This document shows positions 1 through 64,000 of a stretch of DNA of 64,000 bases, in pieces. The position numbers were made by a program, and so were the translations under genes. How positions within the stretch are numbered: position 1 is the first letter of the stretch; each line of letters starts with the position of its first letter. The DNA is from Psychromonas sp. psych-6C06 (GTDB lineage Bacteria > Pseudomonadota > Gammaproteobacteria > Enterobacterales > Psychromonadaceae), in contig NZ_PIZM01000006.1 of the NCBI RefSeq assembly GCF_002835465.1, forward strand, positions 372,001 through 436,000, read 5' to 3'. A model generated the notes under the pieces. It was not told the origin of the DNA and searched no databases. It saw nothing but the letters and a program-made list of their open reading frames with translations.

Positions 1-286
1 TAGAGAATTGGTTACAAATTTCAACAAGCAAAGCAATTTCAGACACCGCTGGATTAGTAATGGAAGCAACATCTGTATCGGCTGGCATATCTTGTAATAG
101 AAAGCGACAAACACTGGTTTTTCCCGTGCCGACTTCTCCTGTTAAAACAACAAACCCGCCATTACCTTGTAGTCCGTACGTAAGGTGGGCAAGGGCCTCT
201 TTATGTTGTTCGGTAAAAAACAAAAAATCAGGCTCAGGCGCAATTGAAAATGGCTGCTGATTTAATGAAAAAAATTCCTGGTACAT
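1..286 (-). CDS. ExeA/GspA-type AAA ATPase, N-terminal part (cut by window edge)
   Basis: The minus strand reads from an ATG at 286 off the left edge, giving about 95 residues that begin MYQEFFSLNQQPFSI. Near residues 49-56 is a Walker A loop GEVGTGKT. The start (short aromatic-rich leader, F-x-x-x-P-F-S-I, then a TEQHKEAL helix) is typical of the ExeA/GspA/MshM family of AAA ATPases, which work with type II secretion or MSHA pilus assembly at the inner membrane. The family call is good; the pathway cannot be settled because the C-terminal part and the partner genes lie outside the window. Confidence 0.75.
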   Translation of the reverse strand, partial: MYQEFFSLNQQPFSIAPEPDFLFFTEQHKEALAHLTYGLQGNGGFVVLTGEVGTGKTSVCRFLLQDMPADTDVASITNPAVSEIALLVEICNQFS

Positions 287-577
287 GTTAAACCCAAAAT
301 GAGAGTGAGAACCTAATAAATATTTTAATTAGCCATGCGACTTCAGGCGCAAAGTCTGCTGGTAAATAGTCCGAGATGCCTGCTTTATCGCTTGCACTAC
401 GTTGTGTTATTGGAAAACTGGATCACAATAAAAAGAGTTCTATTTTTAATTTAATCCAAGATTTCGCAAGTTACGGTTGATATCTTCGGTCAGTACCGGC
501 ATCCGAGCTAGTGCCTGACAAAGCATCTTGAGGTAACATGGGTATAATAACTAAAATAGCAAGCGAAGGGGAAAACA
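287..577. other. gene-free spacer upstream of cca
   Basis: About 290 bases between the divergent ExeA-like gene and cca. No open frame here resembles a protein. A TATAAT hexamer at 543-548, in the string CATGGGTATAAT, is the best -10 candidate for cca. The same string recurs before the cytochrome c5 gene at 5134-5145. I see no convincing -35 at normal spacing here. Confidence 0.4.
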
Positions 578-1807
578 ATGCGTAAATTTTTGGTCGGGGG
601 CGCAGTTCGCGATAAATTATTACAGCTTAGCGTTAAAGATTGCGACTACATGGTGGTGGGATCAACGCCAGAGGAACTGTTATCACTTGGTTATCAGCAG
701 GTAGGAAAAGATTTCCCTGTTTTTTTACACCCACAAACCGGTGACGAGTATGCGCTCGCTCGTACAGAGCGAAAAGCGGGCAGTGGTTACAATGGCTTTA
801 GCTGCTACAGTGGCCAAGATGTTACCCTTGAAGAGGATTTAATTCGACGCGATTTAACCATTAATGCCATTGCTGAAGATGAGCATGGCGAACGCTTTGA
901 CCCTTATCATGGTCAGCAAGATATTAAAGATAAAATACTACGACATGTTTCACCTGCTTTTAGCGAAGACCCCTTACGAGTATTGCGTGTCGCACGTTTT
1001 GCAGCGCGTTTTCACTCACTTGGTTTTAGCATTGCATCAGAAACAATGCATTTGATGCAACAGTTGAGTGAAAGTGGTGAATTAAGTTATTTAACCCCAG
1101 AGCGCGTATGGACTGAAACGGAAAAAGCATTAGCGACAGGGGCACCACAGATCTATTTCCAAGTATTGCGTGATTGTGGTGCACTAGAACACCTCTTTCC
1201 TGAAATTGATAATCTATTTGGTGTTCCGGGACCTAAACGATGGCACCCAGAAATAGATACCGGCATTCACACTTTGATGGTTGTTGAGCAATCGGTTTTG
1301 TTATCGGATGATATTGCATTTCGATTTGCTTGTTTAGTGCATGACTTAGGCAAGGCGTTAACACCGAAAGATAAATGGCCAAGTCATAAAGGGCATGGTT
1401 TTTTAGGCCTCGCTGTCATTAAACGGTTATGTAAACGCCTTAAGGTACCCAATGACTGTCGCGATTTAGCGTTAATGGTCAGTGAGCATCATACTTTGAT
1501 TCACAGTGCATTTGAGCTCAAGCCGAGCACCCTGTTAAAGCTGATGAATAGCTGTGATGCATGGCGAAAACCAGAACGTTTTTTGCAGATGTTGCAGTGT
1601 TGCATTGCAGACTCAAAAGGGCGAACAGGTTTTGAAAATAAGCCTTACCCAAGTGCCGATTATGTCTGGCAAGCATTTCAGGCAGCTTTAACTGTGGATG
1701 TGCAAGATATTATCAAACAAGGTATTCAAGGGGCTGAAATCAAAGAAGCATTACTTGATGCCCGGATTAAAGCGGTTGCTATTTACAAAGAAAATATCCA
1801 ACAATAG
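578..1807 (+). CDS. cca: multifunctional CCA tRNA nucleotidyltransferase
   Basis: A 409-residue protein, close to the E. coli enzyme in length. It adds or repairs the CCA end of tRNAs using CTP and ATP. The class II nucleotidyltransferase core is visible: GGAVRD at residues 7-12, the metal-binding D-x-D in DCDYMVVG (21-28), and [10 protein letters not shown] near residue 90. An HD phosphohydrolase domain follows, with H255-D256 in LVHDLGKA; in the E. coli type this carries 2',3'-cyclic phosphodiesterase and phosphatase activity. The start has an upstream GAAGGGG ribosome site. The FetB-like gene follows after 8 bases, so the two are probably co-transcribed. Confidence 0.95.
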
Positions 1808-1815
1808 AGGCTAAG

Positions 1816-2529
1816 ATGAGTCAATCATTAGCAACGATTAGTCTTGCAAACTTAGCCTTTGCCTTTATTCCGGTTGTGGTGGTTATTGTTATTATGTGTA
1901 AGTGGTCGTTAGATATAAAACGGCCCTTACATGCCTTCGCGCGTATGCTTGCGCAGCTTTTATTGGTGGGGTATTTTTTAACTTATCTTTTTGAAAGTGA
2001 TAGTGCCCCGATTGTTCTGGCAATGTTGCTAGTGATGATTCTTTTTTCTAGTTGGATTGCGCTCAGTAATATCACTGTTTCACGCTGGGCACTGTTAAAA
2101 TCTGCGGTGCTAGCAACAAGCGTCGCAGGGGGATTTACATTGGTAATGGTGACGCAGGGCGTGCTCCAATTAACACCTTGGTATCACGCACAAACCGTGA
2201 TCCCATTAGCGGGAATGATTTTTGCTAACTGTATGAATAGTATTAGTTTAAGTGGAGAGCGTTTCTTTGCCGAGCAAGCACGAGGTGAGGGGAACACAGA
2301 AGCGAAAAAAATTGCCTTTCAAGCTTCTATTATCCCTAATGTTAACGCGTTGTTTGCAGTAGGTATAGTGTCACTGCCTGGCATGATGACAGGGCAAATA
2401 TTATCGGGTATCTCGCCGTTTATCGCAGCCAGATACCAAATAATGGTGATGTGCATGGTATTTGCTGCTGCAGGGATCGCGTCAGCAATTTTTCTTACAT
2501 TACTGATATCAAAAGAATTAAAAAGGTGA
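1816..2529 (+). CDS. FetB/YbbM family (UPF0014) membrane permease
   Basis: A 237-residue, very hydrophobic protein with about six or seven membrane segments. It matches the UPF0014/FetB family in pattern, including the conserved core NCMNSISLSGERF near residues 136-148, the loop around EAKKIAFQASIIPNVNALF, and the SLPGMMTGQILSG motif. In E. coli FetB pairs with the ATPase FetA and has been linked to iron homeostasis and peroxide tolerance. No FetA-like ATPase lies next to this gene, so its partner must be elsewhere or it works alone. It sits 8 bases behind cca. Confidence 0.8.
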   Translation: MSQSLATISLANLAFAFIPVVVVIVIMCKWSLDIKRPLHAFARMLAQLLLVGYFLTYLFESDSAPIVLAMLLVMILFSSWIALSNITVSRWALLKSAVLATSVAGGFTLVMVTQGVLQLTPWYHAQTVIPLAGMIFANCMNSISLSGERFFAEQARGEGNTEAKKIAFQASIIPNVNALFAVGIVSLPGMMTGQILSGISPFIAARYQIMVMCMVFAAAGIASAIFLTLLISKELKR

Positions 2530-2544
2530 TCAGTATTACTTGTT

Positions 2545-2678
2545 AAAATTTATACTACCAGTGTTGTGAGTTTTATTGAGAACATCCTGTTCTTCACAAC
2601 CTTGTGGTCAGCTAAAGCTGATTTTGTGAAGAGAGAATAACTAACTTCTGCGCCTCACACCTTGGTAGCTTAAATTTT
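2545..2678. repeat. 134-bp imperfect palindrome between convergent genes
   Basis: The outer arms 2545-2570 and 2653-2678 pair over about 26 bases with a few mismatches (both carry AAAATTTA and a CTACCA core). Inside, TCTTCACAA at 2591-2599 pairs with TTGTGAAGA at 2624-2632, and a small TCAGCTAAAGCTGA hairpin sits in the middle. The whole spacer between the FetB-like gene and uppP can fold as one branched cruciform. It may act as a two-way terminator, or be a dispersed intergenic repeat of MITE/REP type. Confidence 0.6.
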
Positions 2679-2718
2679 TCCTGCTCAATACTAGATCACT
2701 TTCTAAGTGCCATTGCTA

Positions 2719-3516
2719 TTAAAACAGCACATAAAATAGTACCGCAGCTAAAAGCAAACGGTAGATAACAAAGGGCAACATGCCGACTTTATTTAATAAA
2801 ATAAGAAACACATGAATACATAAAATTGCACTAATAAAAGAAACACCTGCGCCAAGTAATAACCCCGTCCAATCAACATGTTCATCAGATAAAATAAACT
2901 TCAGCAGATCGTAGCCAGATGCCATTGATATAATTGGAATCGACATTAAAAATGAGAAACGCGCAGCTGCATTACGTGTTAGTCCAAGCATTAGGCCCGC
3001 AGTGATCGTTATTCCTGAGCGGGATGTGCCGGGAATAAGTGCTAAAACCTGTGCAAAACCAATGATCAACGCACCTTTAATGCCCGTTTGATATTCTGTT
3101 TTAAGCTGCTTTGCCTGTGAGTCTGCCCACCAAAGTAAAAGACCAAAAATAAGTGTGCTAAAGGCGATGACATAACCACTACGCAGATACATCTCGATCA
3201 GGTCTTTGCCGAAGTAACCAATGGCTGCCGCTGGAATAGTCGCCCAAATAATCCACCACGCAAGTTTACTATCTTGGGTTTGTTGCTTGGTTTTAACCGA
3301 TGTTACCCATGCCTGTGACATATTAAACACTTCACGTCTAAAGTAGATTAATACGGCACCTAAGGTACCAATATTAAGCACCAGGTCAAAGGCTAAACCT
3401 TGATCCTGCCAACCGAGTAAGACGGAAGGTAAAATGAGATGTGCGGAACTGGATATAGGTAAAAATTCAGTTAAGCCCTGAATTAAAGCGAGTACAACAA
3501 TTTCAAGTGTAGACAT
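2719..3516 (-). CDS. uppP: undecaprenyl-diphosphatase UppP (BacA)
   Basis: A 265-residue polytopic membrane enzyme that turns undecaprenyl diphosphate into the monophosphate, recycling the lipid carrier used for peptidoglycan and for the surface glycan made later in this window. Signatures: [14 protein letters not shown] at residues 14-27 (catalytic glutamate and serines) and [10 protein letters not shown] near residues 160-169. The length fits the family. It lies downstream of folB-folK on the same strand, 76 bases behind folK. A run of 14-bp tandem repeats occupies most of that gap, just ahead of the ribosome site. Confidence 0.96.
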
Positions 3517-3530
3517 AATGTTTCTCTGGT

Positions 3531-3585
3531 TAATTTTTATTAAGTAATTTTTATTAAGTAATTTTTATTAAGTAATTTTAATTGG
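3531..3585. repeat. 14-bp tandem repeat array upstream of uppP
   Basis: The unit TAATTTTTATTAAG occurs three times without error at 3531-3544, 3545-3558 and 3559-3572, followed by a degraded fourth unit from 3573. The array ends 14 bases before the uppP start, so it lies in the leader or promoter of that gene. A change in copy number would alter the leader length or promoter spacing. Confidence 0.9.
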
Positions 3586-3592
3586 CTAATTA

Positions 3593-4081
3593 TTAGCAGT
3601 TAATAAGGGTTTCAATGGACCATAGCTTTTGCTGGTCCTTAGGGAAGTCATGCCATAGCTGCCGGTATGTTTTCTGGGCTGTTGGGTGTTCGAGCTGTGG
3701 TGCGATATCTGCTAGAGGCTGTAACACAAAAGCATTACGCAAAATCTCTGCTCGGGGGATATCTAGCGAATTATCGATTAGCTGGTCATGCAATAGTAGG
3801 TCTAAATCCAATGTGCGCGGTGCAAATTTAATTGCTTTCTCTGGTCGCCCCTGCTGAAGCTCTATTTTTTTTAATGTGTTAATTATCTGTTTTGCAGTAA
3901 GCTGACTTTCAAAGCTCACCACCAAGTTATAAAAGTTACCGCCACTAAAACCGACCGCTTCACTTTCATAAACAGGTGAAATAGCTAGCTCGCCAAAGGT
4001 GGTTTGCAAAGCGATAATGCCTAATTGGATATTTTTAGTTCTATTGATGCTTGAGCCGATACCGACAAAGACCTGTGCCAC
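3593..4081 (-). CDS. folK: 2-amino-4-hydroxy-6-hydroxymethyldihydropteridine diphosphokinase
   Basis: A 162-residue enzyme that transfers pyrophosphate from ATP to 6-hydroxymethyl-dihydropterin in folate synthesis. The start MAQVFVGIGSSINR and the signature PRTLDLDLLLHD near residues 88-99 are typical of FolK. It starts with GTG at 4081, which shares one base with the TAG stop of folB (TAGTG), so it is translationally coupled to folB, the enzyme of the preceding step. Confidence 0.95.
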   Translation of the reverse strand: MAQVFVGIGSSINRTKNIQLGIIALQTTFGELAISPVYESEAVGFSGGNFYNLVVSFESQLTAKQIINTLKKIELQQGRPEKAIKFAPRTLDLDLLLHDQLIDNSLDIPRAEILRNAFVLQPLADIAPQLEHPTAQKTYRQLWHDFPKDQQKLWSIETLINC

Positions 4082-4434
4082 TAGCGAATACCGCGTTCAA
4101 TTTGTACGCCTAAGCTAGCTGCTTTAGGTAGTGCACCGGGTTTATGCAGTGTCAGTTTTATCCATGGCACAGAAAACTGTTCCATAATCAGCGCTGCGAC
4201 ACGTTCTGCCATCGTTTCAATTAATTCGAATTGATGCTTTTGGGCAAACTGGTTAACGACTTCTGAAACACTAAAATAGTTAAGTGCAAGATTGATATCA
4301 TCGCTCGCGGCTGCTGGGCGATTATCAAAAGCCATCTCTAAATCAAAGTAGAGCTTTTGCTGTAATGATTTTTCCCACTCATAAACACCAATAGTGCTAA
4401 TTACCTCTAACTGCTTAATAAAAACAATATCCAT
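4081..4434 (-). CDS. folB: dihydroneopterin aldolase
   Basis: A 117-residue protein of normal FolB length. It splits dihydroneopterin to 6-hydroxymethyl-dihydropterin and glycolaldehyde (often also acting as an epimerase). Visible signatures are the N-terminal IGVYEWEKSLQQ segment, where the family has I-G-x-x-x-W-E, and the C-terminal VTLHKPGALP-like block, here ITLHKPGALPKAASLGVQI in slightly altered form. It heads the folB-folK-uppP run and is divergent from plsY, 72 bases away. Confidence 0.93.
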   Translation of the reverse strand: MDIVFIKQLEVISTIGVYEWEKSLQQKLYFDLEMAFDNRPAAASDDINLALNYFSVSEVVNQFAQKHQFELIETMAERVAALIMEQFSVPWIKLTLHKPGALPKAASLGVQIERGIR

Positions 4435-4506
4435 CTTTCAACCCTATCGAATACCACGTATTATCAAAGCGCAGTATTTTACCTGATTAAGAGGAAATAA
4501 GTACAA

Positions 4507-5103
4507 ATGATTTACCTTACGACTCTTTTATTTATGTTGTGTGCATACCTTTTCGGCGGGCTAAATGGCGCCATTTTATTGTGTCGGATTAAAGGTTGGC
4601 CTGATCCTCGTACGCAAGGGTCTAAAAATCCAGGTACCACTAATATTTTACGCTTTCATCACGCACAGGCTGCCAGTGCAGTACTTATTTTTGATCTGTT
4701 AAAAGGCACTTTGCCTGTTTATATTGCTTATTTTCTTGGCTATAGCCCTTTTGTTATCGGTCTTATTGGTATTGCTGCCTGTCTAGGTCATATATTCCCT
4801 CCCTATTTTCAATTCAAAGGTGGTAAAGCGGTTGCTACAGGCTTAGGGACATTATTACCACTAGGCATGGATATGACGGGGTTATTAATGCTAACTTGGT
4901 TGTTTACGGTCGCGGTAAGTGGCTATGCTTCGTTGGCTGCTATCATTACCGCTATCGCTGCGCCTTTTTATGTTGCGCAGATAAAGCCTGAATATACTGT
5001 TTCTGTCATTATGCTTTCAATACTCATTGTTTTGCGTCATGGCAGTAATATTCGACGTTTAATAGCAGGCAAAGAGAAAAAAATAGTGAACTGGAAACAA
5101 TAA
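4507..5103 (+). CDS. plsY: acyl-phosphate:glycerol-3-phosphate acyltransferase PlsY
   Basis: A 198-residue inner-membrane enzyme that makes lysophosphatidic acid from acyl-phosphate and glycerol-3-phosphate, the first step of phospholipid synthesis. The three conserved loops are visible: GSKNPGTTN near residues 38-46, [19 protein letters not shown] near 96-114, and a late RHGSNIRRL block near 178-186. An AAGAGGAAATAAG ribosome site precedes the ATG. The divergent folB neighbour matches the plsY-folB-folK arrangement of many gammaproteobacteria. Confidence 0.96.
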
Positions 5104-5116
5104 CCCTATAAAAATA

Positions 5117-5145
5117 TTGGTAGTTGTAGGTTGCATGGGTATAAT
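5117..5145 (+). promoter_or_regulatory. candidate sigma-70 promoter of cytochrome c5 gene
   Basis: TTGGTA at 5117-5122 and TATAAT at 5140-5145 are separated by 17 bases, the ideal spacing. This would give a leader of roughly 150 bases before the gene. The leader contains an inverted repeat (TAACCAGT ... ACTGGTTA, about 5231-5266). Confidence 0.6.
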
Positions 5146-5305
5146 TAACAAAATTGTAACTATTTAGCAGCCCTAATACTTTTTACCTGCCATTTAGATA
5201 GTTATCTAGATTTGCTGAAGAAAAATAGAATAACCAGTTTCATTATGTTTAAGCTGACTGGTTACTAAAATAATTATTTTACTTATATTATAAATGGAGT
5301 TAACT

Positions 5306-5719
5306 GTGCAGCTTATTAAACGTATCACCCTACTTATTGGTTTAACCGCTAGCTTATTTTCTGCAACAGCGTTTGCTGAAGTGGATATCGCTGAGCGTAT
5401 TGCACCAGTAGGCGATGTTTACCTAGATGGTGAAATTGCTACGGCAAGCACTAAAAGTGAATCAAATGAACCTGCAGGGCCTCGCTCTGGTGAAAAAGTT
5501 TACAACACTTTTTGTGTTGCTTGTCATGGAACTGGTGCCGCGGGCGCACCAATCAAAGGTAAAGCAAGTGACTGGACAGCACGTATTGCACAGGGTGAAG
5601 AAACATTGATAAAGCACGCTATCGAAGGCTTCAATGCAATGCCAGCTAAAGGTACTTGTATGGATTGTAGCGATGATGAAATTATTGCGACCGTTAAGTT
5701 CTTAACTCAAGGACTATAG
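5306..5719 (+). CDS. periplasmic cytochrome c5-type monohaem cytochrome
   Basis: With the GTG start at 5306 this is 137 residues: signal peptide (MQLIKRITLLIGL ... ATAFA), then one class I cytochrome c domain. The haem site is CVACH and the axial methionine is in the AMPAKG stretch. The extra pair GTCMDCS near the C-terminus is typical of cytochrome c5. It carries electrons in the periplasm. An ATG four codons earlier (5294) is possible, but GGAG at 5296-5299 sits at the right distance before the GTG and overlaps that ATG, so I prefer GTG. A strong terminator follows, so it is monocistronic. Confidence 0.9.
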   Translation: MQLIKRITLLIGLTASLFSATAFAEVDIAERIAPVGDVYLDGEIATASTKSESNEPAGPRSGEKVYNTFCVACHGTGAAGAPIKGKASDWTARIAQGEETLIKHAIEGFNAMPAKGTCMDCSDDEIIATVKFLTQGL

Positions 5720-5746
5720 TGAGTAAAACTCATCTATTTTCATTTT

Positions 5747-5770
5747 AAACCACCTTCGGGTGGTTTTTTT
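5747..5770 (+). terminator. rho-independent terminator after cytochrome c5 gene
   Basis: AAACCACC and GGTGGTTT form an 8-bp stem around a TTCG loop, followed by a run of T. This is a textbook intrinsic terminator. Confidence 0.93.
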
Positions 5771-5850
5771 ATACCTAATAGCAATCGAATTAAGTCTGTG
5801 ACCTAAATGTTGCTTAGCAAAATAGATTAACTCAGGCTTAAATAGTTATT
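5771..5850. repeat. degenerate copy of the neighbouring intergenic repeat
   Basis: The segment starting ATACCTAATAGCAATC and containing AATTAAGTCTGTGACCTAAAT resembles the left half of the element at 5857-6018 (which has CATTAAGTATGTGATCTAAAT). It looks like a decayed, partial copy in the same orientation. Its ATAGCAATCGAATTA string also recurs in the palindrome at 54971-55017. Confidence 0.5.
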
Positions 5851-5856
5851 TCTTTT

Positions 5857-6018
5857 ATACCAATTCCATTAAGTATGTGATCTAAATTTAACGCAGGGAA
5901 AATGGCTTAATTCAAGGCGTAAGTTGATGTAAATGGTTGTTCCCTTTGCGAAACTTACAACGTGGAAATAAGTTATTTTAACCAGTTAAATAGATCAGCT
6001 ATTTACTGGAATTGGTAT
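5857..6018. repeat. 162-bp element with ATACCAATTCCA terminal inverted repeats
   Basis: The segment begins ATACCAATTCCA (5857-5868) and ends with the exact reverse complement TGGAATTGGTAT (6007-6018). It has no open frame. Size, terminal inverted repeats and intergenic position fit a MITE-like dispersed repeat. Its copy number in the genome cannot be judged from this window. Together with the preceding partial copy it fills most of the 399-base gap between the cytochrome and aldo/keto reductase genes. Confidence 0.6.
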
Positions 6019-6118
6019 TACTATAAATAGTAACGAATTGTATCTGCTAGTGAGAAAGCGTTCATTAAGTGCTATAACATCATACAGTAAACCATAGATA
6101 TTCTATTTAGGAGTTGGT

Positions 6119-7027
6119 ATGAGTAATGTAGAAAAAGTTTTAATGTCGCCACAAGGCCCCGAATTTTCTCAGTTAGTACAAGGTTACTGGCGTTTAGGCG
6201 CTTGGGAAATGAGCGCACAAGAACGATTAACCTTTTTAAAGCAACATGTAGAGTTAGGTATTTCAACCGTCGATAACGCCGCTATTTATGGTGATAGTGA
6301 GCAGTTATTTGGTGAGGCATTAGCCCTTGATCCGAGTATGCGCGAGCAAATCCAAATTGTGTCTAAGTTTGGTATTAATGGCATTCCTGCTGCGATTGGT
6401 GAGAAGCGTGTCTCCCATTATGACAGTAGTAAATCACTGATTTTATCTTCCACTGAAAATTCACTAAAACGTCTAGGTGTTGAACAATTAGATGCACTGC
6501 TCGTTCATCGCCCTGACTTTTTAATGGATGTTGATGTGGTCGCTGAAACCTTTGCTGAACTTAAAGCGAGTGGTAAAGTAAAACATTTTGGTGTGTCTAA
6601 TTTTAGTGCTTCGCAATTTGAGTTGTTGCAGTCGCGCCTAGATACTCCTTTGATCACTAATCAAGTAGAGATCAATCCAATTAACTTTGATGTATTAGAA
6701 GATGGTACAACGGATCAATTACAACGCTTACGTATTCGCCCAATGGCTTGGTCATGTTTAGCGGGTGGCGGTATTTTTTCGGCAGATAGCGAACAAGCAA
6801 GACGTTTACGTGGCACATTATTAGAGTTGCAAGTTGAGCTAGATGCAAACTCAATTGAACAGGTTATCTTTGCTTGGGTCTTAAAACATCCTGCGAATGC
6901 CGTGGCATTAATTGGTTCGGGTAAAATAGAACGTGTGCAAGAAACCTTAGGCGCACTTGCGCTTAATATGAATACTGAACAGTGGTATCGAGTTTGGACT
7001 GCATCAAAAGGGCATGGTGTCGCTTAA
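6119..7027 (+). CDS. aldo/keto reductase, YdhF-like
   Basis: A 302-residue NADPH-type aldo/keto reductase with a (beta/alpha)8 barrel. Visible catalytic parts: Asp in TVDNAAIYGDSEQLFGEAL with the Tyr of AAIYGD (residues about 52-60), the Lys in IVSKFGI, and the His in LLVHRPDFL near residue 130. The start VQGYWRLGAWEMS and the C-terminal IGSGKIERVQETL resemble E. coli YdhF (298 residues). The substrate is not known. TAGGAG lies 6 bases before the ATG. It is convergent with the LysE-type gene. Confidence 0.88.
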   Translation: MSNVEKVLMSPQGPEFSQLVQGYWRLGAWEMSAQERLTFLKQHVELGISTVDNAAIYGDSEQLFGEALALDPSMREQIQIVSKFGINGIPAAIGEKRVSHYDSSKSLILSSTENSLKRLGVEQLDALLVHRPDFLMDVDVVAETFAELKASGKVKHFGVSNFSASQFELLQSRLDTPLITNQVEINPINFDVLEDGTTDQLQRLRIRPMAWSCLAGGGIFSADSEQARRLRGTLLELQVELDANSIEQVIFAWVLKHPANAVALIGSGKIERVQETLGALALNMNTEQWYRVWTASKGHGVA

Positions 7028-7039
7028 CAATAATAGATT

Positions 7040-7071
7040 AAAGGCTGGCGATAAAAAATGCGTCAGTCTTT
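7040..7071. terminator. terminator-like hairpin between convergent genes
   Basis: AAAGGCTG (7040-7047) and CAGTCTTT (7064-7071) pair with one G-T wobble around an A-rich loop that holds a further CG/CG pair. It lies between the stops of the aldo/keto reductase and the LysE-type gene and could serve both. Confidence 0.5.
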
Positions 7072-7082
7072 GCCACTTCAAT

Positions 7083-7712
7083 TTATATTAATCCCCAGAT
7101 CAGCTTTGCTGCAAAAAGCAATAAAACAACACCCATCAAACGTTCGAATAAATAGCCGTGACTGACAAATTTTGCGCGTATTCTTTTTTGTGAAAAGAAA
7201 AAAGAGACCAAGAAAAACCAACTAATCGTGGTGAAAATAATCCAACCTGCATAGATCGTTTGCACCCAAAGTGGGGTGCTTAAGCTTACGATTGTGGTAA
7301 ATATAGCTAAAAAGAAAAGCGTTGCTTTAGGGTTTAATAGGTTGGTCATAATACCAAGCATAAACGCCTTTCGATGGTGTGCTTTGTTATTATCAATAGT
7401 AAACTGATCATTATGCGCGTCTTGTGGCTGACTTTTGAGGAGATTAAATGCTAAGTAACATAAATAACTAATCCCCACTATTTGTGCAATTAAAAAGCCT
7501 GTTTCTGATTGGGTGATAATAAAGCCTAGACCAAGCAAGGTATACAGCATATGTACGGCGATACCCGTGCCAATACCAAGGCTAGTAATAAGCGCTGTTT
7601 TACGATCAAAACTGATGCTTTGTCTGACAACAATCGCAAAATCAGGGCCGGGGCTCATAACGGCAAGTAGGTGGATCAGTGTTAACATTAAAAATTCATC
7701 GAGATAGGGCAA
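7083..7712 (-). CDS. LysE/RhtB-family amino-acid exporter
   Basis: A 209-residue membrane protein with about six hydrophobic segments. The N-terminal signature LLAVMSPGPDFAIVVRQS (residues about 15-32) and the mid-protein LLNPKATLFFLAIF (around 125-138) are diagnostic for the LysE/RhtB family, which exports amino acids or their derivatives. The substrate cannot be read from the sequence. It is divergent from mobB, with about 67 bases between the two starts. Confidence 0.88.
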   Translation of the reverse strand: MPYLDEFLMLTLIHLLAVMSPGPDFAIVVRQSISFDRKTALITSLGIGTGIAVHMLYTLLGLGFIITQSETGFLIAQIVGISYLCYLAFNLLKSQPQDAHNDQFTIDNNKAHHRKAFMLGIMTNLLNPKATLFFLAIFTTIVSLSTPLWVQTIYAGWIIFTTISWFFLVSFFFSQKRIRAKFVSHGYLFERLMGVVLLLFAAKLIWGLI

Positions 7713-7779
7713 GGTGGTTGTCCTTGTTAGATTAACGTGTGCAAGCGATCACTATAACAGTAACTTTTCATAAGGTTAA

Positions 7780-8328
7780 ATGATGTCATCATTAAATAAT
7801 TTTTCTGTGCCCCTATTAGGTTTTGCTGCTTATAGTGGCACCGGAAAAACTACATTATTAACACAACTTATTCCGCAATTAACTGCACTTGGTTTAAACA
7901 TTGCTGTCGTTAAACATAGCCATCATGATATTGAGATAGATAAACCGGGTAAGGATAGTTATCAGCTTCGCAAAGCGGGAGCTTGTCAATTATTGTTAGC
8001 GGGCACAAAACGCGCCATTCTTTTCAATGAGTATGAGAAAAAAGAGGATAAAAAACTGAGTGAGCAGTTGCAGTTACTCGATGCAGACTGTTTAGATTTA
8101 GTGCTGGTAGAAGGTTATCGTGATGAGCCCTTTAATAAAATAGAGTTGCACCGTTCGTCACTAAATAAAGCTTACCTATTTGAAAATGACACCAATATTA
8201 TTGCGTTAGCGAGCGATAAGAAGCTGCAAAACTGTCATGTAACACAGTTAGATATTAATAACTTATCGCAGTTAATTCAGTTTATTTTAGATTATTTGCA
8301 AACACAGCGCTCAAAGCTTAATAGGTGA
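7780..8328 (+). CDS. mobB: molybdopterin-guanine dinucleotide biosynthesis adaptor MobB
   Basis: A 182-residue GTP-binding protein that helps MobA form the bis-MGD cofactor of molybdoenzymes. The N-terminal strand and P-loop LLGFAAYSGTGKTTL (residues 11-25), the VVKHSHHDIEIDKPGKDS block, and the LVLVEGYRD motif near residue 108 are typical of MobB. mobA is not adjacent. Its 3' end overlaps the convergent exported-protein gene by 18 bases. Confidence 0.92.
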   Translation: MMSSLNNFSVPLLGFAAYSGTGKTTLLTQLIPQLTALGLNIAVVKHSHHDIEIDKPGKDSYQLRKAGACQLLLAGTKRAILFNEYEKKEDKKLSEQLQLLDADCLDLVLVEGYRDEPFNKIELHRSSLNKAYLFENDTNIIALASDKKLQNCHVTQLDINNLSQLIQFILDYLQTQRSKLNR

Positions 8329-8829
8329 TTTTAAAATAAAGTAAATTACATTACCTTCGCTGATACTAATATCGTAATTTCTGGTAATAACAGGAATAGT
8401 GGCTGAAATCTCTTGCCCTTGTCTGCTGACAACTTGCTCTTCATCATCTCTATTTTCGCCAACAGTTGAACGTTCTTGGCTTTTACCTTTTCCCGCTACC
8501 GGAAAACTCTCTGCTTTAATTGCTCGTTTGTTAATGGTGATTGAGTGTAAAGTTACGATAATTGCAGGAGCATCCAGACCTTTTCCTGAGCGCTGTATTT
8601 CACTGATCATTGCTTGGCCTGTTGCGCCTGACTTTAAAAGCGTTTTCCCCTCTTTCACAATATCGCTATCAAGTGTGATTCTAAACTTGTAACCGGGTTG
8701 ACGTACTCTGCTATCAACCTGCTCTGCCACGCGCATTTTTAATGTGCTACCTGCCGATATTTCTGCCACATTTGCGTTTGATAAAGGTGAAAAACTGATT
8801 AGTAACAATGTAAGAAATAGCTTATACAT
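8311..8829 (-). CDS. exported protein of unknown function, beta-rich
   Basis: A 172-residue protein with a clear signal peptide (MYKLFLTLLLISFSPLSNA). The rest is rich in alternating hydrophobic residues. It has the layout of small beta-barrel domains such as those in VirB10/TraB-type proteins: a 'GSTLKMRVAEQVDS' start, 'TLLKSGATGQAMISEI', then 'IVTLHSITINKRAIKAESF' and a final 'EGNVIYFILKSPI'. This likeness is an inference only. A charged linker (KSQERSTVGENRDDEE) divides it. It ends inside the 3' end of mobB (18-base overlap). I do not recognise a named family. Confidence 0.7.
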   Translation of the reverse strand: MYKLFLTLLLISFSPLSNANVAEISAGSTLKMRVAEQVDSRVRQPGYKFRITLDSDIVKEGKTLLKSGATGQAMISEIQRSGKGLDAPAIIVTLHSITINKRAIKAESFPVAGKGKSQERSTVGENRDDEEQVVSRQGQEISATIPVITRNYDISISEGNVIYFILKSPIKL

Positions 8830-9118
8830 TTTTGCTCCTTAAAGGATTATACCAATCCGTATAAATATCTGATTTATCTTGTTAGTTAAAATAATAGATA
8901 ACGAGGTTACATGCAATCATAACAACGGGCTATTACTTAATCATGGGGCTTGCCCTTTATCATCTTTTCTTAACAAGGCCTACCCACACTATTATGCAGA
9001 ATGTTTTTACTAATAGATATTATACTATTTTCGTTCAATATATGACTCATTTAAGTGTAGCGGAAAGCTTGAATTTAACGGGGTGATTAATGTTGAGTAT
9101 TGAGGAGAAAAAGACAAA
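8830..9118. other. gene-free spacer upstream of exported-protein gene
   Basis: No convincing coding frame. ATACCAATCC at 8849-8858 resembles the end of the 162-bp repeat at 5857-6018, so this may be a decayed repeat end. The rest shows no strong pattern apart from the terminator that follows. Confidence 0.4.
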
Positions 9119-9142
9119 AAACCCAAGCAACTGCTTGGGTTT
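9119..9142 (-). terminator. rho-independent terminator of outer-membrane protein gene
   Basis: AAACCCAAGCA and TGCTTGGGTTT form an 11-bp perfect stem with a 2-base gap. On the minus strand it is followed by a T-run, so it ends the transcript of the gene at 9162-9851. Confidence 0.9.
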
Positions 9143-9161
9143 AAGATAGCTTCTTATTTAT

Positions 9162-9851
9162 TTAGAAAGCGTAAGATGCGCCAATGACGAATGCATTATT
9201 TGAATCTTGGCCGTCTACGTTATTGCCTTGGCTACGGAACTCTGCATATGGTTGTACACCTGAACGAGTCCAAGTAGCACGTAACTCATGGTCCATGCTT
9301 TCACTATCTAACATATATACATTATTATATTTTAGGTTAATAGGTGAGTCTTGGAAAGTGTAAGCAATCGCGTTATCCATACGAGTATCATCATTATCAT
9401 CGATTGCATCTAAGTGCCAACGAGTTCGGTTCGAAATAGAGATACCATTATCAAAATTATAACCAATTTTAACAAGAGGTCGGTGCTGAACGGCTTCGCC
9501 ATTTGCTAGCAGGTGATGGTAACCAACAGCAACCCAAAAGTTATCGTTAATATTAAATGCTTGTTCTGCACCTAGTGTTATATATGCTGGTGCATTGTAA
9601 TCTGTTTTTAAATCACCAATTTGAATGCCATCGAACTCAACTAATAGCGTGGTGCCAGATTTAAATGTATGGCCTGCTTCTAGCGTTGAAGTAGCTGAAG
9701 AACCATGCATATCAGAATCATGAAACTGGACATTACCTGTTACATATGAGGTACCAAAAATACCTTCATTGATAACTTCTGCTTGTTCAGAAAAAGCAAG
9801 AGGAGAGATAAGAAGAGAAGAACATGCTACTGCTAAAGAAAGTTTTTTCAT
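9162..9851 (-). CDS. small outer-membrane beta-barrel protein
   Basis: A 229-residue protein with a signal peptide (MKKLSLAVACSSLLISPLAFS) and amphipathic strands throughout, ending in ...NAFVIGASYAF. A terminal phenylalanine is the usual signal for insertion of outer-membrane barrels. About ten to twelve strands can be guessed. The size and strand pattern recall KdgM-type or OmpG-like small porins, but I cannot fix the family. It is monocistronic, with a terminator downstream and a long gene-free region upstream that probably carries its control. Confidence 0.75.
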   Translation of the reverse strand: MKKLSLAVACSSLLISPLAFSEQAEVINEGIFGTSYVTGNVQFHDSDMHGSSATSTLEAGHTFKSGTTLLVEFDGIQIGDLKTDYNAPAYITLGAEQAFNINDNFWVAVGYHHLLANGEAVQHRPLVKIGYNFDNGISISNRTRWHLDAIDDNDDTRMDNAIAYTFQDSPINLKYNNVYMLDSESMDHELRATWTRSGVQPYAEFRSQGNNVDGQDSNNAFVIGASYAF

Positions 9852-10437
9852 AGTGCTGTGCCTTAGTATTAATAAAGTTTGAAATCCTAGTAAATTTCAC
9901 TTACTCCATGTTAGCGAGGTGCTGTTAATTGAGGTTTCAATTCCATGAAGTTTCATTATCATTTGCCATTTACTGGTCTACAGATAAAGAATATTAATCA
10001 AGCAACCATCGGTAAAATTCCGTACCGATTTAAGTTGAAATAACTATAAAGTAATTCGTTGTTATCAAGCAAGTCGAATTTTAGAGAGAAATAATCGTAC
10101 TTTGCGTGTAAAAGTCAAATAAATGTTCTTTTCATTAAAGTTGTAATGCCGTCGTAAACCTGTTTTTGTCACTTTAAATTAGATAAAAAATCACGCTTTT
10201 TTTAAGCTTTTTAAAAAGCTATGTAGCGCCTTCCTCTCTTTTAATTCTGAAATGTAGGTTTATTGGGGGATTGTTAGCAGAATTTTAGCAACAAGATAAA
10301 TGTATTTTCTTTGATGTGTTAGTAGCCACCTATGTGCTAACCCGTATTCATTTTAGTTGTTTTTTTGTCAATAAAATGTGTTTTTTTATCGTCGCTTTTT
10401 AGTTGTTCATTGAAACTGATGCTTTGCATTAACTCTA
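9852..10437. other. 586-base gene-free region upstream of the small porin
   Basis: No frame in either direction looks coding. Short hairpins occur: AGCTTTTTAAAAAGCT near 10204-10219, and GTTAG...CTAAC near 10318-10341. The region would hold the porin promoter and leader and possibly a small RNA, but nothing can be named. Confidence 0.45.
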
Positions 10438-10463
10438 AAAAGTGAGACTTTTGTCTCACTTTT
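10438..10463 (-). terminator. rho-independent terminator of motX
   Basis: AAAAGTGAGAC (10438-10448) and GTCTCACTTTT (10453-10463) make an 11-bp perfect stem with a 4-base loop. It follows the motX stop on the minus strand and has A/T tracts on both sides, so it could act in both directions. Confidence 0.88.
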
Positions 10464-10489
10464 GGTGCTTGATGTTGGTGTCACTCAAT

Positions 10490-11134
10490 TTAAATGGCTT
10501 CAATTTGAGCACGTTTAACAATGTACTCTGGCATTTTAGAGGCGAGCTTATCAAGCATTTTTTGTACTTTTACTTGCGTAATAGGGTCGCTAATGACGCT
10601 ATGAAAAAGTGCGTTGTAGGCATCTTCATAATCTAGCGGGCTACCATAACCTTGATTTAACATCTGGACGTAATTAATTTGTGCTTTGACAAAACCTTGG
10701 AGAGCGGCTTCTCGAAAATAGATAATGGCTCGTTGTTTATTTTCTCGGACTAGAATGCCTTTTTCATAATAACGGCCAAGTTGTTCAATAGCAGGTAACA
10801 GCCCCTGTTTTGCCGATTGTTTTATGTAATGCATACCTAATGGTGCATTACGTTCAATACAGACGCCCCATGCCAACATATCTCCCCATAAGTAAACATA
10901 TGATGGCTCTTTTATTTTTAATGCATGTGCTTCAATATCTTCAACAAGTTGGCAGTCATCTTTTTTTACCCGTTGCAGGTGCTTATTTTCGTAAATAAGC
11001 GCATTCAGTTCATCTTGGCTATAAATCTGAATAACGTCATAACCTTTATAGCCATCAAAGCCATTATCATTTGCAAGTAGCGCAATGCAATATCCAAAGC
11101 TAATCAATGCGCATAGAATGTGTTTGTAAAACAT
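10490..11134 (-). CDS. motX: sodium-type flagellar motor protein MotX
   Basis: A 214-residue exported protein (signal peptide up to about residue 20) with Sel1-like helical repeats. The order of blocks (YSQDELNALIYENKHLQ, CQLVEDIEAHA, PSYVYLWGDMLAWGVCIE, GLLPAIEQLGRYYEKGILV, YGSPLDYEDAYNALFHSVISD, MPEYIVKRAQ) follows Vibrio MotX closely. MotX forms the T-ring with MotY beneath the polar flagellum and is needed to hold the PomA/PomB Na+ stator. The two conserved cysteines (in DDCQL and WGVCIE) are present. It stands alone here with a sigma-28 promoter. A generic Sel1 protein is the alternative, but the match runs the whole length. Confidence 0.93.
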   Translation of the reverse strand: MFYKHILCALISFGYCIALLANDNGFDGYKGYDVIQIYSQDELNALIYENKHLQRVKKDDCQLVEDIEAHALKIKEPSYVYLWGDMLAWGVCIERNAPLGMHYIKQSAKQGLLPAIEQLGRYYEKGILVRENKQRAIIYFREAALQGFVKAQINYVQMLNQGYGSPLDYEDAYNALFHSVISDPITQVKVQKMLDKLASKMPEYIVKRAQIEAI

Positions 11135-11167
11135 GTGATTGCTCCTTCTGCAATGTGCTATCTACTA

Positions 11168-11194
11168 GTATCGGCCAATTAAGTCTTTTCTTGA
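11168..11194 (-). promoter_or_regulatory. sigma-28 (FliA) promoter of motX
   Basis: On the minus strand TCAAGAAA (from 11194) is followed by 11 bases and then GCCGATAC (ending at 11168). The enterobacterial FliA consensus is TAAAGTTT, 11 bases, GCCGATAA. The site lies 34 bases upstream of the motX start, giving a short leader. Confidence 0.85.
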
Positions 11195-11208
11195 AAATTT
11201 AGTGAAAA

Positions 11209-11233
11209 AAAGCCCTCGCGATGCGAAGGCTTT
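11209..11233 (-). terminator. terminator after cysH
   Basis: AAAGCC-C-TCGC and GCGA-A-GGCTTT form a stem with one internal mismatch and a GAT loop. On the minus strand it is followed by T-rich sequence. It separates the cysJIH transcript from the motX promoter just beyond it. Confidence 0.85.
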
Positions 11234-11258
11234 AGTTTAGTAGGAAGTATATTGAGTT

Positions 11259-12023
11259 TTAAATACCACTACCTTGATCTTCGGTTTGCTCTTCGTGGAG
11301 ACCACATTCACGCTTGAGCCCAAAGAAGCGTGTATCTTCTTCACTCATACCAACTTCTAATGGACGTGAAGTTTGCATGTCACCGACAGAAACATAGCCT
11401 TCATCCCACAGAGGATGGTACTCAAGACCGTGCTCTTTGAGATAATAGAAAACATCTTTATTCGACCAATCTATGATAGGTAAAAACTTGAAACATCCAT
11501 TTTGGATACTCAATACAGGTAAATCGCCACGCGTTGAAGATTGATCGCGACGTAGACCTGAGAACCATGTTTTCGCATTGAGCTCTTTCAGTGCGCGTTG
11601 CATAGGTTCAACTTTATTGAGTAGATTATATTGTGTTAAGCCTTCGACGCCCTGTTCCCAAAGTTTACCGTAGCGCGCTTCCTGCCATGCACTACTTTGT
11701 TTTGCACTGTAAACCTTTAAATTAAGATTAAGCTGCTCGGTTAATTTATCAATAAATTGATAAGTTTCCGGGAAAAGATAACCAGTGTCCGTCAGTACAA
11801 CCGGAATATCAGGTTTCACTGTGGTTATCAGGTGTAAACAGACTGCCGCTTGAATGCCAAAGCTTGACGTTAATACCAGCTCCGTTTCAAGATTTTCAAC
11901 AGCCCATTTTACGCGATCGATAGCGGTTTTAGACTCAAGTAAAGCGTTGACGTCGCGAAGCGCCTCTGTACGTTGCGCTTTATCTAAGCTTAATAGATGC
12001 TGTAGATCGAGTTTTTTAGTCAT
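11259..12023 (-). CDS. cysH: phosphoadenylyl-sulfate (PAPS) reductase
   Basis: 254 residues from the ATG at 12023. It reduces PAPS to sulfite with thioredoxin. Seen: the PP-loop-like [17 protein letters not shown] near residue 50, [13 protein letters not shown], the [10 protein letters not shown] region, and the C-terminal redox motif ECGLH near residue 240. An upstream in-frame TTG at 12041 would add six residues, but AAGGA lies 6 bases before the ATG, so the ATG is preferred. That ATG overlaps the end of cysI (ATGACTAA), giving translational coupling. The lack of the second Cys pair typical of APS reductases supports PAPS as substrate. Confidence 0.95.
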
Positions 12024-13731
12024 GGAAATCCTTAGCCGCAATGACTACTTCTTTAACGATGCCGGCGCGAATAGAGAAGTCGCCAAAGCATTCATCTTGG
12101 TTACGCTCTTTTGACCATCGGCCAATTAAATCGTCTAGTGTTGCTACAATCGTTGCTTCATCAATGTTTTCTTTATACATTTTCGGCAGACGGGTACCGT
12201 TGGTATTACCACCTAAGTAAAGGTTATAACGCCCTGGTGCTTTACCAATTAAGCCGATTTCAGCCAGCATTGAACGACCACAGCCATTTGGACAACCGGT
12301 AACGCGCAAAATAATTTTATCTTTCGCAATACCGTGTTTTTCAAGTAGCCCTTCAACGTCGTCAGTTAGACCTGGTAGGTAGCGCTCAGCTTCTGCCATT
12401 GCTAATGGGCAAGTGGGTAATGCCACACAAGCCATTGAGTATTTACGTTGGTCCGTTGTGCCGTCATCAATCAAACCACACTCACGTGCCATTTTCTCGA
12501 TAAGTTCTTTTTGTGATTCTTCCACTTCTGCAATCACTAAGTTTTGGTTCGCCGTCATGCGGAACGTACCTGTGTGTACTTTAGCAATCTTGTTTAAGCC
12601 AGATTTTAATGGTTTGCCATCAAAGTCTAAGATACGACCATTTTCGATAAATACTGTTAAGTGCCATTTATTATCGATACCTTTAACCCAGCCGATACGG
12701 TCGCCACGTTCTGTAAACTCGTAAGCACCTGGTGCTGCGAAAGTAATGCCAGCACGTTTTTCAACTTCTTGCTTGAACGTCTCAATACCATGTGTTTCTA
12801 GCGTGTATTTAGTACGTGCATGAGAGCGACTTACACGACCACCAAGGTCACGTTGTGTCGTTACCACGGCTTCTGCCACTGCCATTACTTTATCTACAGG
12901 GATAAAACCAAAATCGTCACCTAAACGTGGGAAGGTTGTTTTATCGCCATGTGTCATACCAAGGCCTGCACCTACTACCACGTTGTAACCGCTAATTTTA
13001 GCGTCATCACCTTCACCATCAATAATGGCGATAAAGTTTAAGTCGTTTGCGTGAATATCCACATCGTTATACGGTGGAAGCGCAACGGCAATTTTAAATT
13101 TACGCGGTAAGAAAATGTTTTGATAAATAGGCTCATTTTCTTGTGTATCAACGACTTTTTCACCGTCTAACCAAATCTCTGCATAAGCATTACTTTTTGG
13201 TAGGAAGTGTTCACTGATCGCTTTTGATAACTCATAAACTTCAGTGTGTAAAACTGATTGTTCAGGGTTTGATGTACAAATCGTATTACGGTTAACATCA
13301 CCAGCTGTGAAAATCGCATCAATGTTGGCTTTAAACTTAAGCTCTTGGAAAACAGACTTAAGATTACGCTTGAAAATGCCGTGGTACTGAAATGTTTGAC
13401 GTGTGGTAATACGAATACTACCTGCATCAGTTAACTCTTCAGCAATGCGGTCAATCTCTAACCATTGTTGTGGCGTTAATACGCCACCCGGTAAACGAGC
13501 ACGAAGAAGAAAAGAGTATAGTGGCTCTAGCTTCTGCTTTTTACGCTCTGCACGACGGTCACGGTCATCCTGTTGATATAAACCATGGAATTTAACCAGT
13601 TGTACTTCATCAGAAGGAAACGAACCTGTTGTAGTATCGTTAATGCCTTCAACTAATTTACCGCGAAGAAAATTACTTTCAATTTTAATACGCTCGTTAT
13701 CGTGTAGTTTTTGAGTTGGCTTCTGGCTCAT
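12016..13731 (-). CDS. cysI: sulfite reductase haemoprotein, beta subunit
   Basis: 571 residues, the normal length. It reduces sulfite to sulfide by six electrons using sirohaem and a 4Fe-4S cluster. The cluster/sirohaem ligands are visible as [20 protein letters not shown] (about residues 431-450) and [11 protein letters not shown] (about 477-487). The N-terminal [14 protein letters not shown] and LLRARLPGG blocks are typical. It overlaps cysJ by one base (TAATG) and cysH by eight, forming a tight cysJIH operon. Confidence 0.97.
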
Positions 13732-15524
13732 TAGTAAACATCCCTTTGGTAACGTTTTGCTTTACGTAATTCATTTAATTCTTGTTCAGCTTCTTCAAGG
13801 TTCTTGTTACCTTGCTCACTGATAATTTCGATTAGTGCTGTGTGTACATCTTTAGCCATACGGTTAGCATCACCACATACATAGAAGTGCGCGCCATCTT
13901 GTAACCATTGGTAAACCTCAGCTGCATTTTCTTTTAAGCGATCTTGTACATAGATTTTTTGTGCTTGATCGCGTGAGAATGCGAGGTCTAATTTTGTTAA
14001 CAGACCTGATTTTAGGTGCGATTGCCATTCAACTTGGTATAGGAAATCTTCGTTGAAGGTTTGGTCGCCAAATAGTAACCAGTTTTTGCCCGTTGCATCT
14101 GTCGCTTCACGCTCTTGCATGAATGAACGGAACGGCGCGATACCTGTACCAGGACCAACCATGATAATTGGCGTTTCTGGGTTAGCTGGTAAGCGGAAGT
14201 TATGGTTATCTTCGATAAATACCTTAACTTCTTCACCTTCTGCTAAACGGTGGTTTAGGAAGCCTGATGCACCACCTGAACGTTTTTCACCCTGTTCATT
14301 TTCAAACAATACAGAGCCAATCGTTAAGTGTACTTCTTCTTCAACTTCTGTTTGGCTAGAAGCGATAGAGTATAATCGAGGGCTGATACGGCGTAATAGC
14401 GCTAAGAAGTTTTCAGCGGTGACTGCATCATTACCACTATCAGAAATTACATCAACAATCTGGTTGTTATTAGCAAAGTCGCGTAGTGCATTTTTATCGC
14501 TAGCAAGTTCAAGTAAAGCTGCATTACCTGTTAAGGTTGCATAACCTTCTACAAATCCTGGGTGCGTTCCTGTTAATTCGTAAGACTCAATTAGCGCTTC
14601 GCTCAATGAAACAGTTTTATCATCAACGCTTACTTCTGTGCTTGCATCAAGGTTTAATTTAGCGATGATTTGTGCAACTAGTGCTGCATCATTTTTAAAC
14701 CACACGCCTAGCGCATCACCCGCTGTGTAAGTTAAATCAGAACCTTCTAAATCAATTTCGATATGGCGTACATCTTTTGCTGATTGGTCACCGGTAATTT
14801 TTTGGCTAACAATCAAGCTTGCCGCGAAAGGGTTTTGCTTGTCGTATTTGTTTGCTGATACAGCGCCTGCGACAGAAGCTACCGGAGCACTTGCAACACC
14901 ACCTTTTTCTATCGTTTTTTCTATTTCATTTAAAGCGTTGTCGATCCATGGGCCTGTTACTTGGTCGTAATCAACATCTGCATCTAAACGTTCAGCAATA
15001 ATCGTTGCGCCTAATGCACTAATGCGTTGCTCGAAGTCTTTACCTGTTTGACAGAAGAATTCATAACTTGAATCACCTAAGCCTAACACTGCAAATTTTA
15101 AGTCGTTTAATTTTGGGGCTTTTTTAGTTGCTAAAAATTCATGTAGGTCAATCGCATCATCAGGGGCCTCGCCTTCACCATTGGTGCTGGCAACAATGAT
15201 GAGATGGCTTTCATCTTTAATGCTTTTAACTTTGTAATCAGCCATCGAAACAACACGGTGTGCAATGCCTTTAGCATCTGCTGCTGCGCCTAGTTGCTCT
15301 GCTACACCTTTTGAGTTACCTGTTTGTGTACCATATAAAATGGTTAAGCTCTGTCCTGAGCTTACCGTTGCTTGCGCGCTAACGGGAGTTTGGCTTACGC
15401 CTGCTAAATAACCACTCACCCATGCTGTCTGCATTGGGTCAAGTCCAGCCATCGCTTGTTGTAGTTGTGATAACTGCAACTCAGATAATGGCGAAGTTAA
15501 TGCCGAGAGATTCGTTAATGCCAT
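13731..15524 (-). CDS. cysJ: sulfite reductase flavoprotein, alpha subunit
   Basis: 597 residues. It passes electrons from NADPH through FAD and FMN to CysI. The layout is a flavodoxin domain ([17 protein letters not shown] near residue 67, [13 protein letters not shown]), an FAD-binding domain (RLYSIASSQ), and an NADPH domain ([30 protein letters not shown]), ending KRYQRDVY. It is the first gene of cysJIH. The 164-base spacer to the divergent barrel gene must hold its promoter, but I could not pick out a CysB site. Confidence 0.97.
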
Positions 15525-15688
15525 GAAACTATTTCCACTATTACAAAAGATTGGGCGAGTTTACTCCTCTGCTTTATAACAACAAAAGAACAAAAGGGGC
15601 TTTTTTATAACAAAATGGAATTAATCGAATATTTTTCTGTTTTTAGTGATCTCTGTCGTATAATCAATAACACCATGAAGGATTTACT

Positions 15689-16993
15689 ATGCCACTGTTT
15701 TACTTATTTTTATTTATTTTTCCAAGTGCATTACTCGCGAGTGAAGCGCTTAATTCAGAGACCAAAGCTACATGGTCGGAGACTGTTCCTGACTGGGGAA
15801 TTGCTATTGGAGTGCGAAATGCTTCCATTCCCTATGATATTTCACAGGAGAGCCATGTTAATGACTTTGTACCCAAAATGTATTACGAAGGGGAATATAT
15901 TTTTTTACGAGGCGAATCAGGCGGGCTACGTTTTTATCAGGAAGAGAAGTTCAGTGCGAGTATTTTAGGGCGTTACCGTTACTTTGATATTCCTAAAGAG
16001 TTTCAACGCGAATATAAAGGCACTAATATCGATATGGGCTTACAGTTTGAATATTTGCTTCAACCTCACTTTCCGTTGCAGTTAGAGCTACTTTCTGATG
16101 TCTATGGCAATAGTTATGGCAATGCTAATCTACGCTATCAAATCGATCATAACGATTGGGATATAGATCTATATAGTACGTTTCGTTATAAAAGTGGTGA
16201 ATTTAATAACCTTTATTATGGTTTTGGGCAAGATGATATTGGCAGTGACTTAGATATAAAATTTGGTACCGAAGCCCGTTATCACTTGTTTAGCAATCTT
16301 TACCTGCTTGGTGAGATGAGTATTAACGTACTTGGTAATCATACTTATCAAAGTGAACTGATTAATTCACGTGTTGAGACAGAATATTATTTAGGCTTTG
16401 GTTTCTTTAACGATAAAAAAAATCAAGAAACACTAACCTTGCCAGATAACCATTATTTGCGCCTTGCCTATGGTTGGGCAACACCTTCCAACATTGGCGA
16501 AATAATTAACGGCGACACCGAAAAAGATGAATACAATAATCGCTTAAGTTCACTGTTTTACGGTATCCCGTTGACGGAATCTATTTTTGGCCTACCCATT
16601 GAATTCTATTTTACCCCTGGTTTTGTATATCACTTTAATTCTGAAGTGCAAGATCCGTTAACAGAATATGTTTTAGCGATAAAAGCCTATTACACCTTTA
16701 CTTGGCCCGTTCGTTGGCGATTTGGTTTTGCCGAAGGGCTTTCATATGTTTCAGATATTACTTATATCGAACATAATGATGATCCTGATAACCCGGGAAG
16801 TAAGATATTAAATTATTTAGACTTTACACTTGATGTGAACCTTGGCGATGTGACTAATGTGAAAGCGTTAGATAAACTTTGGCTTGGTTATTCTATCCAT
16901 CATCGCTCTGCTATTTTTGAAAGTAGCTCGATGTTTGGACGCAGTAAAGGCGGTAGTAATTACAATACTATTTATTTACAGTGGCATTTTTAG
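15689..16993 (+). CDS. MipA/OmpV-like outer-membrane beta-barrel protein
   Basis: 434 residues with a short signal peptide (PLFYLFLFIFPSALLAS) and beta strands to the end, closing in NTIYLQWHF with a terminal phenylalanine. The N-terminal half (WGIAIGVRNASIPYD ... YYEGEYIFLRGESGGLRFY) resembles the MipA/OmpV family, which is normally about 250 residues. The second half (LRLAYGWATPSNIGEI ... WLGYSIHHRSAIFESSS) adds a further barrel-like region, so the protein is roughly double length. AAGGA lies 7 bases before the ATG. Its role is not known; MipA family members are linked to the cell envelope. Confidence 0.65.
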   Translation: MPLFYLFLFIFPSALLASEALNSETKATWSETVPDWGIAIGVRNASIPYDISQESHVNDFVPKMYYEGEYIFLRGESGGLRFYQEEKFSASILGRYRYFDIPKEFQREYKGTNIDMGLQFEYLLQPHFPLQLELLSDVYGNSYGNANLRYQIDHNDWDIDLYSTFRYKSGEFNNLYYGFGQDDIGSDLDIKFGTEARYHLFSNLYLLGEMSINVLGNHTYQSELINSRVETEYYLGFGFFNDKKNQETLTLPDNHYLRLAYGWATPSNIGEIINGDTEKDEYNNRLSSLFYGIPLTESIFGLPIEFYFTPGFVYHFNSEVQDPLTEYVLAIKAYYTFTWPVRWRFGFAEGLSYVSDITYIEHNDDPDNPGSKILNYLDFTLDVNLGDVTNVKALDKLWLGYSIHHRSAIFESSSMFGRSKGGSNYNTIYLQWHF

Positions 16994-17043
16994 TCCTGCG
17001 TGATTGAATATTAACATCGCTTTAATTTGCGCTGAGTTTCTTT

Positions 17044-17049
17044 TATACT
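17044..17049 (+). promoter_or_regulatory. possible -10 element of the thi operon
   Basis: TATACT lies 12 bases before the conserved TPP riboswitch core, which is the right place for transcription to begin just upstream of the aptamer. The matching -35 at 17-base spacing is weak (TTTAAT). Confidence 0.4.
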
Positions 17050-17060
17050 GCGTGCATCTT

Positions 17061-17156
17061 GTCGGAGTGCCCCTATTTATTAGAAAAGGGCTGAGACCGC
17101 TATTATGCGGGATCCGTGGAACCTGATTAGGCTAATACCTACGAAGGGAACAGGAA
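17061..17156 (+). ncRNA. TPP riboswitch (THI element)
   Basis: The conserved THI-box parts appear in order: GTCGGAGTGCC (17061-17071), GGGCTGAGA after a short P3 stem, GGGATCCGTGGAACCTGAT, then GGCTAATACCTACGAAGGGAAC. The riboswitch binds thiamine pyrophosphate and turns off the downstream genes. It ends about 84 bases before thiC, enough for an expression platform. Control could be by termination or by hiding the ribosome site; I see no strong T-tailed hairpin, so translational control is more likely. Confidence 0.95.
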
Positions 17157-17206
17157 TAAAGTGATCATCATTGGATCTCTTTTAACTTGCCACACATATT
17201 CGATAA

Positions 17207-19222
<2,016 letters not shown>

Positions 19223-19229
19223 TCACGTC

Positions 19230-19311
19230 GAGGTTTAGCCCAACTCTGCGTCGAAAGTGCTCATTGATGCTTATCAACTGCGCGCTTTCTTCTTGATTTG
19301 AACTAAACCTC
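19230..19311 (+). repeat. long stem-loop between thiC and the thiD-thiE fusion gene
   Basis: GAGGTTTAG (19230-19238) is the exact reverse complement of CTAAACCTC (19303-19311). Inside, GAAAGTGC can pair with GCGCTTTC. The structure sits in an otherwise gene-free 168-base gap within the thi operon. It could protect or end part of the thiC message; it has no T-run. Confidence 0.6.
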
Positions 19312-19390
19312 TTAGTGCTTAATCTTCATGAAATATATTAAAAATAAATATTAGTATCACTAATTTCTACAAACTAACCAAAGGTTAATA

Positions 19391-20899
19391 ATGAGCAATA
19401 TTGTTTGGACAATCGCAAGTTCCGATTCAAGTGCTGGTGCGGGCATACAGGCTGATTTACATACCATTAAAGCATTAGGTGCTGATGGTTGCAGTGTGAT
19501 CAGTGCGGTGACGGCGCAGAACTCTCAAACGGTGAGTTTGGTTGAAAGTGTCTCCGATAAAATGTTTATCGCGCAGTTGGATGCATTGGCCAGCGATATG
19601 CCGGCAAAAATCATTAAAATTGGTCTGATTGCTAGTATCGAGCATGTGAAAATATTAGCTGAAAAGTTAGCCGAATATAAAGCAAGCTGGTCGGTTGCAC
19701 CTTTTGTTATTTATGATCCGGTGGCGGTTGCGTCAACGGGGGATGAAATGACAGAAGAGGGCATTAACGAGGTGATTAAATCTCAGTTACTGCCGGTGAT
19801 TGATCTGTTAACACCTAATGCCAAAGAGGTGTTTACGCTGTCGGGGCACATGTTAATTAGTGGTGAATCACTAAAAGGGGCATCTGAAAAACTGATCGAA
19901 ATGGGCTGTAAAAGTGTATTGATTAAAGGTGGCCACTTACCGTTTTTAGAAGAGCAGTGTATCGACTATTACTTTGATGGCGAACGTGAGATCGCGTTAA
20001 CGAGTCCGCGTTTAGAGAATGTGCATTCACATGGTACAGGTTGTACGTTATCAAGTGCATTGGCTGCGACTATGGCACAAAGTTACTTTGTAGAAGATGC
20101 GTTGGTTATCGCTAAAGCCTACTTAAATCAAGGCTTAAAAGGTTCCAAACAACTCGGCAAAGGCGAAGGTGCTATTGCACACTTTGGCTGGCCAAGTGAT
20201 AACGCCGACTTCCCAGAAGTGGTACTTCCTGAGTCAAAAGTCGGTTATGAATTAGATCTGCAAGGCACTTTAGAAGCGGGACCTGGCTTTGTAAGTTGTG
20301 ATACTCATAAGCTTGGTTTATATCCAGTTTTGGATAGTGTTGAATGGTTAGAAAAAGTATTAAAAAGTGGCGTGAAAACGCTTCAACTTCGTATTAAAGA
20401 TAAACAGCCAGAGCAAGTTGAACAGCAGATCATCGATGCGATTGCACTGGGTAAAAAATACGATGCACGACTATTTATCAATGATTACTGGCAATTGGCG
20501 ATTAAACATGGTGCTTATGGTGTGCACTTAGGTCAAGAAGATATGGATGTTGCCGACTTGCCTCAAATTGCCGAAGCTGGTTTACGCTTGGGGTTAAGTA
20601 CCCACGGTTATTATGAAATTCAGCGTGCTAAGCAGTTAAAGCCAAGTTATATCGCGCTAGGACATATCTTTGAAACACAAACCAAGGATATGCCCAGTGA
20701 TCCGCAGGGTTTAGGACGTTTAGCTAAATATGCAGCTTTATTGGCAGAAACACCCACAGTTGCGATTGGTGGTATAAACTTACAACGTGCGCCAGATGTT
20801 TATAAAACAGGGGTGGGCAGTATCGCTGTTGTCACTGCTATTACCCTTGCCGATGACTATGAGGATGTTATTAGTCGATTTAATGACATCATGAAATAA
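19391..20899 (+). CDS. thiDE: fused HMP/HMP-P kinase and thiamine-phosphate synthase (ThiD-ThiE)
   Basis: 502 residues in one frame. Residues 1 to about 260 are ThiD ([45 protein letters not shown]), which phosphorylates hydroxymethylpyrimidine. Residues about 300 to 502 are ThiE ([57 protein letters not shown]), which joins the pyrimidine and thiazole phosphates. A linker of about 40 residues connects them. Such fusions are known in several gammaproteobacteria. There is no internal stop or ribosome site, so this is a true fusion. Confidence 0.93.
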
Positions 20900-20908
20900 G
20901 GAACCGCC

Positions 20909-21658
20909 ATGTTAACCGATGCCGAAATGTTGCGTTACAGTCGCCACCTATTATTAGAAGAGGTAGGAGAGCTGGGCCAAAAAGATCTGAAAAAAGGTAA
21001 AGTTTTAATTATCGGCATGGGCGGACTTGGCTCTCCCGCTTCGCTTTATTTGGCTGCAGCCGGCGTCGGCTCAATCGTTATTGCAGACTTTGATTGTTTA
21101 GAGGTGAGTAACCTACAGCGTCAAATAGCTTATAAAACCGCAGATATTGGCACAGATAAAGTCGCGCTAATGAAGCAGCGTCTTGAACAACTTAATCCCG
21201 AAGTACGTGTACGTAGCATTACTCGCGAAATGGATAAAGAACAGTTGATGATGGAGCTGATGATGGTGAATTTGGTGTTAGACTGCACCGATAACATGGC
21301 TAGTCGTCAAATGATTAATGCTGCCTGTGTAGAGGCGCAAGTTCCTTTAATTGTAGGGGCAGCTATCCGTATGGAAGGGCAGTTGATGTTTTTCGATCAT
21401 GGAGAGCCTGAAGCTGCTTGTTATCACTGCTTGTTTCCTACGGATGAAGAGCAAACGCTCAACTGTAGTAACTCGGGTGTATTAGGCCCTGTTGTGGGAA
21501 CTATTGGCACTTTGCAAGCGCTAGAGGCGATCAAACATATTACTGGTTTGCCTTCTGGCATAAAAAACAAATTAAAACTATTTGATGGCAAAACATTAGA
21601 TTGGCAAACCTTCGCCATTAATAAAGACCCTCAATGTAACGTATGTGGAAATAGATAG
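20909..21658 (+). CDS. thiF: ThiS adenylyltransferase ThiF
   Basis: 249 residues of the ThiF/MoeB/E1-like family. It adenylates the C-terminal glycine of ThiS. Seen: the nucleotide-binding loop IIGMGGLGSPASLYLAAAGVG near residues 34-54, the RQIAYKTADIG block, DCTDNMASRQMIN, two CxxC zinc-binding pairs (AACYHC and CNVCGN), and the family NCSNSGVLGPVVGTIG. Its TAG stop overlaps the GTG start of thiS by one base. Confidence 0.95.
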   Translation: MLTDAEMLRYSRHLLLEEVGELGQKDLKKGKVLIIGMGGLGSPASLYLAAAGVGSIVIADFDCLEVSNLQRQIAYKTADIGTDKVALMKQRLEQLNPEVRVRSITREMDKEQLMMELMMVNLVLDCTDNMASRQMINAACVEAQVPLIVGAAIRMEGQLMFFDHGEPEAACYHCLFPTDEEQTLNCSNSGVLGPVVGTIGTLQALEAIKHITGLPSGIKNKLKLFDGKTLDWQTFAINKDPQCNVCGNR

Positions 21659-21858
21659 TGAAAGTAAACGTAAATGAAAAGCTTATCGAATTAGATGAGA
21701 ACTGTAATATCGAGCAGTTATTGGCTACCTTAGAAAGTCCACTAAAAGGCAGTGCTGTCGCTGTTAACCAGAAGATAATCAGTCGCAGTGAATGGGCTAC
21801 GTTTACCCTTCAAGAGAACGATCAGGTTTCTCTTTTTCAAGCGATAGCAGGGGGCTAA
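21658..21858 (+). CDS. thiS: sulfur carrier protein ThiS
   Basis: 66 residues of ubiquitin-like fold starting with GTG and ending in AIAGG. The C-terminal Gly-Gly is what ThiF activates and where the thiocarboxylate sulfur for thiazole is carried. Position between thiF and thiG and the one-base overlap with thiF agree. Confidence 0.95.
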
Positions 21859-21860
21859 AA

Positions 21861-22640
21861 ATGAGTCATGATCCATTAATTATTGGCGATAAAGTTTTCT
21901 CGTCACGCCTATTTACCGGAACCGGCAAGTTTAACGATCAAAATACCATGGTAGCCGCGCTTCAAGCCTCGCAATCAGAACTCGTGACGATGGCGCTAAA
22001 GCGTATTGATATGCAAAGCAAAGAGGATGATATCCTTGCACCATTGATTAAAAATGGCATGAATTTATTACCCAATACTTCAGGTGCCCGTAACGCTAAA
22101 GAGGCGGTATTTGCAGCTGAACTAGCGCGCGAAGCACTGCAAACTAACTGGGTTAAACTAGAAATTCACCCTGATCCTAAGTATTTACTACCTGATCCGA
22201 TTGAAACATTAAAAGCGGCTGAAAGCTTAGCGAATCTTGGATTTGTGGTTTTGCCCTATGTACATGCCGATCCGGTTTTATGTAAACATTTAGAGTCTGC
22301 GGGTTGTGCCGCTGTAATGCCATTAGGCGCGCCAATTGGTTCAAACAAAGGCATTAAAACCGCTGAGTTCTTAGAGATTATTATCGAACAAGCTAATGTT
22401 CCTGTTGTTGTTGATGCAGGGCTTGGAGCACCATCACATGCGGCACTTGCCATGGAGATGGGCGCGGATGCGGTATTAGTCAATACGGCAATGGCTGTTG
22501 CTGGCGATCCGGTTGCCATGAGTCGTGCCTTTGCAAAAGCTGTTGAAGCAGGGCGTGAAGCCTATTTAGCAGGGCTAGGCGGGCAAAGCCAAGTCGCAGT
22601 CGCATCTAGCCCATTAACTGCATTTTTAGAAGCGGGATAA
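21861..22640 (+). CDS. thiG: thiazole synthase ThiG
   Basis: 259 residues from the ATG at 21861, beginning [24 protein letters not shown]. It forms the thiazole ring from deoxyxylulose phosphate, dehydroglycine and the ThiS thiocarboxylate. Seen: [39 protein letters not shown], and the phosphate-binding [31 protein letters not shown] longer frame from 21792 exists but overlaps thiS, and the strong AGGGGG site lies just before 21861. Confidence 0.96.
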
Positions 22641-22717
22641 AATTGCTAGAAAGCGAGAGGGCTTGAAGCTGGAAGGCTGTCTGCTCATCGTTCCTTCATT
22701 ATCTTTTTAGGATTGAC

Positions 22718-23836
22718 ATGACTTTTAGTGAACAGATAAAAAACTACCAATGGGACGATGTACGTCTTTCTATTTATGGGAAAACCGCCCAAGATGTGCA
22801 ACGCGCACTGAATAAGTCACGCTTAGATCTTGAAGATTTTAAAGCACTGGTCTCACCTGCCGCAGAACCTTTTTTAGAACAGATGGCGCAAAAGTCACAG
22901 CAACTAACATTGCAACGTTTTGGCAAAACCCAGCAGTTTTATATCCCACTTTATCTTTCTAATATGTGCAGCAATATCTGCACCTATTGTGGTTTCTCGA
23001 TGCATAATGCGATACGTCGTAAAACATTAGATACAAAAGAGATAGAAGCGGAATGTGTCGCCATTAAAAAGATGGGGTTTGATCATATTCTACTCGTTAC
23101 GGGAGAGTCTGAGCGCAAAGTCGGTGTTGAATATTTCAAACAAGCGCTACCGATCATCAAACAATATTTCTCACATATCACTATCGAAGTGCAGCCGTTA
23201 GATCAGCATGAGTATGAAGAGTTGATTGAATATGGAGTCGATTCGGTATTGGTATATCAAGAAACTTATCACCCTGTGACATATGCTGAGCATCACCTTA
23301 AAGGTAAGAAGTCTGATTTTAAATACCGCTTAGATACCCATGATAGATTAGGTGAAGCGGGTATTCATAAAATGGGCTTAGGTTGTTTAATTGGTCTTGA
23401 AGAGTGGCGTACCGACTGTTTTTACGTGGCTGCCCACCTCAATTATTTAGAGAAAAAATACTGGCAGAGTCGTTATACCATCTCTTTTCCACGTCTTCGC
23501 CCCTGTGCTGGTGGCATGGAGATTAAATCGGTGATGGATGATAAACAGCTGGTACAACTGATCTGTGCTTATCGTTTGTTTAATCCGGAAGTCGAGCTGT
23601 CACTATCAACACGCGAGTCAGAGCATTTTAGAAACAACGTGTTACCATTAGGTATTACCACCTTAAGCGCAGGTTCAAGCACTCAGCCGGGTGGTTACGC
23701 AGATGCCGCTGAGCAAGCGTTAGAGCAGTTTGAAATCAGCGATGACCGTTCTCCTGCTGAAATGGCAGAGCTAGTTAAAGCACAAGGCTACGAAGTGGTT
23801 TGGAAGGATTGGGATCATAGCCTCACCGGCTCGTAA
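22718..23836 (+). CDS. thiH: tyrosine lyase ThiH (2-iminoacetate synthase)
   Basis: 372 residues, radical-SAM. It cleaves tyrosine to give dehydroglycine for thiazole formation. The CSNICTYCGF motif (Cx3Cx2C) is near residues 86-95; IEVQPLDQHEYEEL, YQETYHPVTYAEHHLKGKK and FPRLRPCAGG follow. Use of ThiH rather than ThiO suits an organism that can live without oxygen. It is the last clear member of the thi operon. Confidence 0.96.
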   Translation: MTFSEQIKNYQWDDVRLSIYGKTAQDVQRALNKSRLDLEDFKALVSPAAEPFLEQMAQKSQQLTLQRFGKTQQFYIPLYLSNMCSNICTYCGFSMHNAIRRKTLDTKEIEAECVAIKKMGFDHILLVTGESERKVGVEYFKQALPIIKQYFSHITIEVQPLDQHEYEELIEYGVDSVLVYQETYHPVTYAEHHLKGKKSDFKYRLDTHDRLGEAGIHKMGLGCLIGLEEWRTDCFYVAAHLNYLEKKYWQSRYTISFPRLRPCAGGMEIKSVMDDKQLVQLICAYRLFNPEVELSLSTRESEHFRNNVLPLGITTLSAGSSTQPGGYADAAEQALEQFEISDDRSPAEMAELVKAQGYEVVWKDWDHSLTGS

Positions 23837-23887
23837 TCACTCAGCCCTGAGCAGTTAGGTTCTATCTATATAAAAATTGGACGCTAT

Positions 23888-24253
23888 ATGTCAGAAGAAG
23901 AGATTTACGCAACACTGGTGGAGATTCGTGAAGAACCCACCGCGTTGTATAAAATATTAAAAATCGCCAACCTCGTTTCTGGCGGAGGCGAAGCAAAACA
24001 GCTCATTGCCGAAGGCTACGTATACTTAAACGGCGAAGTAGAAACGCAAAAGCGTAAAAAAATATACGCAGGCGACCAAATCTACTTTAACGAGCAATAC
24101 CTACAAATTGCGATAGTGGGTGAAGCGGGCGATTATCAAATCGTGGATGAAGCAGAGTTAGAGCAAGTCGCCTTCCAAGAAATTGAGCAAGCAGAGCCTG
24201 AGCAAGAAGTTAAACCTAAAGGCAAGAAACCACGCCGCGCAATTAGTTTTTAA
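23888..24253 (+). CDS. S4-domain RNA-binding protein (YbcJ-like)
   Basis: 121 residues. The S4 RNA-binding fold is seen in LYKILKIANLVSGGGEAKQLIAEGYVYLNGEVETQKRKKIYAGDQI (residues about 19-64), close to E. coli YbcJ (about 70 residues) and COG2501. A charged tail rich in Glu followed by KPKGKKPRRAISF is added at the C-terminus. The RNA target is unknown. It follows thiH after 51 bases and may be read from the same transcript. Confidence 0.8.
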   Translation: MSEEEIYATLVEIREEPTALYKILKIANLVSGGGEAKQLIAEGYVYLNGEVETQKRKKIYAGDQIYFNEQYLQIAIVGEAGDYQIVDEAELEQVAFQEIEQAEPEQEVKPKGKKPRRAISF

Positions 24254-24361
24254 TTATCTATTCTGTGAAGAAGGTAATTAAATAAAAACGACCTGATTGT
24301 TTGCGTTTGCAGTATGTGGTTAGATACTTGATTACTTTATTTAGTTAGCTTGTTGGACAAT

Positions 24362-24499
24362 ATGATCACTCCCGTAATTTTAGCTGGTGGTACAGGCTAT
24401 CACGTATCTACCCAGTTAGTATTCTTACTAAAATTCATTTGTAGTTACCAGTCAGAAAACCGTGCATACCTAATATTAAATCGCTATTCAATATTATAA
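24362..24499 (+). pseudogene. relic of a mannose-1-phosphate guanylyltransferase (manC/cpsB) start
   Basis: A 45-codon frame that opens MITPVILAGGTG, the exact style of the ManC/XanB N-terminal nucleotide-binding loop (x-x-P-V-I-L-A-G-G-x-G). It then loses the expected S-R-L-W-P-x-S-R-E sequence and stops. It sits at the left edge of the surface glycan locus in a 359-base gap otherwise without a gene. I read it as the stump of a lost GDP-mannose gene. The rest of the gap (24254-24361 and 24500-24612) shows nothing recognisable, including no JUMPstart/ops element. Confidence 0.6.
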
Positions 24500-24612
24500 A
24501 ATACGGCTGATTAGTGGTTGTTAATCAAAATAAAATATATGTTTTTCAGTATTAAGTAATTGAATCTCTAAGTTAGTTATTACTGTGAAATAATTTTAGG
24601 AATATAAAAACG

Positions 24613-25719
24613 ATGAAAATATTAGTGACGGGGGGAGCAGGCTTTATTGGTACGGCTGTTATCCGATATATCATTAACAATACACATGATGAAATTATTA
24701 ATGTTGATAAGCTAACCTATGCAGGTAATTTAGAGTCGTTAGGTTCAGTAGAGAATAATCCCCGATATATTTTTTCAAAAACAGATATTTGCGATAAAGA
24801 AAAGCTACTCGAACTATTTAACACTTATAGACCAGGTGCTGTAATGCATTTAGCCGCAGAGTCTCATGTTGATCGTTCTATCGATGGACCAGCAGATTTT
24901 ATGAAAACTAACATCGTTGGTACATTCACTTTGTTAGAAGCAACGCGTTGTTACTGGTCAAAGCTATCTGATGAGAAAAAATTATCATTTCGCTTTCACC
25001 ATGTTTCTACTGATGAGGTCTATGGTGATTTAGAAGGGACTGATGAGTTATTCACCGAAGAAACATCTTATGAACCAAGCTCGCCTTATTCTGCATCCAA
25101 AGCGTCTAGCGATCACTTAGTTAGAGCCTGGAATAGGACTTATGGCCTGCCAGTTATTGTTACGAACTGCTCAAATAACTATGGACCTTATCATTTTCCA
25201 GAAAAGTTGATCCCACATATTATTTTAAATGCGTTATCTGCAAAACCATTACCTGTATATGGTGATGGTAGTCAAATTCGTGATTGGTTATACGTAGAAG
25301 ATCATGCTCGCGCACTTTATCAAGTTATTAGCCAAGGCAAGGTGGGAGAAACCTATAATATAGGTGGACATAACGAGAAAAAAAATATCGAAGTGGTGAA
25401 AACATTATGTGCAATTCTTGATGAGTTAAGGCCTATTGCTGATAACCCTGCTTTTTCAACCTCCCCATCTCCAGTAACTCATTACAACGAACTTATTGCT
25501 TTTGTTACAGATAGGCCTGGGCATGATGCACGTTATGCGATTGATGCATCTAAAATTGAGCGTGAGCTAGGTTGGGTACCTATTGAGAGTTTTGAAACCG
25601 GCATTCGTAAAACCGTTGAGTGGTATTTAAATAATGAAAGCTGGTGGCAACGTGTGCTTGATGGCTCTTATGCTGGGGAGCGCCTAGGAACCTTGCACCA
25701 GAAGAATATTAAATCATGA
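24613..25719 (+). CDS. rmlB: dTDP-glucose 4,6-dehydratase
   Basis: 368 residues, extended SDR family. It converts dTDP-glucose to dTDP-4-keto-6-deoxyglucose. Seen: the NAD-binding [14 protein letters not shown] (residues 7-20), [23 protein letters not shown] with catalytic Thr-Asp-Glu, and the YSASKASSD motif (Y-x3-K). It is the first gene of the rmlB-A-D-C run and overlaps rmlA by 4 bases (ATGA). Confidence 0.96.
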
Positions 25720-26612
25720 AGGGCATTATATTGGCAGGAGGCTCTGGTACGAGACTATATCCCCTTACCCGCGGCGTTTCTAAGCAGTTATTACCTGTTT
25801 ACGATAAACCGATGATCTACTATCCGTTATCAGTATTAATGCTCGCGGGTATTAAAGATATCCTTGTTATTACTACAGGTGAAGATAATGACTCCTTTAA
25901 GCGTTTGTTAGGTGATGGTTCTTCGTTTGGTATTCGCATCGAATATGCAATTCAAGAAAGTCCTGATGGTTTAGCACAAGCGTTCATTATCGGTGAAGAG
26001 TTTATCGATGGTGACAGTTGTTGTTTGGTGCTAGGTGATAATATTTTTTACGGGCAATCATTTACCCAAACGTTAAAAAATGCGGCACAGCAGCCATCGG
26101 GTGCAACTGTATTTGGTTACCAAGTGAAAGATCCCGAACGTTTTGGGGTCGTTGAATTTGATGAAAACATGAAAGCACTCTCTATTGATGAAAAGCCAAC
26201 TCATCCAAAATCTAGCTATGCAGTTACCGGCCTATATTTCTATGATCATCGTGTGGTTGAATTTGCTAAACAAGTAAAGCCATCTTCTCGTGGAGAGTTA
26301 GAGATCACTAGTATTAATCAAATGTATTTGGAAGATGATTCGTTGAATGTGCAGCTACTTGGGCGTGGTTTTGCTTGGCTTGATACAGGAACTCATGAAA
26401 GCCTTTATGAAGCTTCTTCATATATAGAAACGATTGAGCATGTACAAGGTTTAAAAGTAGCTTGTCTTGAAGAGATAGCATGGCGCAATGGTTGGCTGTC
26501 AGACAGTGAAATACTCACACTAGCAGAGCCAATGATGAAAAATAACTATGGCCTATATTTGACTCGTTTGGTAACTGAAAAAAATGAAAAAGGCAAACAA
26601 TGCGTGTATTAA
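25716..26612 (+). CDS. rmlA: glucose-1-phosphate thymidylyltransferase
   Basis: 298 residues. It makes dTDP-glucose from dTTP and glucose-1-phosphate, the entry step of the rhamnose pathway. Seen: [20 protein letters not shown] at residues 8-27, [17 protein letters not shown], and [11 protein letters not shown]. It overlaps rmlB by 4 bases and rmlD by 13, so the three are translated as a unit. Confidence 0.97.
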
Positions 26613-27478
26613 TCACTGGAGGAAATGGTCAAATTGGTCATAGTCTTACCAAGCAGTTTAAAAAGGTTGATAGTGCTGAAGTATTATCATTAGGCTCCGC
26701 TGGGTTAGACATTACCGACGAATTGGCTGTGTACAAGCGAATAAATGAATTCAAACCTAACGTTATAATTAATGCGGCTGCTTATACTGCCGTGGATAAA
26801 GCGGAAACAGAAGTCGAGTTAGCCTACGCGATTAACAGGAATGGTGCAAAGTATCTCGCACAAGCAGCAAACAAAGTTGGCGCGGTTATACTCCATATTT
26901 CCACTGATTATGTGTTTTCAGGAGATAAAATAGATCTTTACTTAGAAACGGATTCCGCTGTCCCAAAGAGTGTATATGGTGAAAGCAAGTTAGCAGGTGA
27001 GCTGGAAGTGATAAAAGCGTGTGACAAGCACATTATTTTAAGAACGGCTTGGGTATTTGGTGAAGTGGGGGGCAACTTTATTAAAACTATGCTTCGTTTA
27101 GGTAAAGAGCGCAATGCGTTAAATATTGTCGGTGACCAGTTCGGTGGGCCAACCTATGCGGGTGATATCGCTAGTGCGCTCATCACAATTGCAATTGGGG
27201 TGGATAAAAAACAATCTACGCAATATGGTATATACCATTTCTCTGGTTTACCACATGTTAGTTGGTTTGAGTTTGCACAAGTCATATTTAATGAAGCAAA
27301 AGTACATGGCTTGATTGAAAAAATTCCTACTTTAAATGCTATTACAACGGCTGACTACCCAACACCAGCAAAGCGTCCAAAAAACTCCAAGTTAGCAACT
27401 GAGTGCATAACAAAGACTTTCAATATTAAAGCAAGTGATTGGCAGGCTGCACTGCGAAATATTAAGCAATATACGTAA
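26600..27478 (+). CDS. rmlD: dTDP-4-dehydrorhamnose reductase
   Basis: 292 residues, SDR family. It reduces dTDP-4-keto-rhamnose to dTDP-L-rhamnose. Seen: [13 protein letters not shown] at residues 4-16, [22 protein letters not shown] and the YGESKLAGE catalytic motif. It is third in rmlBADC. Confidence 0.95.
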
Positions 27479-27501
27479 TTGAAAATTCAAAAAGGGTAAC
27501 A

Positions 27502-28047
27502 ATGAAAGTCATTCAAACGAGTATTCCTGATGTTAAAATTATAGAGCCTACAGTTTATGGTGACGATCGTGGTTTCTTTCTTGAAACATTTCAAACTGAG
27601 CGATACAAAGAGCTCGTTGGCATTGCTCTTCCTTTTGTACAAGATAACCATTCAAGATCATTGAAAGGGGTGCTACGAGGGTTGCATTTTCAGAAAACTA
27701 AGCCACAAGGCAAACTAGTACGTGTTGTAAAAGGCAAAGTGTTTGATGTGGCCGTTGATGTCCGTAAAAGCTCTACGACTTATGGTAAATGGGAAGGGGT
27801 TATTTTATCGGAAGAGAATAAACGTCAACTCTGGGTACCGCCAGGGTTTGCTCATGGTTTTTTAGTGCTCTCCGAAATAGCTGACTTTGAATATAAATGT
27901 ACTGACTTTTATGATCCCGCTGATGAAGGAAGTTTAATGTGGAATGATCCTGATATTGGTATTCAGTGGCCGTTAACGGCTCGAGAATTAAAGAAATTAC
28001 AGTTGTCAGAGAAAGATAGAGTTGCTAAGGCATTTAAGGATTTATAA
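27502..28047 (+). CDS. rmlC: dTDP-4-dehydrorhamnose 3,5-epimerase
   Basis: 181 residues, cupin-like fold. Seen: DDRGFFLETFQ near residues 22-32, QDNHSRSLKGVLRGLHFQ (catalytic His region), KGKVFDVAVDVRKSS, and WVPPGFAHGFLVLSE. It completes the four-gene dTDP-L-rhamnose set in the order B-A-D-C. Confidence 0.97.
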   Translation: MKVIQTSIPDVKIIEPTVYGDDRGFFLETFQTERYKELVGIALPFVQDNHSRSLKGVLRGLHFQKTKPQGKLVRVVKGKVFDVAVDVRKSSTTYGKWEGVILSEENKRQLWVPPGFAHGFLVLSEIADFEYKCTDFYDPADEGSLMWNDPDIGIQWPLTARELKKLQLSEKDRVAKAFKDL

Positions 28048-28120
28048 GGTAAGTTGTGAACCTAAACTCAGCAGAAGATATCAAAAGATTTTTAATTTAC
28101 TTCTAAGGTAAAATATATAA

Positions 28121-29200
28121 ATGATTACTTTGAACTCACCATTGAAACCAAACCTTAAAAGGTTAAATCATTATTTAGAAATGATTAACGATAATGGTTG
28201 GTACACCAATTTTGGCCCGCTTCACGATGAATTAACTGTTCGTCTTGAGGAAGATTTAGGGGTTAAAAATTTATTGCTGGTGAGTAATGGAGCAGCCGCA
28301 TTACAAGTTGCAGGTCGTGCGTTAGGCTCAAAATCAATTATCTCTACTCCTTTTAGTTTTATCGCTACGATTAGTGCCTTTGAATGGCAAAAAGATACAG
28401 TTAGTTTTGCCGATATTGATAGAAATAGTTACAACCTTTCCCCTAGTAAAGTAAATAAAGCGTTTCAACAAGGTTGCCAAGCGGATACGATTGTTGCCAC
28501 CCATGTTTATGGAAATCCTTGTGATGTTGGCGCTTTTGAACGTGTCGCTAAAGCGAATAAATCGAAAATTATTTACGATGCAGCACAAGCATTTGGTGTG
28601 AAAATTAATAATAAATCGGTATTGAGTTATGGTGATGCCAGTATATTAAGTTTTCATGCCACCAAAATTTTCCATACCGGAGAAGGTGGGGCGATTGTTT
28701 TTAAAAACGCAGATAATTTTGAAAAAGCGAAAGAGATAATCAATTTTGGGATAAAAAAAGGAATGGGTATTCAGCGTGTTGGCTTAAACGCCAAAATGAG
28801 TGAATATCATGCAGCTGTTGGGCTGGTTAACTTAGATGAAATAGATAAGGTATTAGAGCATCGTGCCAACCTGTTTCACGCATATCGACAAGGTTTAAAA
28901 GATGTTGTAGAGATGCCTGTTTGGCACCCCGAAGCCAATTATAATGGTGCGTATATGCCCATTAAACTAGAAAGCAATGAGCAATTGCTTAAAGTTAGCC
29001 AAATGTTAGCCGAAAATGATATTCAAAGTCGAGCTTACTTCAGGCCTTCTTTAGATGATTTTTTTACAGATAATGAAAACTATGGGTCTACAAATAGTCA
29101 TCAATTGTCTGGTGAAGTTTTATGTTTGCCTATGCATTATCATATGTTAACTCATGATATGAATTTTATTGTTGAAAAAATAAAAATGGCGCTCAAGTGA
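28121..29200 (+). CDS. VioA/FdtB-like sugar-nucleotide aminotransferase (DegT/DnrJ/EryC1/StrS)
   Basis: 359 residues, PLP-dependent. The N-terminus (GWYTNFGPLHDELTVRLEEDLGV, LLVSNGAAALQVAGRAL) and the internal SFHATKIFHTGEGGAI, whose lysine binds PLP, place it with sugar aminotransferases like VioA and FdtB. These act on dTDP-4-keto (or 3-keto) 6-deoxysugars, and RmlA/RmlB just upstream make dTDP-4-keto-6-deoxyglucose. It would thus open a branch to an amino-deoxysugar. No FdtA isomerase and no acyltransferase is nearby. The TGA stop overlaps the next GTG (GTGA). Confidence 0.85.
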   Translation: MITLNSPLKPNLKRLNHYLEMINDNGWYTNFGPLHDELTVRLEEDLGVKNLLLVSNGAAALQVAGRALGSKSIISTPFSFIATISAFEWQKDTVSFADIDRNSYNLSPSKVNKAFQQGCQADTIVATHVYGNPCDVGAFERVAKANKSKIIYDAAQAFGVKINNKSVLSYGDASILSFHATKIFHTGEGGAIVFKNADNFEKAKEIINFGIKKGMGIQRVGLNAKMSEYHAAVGLVNLDEIDKVLEHRANLFHAYRQGLKDVVEMPVWHPEANYNGAYMPIKLESNEQLLKVSQMLAENDIQSRAYFRPSLDDFFTDNENYGSTNSHQLSGEVLCLPMHYHMLTHDMNFIVEKIKMALK

Positions 29201-30072
29201 TTGATTTCTATATTTTAGGTAATCCACGTTCAGGTACCACTCTATTAAGGTTAATGATGTCAGCACATTCAGGCCTTATTGTTCCTCCTGAAGCTGGTTT
29301 CGCAGTGTTTTTGTTGGAGAACTGGGATAATAAAATTCCATATTCTCACTGTCGATATATAAGTTCATTGAAGAGAACCACTAAAATTGTAAATTGGGGT
29401 ATTGATTATCAAGAGCTTGATGGGCAATTATTGAAAGCTAATGTGTCGAGTCTCATTGAAGCAATGCAGGAAACTTATAGATACTATGCAGTTAAACATA
29501 AAGAAGCTAATTGCTTAATCGGTGATAAAAATAACTTCTATATACACCATATAAGCTCTATTTGTAAATTATCGCCTAAAGCAAAGTTTATCCATATCAT
29601 CAGAGATGGTCGTGACGTCGCTTGCTCGTATCAAGAGGTGATGTCGAAGGGTATTACTTCAAAATATGCTCCGAATTTACCTACGGACATAAAAGCAATC
29701 GCTACAGAATGGGCAGATAATAATCAAAAGCTCATAGATGAACTATCAGGGAAAAATGTATATCAAATAAAATTAGAGGATTTAATTGCTAGGCCTAAAG
29801 ATGTACTGGTAAGAATATGCACCTTCCTTGGCGTGAACTATGACAAAAATATGCTAGATTACTATGAAAAAAAATACTCAGATATGCTTGAGCCAGAAGA
29901 ATATAACCAGTGGAAATTAAAAAATAGAAAGCCATTAATCAACGATAGTTATAAATATAAAAAAATATTAACCAAAGAGGATGTTAAATTATTTGAAAAA
30001 CTAGCGGGTAAGCAATTAAGTTATTTTGAGTATCCAATAGAGAGTTCTGAAATAGAAAAAATTGGTTTCTAG
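29197..30072 (+). CDS. sulfotransferase family protein
   Basis: 291 residues starting at a GTG that overlaps the aminotransferase stop. The 5'-phosphosulfate-binding loop ILGNPRSGTTLLRLMMSAH is at residues 6-24. The second PAPS-binding block FIHIIRDGRDVACSYQEVM lies near residues 130-148, and YQIKLEDLIARPKDVLVRICTFLGV matches the C-terminal part of the fold. It would move a sulfo group from PAPS to a sugar hydroxyl or a related acceptor, probably of the glycan made here. Confidence 0.82.
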   Translation: MIDFYILGNPRSGTTLLRLMMSAHSGLIVPPEAGFAVFLLENWDNKIPYSHCRYISSLKRTTKIVNWGIDYQELDGQLLKANVSSLIEAMQETYRYYAVKHKEANCLIGDKNNFYIHHISSICKLSPKAKFIHIIRDGRDVACSYQEVMSKGITSKYAPNLPTDIKAIATEWADNNQKLIDELSGKNVYQIKLEDLIARPKDVLVRICTFLGVNYDKNMLDYYEKKYSDMLEPEEYNQWKLKNRKPLINDSYKYKKILTKEDVKLFEKLAGKQLSYFEYPIESSEIEKIGF

Positions 30073-30077
30073 TCGAT

Positions 30078-30227
30078 GTGAATACATTAAAATCAAAAGG
30101 TATTAAGGCTTTCATCTGGGATCTTGGCGATAAACTATCAGCTAAAGGAATGGGGGCGGACTATCAATATTGCCATTTATTAACGCCTGTCAATTTTGGT
30201 TTAATCGATGATGGTTCTGATAATTAA
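30078..30227 (+). pseudogene. relic of a wzx flippase N-terminus
   Basis: A 49-codon frame (GTG start, no ribosome site). It contains LKSKGIKAFIWDLGDKL and, further on, LLTPVNFGLI. The intact flippase at 30907 has KLKKKGVISFFWDLSGKI and RLLDPSDFGLI at nearly the same spacing (two residues shorter here, where the sequence between is scrambled). It is most simply the decayed stump of a second or older wzx. It then stops in a short gene-free gap before the next gene. Confidence 0.75.
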
Positions 30228-30252
30228 GTACTAATATTTTATAAGGAAATTT

Positions 30253-30906
30253 ATGTTTTTTACCACGAGAAACCAAAAAATTTTTTGTATTTCATTTCAA
30301 AGAACTGGGACTACTTCTACAGGGGCGTTTTTTAATGACTTTGGTTACAAAGTAGCTACTTATCCAATCTCTAGGAAAAATGATTGGACTGGTAAATGGT
30401 TCAAAGGGGATTATGAAACTATTTTTAAATCTAGAGATTTCAAAAAATATCAAGTGTTTGAAGATAATCCTTGGTGGTGTTTAGACTTTTATAAGGTGTT
30501 ATTTCACCGTTTTCCCAATGCAAAATTCATTCTATTGGAAAGAGATGCAGATGAATGGTTTGACTCAATGGTTTCTCATAGTAAAGGTAAAACATTAGGT
30601 AATACACATCGTCATTCCATTCTATATAATAGAGAGGAAGATTTTTATAACCAGGAAATAGATAGGAAACTTTATTCGAAGGAAATCGATAATTTATTAG
30701 ACTTAAATGAAGAAAATAGAGAACACTATAAAGCCATTTATCGGAATAGAAATCGTGAGGTCAATGTTTTTTTTAGTGAGTTTGGTCAAGACAGGTTATT
30801 TACCGGGGAATTAAAAGATTCTAATGTCTGGCATGAAATGTCTGTTTTTTTTGGTATGAAAATCCCTGAGAACTATCGTTCTCACAAAAACGCTTCGACA
30901 CAATAA
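30253..30906 (+). CDS. P-loop sulfotransferase-like protein
   Basis: 217 residues. The loop FCISFQRTGTTSTGAFFNDFG (from about residue 11) is the Sulfotransfer_4-type version of the PAPS-binding motif, and FPNAKFILLERDADEWFDSMV near residue 86 is the second PAPS-binding block (here E-R-D-x-x-x-W). It is shorter than the sulfotransferase at 29197 and only distantly like it. AAGGAAAT lies 7 bases upstream. It abuts the flippase gene directly (TAA then ATG). Activity on a glycan is inferred from context. Confidence 0.72.
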   Translation: MFFTTRNQKIFCISFQRTGTTSTGAFFNDFGYKVATYPISRKNDWTGKWFKGDYETIFKSRDFKKYQVFEDNPWWCLDFYKVLFHRFPNAKFILLERDADEWFDSMVSHSKGKTLGNTHRHSILYNREEDFYNQEIDRKLYSKEIDNLLDLNEENREHYKAIYRNRNREVNVFFSEFGQDRLFTGELKDSNVWHEMSVFFGMKIPENYRSHKNASTQ

Positions 30907-32370
30907 ATGAATTCTAGTTTTGATAAGCTAAAGAAAAAGGGAGTTATATCTTTCTTTTGGGATTTGTCAGGAAAAATAGCAAATCAAGTTGCAACCCTTT
31001 TTGTTGGTATTATATTAGCTCGCTTATTAGATCCTAGTGATTTTGGTTTAATTGCAATAATAATGATATTTATTGGTTTCACTCATGTGTTTACCGATGT
31101 CGGGCTTTCCTCTGCACTCATTCAGCGACGGCATGTTATTGAGGTTCATTATACATCTGTATTTTATTTTAATGTTTTTGTTGCGAGTCTATTTTGCATT
31201 ATTACATTTTTTCTAGCGGATGAAATAGGGATCTACTACCCAAATACTCAAATACCCTTTTTATTAAAATGTCTTAGTCCCATCTTCATTATTCAGGCTA
31301 TAAGTAGTGTTCAATCTACTATTCATATAAAAAATCTTAATCACAAAGTAATTGCTAAAAGTAAATTTATTTCAGCTCTTATAGGCGGGGTTATAGGTTG
31401 TTTTCTTGCGTACAATAACTTTGGTGTTTGGAGCCTCTTGTGGCAATCATTATCTAATGCTCTTTTATACTCAATTATAATCTGGCGCTTAAGTTATTGG
31501 AGACCATCTTTATTATTCTCTTTTAATGCGTTAAAGCAACTGTGGGGATTTGGCTTTAAAATATTTCTTGCAGGGTTAATTGAAGCGATATTTACCCGCG
31601 CTGATTCTCTCGTAATAGCTAAATTAACAACGCTGGAATCTCTTGCATTTTTTCAAAAAGCCAGACAATTAAACAAGTTAACAGTAAAGTATTCATCAGG
31701 TAGCTTGATGTCAGTGTTATTTCCTGTATTGAGTGAATTGCAAAATACCCCTGTCGAATTTAACCGAGTTGTATTTAAGGGGTTGAATATCTTATGTTTA
31801 TTAACGTTTCTACTTATCGGTATGTTGTATCTGATTTCGAATGATATTGTTGTGTTGTTATATACATCGAAATGGGAAACATCTTCATACTACTTACAAA
31901 TTCTTCTTCTAAGTTCCTTTGCTTACCCCATAAGCGCATTATTAATAAATGTTATAAAAAGTAGGGGACATGCCAAAAGAAACCTTTACTTACAGCTAAT
32001 TAAAAAAGTTTTTCACGTGATAAATTTTGCAAATGCATTTGCTTTTGGGGTTAGCGCGTATTTATATGGGCTTATCCCTGTAGCCCTATTTTCTATTATT
32101 ACTAACATATATTTCGTTAATAGTGACTTAAGGATGAGACTAAGTTTTTATTACGCCCCTTTATTTACACAAATGGTTATTAGCTTTTTATCTGTGGTTG
32201 TAACAATGCAGATAACCTCAAGCTTAGATTTAGGCCTTATTTTAAATATACCTTTTAAAGTGTTAATCTTCTTAGCTTTATTTTTCCCAATAAATTTTAT
32301 GTTTAAAACAAGATCTTTTTTTGAAATGAAGTCTATGTTATTACCCGTGATTAAGAGGTTTATCTCATAA
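30907..32370 (+). CDS. wzx: Wzx-type polysaccharide flippase
   Basis: 487 residues with 12 to 14 membrane segments, of the PST/MVIM flippase superfamily, WzxC-like branch. The start VISFFWDLSGKIANQVATLFVGIILARLLDPSDFGLIAI is typical. It would turn lipid-linked oligosaccharide across the inner membrane. Strongly AT-rich, as are its neighbours. It overlaps the next gene by one base (TAATG). Confidence 0.9.
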   Translation: MNSSFDKLKKKGVISFFWDLSGKIANQVATLFVGIILARLLDPSDFGLIAIIMIFIGFTHVFTDVGLSSALIQRRHVIEVHYTSVFYFNVFVASLFCIITFFLADEIGIYYPNTQIPFLLKCLSPIFIIQAISSVQSTIHIKNLNHKVIAKSKFISALIGGVIGCFLAYNNFGVWSLLWQSLSNALLYSIIIWRLSYWRPSLLFSFNALKQLWGFGFKIFLAGLIEAIFTRADSLVIAKLTTLESLAFFQKARQLNKLTVKYSSGSLMSVLFPVLSELQNTPVEFNRVVFKGLNILCLLTFLLIGMLYLISNDIVVLLYTSKWETSSYYLQILLLSSFAYPISALLINVIKSRGHAKRNLYLQLIKKVFHVINFANAFAFGVSAYLYGLIPVALFSIITNIYFVNSDLRMRLSFYYAPLFTQMVISFLSVVVTMQITSSLDLGLILNIPFKVLIFLALFFPINFMFKTRSFFEMKSMLLPVIKRFIS

Positions 32371-33374
32371 TGTTAGATATTAAGAGGGTTCAATTAAAAA
32401 CTGAAGAAGAGATAATAGCTTCTTGGAGTGATAAAGAAAAAATAGTTGTTAGTGTTATTTGTGCTACATATAACCATGAATTGTATATTGAAGATGCAAT
32501 CACAGGTTTTTTGATGCAAAAAACTGATTTTTCATTTGAGGTCATCATTCACGATGATGCATCGACAGATCAAACTACAAATATTATTAAGCGTTATCAA
32601 AAACTATACCCAAATATTATCAAACCTATTTATCAAACTGAAAACAAATATTCAAAAGGCAATTTTAAACCCGGCTTATATATGGCTAAGCGTGCAAAAG
32701 GTTTTTTTTTAGCTTGGTGCGAAGGCGATGATTATTGGTGTGAAGATAAAAAGTTAGATTTTCAGGTTAGAGCATTAGAAAAGCATGGGACTATTAACTT
32801 ATGCATTCATGATGCTTTTGTAATTGATGGTGCAGGTTCGCCAAGTAATTATAATTTTCCTTTGCGCAGTAATAGTGTTCAAGTAGTTAATTATTTAGAA
32901 GTGTATAAGACATCAGGACAGTTTTCACCTACTGCTTCCATGTTGGTCAGGGCTAGTGTTTTATCAGATATTCCATCTTTTGTTTATTCTGCTCCTATTG
33001 TAGACTTCTTTATTGAAGCTCTTTCTGGGCGAGGGGGGATTTTATATTTACCAAATAAAATGAGCGTATATAGGCGGGGTATCCCTGGTGCTTGGTCTTC
33101 TGCTATTATTTCTAATATAGGAAAAACGATTACCTTTAACCTTGGTATGGTTGACTCACTTTTGGAATTACAAAAATACCTAAAAAATGGGGAGTCTAAA
33201 TATGTAATGTATAAAATTAATTATCTCTATTTTTCATTAGCTAATTTATATATTCAACAACAGGATGTTTATAATTCAGCTAAATATCAAATGAAATCTT
33301 TTCATGGAAAGCTACCTCTAAAAAGTCGAATTAATACTTTTAAAGAATGGTTGAAATCTATTTTATATAGGTAG
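32370..33374 (+). CDS. family 2 glycosyltransferase
   Basis: 334 residues. A GT-A fold starts at about residue 26 (VVSVICATYNHELYIEDAITGFLMQ), with EVIIHDDASTDQTTNIIKRY and a metal-binding EGDDYW motif near residue 117. Donor and acceptor cannot be told. It is coupled to wzx by a one-base overlap and probably adds one sugar of the repeat unit in the cytoplasm. Confidence 0.88.
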   Translation: MLDIKRVQLKTEEEIIASWSDKEKIVVSVICATYNHELYIEDAITGFLMQKTDFSFEVIIHDDASTDQTTNIIKRYQKLYPNIIKPIYQTENKYSKGNFKPGLYMAKRAKGFFLAWCEGDDYWCEDKKLDFQVRALEKHGTINLCIHDAFVIDGAGSPSNYNFPLRSNSVQVVNYLEVYKTSGQFSPTASMLVRASVLSDIPSFVYSAPIVDFFIEALSGRGGILYLPNKMSVYRRGIPGAWSSAIISNIGKTITFNLGMVDSLLELQKYLKNGESKYVMYKINYLYFSLANLYIQQQDVYNSAKYQMKSFHGKLPLKSRINTFKEWLKSILYR

Positions 33375-33453
33375 TGGGGCTAAATTAGAGCTTTATAACC
33401 ATATTATGTCTACCTTAGGCTGAGTAAAAAGTCTAAGTAAACAGGAGGGGCAG

Positions 33454-34191
33454 ATGGATCAGAATAATATATGGAAACCCAGTAAGTTCATATATAAAAA
33501 TGAAAGGCTTGTAGCATCTAAAGATACAAATGAAGTTGGCATTGGTTCTAGGCTTATAGCTAACATTATTGCTGAAGTATATCAAAATAATTTAAAGTAT
33601 CATGCTAAAGGTAATCTACTTGATTTAGGTTGTGGGCAGGTCCCTCTTTTTGAGGCTTATAGAGGATATATCTCAGATAATACATGTGTTGATTGGGGAG
33701 GGTCCCTCCATCGAAATGAATACTTAGACCTGGAACATGATTTAACCAAGCCATTGCCTTTTGGTGATGGGCTGTTTGATACAATTATACTTTCTGACGT
33801 TCTTGAACATATTCCCGAACCTGAAAGATTGTTTAGTGAGTTATTTCGGGTTTTATCCCCTAATGGAAAACTTATACTGAATGTTCCATTCTATTATTGG
33901 ATCCACGAGCAACCTAATGATTATTACCGTTATACTGAATTTGCATTGAAGCGTTTTGTTGAAAGGTCAAGTCTGACACTGATTAAATTAGAGTCAATCG
34001 GAGGAGTTCCTGAAATATTGGCAGATATTTTAGCAAAAAACCTATTACGAATCCCTATTTTCGGGAAATGTTTGTCTTCATTTTTACAGTGGGCCACCAT
34101 ATTTTTTATAAGAACTCGTATTGGGAGAAAAGTATCGAATAGGACTAAAAATACTTTTCCTTTAGGCTACTTCTTAGTTGCTCAGAAATAG
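33454..34191 (+). CDS. class I SAM-dependent methyltransferase
   Basis: 245 residues. SAM-binding motif I is LLDLGCGQVPLFEAY near residue 55, followed by an acidic DLEHDLTKPLPFGDGLFDTIILSDVLEHI block, typical of Methyltransf_11-type enzymes. The late NDYYRYTEFALKRF stretch is common in O-antigen-cluster members. A methyl group on a sugar, or capping of the chain, is a plausible role. The AGGAGGGGC ribosome site is strong. Confidence 0.82.
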   Translation: MDQNNIWKPSKFIYKNERLVASKDTNEVGIGSRLIANIIAEVYQNNLKYHAKGNLLDLGCGQVPLFEAYRGYISDNTCVDWGGSLHRNEYLDLEHDLTKPLPFGDGLFDTIILSDVLEHIPEPERLFSELFRVLSPNGKLILNVPFYYWIHEQPNDYYRYTEFALKRFVERSSLTLIKLESIGGVPEILADILAKNLLRIPIFGKCLSSFLQWATIFFIRTRIGRKVSNRTKNTFPLGYFLVAQK

Positions 34192-34337
34192 GAGTATCGT
34201 CAGAGTTATTAGTAAGTAATTATTTTAAGGTCAGGATTCAGTGCTATAACAAAATTATTACATTATTAATGTACAAAGAAGAAGCACCCAAGTTTTAAGT
34301 TAGCTATGATTTAATGATAATTATTAATTGGAGATAT

Positions 34338-35279
34338 ATGTTTTCACTGTGTTTCAAAATGTTTAGTAAACTAAAGCAAATTAACAGACTGATTAATAGG
34401 TTAGATGTGGTTATTAACAGAGTAAGTATGGTCAACGATACTTGTGTCAATTGTAGTATAAGGTCTAACCAGTTACTTATTGAAGCGATGAATTCTACTG
34501 CACCTTTAACTTCACCTTTAATTGAAGGTAATGCAGAATTAATTATTAGTTTTACTACATATAATAAACGAATCCATGATGTACACCTTGTTGTAGAGTC
34601 AATTGCTCAGCAAACCGTAAAACCTAATCGTCTTATTCTGTGGTTAGATGAAGGGGAGTTTACATTAGAGTCACTTCCTTTAATTTTGCATAAGCAAATG
34701 GAAAGGGGCTTAGAGGTTCGTTTTTGTCCTAACTATCGTTCATATAAGAAACTAATTCCCACTCTAAAAGAGTTCCCTGAAGCAAATGTTATTACGATTG
34801 ATGATGACGTGCTTTATCCATATGACACTATTGAATTACTCTATCGGGAGCATTTGCAAGAACCGACATCAATTATTGCCCATCGTGTTCGTAATATGAA
34901 CTTTGATGAAAGAGGGGAACTTTTGGATTATAAAACATGGGACTACGAAATAGTCCAAAATAAGGCAAGCTTTCAGTTACTTGCTATTGGTCTTGGAGGG
35001 GTGTTATATCCCGCTCACTCTTTGCATGAAAAATGCCTTGATGTAGAATGTTTTACGCGTTTAGCACCCTTCGCTGATGATGTTTGGTTTAAAGCGATGG
35101 CATTATTAAACAAAACTAAATGCAAGAAGGTAAAAGACGAAAGGGATTTTTTAAAACGCTTTCATCTTATCCAAGAGACGCAGGATATTGCGCTTTATAA
35201 TAATAATATTGGAGATAATGATTTGCAGATCAAAGCTGTTTTTAATCAATTTGAATTATATCCAAAATTACTTGATTAA
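34338..35279 (+). CDS. glycosyltransferase-like protein (GT-A, DDD motif)
   Basis: 313 residues from the ATG at 34338, which has GGAG 4 bases upstream; an ATG eight codons earlier (34314) has none. After an N-terminal leader of about 60 residues comes LIISFTTYNKRIHDVHLVVESIAQQT, then ANVITIDDDVLYPYDTIELLY with an Asp triad that fits the metal site of GT-A enzymes, and LAPFADDVWFKAMAL. It resembles the nucleotide-diphospho-sugar transferase fold of family 2 but lacks the usual E-x-I-x-x-D-D-G-S motif. Confidence 0.72.
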   Translation: MFSLCFKMFSKLKQINRLINRLDVVINRVSMVNDTCVNCSIRSNQLLIEAMNSTAPLTSPLIEGNAELIISFTTYNKRIHDVHLVVESIAQQTVKPNRLILWLDEGEFTLESLPLILHKQMERGLEVRFCPNYRSYKKLIPTLKEFPEANVITIDDDVLYPYDTIELLYREHLQEPTSIIAHRVRNMNFDERGELLDYKTWDYEIVQNKASFQLLAIGLGGVLYPAHSLHEKCLDVECFTRLAPFADDVWFKAMALLNKTKCKKVKDERDFLKRFHLIQETQDIALYNNNIGDNDLQIKAVFNQFELYPKLLD

Positions 35280-35297
35280 CACCCTGTATTTTACAAG

Positions 35298-36062
35298 TTA
35301 CTTATAACATATAGGAACAATTTCCAGGTGTTTTTCACCATGCATCTGAGGCCTTAAAGGACACTCTTTAGTTGGAAAATTGCTCCGGTTCTCACAAACA
35401 AAAAGTTGATTTTTTCCGTCAAATGAGGAAGAGTTAAAATCTTTTACTTTTGAAAATTGTTTTTTATATCTTTCGGAGTAATCCCAGCCAGGGGCCCTGA
35501 CATGATAAGCCTCATATGGATTAGGCTCTGGATATTCAATTGTTTTTTCTGAAACGATTGGTACAGGCAGGATAGCAATGCCGTTTGATGATAATACTCG
35601 ATGTATTTCTGAAATCGCTTTTTGATCGTCTGGTACGTGCTCTAAAACGTGTGAAGCAAAAACAAAATCATAGCTTTCAGACTTAAATGGAAGGTTTTCA
35701 AGATTGACATTATGAGTTACACCTTTCATGTTCAAGTCTGCAGTTTCATAACTTTTAAACTTATTTGATAAATATTTTTCTAAAAAAGGCTCTGGAGCAA
35801 AATGAAGAACTCTGATGCTTTTAGGTTCTAGCTCTTTGATAATCGTTTCAAGTACTAAAAATTGAAGGCGATGCCTTTCAAGGGATTTGCAACTTGGGCA
35901 CATTGCATTTTTTCTAATACCTGTTGTCGGCCTTACATCCATAAATGGGCCAGAGTATTGGCAAATAGGGCATTCAAATCTTTCTTTTTCGCTGTGATTT
36001 CGCTTAAACTTTATAATTATAAATTTACGTTTAATGCTTTTAAGTAGTTGTTTTAGTATCAT
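35298..36062 (-). CDS. methyltransferase with N-terminal zinc ribbon, opposite to the locus
   Basis: 254 residues from the ATG at 36062, which has GAAGGTAAG upstream; a TTG 13 codons earlier is less likely. Residues about 30-60 hold two Cx2C pairs (CPICQYSG ... CPSCKSLERHR), a zinc-ribbon arrangement. A class I SAM fold follows (IRVLHFAPEPFLEKYL, YDFVFASHVLEHVPDDQKAISEIHRVLSSNG). It is the only gene transcribed against the direction of the locus between 24613 and 40376, which points to separate acquisition. The substrate is unknown. Confidence 0.8.
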   Translation of the reverse strand: MILKQLLKSIKRKFIIIKFKRNHSEKERFECPICQYSGPFMDVRPTTGIRKNAMCPSCKSLERHRLQFLVLETIIKELEPKSIRVLHFAPEPFLEKYLSNKFKSYETADLNMKGVTHNVNLENLPFKSESYDFVFASHVLEHVPDDQKAISEIHRVLSSNGIAILPVPIVSEKTIEYPEPNPYEAYHVRAPGWDYSERYKKQFSKVKDFNSSSFDGKNQLFVCENRSNFPTKECPLRPQMHGEKHLEIVPICYK

Positions 36063-36193
36063 GAAACTTACCTTCACGTGATGAGCGTAATTGAATGCCA
36101 AAATATTATATGCTTAATAAATAGAGGGGACATCGTTTTTTAATTAATACATATTGTTGGTATAAATCTCTCATTTTTAAAAATGGATTTAAT

Positions 36194-37051
36194 ATGAAAC
36201 CTTTAGTTTCTGTGTATATTACTACACATAATAGAGCTGAACGCTTAATTTTAGCTATTAATTCAGTTTTAATGCAAACCTATCAGAATATTGAAATTAT
36301 TGTTTCGGATGATGGCTCAAAAGATAATACGAAAGCAGTCGTTTCAAATTTAATGAAGCAATATCATAATATTAGGTATACAAGAAATGATGAATCACGT
36401 GGTGCTAACCATGCTAGAAATAAAGCATTAGCGATGGCGAAAGGTGAGTTTATAACAGGTTTAGATGATGATGATTTATTTACTCCTACTCGAGTGGCAT
36501 TCTTCGTTTTAAATTGGGATGATGAGTATTCGTTTATTTGTGATAATTTTGTGAATTCAAAAAAATTAGAAATGAAGCCACATTATGAGAAAACAACTAA
36601 TCATATTATAACGTTAAGTGAAATGTTATTTTGTAATATGGCTTCAAATCAAATTTTCACTAAAACATCTAGGCTTAAAAAAATAAATGGATTTAATGAA
36701 AACTTGAGGAGATTGCAAGACTGGGATTGTTGGCTTCGAATGGTTGTAGAATATGGCAATGCAATGAGGTTTAATGAAAAGTCATATATTATGCATCACG
36801 ATGAATTAATTCGAGTGTCAAAAAGCATTTCATCTCTTGAGGCTTATAAAGCTCTTGTAAAGGTAAATCCTGAATTATTTCCCCCTATGAAAGATGATTT
36901 CATAAATAAATATATCTTAAAAACTGTGCCAATAAAGTATTGTGACTGTTTCATCTATAGCTCACTCTGGGAGCTTCAGAGAATAATTGTAGTGATTCAA
37001 CAAAAGATTCAAAAAAAACTTGCACGGAAATTTGACTCAGATTCGATATGA
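36194..37051 (+). CDS. family 2 glycosyltransferase
   Basis: 285 residues with classic GT2 parts: VSVYITTHNRAERLILAINSVLMQTYQNIEIIVSDDGSKD from residue 5, ARNKALAMAKGEFITGLDDDDLF with the metal-binding Asp run, and a later LRRLQDWDCWLRMV. A further transferase for assembling the repeat unit. Confidence 0.9.
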   Translation: MKPLVSVYITTHNRAERLILAINSVLMQTYQNIEIIVSDDGSKDNTKAVVSNLMKQYHNIRYTRNDESRGANHARNKALAMAKGEFITGLDDDDLFTPTRVAFFVLNWDDEYSFICDNFVNSKKLEMKPHYEKTTNHIITLSEMLFCNMASNQIFTKTSRLKKINGFNENLRRLQDWDCWLRMVVEYGNAMRFNEKSYIMHHDELIRVSKSISSLEAYKALVKVNPELFPPMKDDFINKYILKTVPIKYCDCFIYSSLWELQRIIVVIQQKIQKKLARKFDSDSI

Positions 37052-37107
37052 GTAAAATTTCAAAATAGATACTTTCTAGAGTTGATTGACATAATAAGGA
37101 TTTAAGT

Positions 37108-38073
37108 TTGAAAATTTGTATTCTTCTTGCGACATATAATGGCGAATCTTTTTTAAAGGAGCAGTTAGATAGCTTAATTAATCAAACAGAAAAAAATTGG
37201 TTTTGTCTCATTAGAGATGATGGCTCTCAGGATAAAACCCTTGAAATTATAAAAAACTATTGTGTTAAAGATTCTCGATTTTTTTTATTAATGGATGAAG
37301 AGGGGCCTCAGGGTAATGCTAAAGACAACTTTTCTTTGTTGATGCAGGCTGGTTTAAAAACTAAAGCTAATTACTTTCTTTTCAGCGATCAAGATGATGT
37401 TTGGATGCATTCTAAAATAGAAATATTATGCTCTGAATTTACAAAACATAATATCAATAGGCCTTTTTTAATTCACCATGACCTTGAAGTTGTTTGCCAA
37501 GACCTAACTATTTTGAGCCCTTCTTTCATAGACTTTTCACGTTTAGATAGTTGTGCAAGTTTCGCGAGGTTACTTGGGCGTAATACAGTTACCGGTTGTG
37601 CTACTGCGTGCAATAGAAAGCTAATTGAAATAATCCTACCCATACCCCCTGATGCTATAATGCATGATTGGTGGCTAGGTCTCACTGCATCTTATTTAGG
37701 GGAATTGTATTTTCTAGATAAAGCACTAATTAAGTATCGGCAGCATAATGGTAATGTATTAGGGGCTAGACCCTTTAGAGTTAGAGTTCCGCTTCTACTA
37801 ACCCCGGAAAAAATTAAAAATAGTCTATTTCCCTTCTATAAAACTATATTGCAAGCTAAAGCGTTTTTGAGGTTAATAGATGGTAATAAAAGCTTATCAA
37901 GGAGTAACTATTCTGTTTTAAAAATGTATTGCCAGATATTATCTATTACAAGGTTTCAAAGAATTCAAACTGCTTTTCGTTTTGGCTATTTCCAAAAAAA
38001 CTGGTTTATTAAAGGGAAAATTTTTATTAAATTGCTTCTATATACTTCAAAGTTCCATGATATGGATAAATAA
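37108..38073 (+). CDS. family 2 glycosyltransferase, rhamnosyltransferase-like
   Basis: 321 residues with a TTG start and AAGGA 8 bases before it. Seen: ICILLATYNGESFLKEQLDSLINQ, IRDDGSQDKTLEII, and the FLFSDQDDVWMHSKIE motif. The latter is characteristic of the subgroup that includes many rhamnosyltransferases, which would fit the rmlBADC genes. Its neighbour at 38073 is built the same way. Confidence 0.82.
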   Translation: MKICILLATYNGESFLKEQLDSLINQTEKNWFCLIRDDGSQDKTLEIIKNYCVKDSRFFLLMDEEGPQGNAKDNFSLLMQAGLKTKANYFLFSDQDDVWMHSKIEILCSEFTKHNINRPFLIHHDLEVVCQDLTILSPSFIDFSRLDSCASFARLLGRNTVTGCATACNRKLIEIILPIPPDAIMHDWWLGLTASYLGELYFLDKALIKYRQHNGNVLGARPFRVRVPLLLTPEKIKNSLFPFYKTILQAKAFLRLIDGNKSLSRSNYSVLKMYCQILSITRFQRIQTAFRFGYFQKNWFIKGKIFIKLLLYTSKFHDMDK

Positions 38074-38804
38074 TGATTTCAGTTTGTATGGCAACTTATA
38101 ACGGGGAAAAGTACATATTTAAACAGCTCGAGTCAATTCTCTCTCAATTAGAAGTTGATGATGAGCTCATTATTTCTGATAACTTATCTGATGACGGAAC
38201 CCTTGAAATAATTAAATCATTTAACGATCAACGGATCAAACTATTTACTCTTGAGCATGACCCTATATTGCTACAATCTTTCAAAGGAGTTGAAAAAACA
38301 ATAACTAAAAACTTTGAGAATGCTTTAAAACGAGCAAAAGGTGAGTATATTTTTTTATCGGACCAAGATGATATCTGGAATAAAAATAAGGTAGCTGAAT
38401 CTATCAAGCACTTGGGGAAATATGATTTAGTTATGTCTAATGCGGAGCTTATTGATGGCCATGGTAATACTGTCAAAGATAAGCTTTATAATGATAACCC
38501 GATAAATGCAAAGGTTTTGTCATTTCGACATCGTGGGTGTCTATTGGCCTTTAAGCGAAATATCCTCTCCATCTCTTTACCTTTCCCAAAAAATCTTTTA
38601 TATCATGACTATTGGATTGGGATTCTTGCAGAAAGTGCAGGACAAACATTATTTATAGATCAGCCTCTTGTTTTGCATCGTCGAGGTATTGGAAATGTAT
38701 CAACTGATGTTACTCAGGGGTCAAATAACAGCTTCTTTTATAAAATAAAATATAGAACTATATATTTTATTTTATGTTTTAATAGAATAATTTTAAATCG
38801 ATAA
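38073..38804 (+). CDS. family 2 glycosyltransferase, paralogous to its neighbour
   Basis: 243 residues, overlapping the previous stop by one base (TAATG). It shares the same layout: ISVCMATYNGEKYIFKQLESILSQ, IISDNLSDDGTLEII, YIFLSDQDDIWNKNKV, and later LLYHDYWIGILAES, matching MHDWWLGLTAS in the neighbour. The pair may have come from duplication and could add consecutive rhamnose or related residues. Confidence 0.85.
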   Translation: MISVCMATYNGEKYIFKQLESILSQLEVDDELIISDNLSDDGTLEIIKSFNDQRIKLFTLEHDPILLQSFKGVEKTITKNFENALKRAKGEYIFLSDQDDIWNKNKVAESIKHLGKYDLVMSNAELIDGHGNTVKDKLYNDNPINAKVLSFRHRGCLLAFKRNILSISLPFPKNLLYHDYWIGILAESAGQTLFIDQPLVLHRRGIGNVSTDVTQGSNNSFFYKIKYRTIYFILCFNRIILNR

Positions 38805-38805
38805 T

Positions 38806-39987
38806 ATGAACAAACATAAATACAGTTTGTTAAAGCTATTTCATTTCCTATCGGGCTTTTTCTTATCATGGATATATGCTTTTTTTCTCTTAAAAAGAGA
38901 TAAGCGGATAGTTTTCAGTTCGACGAATAATGAACATTTTATTTTTAATTCTAAAAGTTTGTTTATCGACCAGAAAGCGGAATTTGAGAGCGCTGGCTTT
39001 CAAGTTTTTTTTGTGATGAACGACCCAGTGAAAAGGAAGCTGCTTAATAAACAATTTCCTAACGCTTTTATTTCAAATAAAGGTATTAAAAATAAGTTAT
39101 TTATTCTTAAATCTGCAGTGTGGGTAATTAGCACTCTTGATCTACCTGTTTCAGGTTTGTTCTTATCTCGAAATCGCTTTGTCTATCAGTTAGGACACGG
39201 TACACCAATTAAAAATATTGGTTTAATGGAAGCAAAGTGTTCTCTAGTTAAAAAGCTATATTATAAAGCTAATGCAACTAACATATCTCTGTTTTTAAGC
39301 CCTTCTAAGTTTTTTCAAAGCTATATTGCTGATGCATTTGGGGTAAATATAAATAAGGTTGTTGTTGCACCTCAGCCTAGAAATGATGCTCTTTTGGCAG
39401 GTGGGCAACCGTTAATGACGTTGAGGGACGATGTGAATAGCAAATTAATCTTATATTGCCCAACATGGCGACCATTCTCTAATTTAAGATTATTTCCTTT
39501 TGAGAGGGTGGATTTATCATTGTTGAATTCATATTTGAAAGAGAAAAACTGTAAGCTATTACTGCGCTTACACCCATTATTTGAAGGTGACTTATCACAA
39601 TATGAAAGGTCTAATATTGTGATATTTGATAGTAATATATGTCCTGAAATATCCGATGTTTTAGTGGATATAGATGCGCTTATTACCGACTACTCAAGTA
39701 TTTATTGTGATTATTATCTTTTAGATAGACCCGTTGCTTTTATCCCTTACGACTTATCAATATACACTCAAAAAATAGGTTTTTCTTTTGACTATAAAGA
39801 GCTAACTTCTAATTGTTATTTAGAAAATTTATCGCAATTTCAGCTGTTTGTTAGCGAGGTTGCACAAAGCTCCTTTGATATTACTGAGCAGATAAGAATT
39901 AAACATCGTTTAAATGTTATTGCGGAACAAAGTGCAGGCTCGTTTAATTATGATTTAATATTAAAAAAGTATGGGGAATTAGAGTGA
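38806..39987 (+). CDS. CDP-glycerol glycerophosphotransferase (TagB/TagF family)
   Basis: 393 residues. The teichoic-acid-polymerase-type core is evident: YQLGHGTPIKNIGLM, PQPRNDALLAG, LILYCPTWRP, LLLRLHPLFEGD, and ALITDYSSIYCDYYLLDRPVAFIPYD. Such enzymes transfer glycerol-phosphate from CDP-glycerol onto a sugar or growing chain. The N-terminal hydrophobic segment (LSGFFLSWIYAFFLL) suggests membrane attachment. The next gene makes CDP-glycerol, so both the donor and the transferase are encoded here. Confidence 0.9.
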   Translation: MNKHKYSLLKLFHFLSGFFLSWIYAFFLLKRDKRIVFSSTNNEHFIFNSKSLFIDQKAEFESAGFQVFFVMNDPVKRKLLNKQFPNAFISNKGIKNKLFILKSAVWVISTLDLPVSGLFLSRNRFVYQLGHGTPIKNIGLMEAKCSLVKKLYYKANATNISLFLSPSKFFQSYIADAFGVNINKVVVAPQPRNDALLAGGQPLMTLRDDVNSKLILYCPTWRPFSNLRLFPFERVDLSLLNSYLKEKNCKLLLRLHPLFEGDLSQYERSNIVIFDSNICPEISDVLVDIDALITDYSSIYCDYYLLDRPVAFIPYDLSIYTQKIGFSFDYKELTSNCYLENLSQFQLFVSEVAQSSFDITEQIRIKHRLNVIAEQSAGSFNYDLILKKYGELE

Positions 39988-40376
39988 ACATTATTACCTT
40001 TGGTACATTTGATGTGTTCCATGTTGGCCATATTCATATTTTAGAGCGGGCTGCTGGCTTAGGTAGCAAGTTAATTGTTGGCGTATCTTCAGACCAATTA
40101 AATTACAAAAAAAAAGGACGTACGCCAGTTTATTGTGAAAAAGATCGTCTTAAAATTATTTCTTCATTGAGTTGTGTTGATGAAGTGTTTGTTGAAGAGT
40201 CTTTAGAGCTTAAAGCACAATATATTAAAGATTATGAGATAGATATTCTAGTGATGGGGGACGACTGGGAAGGAAAGTTCGATCACTTTTCTGAATTTTG
40301 CCAAGTTATCTATTTTCCAAGGACGCCTTCAATTTCAACAACTGAAATTATTGAAGTTGTTAAAGCGATCGAGTAA
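39984..40376 (+). CDS. tagD: glycerol-3-phosphate cytidylyltransferase (TagD-like)
   Basis: 130 residues with a GTG start, overlapping the previous gene by 4 bases (GTGA). Seen: TFGTFDVFHVGHIHILERAAGLG with the H-x-G-H nucleotide-binding motif, GVSSDQLNYKKKGRTPVY, and RTPSISTTEII near the end. It makes CDP-glycerol from CTP and glycerol-3-phosphate. It is the last plus-strand gene of the glycan locus and meets the convergent gene with a single base between stops. Confidence 0.94.
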   Translation: MNIITFGTFDVFHVGHIHILERAAGLGSKLIVGVSSDQLNYKKKGRTPVYCEKDRLKIISSLSCVDEVFVEESLELKAQYIKDYEIDILVMGDDWEGKFDHFSEFCQVIYFPRTPSISTTEIIEVVKAIE

Positions 40377-40377
40377 A

Positions 40378-41607
40378 TTATCTCGCCCCAAACCCCGTTA
40401 ACATGGTTTTTAGCGTCTTAAAAAATATATTCACGTCTAACCAGAATGATAGGTGCTTAATATAATACAAGTCATGTGCGAGCTTCTCTTTCGTGGTTTC
40501 AGTGTCTGCTGTATACCCTTGTACTGTCTGAGCCCAGCCAGTAATGCCTGGCTTTACCATATGACGATAGCCGTAGAATGGGATCTCTTTCTCAAAGTCT
40601 TTCACAAAAGCTTGCTGCTCTGGTCGAGGGCCGATTAATGCCATCTCTCCTTTTAATACATTAAAGAACTGCGGAATTTCATCAATACGTGTTTTGCGTA
40701 TGAGTTTACCGACTCGAGTTACTCGCGCATGTTCATCGGGGGCAAATTTACTGCCCGCTTTAGGGCAACCTATTTCCATACTTCGAAATTTGTATATTTT
40801 AAAAGGTTTACCGCCTTGGCCTATGCGAATTTGCGTATAAAGGACATCTCCGCGACTCTCTAGTTTAATAATGGCACTAATTATTAGCGCTAAAGGGGCT
40901 AGTAAAGGTAGGCTACAAAGAATAAGGGCTGATTCCCATCCTCTTTTGACAATGCAGTAACTCGGATTTGCACGCAATGAGCCAAGCGTATTTTCAGATA
41001 AGTGCGTTGTGTGAACTTTTCCTTCAATCATCTCTCTGATCGTTTCTGAGTGGTATACAGCGATGTTATTGATGCTACAGTCGGCAATGAACTTTTCTTG
41101 CTCTGCATTTAATGGATTATGGAGGTTAACAACTAACCCTTGTTCAATCTTGTTAAAAAGATAAGGGGCTTCTATTACTTGCAGTTCAATACGTGGGTTT
41201 TCACTGAGAGTTTTAATATCAAAATTATTGATGGCACTTAGTGTTAATGTGGACTCTTTACGACTAATCAGTGTGCTCAGAAATAGCCAAAACAACACTA
41301 TAATAAAACCATATAGAAGTGTAGGACGAGAGTAATCAATGCGTAATAAAACAATCGCAATGATAGCAACGCTATAAACCGATAACATGACCGGGAAAAT
41401 ATATAATTTCTTATCAACCAATAGATAATTGGTTACTTTAGGCAAGATGGCTACACAGCTTAAATATACTGCAATGGTGATCAATAAACTGTTATGCACT
41501 GTGTCTAATGAGAGTGGCATTAATAACGCGATATAGCTGTAAATAAGCAATACGCCAATAGCGTAAGCGATATAAGGAATGGCAAGGATTTTGTTGATTT
41601 TACGCAT
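40378..41607 (-). CDS. polyprenyl-phosphate sugar-1-phosphate transferase (initiating enzyme)
   Basis: 409 residues. Four membrane segments occupy residues about 10-110, a soluble part follows, and then the conserved WbaP/PglC-type catalytic domain with a re-entrant helix (WESALILCSLPLLAPLALIISAIIKLESRGDVLYTQ), KPFKIYKFRSM, the RTRIDEIPQFFNVLKGEMALIGPRPE block and PGITGWAQ. It loads the first sugar phosphate onto undecaprenyl phosphate and so begins the glycan. Whether it uses glucose, galactose or another sugar is not clear. Confidence 0.92.
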   Translation of the reverse strand: MRKINKILAIPYIAYAIGVLLIYSYIALLMPLSLDTVHNSLLITIAVYLSCVAILPKVTNYLLVDKKLYIFPVMLSVYSVAIIAIVLLRIDYSRPTLLYGFIIVLFWLFLSTLISRKESTLTLSAINNFDIKTLSENPRIELQVIEAPYLFNKIEQGLVVNLHNPLNAEQEKFIADCSINNIAVYHSETIREMIEGKVHTTHLSENTLGSLRANPSYCIVKRGWESALILCSLPLLAPLALIISAIIKLESRGDVLYTQIRIGQGGKPFKIYKFRSMEIGCPKAGSKFAPDEHARVTRVGKLIRKTRIDEIPQFFNVLKGEMALIGPRPEQQAFVKDFEKEIPFYGYRHMVKPGITGWAQTVQGYTADTETTKEKLAHDLYYIKHLSFWLDVNIFFKTLKTMLTGFGAR

Positions 41608-41726
41608 CTGGGTTTATTACTTTTGGCTTAATTTTATGGGCGCTAGCGTAGCATATAATAATATTTTTTTTGTTATTTAAAACAATAATTGCTACTTAGC
41701 GCTTTACTGTTTTAATACATAATTTT

Positions 41727-42374
41727 CTATAAATTATCTTTATAATACCAGTAGAATCCAATGACTTTTTTGACGTATTGCTGTGTTTCTGGGTAGGGAG
41801 GGATCTGTTTATTGTAACGCCTTACTGTGCCTTCTCCGGCATTATATGCCGCCAATGCTAACTCTTTACTTTTAAACTCTTTTAATAGCTTATTTAAATA
41901 TAGTGCACCTGCATTGATGCTTTGTTTAGGATCAAAGGGATCATCAACACCAAATCGTTCTGCGGTGACGGGCATCAATTGCATCAACCCCTGCGCGCCT
42001 GCAGAAGAAACGGCTTTACGTCGATAGCTCGACTCTGCGGTGATCACTGCATGCAAAAACTCGGGTTCTAACTGGTATTTTTGTGCTGCATTAACAATGA
42101 GCGGGTGATATCTGTTTTGAAGCGTTTTATTACGTGGAACGCTAATGTTGGTATAGCTTTTCTCTTTCCAGTTTTTAAAGGTAGCAGGTGCTTTATTAGT
42201 TTCACTTCTCAGCAACAACCGATATTTATCATTCACCTTGCGTTCAGAGAAGTGCTGATTACCATTACTATCAATATAGATATAAATATCCGCCTGCACT
42301 AATTGTGAAAAAAATATGCTTAAAAATATTACGAGGATATTTTTATTGATAGTTAATTTTAGCAATACAGGCAT
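41727..42374 (-). CDS. lytic transglycosylase with N-terminal DUF4124-like region
   Basis: 215 residues. A signal peptide is followed by a short DUF4124-like stretch (IYIYIDSNGNQHFSERKV), then an SLT domain: LHAVITAESSYRRKAVSSAGAQGLMQLMP with the catalytic Glu of AES, DPFDPKQSINAGALYLNKLL, and LALAAYNAGEGTVRRYN. It cuts the peptidoglycan glycan strand in the periplasm. Its place beside the polymerase-like gene (3 bases between them) suggests help for export structures through the wall. Confidence 0.9.
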   Translation of the reverse strand: MPVLLKLTINKNILVIFLSIFFSQLVQADIYIYIDSNGNQHFSERKVNDKYRLLLRSETNKAPATFKNWKEKSYTNISVPRNKTLQNRYHPLIVNAAQKYQLEPEFLHAVITAESSYRRKAVSSAGAQGLMQLMPVTAERFGVDDPFDPKQSINAGALYLNKLLKEFKSKELALAAYNAGEGTVRRYNKQIPPYPETQQYVKKVIGFYWYYKDNL

Positions 42375-42377
42375 AAC

Positions 42378-44102
42378 TTACTTCACCACTGGTAAAGTAG
42401 ATTGTGCATTACTGTTCGTTTGCATTGCTTGTGATGGTCTGGGTTTATCAATGTTAGCCAGTTGTTTATCACGAGGATAAAGATATCGAGCGTAATCGAG
42501 TATCTGCTTTGCTTTTTCTGGTTGGCTATTATGTTGATAAGCGAGGTAAAGGATCACGTAAAAAAACGATTTTGGTGTTTTTTCTAATGTTTTTTCTGTC
42601 CAAGTGATGACTGATTGAATCTCTTCTTTATTATCGGTTTGTACGGCGATTGCTAAACGGAAATGACTCAGGTGAAAATCAAACCGGTCTTGAAATACTA
42701 ATGGATTGACAATATCCATTAGTAAGTTTATATCTGGGTTTTTACTACGCTCATAGGTCGTTATTTTAGCGATGGTGTAAAGGTTACTGAGCATGAAAAT
42801 AGCAGTAAAAATTGGGATTAATAGCGCAAAAATACGTAGTGCAAAGGTAGGCCTAAATTGTTGCTCTTCGTTTTTCTTATGCTCACTGTCTATATAAAAG
42901 ACTAATACGATCAGCACTAGCCAGTGTAATGCTGAATGATATAGTGGGTACTCAGTTTGAGTATGTAACGCGATCGGTACCACTAATGCTAATAAACTAA
43001 GTGCTTTCTTTAATCCGAAACCTTTTAAGGTTGAAAGGAAACCTATGATCAATAATAGTATTGCGGTGATTGGAACTATTCCGCCCTCTACCGCCCAGAA
43101 AAGCGTATCGTTATGCGGGTGTGTTAAGTGTTGTGAGTTTGCAGGTACCTCGCCATTTTTTACTCGTTGCGCATAACTCTCTAAATATGCCTTTTCAAAG
43201 CTACCATAACCAGAGCCAATTAATGGCTTTTCTGCAATCATTGATAAACTATGGGTATACTTAACAACTCGCTTGTTATCTTGGGTTATATTCTCCATAT
43301 GACCAGAGCGTATCTTAAGCATGTCATGCTTTAACGTGCCACATCCAATACCCAATAGAATTGCAATTAAGAATAAGACCAGTTTTCTGCGATTATTGTG
43401 CCAAGCCCATGGAATAAATAATAATAAGGATATTGCGCCTCCTAGATATGCCACACGAGAAATGGTTACGACGATAACCCAGATATTCAGCATAACGGTG
43501 AGCAACAAAAAGGCTTGTAGTTTCTTACACTCAATTTGTTGTAATAAATAGCCCGCTAAAATCAGTGTGGTTGCCATGAAAGAAGCGAGGACATTGGGTT
43601 GTTGAAAAATCCCATAGGGACGGCCATAACCGACATCGTAACCAAAGATGTTATCGACGGGTAACAGGTAATCTTGCATTAGGCTGTAACAAGCCTGAAG
43701 AAAGCCTGCCAGTACAATGAGCAATAATAAACGCTGTAGGAAAACGGCATTAAAGCGCATTTGCTGTAGGCTGACGAACAGTAAAAAACCGGCAAACAAG
43801 CCAATTAAGCGGGTATAACTTTGCTCGGCGAGGGCGTTATTAGGGTAAAAAACGGGGATTAAAAAAAGAATGCAGGCGATGAGAAAAACAATCGTTAATC
43901 GAGAATAAAATATCTTTTGGGCTTCGGTTACCTTCCATAAACCGATGCCAATTAAGGTGGAGAAGAATATCCAAACAACGTTATTTTGCGCTAGCTCTAA
44001 GCCACTTCCGCCTTGATTATGTTGAAAGTAGTGTGCACCTAAACCCATTAATAGCGCAAAGGTGATCATAAAGGCGCGATTTAGTTTGTGTTGAATATCC
44101 AT
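42378..44102 (-). CDS. O-antigen polymerase/ligase or PglL-type O-oligosaccharyltransferase
   Basis: 574 residues with 10 to 12 membrane segments. A periplasmic loop carries LTHPHNDTLFWAVEGGIVPI, the H-x-H-N motif common to WaaL, Wzy and PglL proteins. The C-terminal soluble part (about residues 460-574) is TPR-like (FFYVILYLAYQHNSQPEKAKQILDYA), as in Wzy_C_2/PglL members. It may attach glycan to lipid A core or to protein, or polymerise it. It is the only Wzy-fold protein in the locus. A short run of Q, N and S follows at the end. Confidence 0.78.
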   Translation of the reverse strand: MDIQHKLNRAFMITFALLMGLGAHYFQHNQGGSGLELAQNNVVWIFFSTLIGIGLWKVTEAQKIFYSRLTIVFLIACILFLIPVFYPNNALAEQSYTRLIGLFAGFLLFVSLQQMRFNAVFLQRLLLLIVLAGFLQACYSLMQDYLLPVDNIFGYDVGYGRPYGIFQQPNVLASFMATTLILAGYLLQQIECKKLQAFLLLTVMLNIWVIVVTISRVAYLGGAISLLLFIPWAWHNNRRKLVLFLIAILLGIGCGTLKHDMLKIRSGHMENITQDNKRVVKYTHSLSMIAEKPLIGSGYGSFEKAYLESYAQRVKNGEVPANSQHLTHPHNDTLFWAVEGGIVPITAILLLIIGFLSTLKGFGLKKALSLLALVVPIALHTQTEYPLYHSALHWLVLIVLVFYIDSEHKKNEEQQFRPTFALRIFALLIPIFTAIFMLSNLYTIAKITTYERSKNPDINLLMDIVNPLVFQDRFDFHLSHFRLAIAVQTDNKEEIQSVITWTEKTLEKTPKSFFYVILYLAYQHNSQPEKAKQILDYARYLYPRDKQLANIDKPRPSQAMQTNSNAQSTLPVVK

Positions 44103-44133
44103 GCTGATTGTTAATTCCGTTTCTATATTGATG

Positions 44134-44158
44134 CGTTCCCTTAAATAATCAGGGAACG
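44134..44158. terminator. hairpin downstream of uvrA
   Basis: CGTTCCCT (44134-44141) and AGGGAACG (44151-44158) form an 8-bp stem with a 9-base loop. On the minus strand it falls between the uvrA stop and the PglL-like start. The T-run lies on the plus-strand side only, so its strength for uvrA is unclear. Confidence 0.5.
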
Positions 44159-44198
44159 TGTTTTCTCAAGTGCTTAAGGTTGGTAAATAAAAGCCTGC

Positions 44199-47021
44199 TT
44201 ACTTATTTAAAATTGGCTTTAAGAATTGTCCTGTGTAACTACCTTTCACGTTAATGACCTCTTCAGGGCGACCCGTTGCAATGATTTCACCACCACCATT
44301 ACCACCCTCTGGTCCAAGGTCGATGATCCAGTCTGCGGTTTTAATGACGTCTAAGTTATGCTCGATAATAACGATGGTATTGCCGTGGTCACGCAGAGTA
44401 TGAATGACTTTAAGTAACTGAGCAATATCATGGAAGTGTAATCCCGTTGTTGGTTCATCAAGAATATAGAGGGTTTTACCTGTATCACGTTTTGATAACT
44501 CTTTTGCTAGCTTAACGCGTTGTGCCTCACCGCCAGAAAGGGTAGTTGCAGCTTGTCCCAAACGAATGTAAGAGAGGCCGACATCCATTAATGTTTTTAA
44601 TTTACGAGCAATAGAGGGGACGACTTCAAAAAACGTGAAAGCATCTTCAACGGTCATATCTAAAGTTTCGTGGATGTTTTTACCTTTGTATTTTACCGAT
44701 AAAGTTTCGCGGTTATAGCGCTGTCCTTTACAGGTATCGCAGGGGACATAAACATCGGGTAAAAAGTGCATCTCTACTTTGATAACACCATCACCTTGAC
44801 AGGCTTCACAGCGTCCACCTTTAACATTAAAGCTAAATCGGCCCGGCTTGTAACCTCGAGCTCGTGACTCGGGAGTGGCTGCAAACAGCTCTCGAATAGG
44901 GGTGAAAATGCCGGTATAGGTTGCCGGGTTGGAGCGTGGCGTCCGTCCTATTGGACTTTGGTTAATGTCGACTACTTTATCGAGGTGATCTAAACCCGCC
45001 ATTTTTTTGTATGGAGAAGCAGTAATGGTGGTCGCTTTATTCAACTTAGTTTGAGCAAGCGGAAATAGGGTATCGTTAATCAGTGTTGATTTTCCTGAGC
45101 CTGATACGCCAGTTACACAGGTGAGTATGCCAACCGGGACCTCTAATGTGACCGATTTTAGGTTGTTACCCGTTGCTTCTTCTAATTTCAGCCATTTATC
45201 GGTTAATGGTGTGCGTTCACTCGGTATTGTAATTTCTTTACGACCACTTAAATAATCTGCAGTGAGTGATTTTTTCTCTTTCAGAATCTGCTTGTAATTA
45301 CCCTGAGCGATGATTTCTCCGCCGTGAATACCAGCACCTGGGCCAATATCGATGATATGGTCAGCTTGACGAATCGCATCTTCATCGTGTTCAACCACGA
45401 TCACCGTATTACCTAAATCTCGTAGGTGAGTCAGCGTTTTAAGTAAGCGCTCATTATCACGTTGATGCAGACCAATAGAGGGTTCATCTAATACATACAT
45501 AACCCCCATTAAGCCCGCGCCAATTTGGCTGGCTAAACGAATTCGCTGTGCTTCACCACCAGAAAGGGTATCGGCACTTCGTTCTAGGCTGAGGTAATTA
45601 AGGCCAACGTTAACTAAAAAGCTAAGGCGTTCAAGGATCTCTTTTAATATTTTTTCAGCTATTTTGGCTTTTTGACCTGTTAGCTTAATGCTTTTAAAGA
45701 AGGCTTCCGCTTCAGCAATCGATAACTGTGAAACGTATGGCAGGTTAACATCGTTGATAAAAACATGGCGTGAAGACTGCTTTAAACGCGAGCCATCACA
45801 GCTACTGCAATGTTGTCGGTTCATATATTTTTCAAGATATTCACGCATCGCGCTAGAGTCAGTCTCTCGATAACGGCGTGCACGATTTGGAATAACACCC
45901 TCGAATGCATGTGAGCGCGTCATACTATCGCCACGATCATTAAAATAGATAAAAGAGATTTTCTCTTTGCCACTGCCTTGTAATACTATTTTTTGTTGCT
46001 TTGCGGTTAATGCTTTAAAGGGGGTGAAGACAGAGAAACCATAGTGTTCAGCGACGGCATGTAATAGTTGAAAATAATAATTAGATTTCTGACTCCAGCC
46101 TGCTATCGCGCCTTCGGCAAGGCTTAAGTTTTTATCGGTGACTGCAAGCTTAGGGTCAAAGTATTGTTCAATGCCCAATCCATCACAAGTCTCACAGGCA
46201 CCTGCTGGATTATTAAAAGAGAATATGCGTGGTTCTAGCTCGGTAATGCTATAGCCACACTTTGGACAGGCAAAGTTGGCTGAAAACATTTGTTCTGCTT
46301 GATCGCCATCCATAAAGGCAACAATTGCTGTGCCGTTGCTTAAACCCAGTGTCGTTTCTATCGACTCCGCTAAACGTTGCTTAATATCATCACGTACTTT
46401 AAAACGGTCAACCACGACTTCAATGGTGTGTTTTTTATGTAATTCGAGCGTCGGTGGATCGCTCAAATCGCAAATGTCGCCATCAATACGTGCGCGTAAA
46501 AATCCTTGCGCAGCTAAGCTTTCAAAGGTTTTAACGTGTTCACCTTTACGCTCTTTCACAATGGGAGCGAGTAACATCATTTTACTGCCCGCAGGGTTTT
46601 CTAAAATGGCATCAACCATCTGACTGACAGTTTGTGCATTGAGCGTAATGTCATGTGTTGGACAACGCGGATCACCGATACGTGCAAACAGTAAACGGAG
46701 GTAATCGTAAATCTCAGTGATAGTACCCACTGTAGAGCGAGGGTTATGAGAAGTCGACTTTTGTTCAATGGAGATAGCAGGAGATAAGCCTTCAATATGC
46801 TCAACATCAGGCTTTTCCATTAACGATAGAAATTGGCGAGCATAGGCTGATAGCGACTCAACATAACGACGTTGCCCTTCTGCATATAACGTATCAAAAG
46901 CAAGTGAGGACTTACCTGAGCCAGAAAGACCGGTAATTACCACTAATTTGTCTCTCGGAATAGTAAGATCTATATTTTTCAAGTTGTGAGTTTTTGCGCC
47001 ACGAATTTCAATATTGTCCAT
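44199..47021 (-). CDS. uvrA: excinuclease ABC subunit A
   Basis: 940 residues, the standard length. It is the damage-sensing ATPase of nucleotide excision repair. Two ABC ATPase modules are seen: Walker [13 protein letters not shown] at residues 31-42 and [12 protein letters not shown] near 640, and two signature blocks LSGGEAQRI and LSGGEAQRV. Zinc-finger cysteine pairs are present ([11 protein letters not shown] region and [20 protein letters not shown]). A LexA box and a good promoter lie just upstream. Confidence 0.98.
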
Positions 47022-47039
47022 TTTTCTCGCCTAATAACA

Positions 47040-47083
47040 CTGTTAATTCAAACAGTATACATGAATAGAAAGGATCTGCTCAA
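47040..47083 (-). promoter_or_regulatory. uvrA promoter with LexA (SOS) box
   Basis: CTGTTAATTCAAACAG at 47040-47055 fits the SOS box core CTGT-N8-ACAG exactly. On the minus strand a -10 TATACT (47059-47054) overlaps the box and a -35 TTGAGC (47083-47078) lies 18 bases before it. LexA bound here would block uvrA, as in E. coli. It is also close enough to affect the divergent sensor gene. Confidence 0.9.
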
Positions 47084-47174
47084 CGTCTCTTTTTTAGCTG
47101 TAATGTTAACCCTAACATTTTCTTTTTTAAAAAAAGAGAATATCTTTGAGGGACTATCTCATTTGTATTGGAAC

Positions 47175-48929
47175 ATGATGAATCGATTCTTCTTTTTTCT
47201 TCTTATATTGTTTTCGGGAAATCTTTTTGCCTCAGAAAATCTGCCTCCTTTATTAGTGGCTGAAGACAATTATTCTCGTAGTGACTTCACCCTAAATCTA
47301 TTTGTTGATCATGAACAAAAATTAACCATACAAGACATTAGCAATGGACAATTAACATCTATTGAAACAAGTTCTCGTTTTAATATTCCTATTGAAGAAG
47401 CTAACTATTGGTTCTCATTTACTTTGAAAAATAACGGGCTAGAGGCAGTAAAGCGAGTAATACAGTTTGATGAGCCTTTTCTTTTTAATGCTGATATCTA
47501 TTATCAACAGCCTAATGGAGTTTGGGTTGAAGAAAAAAATGGCCTATCTGTACCGCTAAAAGAAAGAGCTGTGCCTAATCGTTTGCCTGTCTTTATCGTT
47601 CCTCTCGAGGCGGGAGAGTCTAAAAAAATATACCTGATGATGAATTGTAAGCAAGACTTGCTTACGGTCGGGATCACGGTAAAAGCTGTTGAGTCATTTT
47701 TAATTGATGAGCAGTTCGAGGTTGCTGGATACTGGTTCTTTTTTGGCATATCACTAGCGATGCTACTTTATAACCTGTTTTTACTTTTTTCGCTTCGCGA
47801 TGAACTGTACATCTATTACACCGCTTATTGTGCATCATTCTTTATTTTTGTGCTGATGTATAGTGGCTATGATCTTTATTTTGTCACTCAGCCGGCTAGC
47901 CATTATGATTTAGTCGTTTCAATCTCTATCTCTGTTGCTTGCTTAACTTTATTTATTCGCAAATTATTAAACAGCCCAGTAACCTTGCCCTATCTAGATA
48001 AATTGATGCTCTTCATCGCTTTCATTTTTATATTACAAGGGGCGTTGACTTATATTGATATCAGTAATTATTACTTCGTTGTTTTTATTGGCCTACCAGC
48101 TACCTTGGTGCTCTTTTTTATTGGTATTTACGCTTTTTATAAGAATATTGAGCTATCTAACTATCTTGTTTTTGGCATGAGCTGGCATATATTAGGGCTG
48201 TTTGCGATTGCGGCTGTTAATGCTGGGGTTATTGAGCATAATTTTGTCAGTCGTTATGGTTTTATGATTGGCTCCATGGTTGAAGTATTTGTTTTTTCAT
48301 TAGCTTTGTCGCATCGCGTTCGCTTATTGCAAGAGAAAAAAAATGAGTTTCAATATGCTTTAATCGAACGAGAACAGAGAGAGAAAACGGCACTTAAAAT
48401 AGAAGTTGCTCGTAATCAAAAAGCATTAGAAGATGCACAAATTAAGATGACTCGATTACAGCAAGTGGATGACTTAACAGGATTGTTTAATCGCCCCTAT
48501 TTTGATGAGGAGTTTGAACGCGAATGGCAATTGATGCAATCAAAGCGACAGCCCTTAGCGATTATTTTATTAGAGTTTAATGAATTAGCACTGTTTTGTG
48601 ATAAATATGGAAAAGAAACGGCTGATTATACGTTGCGATTGTTGGCGCAAAAATTAGTTGGTTGTGTTGGACACGATGCGGATATCGTTGCTCGTTATGG
48701 TGATAATCAATTTGCTGTTCTCTTGCCAAATTACAATAAGAATAAATGCAATGCATTAATACATAAAATTGAAGTATCGACGGACTTAGTAAAAATACCC
48801 TTTAAAGAATCACAATCGGGACAGATAGATATTATGGTGGTGGGGGATGCACTTATCCCAGCTAACGAGATCCGTTATACGATGTTTTTAGATCATGTAG
48901 AATCATTGCTAGCACAGCCAACGGATTGA
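47175..48929 (+). CDS. 7TM sensor protein with degenerate GGDEF domain
   Basis: About 584 residues from the paired ATGs at 47175/47178, which begin a clear signal peptide (NRFFFFLLILFSGNLFAS). An earlier in-frame start at 46986 overlaps uvrA and lacks support. Layout: periplasmic 7TMR-DISMED2-like domain, seven membrane segments (about residues 185-385), a coiled coil, then a GGDEF domain (DDLTGLFNRPYFDEEF). The active-site motif reads YGDNQF instead of GGDEF, so cyclic-di-GMP synthesis is unlikely. It may be a receptor or regulator. Confidence 0.85.
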   Translation: MMNRFFFFLLILFSGNLFASENLPPLLVAEDNYSRSDFTLNLFVDHEQKLTIQDISNGQLTSIETSSRFNIPIEEANYWFSFTLKNNGLEAVKRVIQFDEPFLFNADIYYQQPNGVWVEEKNGLSVPLKERAVPNRLPVFIVPLEAGESKKIYLMMNCKQDLLTVGITVKAVESFLIDEQFEVAGYWFFFGISLAMLLYNLFLLFSLRDELYIYYTAYCASFFIFVLMYSGYDLYFVTQPASHYDLVVSISISVACLTLFIRKLLNSPVTLPYLDKLMLFIAFIFILQGALTYIDISNYYFVVFIGLPATLVLFFIGIYAFYKNIELSNYLVFGMSWHILGLFAIAAVNAGVIEHNFVSRYGFMIGSMVEVFVFSLALSHRVRLLQEKKNEFQYALIEREQREKTALKIEVARNQKALEDAQIKMTRLQQVDDLTGLFNRPYFDEEFEREWQLMQSKRQPLAIILLEFNELALFCDKYGKETADYTLRLLAQKLVGCVGHDADIVARYGDNQFAVLLPNYNKNKCNALIHKIEVSTDLVKIPFKESQSGQIDIMVVGDALIPANEIRYTMFLDHVESLLAQPTD

Positions 48930-48989
48930 ATATTCAATTGGGTTTTACGGAGAGTTTAAGAAATTTGTAACATGTAAATAAGGTATTTT

Positions 48990-49036
48990 AAAGGCCAGTT
49001 AATCATAGAATATAAATTTATGATTAGCCGGCCTTT
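48990..49036. terminator. two-way terminator between convergent genes
   Basis: The 18-base arms AAAGGCCAGTTAATCATA and TATGATTAGCCGGCCTTT pair with two mismatches around an AT-rich loop. T-tracts lie on both sides. It serves the GGDEF-like gene and the CBM48-like gene. Confidence 0.85.
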
Positions 49037-49053
49037 TACTTACTTGTCAATTA

Positions 49054-49380
49054 TTATGCGATTTTTAAAACTGCGTTTTGACCGCCGTCATTCATACCGT
49101 TATCAACATAGTTATCGGCACCTGTGGGTAACAACATCGATTGTTCACCTGTACTATTTGTCACCTGAAAAATATATTGAAAGCCTTCACAAGTCGCGGT
49201 TGATACGTTAAATGCCACCTTAAACTTGCCACTTTTGAGTTTTTTAAACTCAATTGTTTGCCAGTCATTATGCTCCGAAAGCAGAGAGATACTATCTGCA
49301 TCCGCAGCATCTTTGCTTTCAATCTCAAACGTAATTTTTACTTCTGGTTTAGATTTTAAGTACTGTTTTTTAATGCTCAT
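49054..49380 (-). CDS. small stand-alone CBM48/glycogen-binding-like protein
   Basis: 108 residues with no signal peptide. The body (VKITFEIESKDAADADSISLLSEHNDWQ, FKKLKSGKFKVAFNV, GFQYIFQVTNSTG) has the beta-sandwich layout of the early-set domain of isoamylase/AMPK-type glycogen-binding modules, including the N-D-W and the F-x-Y-x-F patterns. No enzyme domain is attached. It may bind glycogen in the cytoplasm; this is inferred. Confidence 0.68.
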   Translation of the reverse strand: MSIKKQYLKSKPEVKITFEIESKDAADADSISLLSEHNDWQTIEFKKLKSGKFKVAFNVSTATCEGFQYIFQVTNSTGEQSMLLPTGADNYVDNGMNDGGQNAVLKIA

Positions 49381-49467
49381 AATTATTAACTCATAAAGTG
49401 ATAAAGAGGATATAGATAATTTACTGCAACTACTGGTTAATTTCTAGCCGTATTTTAAAATTTTAGT

Positions 49468-50142
49468 TCATATTGCAAATTGTTGATTAATAATGGATTG
49501 TGTAAACGCTTTTTTAAGATAAAAACCACGTGGACGGACTTTAATGATTGTCCCATCTTCTCCATAAGCTTCAGTCAGTACTTTTCCATTGGCCGCTTTG
49601 GGTCTAAGTTGAAGTACATCGCCATCTCGTGCGCTGATAGACTCTATTTTACCAAGTGCAATCTTTTCCATTAGCTCTAGCCAGTCGGCTTTAAGTTGTT
49701 GTTCTTGGTAGGCTGACGCTGTCCATAAGAAACCACTGCCGACAATCCTATCTGCTAAGGAAACACTTCGTTCTCCCTGAACTGGGACCCACAATACTTG
49801 GCTTAGTTTATTACGAATATTACTGTTTTCCCAAGTTAGACCTGTGGTATTTAAAATAGGTGTGGAGCAGACAAAGGTGGTTTCTAATACTTTGCCAAAT
49901 TGATCAATCGGAATTGTTTTTAATTCAATGCCTAAATGTTTAAAGTCTTGCTCTGGTTTACTGCCGGCCGTGGCGCCTAAGTGCCACTCGATCAGTTGAC
50001 CGACCCATCCTTTATTAGTACGAAGATCCTTGGCCATCTTTATTCCAGCCTGTTCGGCAAGTTCATGCAATGAATAACCTGCTATTTTTTCACAAAGTGA
50101 GAGTAACTCATGGCTGGTTTTAGGTGGTGCAATCATCTTCAC
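49468..50142 (-). CDS. mutH: DNA mismatch repair endonuclease MutH
   Basis: 224 residues. It nicks the unmethylated strand at hemimethylated GATC sites after MutS/MutL signal a mismatch. Seen: [38 protein letters not shown] (residues about 43-80), with the catalytic Asp, Glu and E-x-K set, then TTFVCSTPI and LWVPVQGE. Presence of mutH implies Dam methylation in this organism. It is divergent from rppH, as in E. coli. Confidence 0.97.
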
Positions 50143-50730
50143 GCTGGTCTCTGTAGGTGATTTGAGAGATGAATATTAATATAGTTATATAACTATTCAA
50201 GGTTATTCATCTCTTTATCAAGTAGCTTACACAGAGTTATCCACTTTTTATGTGAGTAACTCATAATTGTAGTTATCTTCTATGACAGTTTTAATTTTCT
50301 ACTAATAACTTTTTAAATAAACGTGATCATTGGCTAATTTAACAGCTAAATTATAGGTTAAAGATTGAAATGGTTGAAATTTGAACTAAGGAGATATTCA
50401 CATTGAGGTGTGAATTATTACTACTGTTTATAAATACAGTTTATATTTGTGCGTGCCGTATTTACAGTCTTAAGTACATGATTATTAACAAATAAAAGGT
50501 TGGTAAACAAAAAAAATAAAGATCTTGCATATTACCTAAAAGATCTTTTTTCTCTTTGTAAGATCATTATGCACAAACTTATGCACAGTTTTCGTGGATA
50601 TGTATCACTTTTCTTCATATCAGTTTGATGGGGTTAAGATTCTGTGAAAGAATGCCCCATTATTTCAATATAGTGCCTTACCCCAAAAAAATAATTCAAA
50701 GGGTTTGGTCTAACCTTAAAGGTGTATTTA
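50143..50730. promoter_or_regulatory. DARS2-like DnaA-box region between mutH and rppH
   Basis: 588 gene-free bases. Two exact DnaA boxes (TTATGCACA, consensus TTATNCACA) lie at 50567-50575 and 50579-50587, three bases apart in the same direction. A reversed, weaker box (CGTGGATAT) is at 50593-50601, and TTATCCACT at 50237-50245 has one mismatch. Four GATC sites are present. In E. coli the DnaA-reactivating sequence DARS2 lies in exactly this mutH-rppH (ygdP) gap. I could not see a clear IHF site. Promoters of both flanking genes must also lie here. Confidence 0.7.
50518..50551. repeat. AAAGATCT inverted repeat within the mutH-rppH spacer
   Basis: AAAGATCT and AGATCTTT are perfect reverse complements with a 15-base loop, the right arm running into six T. 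It looks like an intrinsic terminator for the plus strand, or an AT-rich unwinding/fold site just left of the DnaA boxes. Confidence 0.55.
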
Positions 50731-51273
50731 GTGATAGATACTGACGGCTATCGTCCAAATGTAGGTATCATCATCTGTAATAAAAATGGCCAGGTTTTAT
50801 GGGCGAAACGATATGGACAGCACTCTTGGCAGTTCCCACAAGGCGGAATTAAAGAGGGCGAGACGCCTGATCAGGCAATGTATCGAGAGTTATATGAAGA
50901 AGTTGGTCTAAAACCTGAACATGTTAAGCTGCTAGCAACCAGCCGTTCATGGTTGCGCTATAAATTGCCTAAACGTTTAGTGCGATGGGATTCCCCGGAG
51001 CCCGTATGTATTGGACAGAAACAGCGTTGGTTTTTATTACAATTGATAAGCAATGATAAGCAGATTGAGTTTGAGGCTTGTGGACACCCTGAATTTGATG
51101 ATTGGCGATGGGTAACCTATTGGTATCCTGTCAGACAGGTTGTTTCTTTCAAACGAGAAGTTTACCGCAAAGCATTAAAAGAGTTCTCTGCGGTGGCCTT
51201 TTCACTCATGAAAAGTAACAGCGAGAAAAAAAGAGGTAAACGTTATCGTCGCCCAAACAATAAGGGCAATTAA
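50731..51273 (+). CDS. rppH: RNA pyrophosphohydrolase RppH
   Basis: 180 residues from the GTG at 50731 (M-I-D-T-D-G-Y, matching E. coli M-I-D-D-D-G-Y). AAAGG lies 9 bases upstream; an in-frame GTG three codons earlier is within that site. It removes pyrophosphate from mRNA 5' ends and so starts decay by RNase E. The Nudix box reads [20 protein letters not shown], followed by VGL. The TAA is 29 bases before ptsP, as in other gammaproteobacteria. Confidence 0.95.
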
Positions 51274-51302
51274 TTTCGCTATCGGTTAAGTAGAGGTATT
51301 GA

Positions 51303-53573
51303 ATGTTAAGTCAGTTACGCCATATAGTTGAGCAAGTGGGTAATGCCACCAACCTCACTTTAGCGATGGATACCTTAGTAAAGCAAACCAAATCAGTGAT
51401 GGAAGTCGACTGTTGCACGATTTATATTACTGATGATGGCACACAAAAACTTAATTTAATGGCCAGCGAAGGGTTATTAAGCCAAGGGGAAACAAGGCAC
51501 CATCTCAAATTTGGTGAAGGTATCGTTGGCTTAATACATCAAAAAGGTGAGCCGTTAAATCTTGCCAATATTACTGAACATCCCCATTATAAATACTTAC
51601 CGGGAAGCCAAGAAGATGACTTTAGTTCCTTTTTAGGCACTCCAATTATTCATCAAAGACAAGTGTTAGGGGTGTTAGTTGCCCAACAAAAAATCCCTCG
51701 TTTATTCAGTGAGCTTGAAGAATCTTTCTTAGTTACTCTGGCGATGCATTTAGCCAGTGTATTAGCTAATTCTGGGTTACGTTTACAAATTAACGAAGAC
51801 CAACACCCTAGTAGTGCTTTACACCTTCAAGGTAGCCCTGCGAGTTCAGGTATTGCCATCGCTCCCGCTTATGTAGTGCGACCTATTTTAACGCTTGATG
51901 AAGTTGAAATAGAAAAAAGTCATTCACCAAGTAAAGATATTTTACTGTTTGAGATGATGCTGAAAAAGTGTCGAGATGAGTTTTCTAGTATGGCGCTAAC
52001 GTTAAAGGAGCAACTATCTAAAGAAGCCTTTGCGTTGTTTGATATTTATTCACATGTTTTAAAAGACAAAGCCTTTATCGATGCGATTAGGTTACAAATT
52101 AATGAGCAGCACTTAACCGCTTCTAGTGCAATAAAAGTCGTTTCAGAGTCCTTTATTGCACAGTTTGAAGCGATGTCAGACGCTTATTTACGTGAAAGAG
52201 CAAGTGATATTCGTGATGTTGCTCAGCGTCTTTTATATCATTTAACACAGCAGGTAGATGAGCACATTAAACTACCAGATAAGCTCATTTTAGTGGCGAA
52301 TGAGGTAACACTTTCGATGCTTGCAAGTGTTCCCACAGAGCATCTCCACGGTATTATCTCAGTGCACGGTGGCGTAAGTTCGCATGTGGCTATTTTAGCA
52401 AGAGCGCTTGGCGTTCCTGCTGTCATGGGAGTACCACTTTCATTAATTAATCTAAATCAGCAGATGTTGATTATTGATGGTTATGCCGGTGCCGTGGTGA
52501 TATTTCCGACTCAGCCACTAATAAAGCATTATCAACAGCTTTTAGCTGAAGAGGATGAGCTTAAACTACTGGTTTCTGGCGGCGAGCATAAACCTGCATT
52601 AACTGTAGATGGACAGAAAATAGATATTTTGCTTAATACAGGTTTGAATGCCAACCAGCATGGTGCTGTTGAAGGGCAGTTTGATGGTATTGGTTTATAT
52701 CGTAGTGAACTTCCTTTTATGCTCACCAATGTTTTTCCGACAGAGCTTGAGCAAGTTGCCATTTATCAAACCTTATTAACACAATATCGTACCTTACCTG
52801 TCACTATGCGTACACTTGATATCGGTGGTGATAAGCAGCTGAGTTACTTCCCTATTGTTGAAGATAACCCTTTTCTTGGTTGGCGTGGTATCCGTTTAAC
52901 CTTAGATCACCCCGAAATATTTTTAATGCAAATTCGAGGTATGCTGAGCGCGAACCTGCATACACAGAATTTACGTATTATGTTACCAATGGTGAGTAAT
53001 ATTGAGGAAGTGGTTGAAGCTAAGTTGCTGATTTACCAGGCGTGGAATGAGATAAAGTATGAACTTGGGCTAACTCCTGAAGCATTCCCTATTCCGCCGA
53101 TCGGTGTCATGATTGAAGTACCCGCATCAATTTTTATCATTAAACAATTGGCTCAACAGGTCGACTTTCTTTCTATTGGTAGTAATGATCTCATTCAATA
53201 CTTACTTGCGGTGGATCGAAATAACAGCCGTGTCGCCTCATTATTTGATAGTTACCACCCTGCCGTATTGCAGTGCCTTAAAATGATAATTGATAATGCG
53301 CAAGAAGGGGAACTTGAAGTGAGTGTTTGTGGTGAATTAGCAGGCGATCCAATTGGTGCGATGATTTTATTAGGGCTGGGCTATAAAAAACTGAGTATGA
53401 ATGCCAATAATATGGGAAAAATTAAATATTTAATTAATAACGTCCCAATGCATGAGTTAAATAATTGTATTGAGATAGCGTTAGAGGCGAACAGTGGCGC
53501 GGAAATTCGTACTGTTTTTGTTAATTACTTAGATAGGAAAGGCCTTGGTGGCTTTATTCGAGCCGGTAAGTAA
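51303..53573 (+). CDS. ptsP: phosphoenolpyruvate-protein phosphotransferase PtsP (Enzyme I-Ntr)
   Basis: 756 residues. An N-terminal GAF domain (about residues 1-160) is followed by PTS Enzyme I: the phosphohistidine loop HGGVSSHVAILARALGVPAVMG near residues 355-376, and the PEP-binding FLGWRGIRLTLDHPE, VSNIEEVVEAK and ICGELAGDP-like VCGELAGDPIGAM blocks. It starts the nitrogen-related PTS chain (NPr, EIIA-Ntr), controlled by glutamine and 2-oxoglutarate in E. coli. Confidence 0.96.
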   Translation: MLSQLRHIVEQVGNATNLTLAMDTLVKQTKSVMEVDCCTIYITDDGTQKLNLMASEGLLSQGETRHHLKFGEGIVGLIHQKGEPLNLANITEHPHYKYLPGSQEDDFSSFLGTPIIHQRQVLGVLVAQQKIPRLFSELEESFLVTLAMHLASVLANSGLRLQINEDQHPSSALHLQGSPASSGIAIAPAYVVRPILTLDEVEIEKSHSPSKDILLFEMMLKKCRDEFSSMALTLKEQLSKEAFALFDIYSHVLKDKAFIDAIRLQINEQHLTASSAIKVVSESFIAQFEAMSDAYLRERASDIRDVAQRLLYHLTQQVDEHIKLPDKLILVANEVTLSMLASVPTEHLHGIISVHGGVSSHVAILARALGVPAVMGVPLSLINLNQQMLIIDGYAGAVVIFPTQPLIKHYQQLLAEEDELKLLVSGGEHKPALTVDGQKIDILLNTGLNANQHGAVEGQFDGIGLYRSELPFMLTNVFPTELEQVAIYQTLLTQYRTLPVTMRTLDIGGDKQLSYFPIVEDNPFLGWRGIRLTLDHPEIFLMQIRGMLSANLHTQNLRIMLPMVSNIEEVVEAKLLIYQAWNEIKYELGLTPEAFPIPPIGVMIEVPASIFIIKQLAQQVDFLSIGSNDLIQYLLAVDRNNSRVASLFDSYHPAVLQCLKMIIDNAQEGELEVSVCGELAGDPIGAMILLGLGYKKLSMNANNMGKIKYLINNVPMHELNNCIEIALEANSGAEIRTVFVNYLDRKGLGGFIRAGK

Positions 53574-53581
53574 ATAACAAA

Positions 53582-53615
53582 TAGCAAGCTTTAAGGGCGC
53601 CCTTAAAGCTTGCTA
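53582..53615. terminator. 34-bp perfect palindrome between convergent ptsP and sstT
   Basis: The arm TAGCAAGCTTTAAGGGC is followed at once by its exact reverse complement, giving 17+17 bases without a gap. It lies between the stops of ptsP and sstT, so a two-way terminator is the simple reading, though it lacks strong T-runs. Confidence 0.75.
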
Positions 53616-53624
53616 AAGCGTTAG

Positions 53625-54836
53625 TTATTGCTTTTGTTCCGCAGCACGGCACGCAGCTGCCGTAAATAATACATCCGTTGAACTATTAAGGGCAGTTTCA
53701 GCTGAATCTTGCACAACACCGATAATAAAGCCGATTGCAACGACTTGCATTGCCACTTCATTTGGCACACCAAACAAGCCACAAGCGAGTGGAATTAATA
53801 ATAATGAACCACCAGCAACACCCGATGCACCACAGGCAGAAACGGCTGCTACCACACTGAGTAAAATAGCCGTCGCAATATCAAATTCGATCCCTAAAGT
53901 ATGCACTGCCGCTAATGTTAAAATGGTAATAGTGATAGAAGCACCAGCCATATTAATCGTTGCACCAAGTGGAATAGATACTGCATAAGTATCTTCATGC
54001 AGATCTAATTGCTTACATAACTCCATGTTTACAGGAATGTTAGCCGCTGAACTTCGAGTAAAGAATGCCGTTACGCCTGACTCGCGTAAACATTTAAATA
54101 CTAGTGGATAGGGGTTAGTACGTAACTTGAAGTAAACCAGTGCTGGGTTTACTGCAAGTGCGACAAATAACATGCAGCCGATTAATACTAACAGCAATTG
54201 AGAGTAACCTAATAGGGCTGAGAAACCTGTTTCAGCAACTGTTTGTGCGACTAAACCAAATATACCGATAGGTGCAAAGCGGATCACGATATGCACGATT
54301 TTAGTGATAGCGCTCGATACATCATGTAAGGTACTTTTAGTACTTTTATTTGCATGTTGTAGTGCAAAACCTAACCCTAATCCCCATGCTAAAATGCCGA
54401 TGAAGTTACCGGTTACAATCGCGTTAACTGGGTTATCAACAATTTTAAACAGCAGTGTATTTAATACTTCTAAAATACCCTCTGGCGGTGTTGCCTGAAT
54501 ATCTGTTGATGCCAATACTAATGTAGTCGGAAATAAGACGCTAATCACCACGGCAGTCGTCGCCGCGAGTAAGGTACCAATAAGATAAAGGTGGATAACC
54601 GGTTTAAGGTTGGTATGAGTGCCTTTCTGCTGATTCGCAATCGCAGAAGCAACCAATACAAACACCAAAATAGGCGCAACCGCTTTTAAAGCACTAACAA
54701 ATAAGCTTCCTAAAAAGGTCAGCGACAGTGCTGTCTCTGGTGCGAATAGTGCTAGTAAAATACCAGCGCAAATACCAATAATAATTTGTAGCACTAGGCT
54801 ACCGTTCATATATCGTTGTAGAAGAGTGGGGGTCAT
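53625..54836 (-). CDS. sstT: serine/threonine:Na+ symporter SstT
   Basis: 403 residues, DAACS (dicarboxylate/amino acid:cation) family, eight membrane segments plus re-entrant loops. Seen: the serine-rich loop [17 protein letters not shown] near residues 260-276, [20 protein letters not shown] (Na+ site) around 290-309, and [24 protein letters not shown]. It imports serine and threonine with sodium. Confidence 0.95.
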
Positions 54837-55190
54837 ATTAACTTACCTGTTTAAACTGTTTGGTACATAGCTTTATGCACTACTAATTGAGTGATGCTGT
54901 TAAATACATGTGAAGGGGATCAATGTGGAAGGGGGAATTGTATAATCTAATTACCCCCTGCTCCTAAGTCATAGCAATCGGATTAAATAGAGGTTATCTA
55001 TTTATTCGGATTGCTATCAACTATGATCTTTGAAATCACGAGAAATAAGCGCTTAATGTCGTAACGCATTTTAAATTCCTTTTTGTACTGCTATGCAATG
55101 AAATTTATAACGCCATCATGGCATTATGTGGCTTCATTGTATTTGAATCACTTATACTTTCACAGCGTCAGATCATAGAAGCGAATAAAT
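54837..55190. other. gene-free spacer with two palindromes upstream of sstT
   Basis: 354 bases between the sstT start and the end of the EamA-family gene (same strand). It holds an AGGGGGAATT / AATTACCCCCT inverted repeat at 54930-54959 and the larger palindrome at 54971-55017. No coding frame is supported. Confidence 0.5.
54971..55017. repeat. 47-bp near-perfect palindrome, ATAGCAATC family
   Basis: ATAGCAATCGGATTAAATAGA (54971-54991) pairs with the segment 54997-55017 (19 of 21 positions), loop of five. The outer string also occurs at 5778-5792 in the left part of the window, which suggests a repeat family. Confidence 0.65.
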
Positions 55191-56081
55191 TCATTTTTTC
55201 TTTATCATTAATACAGCAACGCCACACATCACCATCATCATGCCAAAAAACATATATAAAGTGATCGGTTCATCAAGTAGATAGATAGCAAGGACAATAG
55301 TAAAGATTGGCCCTAAAGTGCCCATAATGCCGGTTTGGGTTGGTCCAATTCGTTGAATTGCTTCAGACATCATAAAACTGGGTAAAACAGTGCTCAATAT
55401 AGCTAATAAAAATAACCATAACCAAGCTTGTGGTGTAATCACTAGGGCTAAAAAATCAATCTCGATTGCACCATGAATAAACACCAATACAGATGAAGCA
55501 GTCATTGCCAGCGAAGTAAAAAGTAACGAGCCTATTTGGTTGATGAGCGATTTACTTAATAAAACATAAAATGAAAAACTCAGCGCAGCCCCCATAACAA
55601 GCACTGTACCCAACACAACATTATTGCCGGTTATTTGTAACTCTTGGCCCATCACTACCCAGAGGCCGAGGTATGAGATAAGTAATGAAAGTAGCAAGCG
55701 CTTACTTAATGGTTGTTTAAATAAAAAATAACCAATGATTGCCACCATAAACGGGTAGGTAAAAAGTGTTAGGCGCTCTAATTGCGCACTAATATACTCA
55801 AGCCCCATCAAGTCGAGTAGCGAAGACAAGTAATAACCTAAAAAGCCTAACCCTAAAACCTTTAATAGCAACATCGAAGAAAGAGGAACTGCATAGCTTT
55901 GTTGTTTCCGCTTGATCATCAGGTAACTCAAAATAACTAGGTAAAACGGAACAGAAATCGCCATGCGAAACACAAGTACTGTATTGGCATCTAATCCTTG
56001 TGCATAAGCAAACTTAATAAAGATCGATTTTAATGAGAAAAGGAGCGTGCCAAAAAGCGCTAAGAGCATGCCTATATACAT
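55191..56081 (-). CDS. EamA/DMT-family transporter
   Basis: 296 residues from the ATG at 56081; a TTG five codons earlier (56096) is possible. Ten membrane segments in two EamA halves, with GTLGPIFTIVLAIYLLDEPITLYMFFGMMMVM near the end, typical of drug/metabolite exporters. Substrate unknown. It is divergent from lgt. Confidence 0.85.
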   Translation of the reverse strand: MYIGMLLALFGTLLFSLKSIFIKFAYAQGLDANTVLVFRMAISVPFYLVILSYLMIKRKQQSYAVPLSSMLLLKVLGLGFLGYYLSSLLDLMGLEYISAQLERLTLFTYPFMVAIIGYFLFKQPLSKRLLLSLLISYLGLWVVMGQELQITGNNVVLGTVLVMGAALSFSFYVLLSKSLINQIGSLLFTSLAMTASSVLVFIHGAIEIDFLALVITPQAWLWLFLLAILSTVLPSFMMSEAIQRIGPTQTGIMGTLGPIFTIVLAIYLLDEPITLYMFFGMMMVMCGVAVLMIKKK

Positions 56082-56181
56082 AGTGATATTAACCAAACAT
56101 TAAAGATAATTTCAGAGTAGCGATTCTCTAATGGTGAAGCAATTGTTATTATTGCATTATTTTTTTGTAAAGAGTTTACGT

Positions 56182-56976
56182 ATGCCTTCTTCAAACTTTG
56201 TTTTACCGGTCATAGATCCTATCGCGATCAGCATTGGGCCACTTGATATTCGTTGGTACGGATTAATGTACCTGGTGGGATTTGTGTTTGCCTTTTGGAT
56301 GGCCAATCGACAGTGTGACCGCTCCAACGGGCTGTGGACGCGTGAGCAAGCCAGTGACCTCTTGTTTTACGGTTTCATGGGCGTTATTTTGGGCGGACGA
56401 GCGGGTTATGTATTCTTCTATCAATTTTCGCAATTCTTAGATAACCCACTCTATCTGTTTAGAATTTGGGAAGGAGGGATGTCTTTCCATGGTGGTGTTG
56501 TTGGTGTAGTGACTGCGATCATTTTTTATGCTTTAAAAAACAAACGCTCTATCTTATCTGTTGGTGATTTTATTGTGCCACTATTACCGGTCGGGTTAGG
56601 TGCTGGAAGAATTGGTAATTTTATCAACTCAGAGTTGTGGGGACGTGTGACCGATTCTCCCTTTGGCATCGTTTTCCATAATGCTGGGCCTTTACCTCGT
56701 CATCCCTCGCAACTATATGAATTCGCACTCGAAGGTGTGGTGTTGTTTATTATGTTGGTGATGTTTAATCGTAAGCCACGACCAGCAGGTTCAGTAGCCG
56801 GACTATTTTTGTTGGGTTACGGTGTGTTCCGAATTATTGTGGAGTTTGCACGTGAACCCGATGCACACCTTGGTTTCTTAACCTTTGGCTTAACTATGGG
56901 GCAAATTTTATCGGTGCCGATGGTGATTGCTGGTATTGCGCTGATCGTTTACGGTTATCAAAAACAAGCTAAGTAA
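56182..56976 (+). CDS. lgt: prolipoprotein diacylglyceryl transferase Lgt
   Basis: 264 residues from the ATG at 56182, which aligns with the E. coli start (a longer frame from 56131 has no clear support). It transfers diacylglycerol from phosphatidylglycerol to the lipobox cysteine of lipoproteins. Seen: [29 protein letters not shown], the signature [19 protein letters not shown] (about residues 145-163), and [13 protein letters not shown]. In E. coli it lies next to ptsP and thyA; here foreign genes separate them. Confidence 0.95.
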
Positions 56977-57098
56977 TGATAATGTCGCAAGCTTCTTTTG
57001 AGTAAAAAGGATCACAACTACCTGCTCATTAACACTCAAGTTTTGAGCTAAAATTTTTAGTTTTCGGTATTTCTTAGTGCGAATTTCGCCCTTGGCGA

Positions 57099-57308
57099 GT
57101 TACTTCTCTTTGACGGCCAAAGAGAAGTAACCAAGAGAAAGGCCGCCCCGCTATTTTTTGTCTTGCACGACCTGATTGCTTAAACGCACCGACTTGAACA
57201 GCACCCTTTCTAGAGTAAGCTTCTCATACTTGCAGGGTGTGTTAAAAAAGATAATTAATCTTTTTAATAACCATGGCGGGACTTGCTAAGCAATCACGTC
57301 TTAGCAAG
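57099..57308. repeat. complex palindrome-rich intergenic element
   Basis: Within the 478-base gap after lgt there are several nested inverted repeats: GTTACTTCTCTTTG / CAAAGAGAAGTAAC (57099-57131, 14-bp perfect arms); a wider pair GACCTGATTGCTTAA (57169) with 57286-57300; CACCCT / AGGGTG; AAAAAGAT / ATCTTTTT near 57245-57265; and CTTGCTAAG / CTTAGCAAG (57282-57308, perfect). No coding frame. The layout resembles large dispersed intergenic repeats seen in marine gammaproteobacteria. Confidence 0.6.
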
Positions 57309-57454
57309 AAAAATAGAGGGTATTTGTGTCACATTCATTTTTCACTTTGTCCGAAAATATCAGTTTTACAATAAAGATAAATATACTTGTTCATCTACTC
57401 GCTTCTAAAAAGGGGGCTGAGTAGCCACAAAGGTGGTTGTCTGATTAAATCGCG

Positions 57455-57895
57455 TTACGCCTGACTCAGCTTGCTCAGTAGCAAATCACAGCTTTGCTTT
57501 AATTGAGCTAACTCTTCGACACTCATCTTTGATTTACAAAACATCTCTTTCGGTACACTTTCTGCTTGCTCTCTCATTTTAAAGCCTGCATCAGAAAGAG
57601 TAATAATACGTACCCGCTCATCTTCCGCACTTCGAGAGCGCACAATTAACCCTTTACCTTCTAAGCGCTTTAATAATGGCGTTAACGTACCGGAATCTAA
57701 GCTTACTTTGTTGCCTAGTGCTTTCACGTTCATGGTGTCATGTTCCCACAATACCATCATCACAATATATTGCAGATAAGTGAGATCCAGCTTTTCCAGC
57801 AAAGGGCGATAAGCGCGACTCATTGCATTTGATGCGCTGTATAAAGCGAAACAGATCTGTTTATCGAGCTGTAAATCAGAATTATTTTTTTCCAT
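57455..57895 (-). CDS. ohrR: OhrR-type MarR-family peroxide-sensing repressor
   Basis: 146 residues. The redox-sensing cysteine sits in LDKQICFALYSASNAMSRAYRPLLEKLDLTYLQY near residue 16, where OhrR proteins carry it. A winged helix-turn-helix follows (VKALGNKVSLDSGTLTPLLKRLEGKGLIVRSRSAEDER). Oxidation of that cysteine by organic hydroperoxide releases the repressor. It is divergent from ohr with operators between. Confidence 0.92.
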   Translation of the reverse strand: MEKNNSDLQLDKQICFALYSASNAMSRAYRPLLEKLDLTYLQYIVMMVLWEHDTMNVKALGNKVSLDSGTLTPLLKRLEGKGLIVRSRSAEDERVRIITLSDAGFKMREQAESVPKEMFCKSKMSVEELAQLKQSCDLLLSKLSQA

Positions 57896-57924
57896 AAAAG
57901 GATCCTAATAAGAAAGTATTTAAA

Positions 57925-57996
57925 TATATTGTGCACAATATACTTGCGTTACGTGCAAAACTCAATTAACCTACAAAAATAGATTGTGCGCAACTA
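57925..57996. promoter_or_regulatory. OhrR operators and divergent ohrR/ohr promoters
   Basis: TATATTGTGCACAATATA (57925-57942) is an 18-bp perfect palindrome. A second near-palindrome, TAGATTGTGCGCAACTA, is at 57980-57996, sharing TTGTGC-CAA. For ohrR, a -10 TATATT (57942-57937) lies inside the first palindrome, with a -35 TTGAGT (57965-57960) 17 bases away. For ohr, TTGCGT (57944-57949) and TAACCT (57967-57972) are also 17 apart. Binding would block both genes. Confidence 0.7.
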
Positions 57997-58060
57997 AGTT
58001 GTTATCAATTTAGTTTGCGAAAATACAATCCCCAATCATTAAATGCACTAAGGAATAAAG

Positions 58061-58483
58061 ATGACTACGTTATACACAACTTCAGCAACAGCAAATGCCG
58101 GCCGTAACGGACAAGTAAGCACAGATGATAAAAAACTAGATGTTGCATTGAGCTACCCGAAAGAGATGGGCGGTACGGGCGAAGCTACAAATCCAGAACA
58201 ACTGTTTGCAGCGGGTTATGCCGCGTGTTTCTCAAATGCACTGTTACACGTTGCACGTGAAGGCAAAGTGGCGATCAAGGCAGCACCTACAACAGCTACC
58301 GTTGGTATTGGCGCAAATGCAAGCGGGGGCTTTGCACTAACAGTAGCATTGGCGGTTGAGCTTGACTTGGCTGATGAAGTTGCTATTGAATTGGTTAAAA
58401 CAGCACATCAGGTGTGTCCATATTCAAATGCAACACGTGGCAATATTGATGTGAAACTGACGGTTAATGGTGTAGCACTTTAA
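58061..58483 (+). CDS. ohr: organic hydroperoxide resistance protein Ohr
   Basis: 140 residues, OsmC/Ohr family thiol peroxidase. The two catalytic cysteines are seen in QLFAAGYAACFSNALLHVA (near residue 60) and AHQVCPYSNATRGN (near 124), and the arginine and glutamate partners lie in the usual N-terminal and central blocks (GRNGQVSTDD, TNPEQLFAAGY). It reduces lipid and other organic hydroperoxides. Divergent from its regulator ohrR. Confidence 0.95.
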   Translation: MTTLYTTSATANAGRNGQVSTDDKKLDVALSYPKEMGGTGEATNPEQLFAAGYAACFSNALLHVAREGKVAIKAAPTTATVGIGANASGGFALTVALAVELDLADEVAIELVKTAHQVCPYSNATRGNIDVKLTVNGVAL

Positions 58484-58508
58484 TTTACAATTAATTGAAA
58501 AGGAATAT

Positions 58509-59444
58509 ATGATGCGCGCAGTCAGAATTCACCAATATGGTGGCACAGAAACACTCACACTAGATCAAATTGATATCCCGACTATTAATGATGATGATCT
58601 TTTAATCGAAGTTAAAGCTGCCTCTATTAATCCGGTTGATTGGAAAATTAGAGAGGGTTACTTACAAGAGTTTATCCCTTACGAATTACCGCTCACCCTA
58701 GGTTGGGATGTCGCTGGCGTGGTCACCAAAGTGGGTTCAGCTGTGAGCGATTTTAGAGTGGGCGATGAGGTATTTAGTCGCCCAAATATTACGCGTGACG
58801 GTAGTTACGCCGATTACATCGCCGTTAAAGCTGATGAAGTGGTATTAAAATCAACGAAACTCGATTTTGCACAGGCAGCTTCTTTACCACTTGCCGGTAT
58901 TACCGCGTGGCAGTGTTTGGTTGATGTTGCTGATATTCAGGCAGGGCAACGTGTATTGATTCATGCAGGAGCTGGTGGTGTTGGCCATTTAGCGATTCAA
59001 ATCGCCAAAGCCAAAGGCGCATTTGTGATTGCAACGGCATCAACTGCTAACCAAGCTTTATTAAAAGAGTTGGGGGCTGATCAAGCGATTGATTATACGC
59101 AGGGCGCTTTACAAGAACAGATAGAAGCGGTTGATGTAGTGCTTGATACCCTCGGGGGCGAAGCTCAAGAAAACTCATGGACGCTACTTAAAGCGGGCGG
59201 TATATTGGTTTCTGTTGTGGAACCACCCAGTGAAGAAAAAGCACAACAGCATAATGTAAAAGCTGCCTTTGTCTTTATCGAGCCAAGTCGCCGTATTCTC
59301 AAAGAGCTAAATAAGCTAGTGGAGGCAGATCAGCTTAAACCGCTAATTGAACACAGCTTTAGTCTAGAGCAAATTGTAGATGCGCATCTGCAAAGCCAAT
59401 CTGGTCGAACACGCGGTAAAATTGTTATTGATGTGAACGCTTAG
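58509..59444 (+). CDS. zinc-independent NADPH:quinone oxidoreductase-like protein (MDR family)
   Basis: 311 residues of the medium-chain dehydrogenase/reductase fold. Seen: an N-terminal GroES-like part (VKAASINPVDWKIREGY, PLTLGWDVAGVV), then a Rossmann domain with VLIHAGAGGVGHLAIQIAKAKGA. No zinc-binding cysteine set is present, so the quinone-oxidoreductase/QOR branch fits. It follows ohr by 25 bases and is likely part of the same peroxide-induced unit. Confidence 0.88.
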   Translation: MMRAVRIHQYGGTETLTLDQIDIPTINDDDLLIEVKAASINPVDWKIREGYLQEFIPYELPLTLGWDVAGVVTKVGSAVSDFRVGDEVFSRPNITRDGSYADYIAVKADEVVLKSTKLDFAQAASLPLAGITAWQCLVDVADIQAGQRVLIHAGAGGVGHLAIQIAKAKGAFVIATASTANQALLKELGADQAIDYTQGALQEQIEAVDVVLDTLGGEAQENSWTLLKAGGILVSVVEPPSEEKAQQHNVKAAFVFIEPSRRILKELNKLVEADQLKPLIEHSFSLEQIVDAHLQSQSGRTRGKIVIDVNA

Positions 59445-59477
59445 TCAGTTATCAGAGAGCACCTTAAATGCAAAAGA

Positions 59478-59511
59478 AAAGGCACATTCTAATTAAATGG
59501 AATGTGCCTTT
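59478..59511. terminator. two-way terminator between the QOR-like gene and thyA
   Basis: AAAGGCACATTC and GAATGTGCCTTT form a 12-bp perfect stem with a 10-base loop, followed by T on the plus strand and preceded by A on the other side. It serves both convergent genes. Confidence 0.9.
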
Positions 59512-59543
59512 TTGGCTTTAATCTTTGAGTTAACGGCTAATCC

Positions 59544-60395
59544 CTATACCGAAAACGGGTACTTGATTGATTCGTGGTGCTCATAACCAGTAACCGAAAA
59601 ATCATCTAGCGTTACCCATGTTTCTAGATCTTCAAAGGATTTTATTTTTGGGTTGATATGCAGTTGTGGCGAAGCAAACGGCTCGCGTTTTAGTTGCACA
59701 TCACGCATCAGTTCAAGTTGGTCTTCATAGATATGCGCGTTAATGATTTTGTGGTACGCCTTGCCTGGTTTTAATCCGGTGATTTGTGCCATTAGTGCTA
59801 ACAATGTAAATACCTGTACCTGATTGAAATTTAAGCCTAGTGGTACATCACAAGAGCGCTGATAGCTGTTTAGGTAAAGGTGTCCATCAAGGATTGAGAA
59901 TTGATGCTGAAACATGCATGGGCGTAAACAACCTAAATGAAACGAAGCAGGATGATAAAAGGTGATTATCTCGCCACGATCATCAATCCCTTTAGATAAG
60001 TTATCCACCACTTTGCGTACTAAATCGACGCTGCCACCATCAGGTTTGGGGAAGTTACGTGCCACCGCGCCGTATACAAAACCCATGTCATCTTCACCTT
60101 TTCGGTGTGGGTTGCTCAGCCAATCGGCATTATCGTTAGCATTGGCGTTCCAAGTATTACAACCAATGGCGCGAAACTGTTCAGCGCTACTGTAACCGCG
60201 AAGGTAACCCAGCAACTCAGCAATCGCGGCTTTCCAGAAACTTTTACGTGTGGTGATTAACGGGAACTCATTATCATCAACGTTATAGGTTAAATCTGCA
60301 TTAATAACGGTTAAACAGCGTTTACCAGTGCGCTCATTTTCAATCCATTTACCCTCTTCGACGATGCGTCGACTTAACTCTAAATATTGTTTCAT
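59544..60395 (-). CDS. thyA: thymidylate synthase ThyA
   Basis: 283 residues, the longer form found in Vibrio and Shewanella rather than the 264-residue E. coli form. It methylates dUMP to dTMP with methylene-tetrahydrofolate. Seen: [22 protein letters not shown], the catalytic Cys in [13 protein letters not shown], and [23 protein letters not shown]. It uses folate from the folB/folK pathway. In E. coli thyA follows lgt; here it is inverted and about 2.5 kb away. Confidence 0.97.
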
Positions 60396-60486
60396 TGGTT
60401 ATCATACTCTTTAATGTATTTTATGCTGCCTGAGAGTATACCGTTTGATCAAGGCTGATGCATCGTCGTAGAGGGGAAATTATGAT

Positions 60487-62778
60487 TTAGCTATTATCTG
60501 CGATTAATAATTTTTCAAATGCATCCGCGGGAAGGGGTCTGCTAAATAGGTAACCTTGACCATATTCACAATCTAGATCTTTCAAGAAATCAGCCTGTAG
60601 TTGCTCCTCTATTCCCTCTGCAACGACTTTAAGCTTCAATGCTTTAGCCATCGCTATAATGGCTGTCACAAGAGATCTATCTGATTCATTGTCTGCAAGG
60701 TTCATCACAAACGCCCGATCAATCTTGAGTTTACTAAAGGCGTATTTTTGTAAGTAACTCAGTGCTGAATAACCAGTGCCAAAATCATCTATGCTCAAAT
60801 GAATGCCTAAGCGTCGCACCTCTGCAAGCATGCTACTTAGCTCATCCTCTTGGTTGATAAGCAAACTTTCTGTAACTTCTACATCCAGTTTGTCATGGGG
60901 CAATCCAGTGGCATCGAGTACCGCAATAATTTTTGCTAATAAGCCGTGGCTATCGCGAAATTGTACACTAGAGAAATTAACGGCTATTTGAATGGGCGCA
61001 ATCGTTTGCCATTTGGCTGCATGTTGGCAAGCCTCTGTTAAAGCAAAATCACCAAGCTGGTGGATTAACCCATTACGCTCTGCTAATAGAATAAATTCAT
61101 CGGGGGGCACGAAGCCTAGCTCTTCATCTGTCCAGCGCATGAGTGCTTCTGCACCAAGTATTTTACCGCTATGAAGATCAACGAGTGGCTGGTAATACAT
61201 CTCAAGTTTGTTATTTTCGATCGCATAGCGTAAACGACGATTAATACTTACATTGCGTAAGATATTGTTATTCATAATGGGATTATAAAAACTAAAACTA
61301 TTACGGCCGTTGTCTTTAACACGGTATAGCGCCATATCTGCACATTTTAAAAGCGTATCTGGATTATCACCATCCTGTGGATAAATTGATAACCCGATGC
61401 TAGTTGAAGTGAAGAATTCATGCCCTTGCACATGAAATGGCTGCTCAAAGAGTTGTAAAATGTCGGCTGCTAGTACTGTTGCTTGCTGGTTATTTTTGAG
61501 GTCGGGTAATATTAGTAAAAACTCATCCCCACCTAAGCGAGCGACAGTATCTGTTTTACGAACTGATGCCAGTAAGCGTTCACTAGATTCAATTAAAACC
61601 TGATCGCCCGCACTGTGGCCTAAGGTGTCATTAATATGTTTAAAGTTATCGAGGTCGATAAACATTAATAGAATTTTACTGTGATGGCGTTTACTTAGTT
61701 CAATGGCATCGGCCAGTTTTTTTAAGCTGTAGTTACGATTAGCAAGGTCTGTTAATGAATCATGTGTTGCCTGATATTCTAATACTTTCTCAGAAGCTTT
61801 TCGTTTACTAACCTCTTTCTCTAATTGGTAATTATGAATCGATAACTGCTGTTGTTGTAGCTCAGATAAACTCACCTGCGTTTGTAATACGGTATTATTG
61901 TGTTCTATTCGGAGTAAAAAATAGAGACCTAATGTCACAGGAATGGCCATGAGTGATAACACTAAAACAAACCAATGAGAGGTAAAAAGATCTTTATTAT
62001 TAACTGGTTCATACCAGCCCCTTAAGGTAAATGGAGTCATGCTGATAGCTTGGTTTAACTGAAGCAATTGTTTGTTGAGGTGATGGTTTGTTGCTTTGTT
62101 CAAAGAGTCCCAAATAAATAGGTTACCACGATCACTGGTTAATTCTATACGGCTACCACTGCCTAAATGCTCCTGTGCTGTTAATTGTTGAATAATCATT
62201 GCATTACTAATTTCAGCTACAAGGTAAGCAATCGGTTCGCCATTAAGATAAATAAGCTGTAATAACCTGATACTAATTGTATTGCCTGTTGGGGTTACTT
62301 GTATATAGCGCTCTTTTTGTCGAAGTTTGTTTATCTCTTTTACCGTTAAGGTAAGTGGCGTGTCACTGTTGTTAACAATGGCATTGCCATCAAGATTAAA
62401 TAATGAAACCTGTTTAAAAATAGGAATATTATCGATTCTTCGTTGAACGACGAGCTGTTTTAATAGCTTTTTAAGCTTAAATAAGCTGGTACCTAACCCG
62501 TACGCCATGGACATACCGGCGTTTCTATTATGGAAAAAGGTGTTGATTGTTTGATCAACTGATAAGACACGAATGTTATCCTGCGAAACATCAAAAAAGT
62601 AGCTAAGGGCATAGGCGTAGTGGGCTACTTTTAATTCCAATTCACTGTGTTGTGATTCTTTAAGTTTGTTTTGTCCGAGATTTACTACCGTTAAAACAAG
62701 GATTAAATAAGCGGCTAGAACAACTGCTGCAATGATAATAGCTGTTTTGCTGGAAATGAATTTAGGTAACTTAGTCAT
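60487..62778 (-). CDS. membrane-bound GGDEF-EAL cyclic-di-GMP protein
   Basis: 763 residues. Two membrane segments (about residues 12-33 and 268-290) flank a periplasmic sensor of about 235 residues; a coiled coil leads to a GGDEF domain (RLGGDEFLLILPDL) with an intact RxxD inhibitory site (RKTD) five residues before it. An EAL domain follows (GAEALMRW, VNFSSVQF, DDFGTGYSALSYLQ, EGIEE). Both active sites look intact, so it could make or break c-di-GMP. The periplasmic binding-protein gene lies 8 bases upstream on the same strand. Confidence 0.93.
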   Translation of the reverse strand: MTKLPKFISSKTAIIIAAVVLAAYLILVLTVVNLGQNKLKESQHSELELKVAHYAYALSYFFDVSQDNIRVLSVDQTINTFFHNRNAGMSMAYGLGTSLFKLKKLLKQLVVQRRIDNIPIFKQVSLFNLDGNAIVNNSDTPLTLTVKEINKLRQKERYIQVTPTGNTISIRLLQLIYLNGEPIAYLVAEISNAMIIQQLTAQEHLGSGSRIELTSDRGNLFIWDSLNKATNHHLNKQLLQLNQAISMTPFTLRGWYEPVNNKDLFTSHWFVLVLSLMAIPVTLGLYFLLRIEHNNTVLQTQVSLSELQQQQLSIHNYQLEKEVSKRKASEKVLEYQATHDSLTDLANRNYSLKKLADAIELSKRHHSKILLMFIDLDNFKHINDTLGHSAGDQVLIESSERLLASVRKTDTVARLGGDEFLLILPDLKNNQQATVLAADILQLFEQPFHVQGHEFFTSTSIGLSIYPQDGDNPDTLLKCADMALYRVKDNGRNSFSFYNPIMNNNILRNVSINRRLRYAIENNKLEMYYQPLVDLHSGKILGAEALMRWTDEELGFVPPDEFILLAERNGLIHQLGDFALTEACQHAAKWQTIAPIQIAVNFSSVQFRDSHGLLAKIIAVLDATGLPHDKLDVEVTESLLINQEDELSSMLAEVRRLGIHLSIDDFGTGYSALSYLQKYAFSKLKIDRAFVMNLADNESDRSLVTAIIAMAKALKLKVVAEGIEEQLQADFLKDLDCEYGQGYLFSRPLPADAFEKLLIADNS

Positions 62779-62786
62779 TGATTAAC

Positions 62787-63704
62787 TTATGATTTTTGAT
62801 TAAAAAAATCATTGTAAAAGTGAAACACCGAAGGATAATATTTATCCACTAATTTATTATATATTCCTTCTTTTTTGAGATGTCTTAGGTATAAGTTGAA
62901 AGCATGGCGAAGTTCAGGAGAGTTTTTACGGAAAGCAACAGCCATTCGCTGGTCTTCTGAAATCGGTCCGATTATTTTTATTTCACCAGGCCACCTTTGT
63001 AATGCAATCAATGCATCTGGCACATCGAGTAAAGTTGTTTCAGCATCGTTGTTTAAGATTGCAGGCACCATTTCGTTTAGTTTTCTCGCTTTAACTGGCA
63101 ATATAATATTAGCGCCTGTCTCATATAAATTATACAGGTCGGGATCTAAGCAGGAGTGTTTCATTGCTAATACGTCCACATCACTAATTAGTTTTTTAAC
63201 CTGTTTGATATCTTTTGTCGTTGATTGGCTCGGCTTGATAGGGGAAAGTGGTGAGTCCGCTCGAGCAATTAGCCATACTGCAGAAGGAAAGTATGTATCG
63301 GAAAAATCGACTACCTGCTTACGCCACTCGAGGATTGTCGCTCCGTTCGCGATAATATCACCCGCTATTGCCTGTCGTTGTTCTCCGATAACGACTTGAC
63401 CGTTTTTGTAATGCGCACTTTCGCCATTGAGTAGCGTAAACACGTTAGCCCAATTCGCTCTAACATATTCATAGCGTACCCCTAAATGTTTCGCAAAACC
63501 TTTCATTAACTCTACATCAAGGCCACCTTCAATGCTTTTCCCGCCTTGCGTATATTGGGTCACAAAATTGGCATAGGGAACACCAATGTGACGTAAAACA
63601 CCATCAGCTTGGATCTCTTTAAGATCTCTTGCTTGTAATGTCAAAGGACACATTACAAGCAAGAAAATGGTTAATAACCATTTTACCTTTATATTTATAA
63701 ACAC
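62787..63704 (-). CDS. periplasmic solute-binding protein, SBP_bac_3-like
   Basis: 305 residues with a signal peptide (WLLTIFLLVMCPLTLQA). The body (ILRHIGVPY-like VLRHIGVPYANFV, GGLDVELMKGFAKHLGVRYEYV, VDFSDTYFPSAVWLIAR, AVAFRKNSPELRHAFNLYLRHLKKEGIYNKLVDKYY) is that of amino-acid-type binding proteins (family 3). No ABC permease or ATPase is adjacent. It is instead the first gene of a unit with the GGDEF-EAL protein, so it may act as a signal receptor. Confidence 0.88.
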   Translation of the reverse strand: MFINIKVKWLLTIFLLVMCPLTLQARDLKEIQADGVLRHIGVPYANFVTQYTQGGKSIEGGLDVELMKGFAKHLGVRYEYVRANWANVFTLLNGESAHYKNGQVVIGEQRQAIAGDIIANGATILEWRKQVVDFSDTYFPSAVWLIARADSPLSPIKPSQSTTKDIKQVKKLISDVDVLAMKHSCLDPDLYNLYETGANIILPVKARKLNEMVPAILNNDAETTLLDVPDALIALQRWPGEIKIIGPISEDQRMAVAFRKNSPELRHAFNLYLRHLKKEGIYNKLVDKYYPSVFHFYNDFFNQKS

Positions 63705-63809
63705 TTTGTCACCCTCTTAATAGTCATAATCATTTCATTGTGAAGAAAGGGATTGCCCATGTCTTTAAAAGCATAGGCAACTTTGACATAAAGGTGACTA
63801 CTTTTTTGA

Positions 63810-64000
63810 TTAAATATTTTGATATACAGTGGTCATCGCATCAACTAATTGAATTACATCCTGTTCACTGTGGAATAGGTGCGTTGAAATTCTTAGTGCG
63901 TGGACATCTTCCGCATCACTAGAAAGTAATTTGAAATCCGTAGTACGAACAATAAAGCCTGTTTCCTCACGTAGCCTGTCTCTAAAAGCGGTTAATTGAG
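63810..64000 (-). CDS. class V aminotransferase-like protein, C-terminal fragment (window edge)
   Basis: A 62-residue tail read on the minus strand from the right edge to the TAA at 63810-63812. It contains FRDRLREETGFIV and VHALRISTHLFHSEQDVIQLVDAM, which matches the C-terminal small domain of class V (cysteine-desulfurase-like) aminotransferases, where R-x-S-x-H-x-F/Y-N-T/S-E is common. The active-site lysine lies off the window. The exact enzyme cannot be named. Confidence 0.6.
   Translation of the reverse strand, partial: QLTAFRDRLREETGFIVRTTDFKLLSSDAEDVHALRISTHLFHSEQDVIQLVDAMTTVYQNI

Follow-up and report, generated by a model that had tools for sequence, protein, structure and literature searches.

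The mutH-rppH spacer

The window analyzed here is the whole stretch of 64,000 nucleotides from Psychromonas sp. psych-6C06. A spacer of 588 bp (50143-50730; G+C 29%) lies in it between the divergent genes mutH and rppH, the true start of the latter being the GTG at 50731, and ptsP follows rppH, the order mutH-rppH-ptsP being that of E. coli. The sequence-only reading had described the spacer as gene-free and as carrying two exact TTATGCACA boxes three bases apart, at 50567-50575 (+) and 50579-50587 (+), a reversed weaker box at 50593-50601 and a one-mismatch box at 50237-50245 (+). All of this was borne out: the ORF scan found no open reading frame of at least 60 amino acids in 50143-50730, NCBIfam models confirmed both neighbours, and each box lies where it had been placed, the reversed one (ATATCCACG) with two mismatches and the single one reading TTATCCACT. 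Two weaker boxes absent from that reading, at 50225-50233 (+) and 50251-50259 (-), complete a second triple. The features of the locus are as follows:

49468-50142 (-): mutH, flanking the spacer; NCBIfam NF003458/TIGR02248, above cut-off
50225-50259 (+): core B, second DARS-type triple with the geometry of core A, conserved across families; boxes at 50225-50233 (+), 50237-50245 (+) and 50251-50259 (-)
50372-50386 (+): Fis-like site GGTTGAAATTTGAAC, a perfect fit to the broad consensus
50394-50402 (+) and 50409-50417 (-): central head-to-head DnaA box pair, in 20/20 Psychromonas modules
50422-50439 (no strand): predicted LexA (SOS) box TACTGTTTATAAATACAG, pattern TACTGTN8ACAG, between the cores
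50471-50483 (+): IHF-like site TAAGTACATGATT, one mismatch to TAANNNNTTGATW
50567-50601 (+): core A, the DARS2 core, with the offsets and orientations of E. coli DARS2/DARS1 and found in 0 of 20,000 shuffles; box III 50567-50575 (+), box II 50579-50587 (+), box I 50593-50601 (-)
50731-51273 (+): rppH, flanking the spacer; NCBIfam NF001934, above cut-off

Other readings of the spacer were rejected, that of a small RNA for want of an Rfam match and that of a promoter because promoter-like sites were not above shuffles. Moreover, no terminator was found in the spacer, and rppH gave the sole match when the whole region was compared by blastn with plasmid records. A further weak box, TTATTCATC, is found at 50203-50211, 22 bp before core B; it is kept as GGTTATnCA in many Psychromonas, and other spacers, too, have a box at that distance (FFF 22/12 geometry). 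An inverted repeat, AAAGATCTT...AAGATCTTT, at 50519-50550 forms a 9-bp AT-rich hairpin, has two GATC sites and runs into a stretch of T's; its AAGATCTT part is kept in most Psychromonas, and the hairpin only in the closest relatives.

Geometry and conservation of core A

Core A is made of a forward box, a second forward box at +12 and a reverse box at +14. The core boxes of E. coli K-12 DARS2 start at 493 (+), 505 (+) and 519 (-) when the spacer is read from mutH to rppH, and offsets (12/14) and orientations (++-) are thus identical in both, which corrects the sequence-only reading, where the orientations were said to differ from those expected of an exact copy. The E. coli DARS1 core (TAATACACA tgg TTATCCACA ggaat AGTGGATAA) has the same geometry; in fact, a review describes the core spacing as the same in DARS1 and DARS2, with box I opposite in orientation (PMC5742627). 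Boxes III and II are perfect in Psychromonas and box I has two mismatches, while the E. coli DARS2 core has one mismatch in each box.

Across the genome, exact TTATNCACA boxes number 192 and their reversed control 195; with no enrichment, searching for them singly was uninformative. Among 20,000 dinucleotide-shuffled versions of the spacer, the triple occurred in none with at most two mismatches and in 8 with at most four, and two triples of at most four mismatches each, 260-360 bp apart, occurred in none. The two spacer triples alone pass at five mismatches or fewer in the whole window, as does core A alone at three or fewer in the 3.72-Mb genome, and 1.15 Mb of flanking background, both strands included, held no triple with up to three mismatches and one with four. 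When 2592 triple geometries were compared on 26 spacers, picked to span many genera and families, FFR 12/14 came first by far, with 18/26 spacers at three mismatches or fewer (mean 0.05). It was still first with core A masked (21/26 at five or fewer; mean 0.46, next 10), and other geometries, the mirror one included, were not enriched. The core A triple is not a product of chance.

The comparison drew on rppH loci of 60 relatives and 80 named genomes, to which 28 loci from other families were added. A core with at most five mismatches was present in 22/23 Psychromonas loci, in all 27 from Shewanella and its family, in 9/9 from Aeromonas, in 15/15 from Enterobacteriaceae and in further families, so that the proposed comparison of related mutH-rppH spacers, Psychromonas, Shewanella and E. 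coli among them, found the core geometry conserved. Overall, the core is kept in most families of the order with a long mutH-rppH spacer. Families whose spacer is reduced to 48-195 bp had no core, nor, at up to five mismatches, did the long-spacer families f3, f14 and f17 or Paraglaciecola; a core was also missing at rppH in Proteus, Providencia, Xenorhabdus and Arsenophonus, where no adjacent mutH was found. In three complete Psychromonas genomes (G006, G010, G022), DARS2 lies 12.9-14.7% of the chromosome away from dnaA, as compared with about 20% in E. coli. That DARS2 is kept beyond the enterics holds true, though it had been published before, as the available part of one report (PMC8682772, Fig. 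8) describes homologues in Vibrio cholerae and Shewanella denitrificans; its occurrence outside this group is therefore expected, and the Psychromonas site adds to those known beforehand.

E. coli DARS1 lies between bioD and uvrB, upstream of uvrB, and Psychromonas has its own counterpart there: TTATCCACAGAAAAAGTGGATAA, upstream of uvrB at G000:C2:220077-220099 (L167), is a candidate found from sequence, which recurs in most Psychromonas genomes, with similar ones before uvrB in several other families. So far as the literature examined shows, this counterpart is new. In two families (G032; G028 and G052), a further DARS-type triple lies downstream of pta, near 1501-1535 of L153, L157 and L158, and in at least two of these three loci it sits between a P-II-like gene and pta, which converge; this triple is possibly a third DARS.

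A second core and the sites between

Core B lies on the mutH side of the spacer, in the window 82 bp away from the start codon of mutH and 342 bp from core A, with the same polarity. The box geometry, its conservation and the nearly fixed spacing of the cores can be read directly from the DNA. In fact, the distance between cores B and A was 329 ± 15 bp (CV 0.045) in 92 spacers from across the order, against CVs of 0.40 for the distance to mutH and 0.36 for that to rppH in the same spacers, and in Psychromonas the cores are 332-342 bp apart while rppH is 164-540 bp away. Four loci (L011, L019, L021 and L077) have extra DNA between core A and rppH, the latter lying about 350-600 bp off with the core-to-core distance unchanged. 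An alignment anchored on core B gave 1.8 bits for box II', 1.5 for box I' and 0.3 for the flanks, values that are inflated, as the anchor was picked by match. At the threshold used, core B was absent in Psychromonas L017 and L018, in Moritella and Enterovibrio, and in families f21 and f22. As judged from these sequences, most DARS2 versions across the order have two predicted DnaA-binding cores, a nearly fixed distance apart.

According to the available part of a ChIP-seq study (PMC11317965), DnaA gives three peaks at E. coli DARS2, of 213-, 199- and 78-fold, and one of 218-fold at oriC; the highest of the DARS2 peaks covers a double DnaA box, tCTTACACCAtgTTATCCACAg, which is the counterpart of core B. 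That part describes the box pair, and no discussion of an inverted third box was found in it; in E. coli this box is CTGGGATAA, with three mismatches. Moreover, hand tallies over 60 genomes gave about 88 matches to the head-to-head pair TTATNCACA-N8-GNATAA and about 10 to its reversal, with gene context checked for a subset. Many of the 88 matches lie at uvrB (DARS1) or at the mutH core B, a clustering that favours a DARS-type identity for core B over that of a generic pair of boxes. On the other hand, over-initiation from a plasmid does not require boxes IV-VI or the right half of DARS2 in E. coli, as given in the available part of PMC4245941; that half, judged by its length, very probably contains the core B counterpart, which speaks against an essential role of core B. 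In the literature examined, a partial search, no earlier description of the second triple was found, and it is new so far as known.

Several sites lie between the cores. The sequence-only reading had seen no clear IHF site; one is nevertheless predicted at 50471-50483, at -96 from core A on the side of mutH, and sites of this kind are kept at -95/-96 in all 20 two-core Psychromonas modules (0-3 mismatches), several relatives having 2-3. Beyond it, at about -195, stands the Fis-like site GGTTGAAATTTGAAC, with one mismatch to the strict published consensus (PMC4245941). The central head-to-head pair, near -173/-158 from core A, mostly shows one mismatch. The Fis-like site fits perfectly GNNYRNNWNNYRNNC, a broad Fis consensus that was picked after viewing the alignment; 18/20 modules are perfect to it. 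DnaA, Fis, IhfA and an Hda-like protein are encoded in the genome, Fis (NF001659) and the IHF subunit IhfA (TIGR00987) both scoring above cut-off.

A predicted LexA box lies in the middle of the module, about 280 bp from either gene start. Its pattern, TACTGTN8ACAG, has 11 matches in the genome against 3 in the control, and the others precede recA, recN, uvrA, a SulA-like gene and topB, which identifies it as the SOS box of Psychromonas sp. psych-6C06. That before uvrA, a textbook LexA target, is TACTGTTTGAATTAACAG at 47040-47057 (-) of the window, 19 bp upstream of the gene, and served to validate the spacer box. The CTG-N10-CAG palindrome is kept in 20/20 Psychromonas modules at -143/-141 from core A, with CTGG instead of CTGT in more than half of the other Psychromonas, and in Enterobacteriaceae CTGTTTC-ATTTACAG is kept inside the module, about 53 bp from core B. 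E. coli DARS1 is overlapped by a LexA box (PMC6015884); as far as a partial literature search shows, a LexA box inside DARS2, here a predicted one, is new.

Compared with individual E. coli loci, the module shares with DARS2 the gene neighbourhood, the three-box core (+12/+14, ++-), IHF-like and Fis-like sites between core and mutH, and a distal double box matching core B. In contrast, the cores are 316 bp apart in E. coli DARS2 (342 in the window), its IBS1-2-like sites stand at -87/-71, its IHF, Fis and DnaA sites are arranged somewhat differently, and the central head-to-head pair and the mid-module LexA box set the Psychromonas module apart. The V. cholerae and S. denitrificans DARS2 are reported by core, FBS2-3 and box V, and no mention of a second triple was found in the part of that source available (PMC8682772). 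A CRP-like palindrome, TGTGA-N6-TCACG, was also observed in E. coli (L039 spacer, about 355-375, read from mutH to rppH) and in Enterobacteriaceae loci, overlapping the region of the DARS2 Fis site; ATGTGATGATCATCACG is found in most enterobacteria aligned.

A probable DARS2 module for DnaA recharging

With the same neighbourhood, identical core spacing and orientation, and near-complete conservation in the genus, the counterpart of DARS2 proposed by the sequence-only reading gained support: we consider it highly likely that the spacer is the Psychromonas DARS2, on whose core A ADP-DnaA would be activated by IHF and Fis. The chemistry of DnaA recharging is known from E. coli, and by analogy it presumably takes place in Psychromonas. 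ADP-DnaA would bind core A (50567-50601), with the molecules on boxes II and I head to head and their AAA+ domains touching; this contact would release ADP, and apo-DnaA would leave and rebind ATP. Box III would stabilise the DnaA assembly, while IHF (at about 50471) and Fis (at about 50372) would bend the DNA and activate recharging. Core B stands about 340 bp away with the same polarity, predicted IHF, Fis and DnaA sites lying in between, and since the second core and these sites extend beyond core A, the functional unit is probably about 50225-50601. Core B may then take part as well: with the bend bringing it close, it would offer another place for reactivation or docking, and in a looped complex another point of assembly. 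LexA, for its part, would be able to occupy the middle of the module and may be a further input.

The boxes could instead be ordinary DnaA operators for transcription of mutH and/or rppH, without recharging. DnaA represses several repair and replication genes, DARS1 boxes overlap the DnaA-repressed uvrB promoter (PMC6015884), and core B is close to the mutH start codon; however, across the 92 spacers the distances to mutH (47-357, about eight-fold) and rppH (138-595, about four-fold) vary, while the core-to-core distance is conserved, and an operator has no need of an inverted third box at a fixed spacing, which makes this explanation unlikely. Even less probable is a datA-like or passive cluster titrating DnaA, as the site matches DARS, not datA, in position, head-to-head core and spacing, even though DnaA occupancy of the E. 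coli core B counterpart is strong and, in the available ChIP-seq data, similar to that of datA and oriC. Chance boxes in AT-rich DNA, a reading that the low G+C and the lack of genome-wide box enrichment might favour, can be dismissed in view of the shuffles, the background and, decisively, a geometry conserved in many families.

Altogether, recognizing the spacer as DARS2 would place DARS2-type control of the initiator in Psychromonas, together with a DARS1 partner. By the order-wide comparison, DARS2 is better described as a module, about 370 bp long, than as a single core with helper sites; that the strongest DnaA ChIP peak of E. coli DARS2 lies off the known core would be accounted for by core B. 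More tentatively, DARS2 might be paired throughout the order, its cores, about 270-355 bp apart and of the same polarity, being joined by IHF/Fis bending for recharging or feedback, with LexA bound between or beside them coupling this to the SOS response in Psychromonas; this wider scheme is possible rather than probable, and such LexA coupling of recharging perhaps extends to Enterobacteriaceae. The predicted LexA box suggests a link between DNA damage and DnaA recharging.
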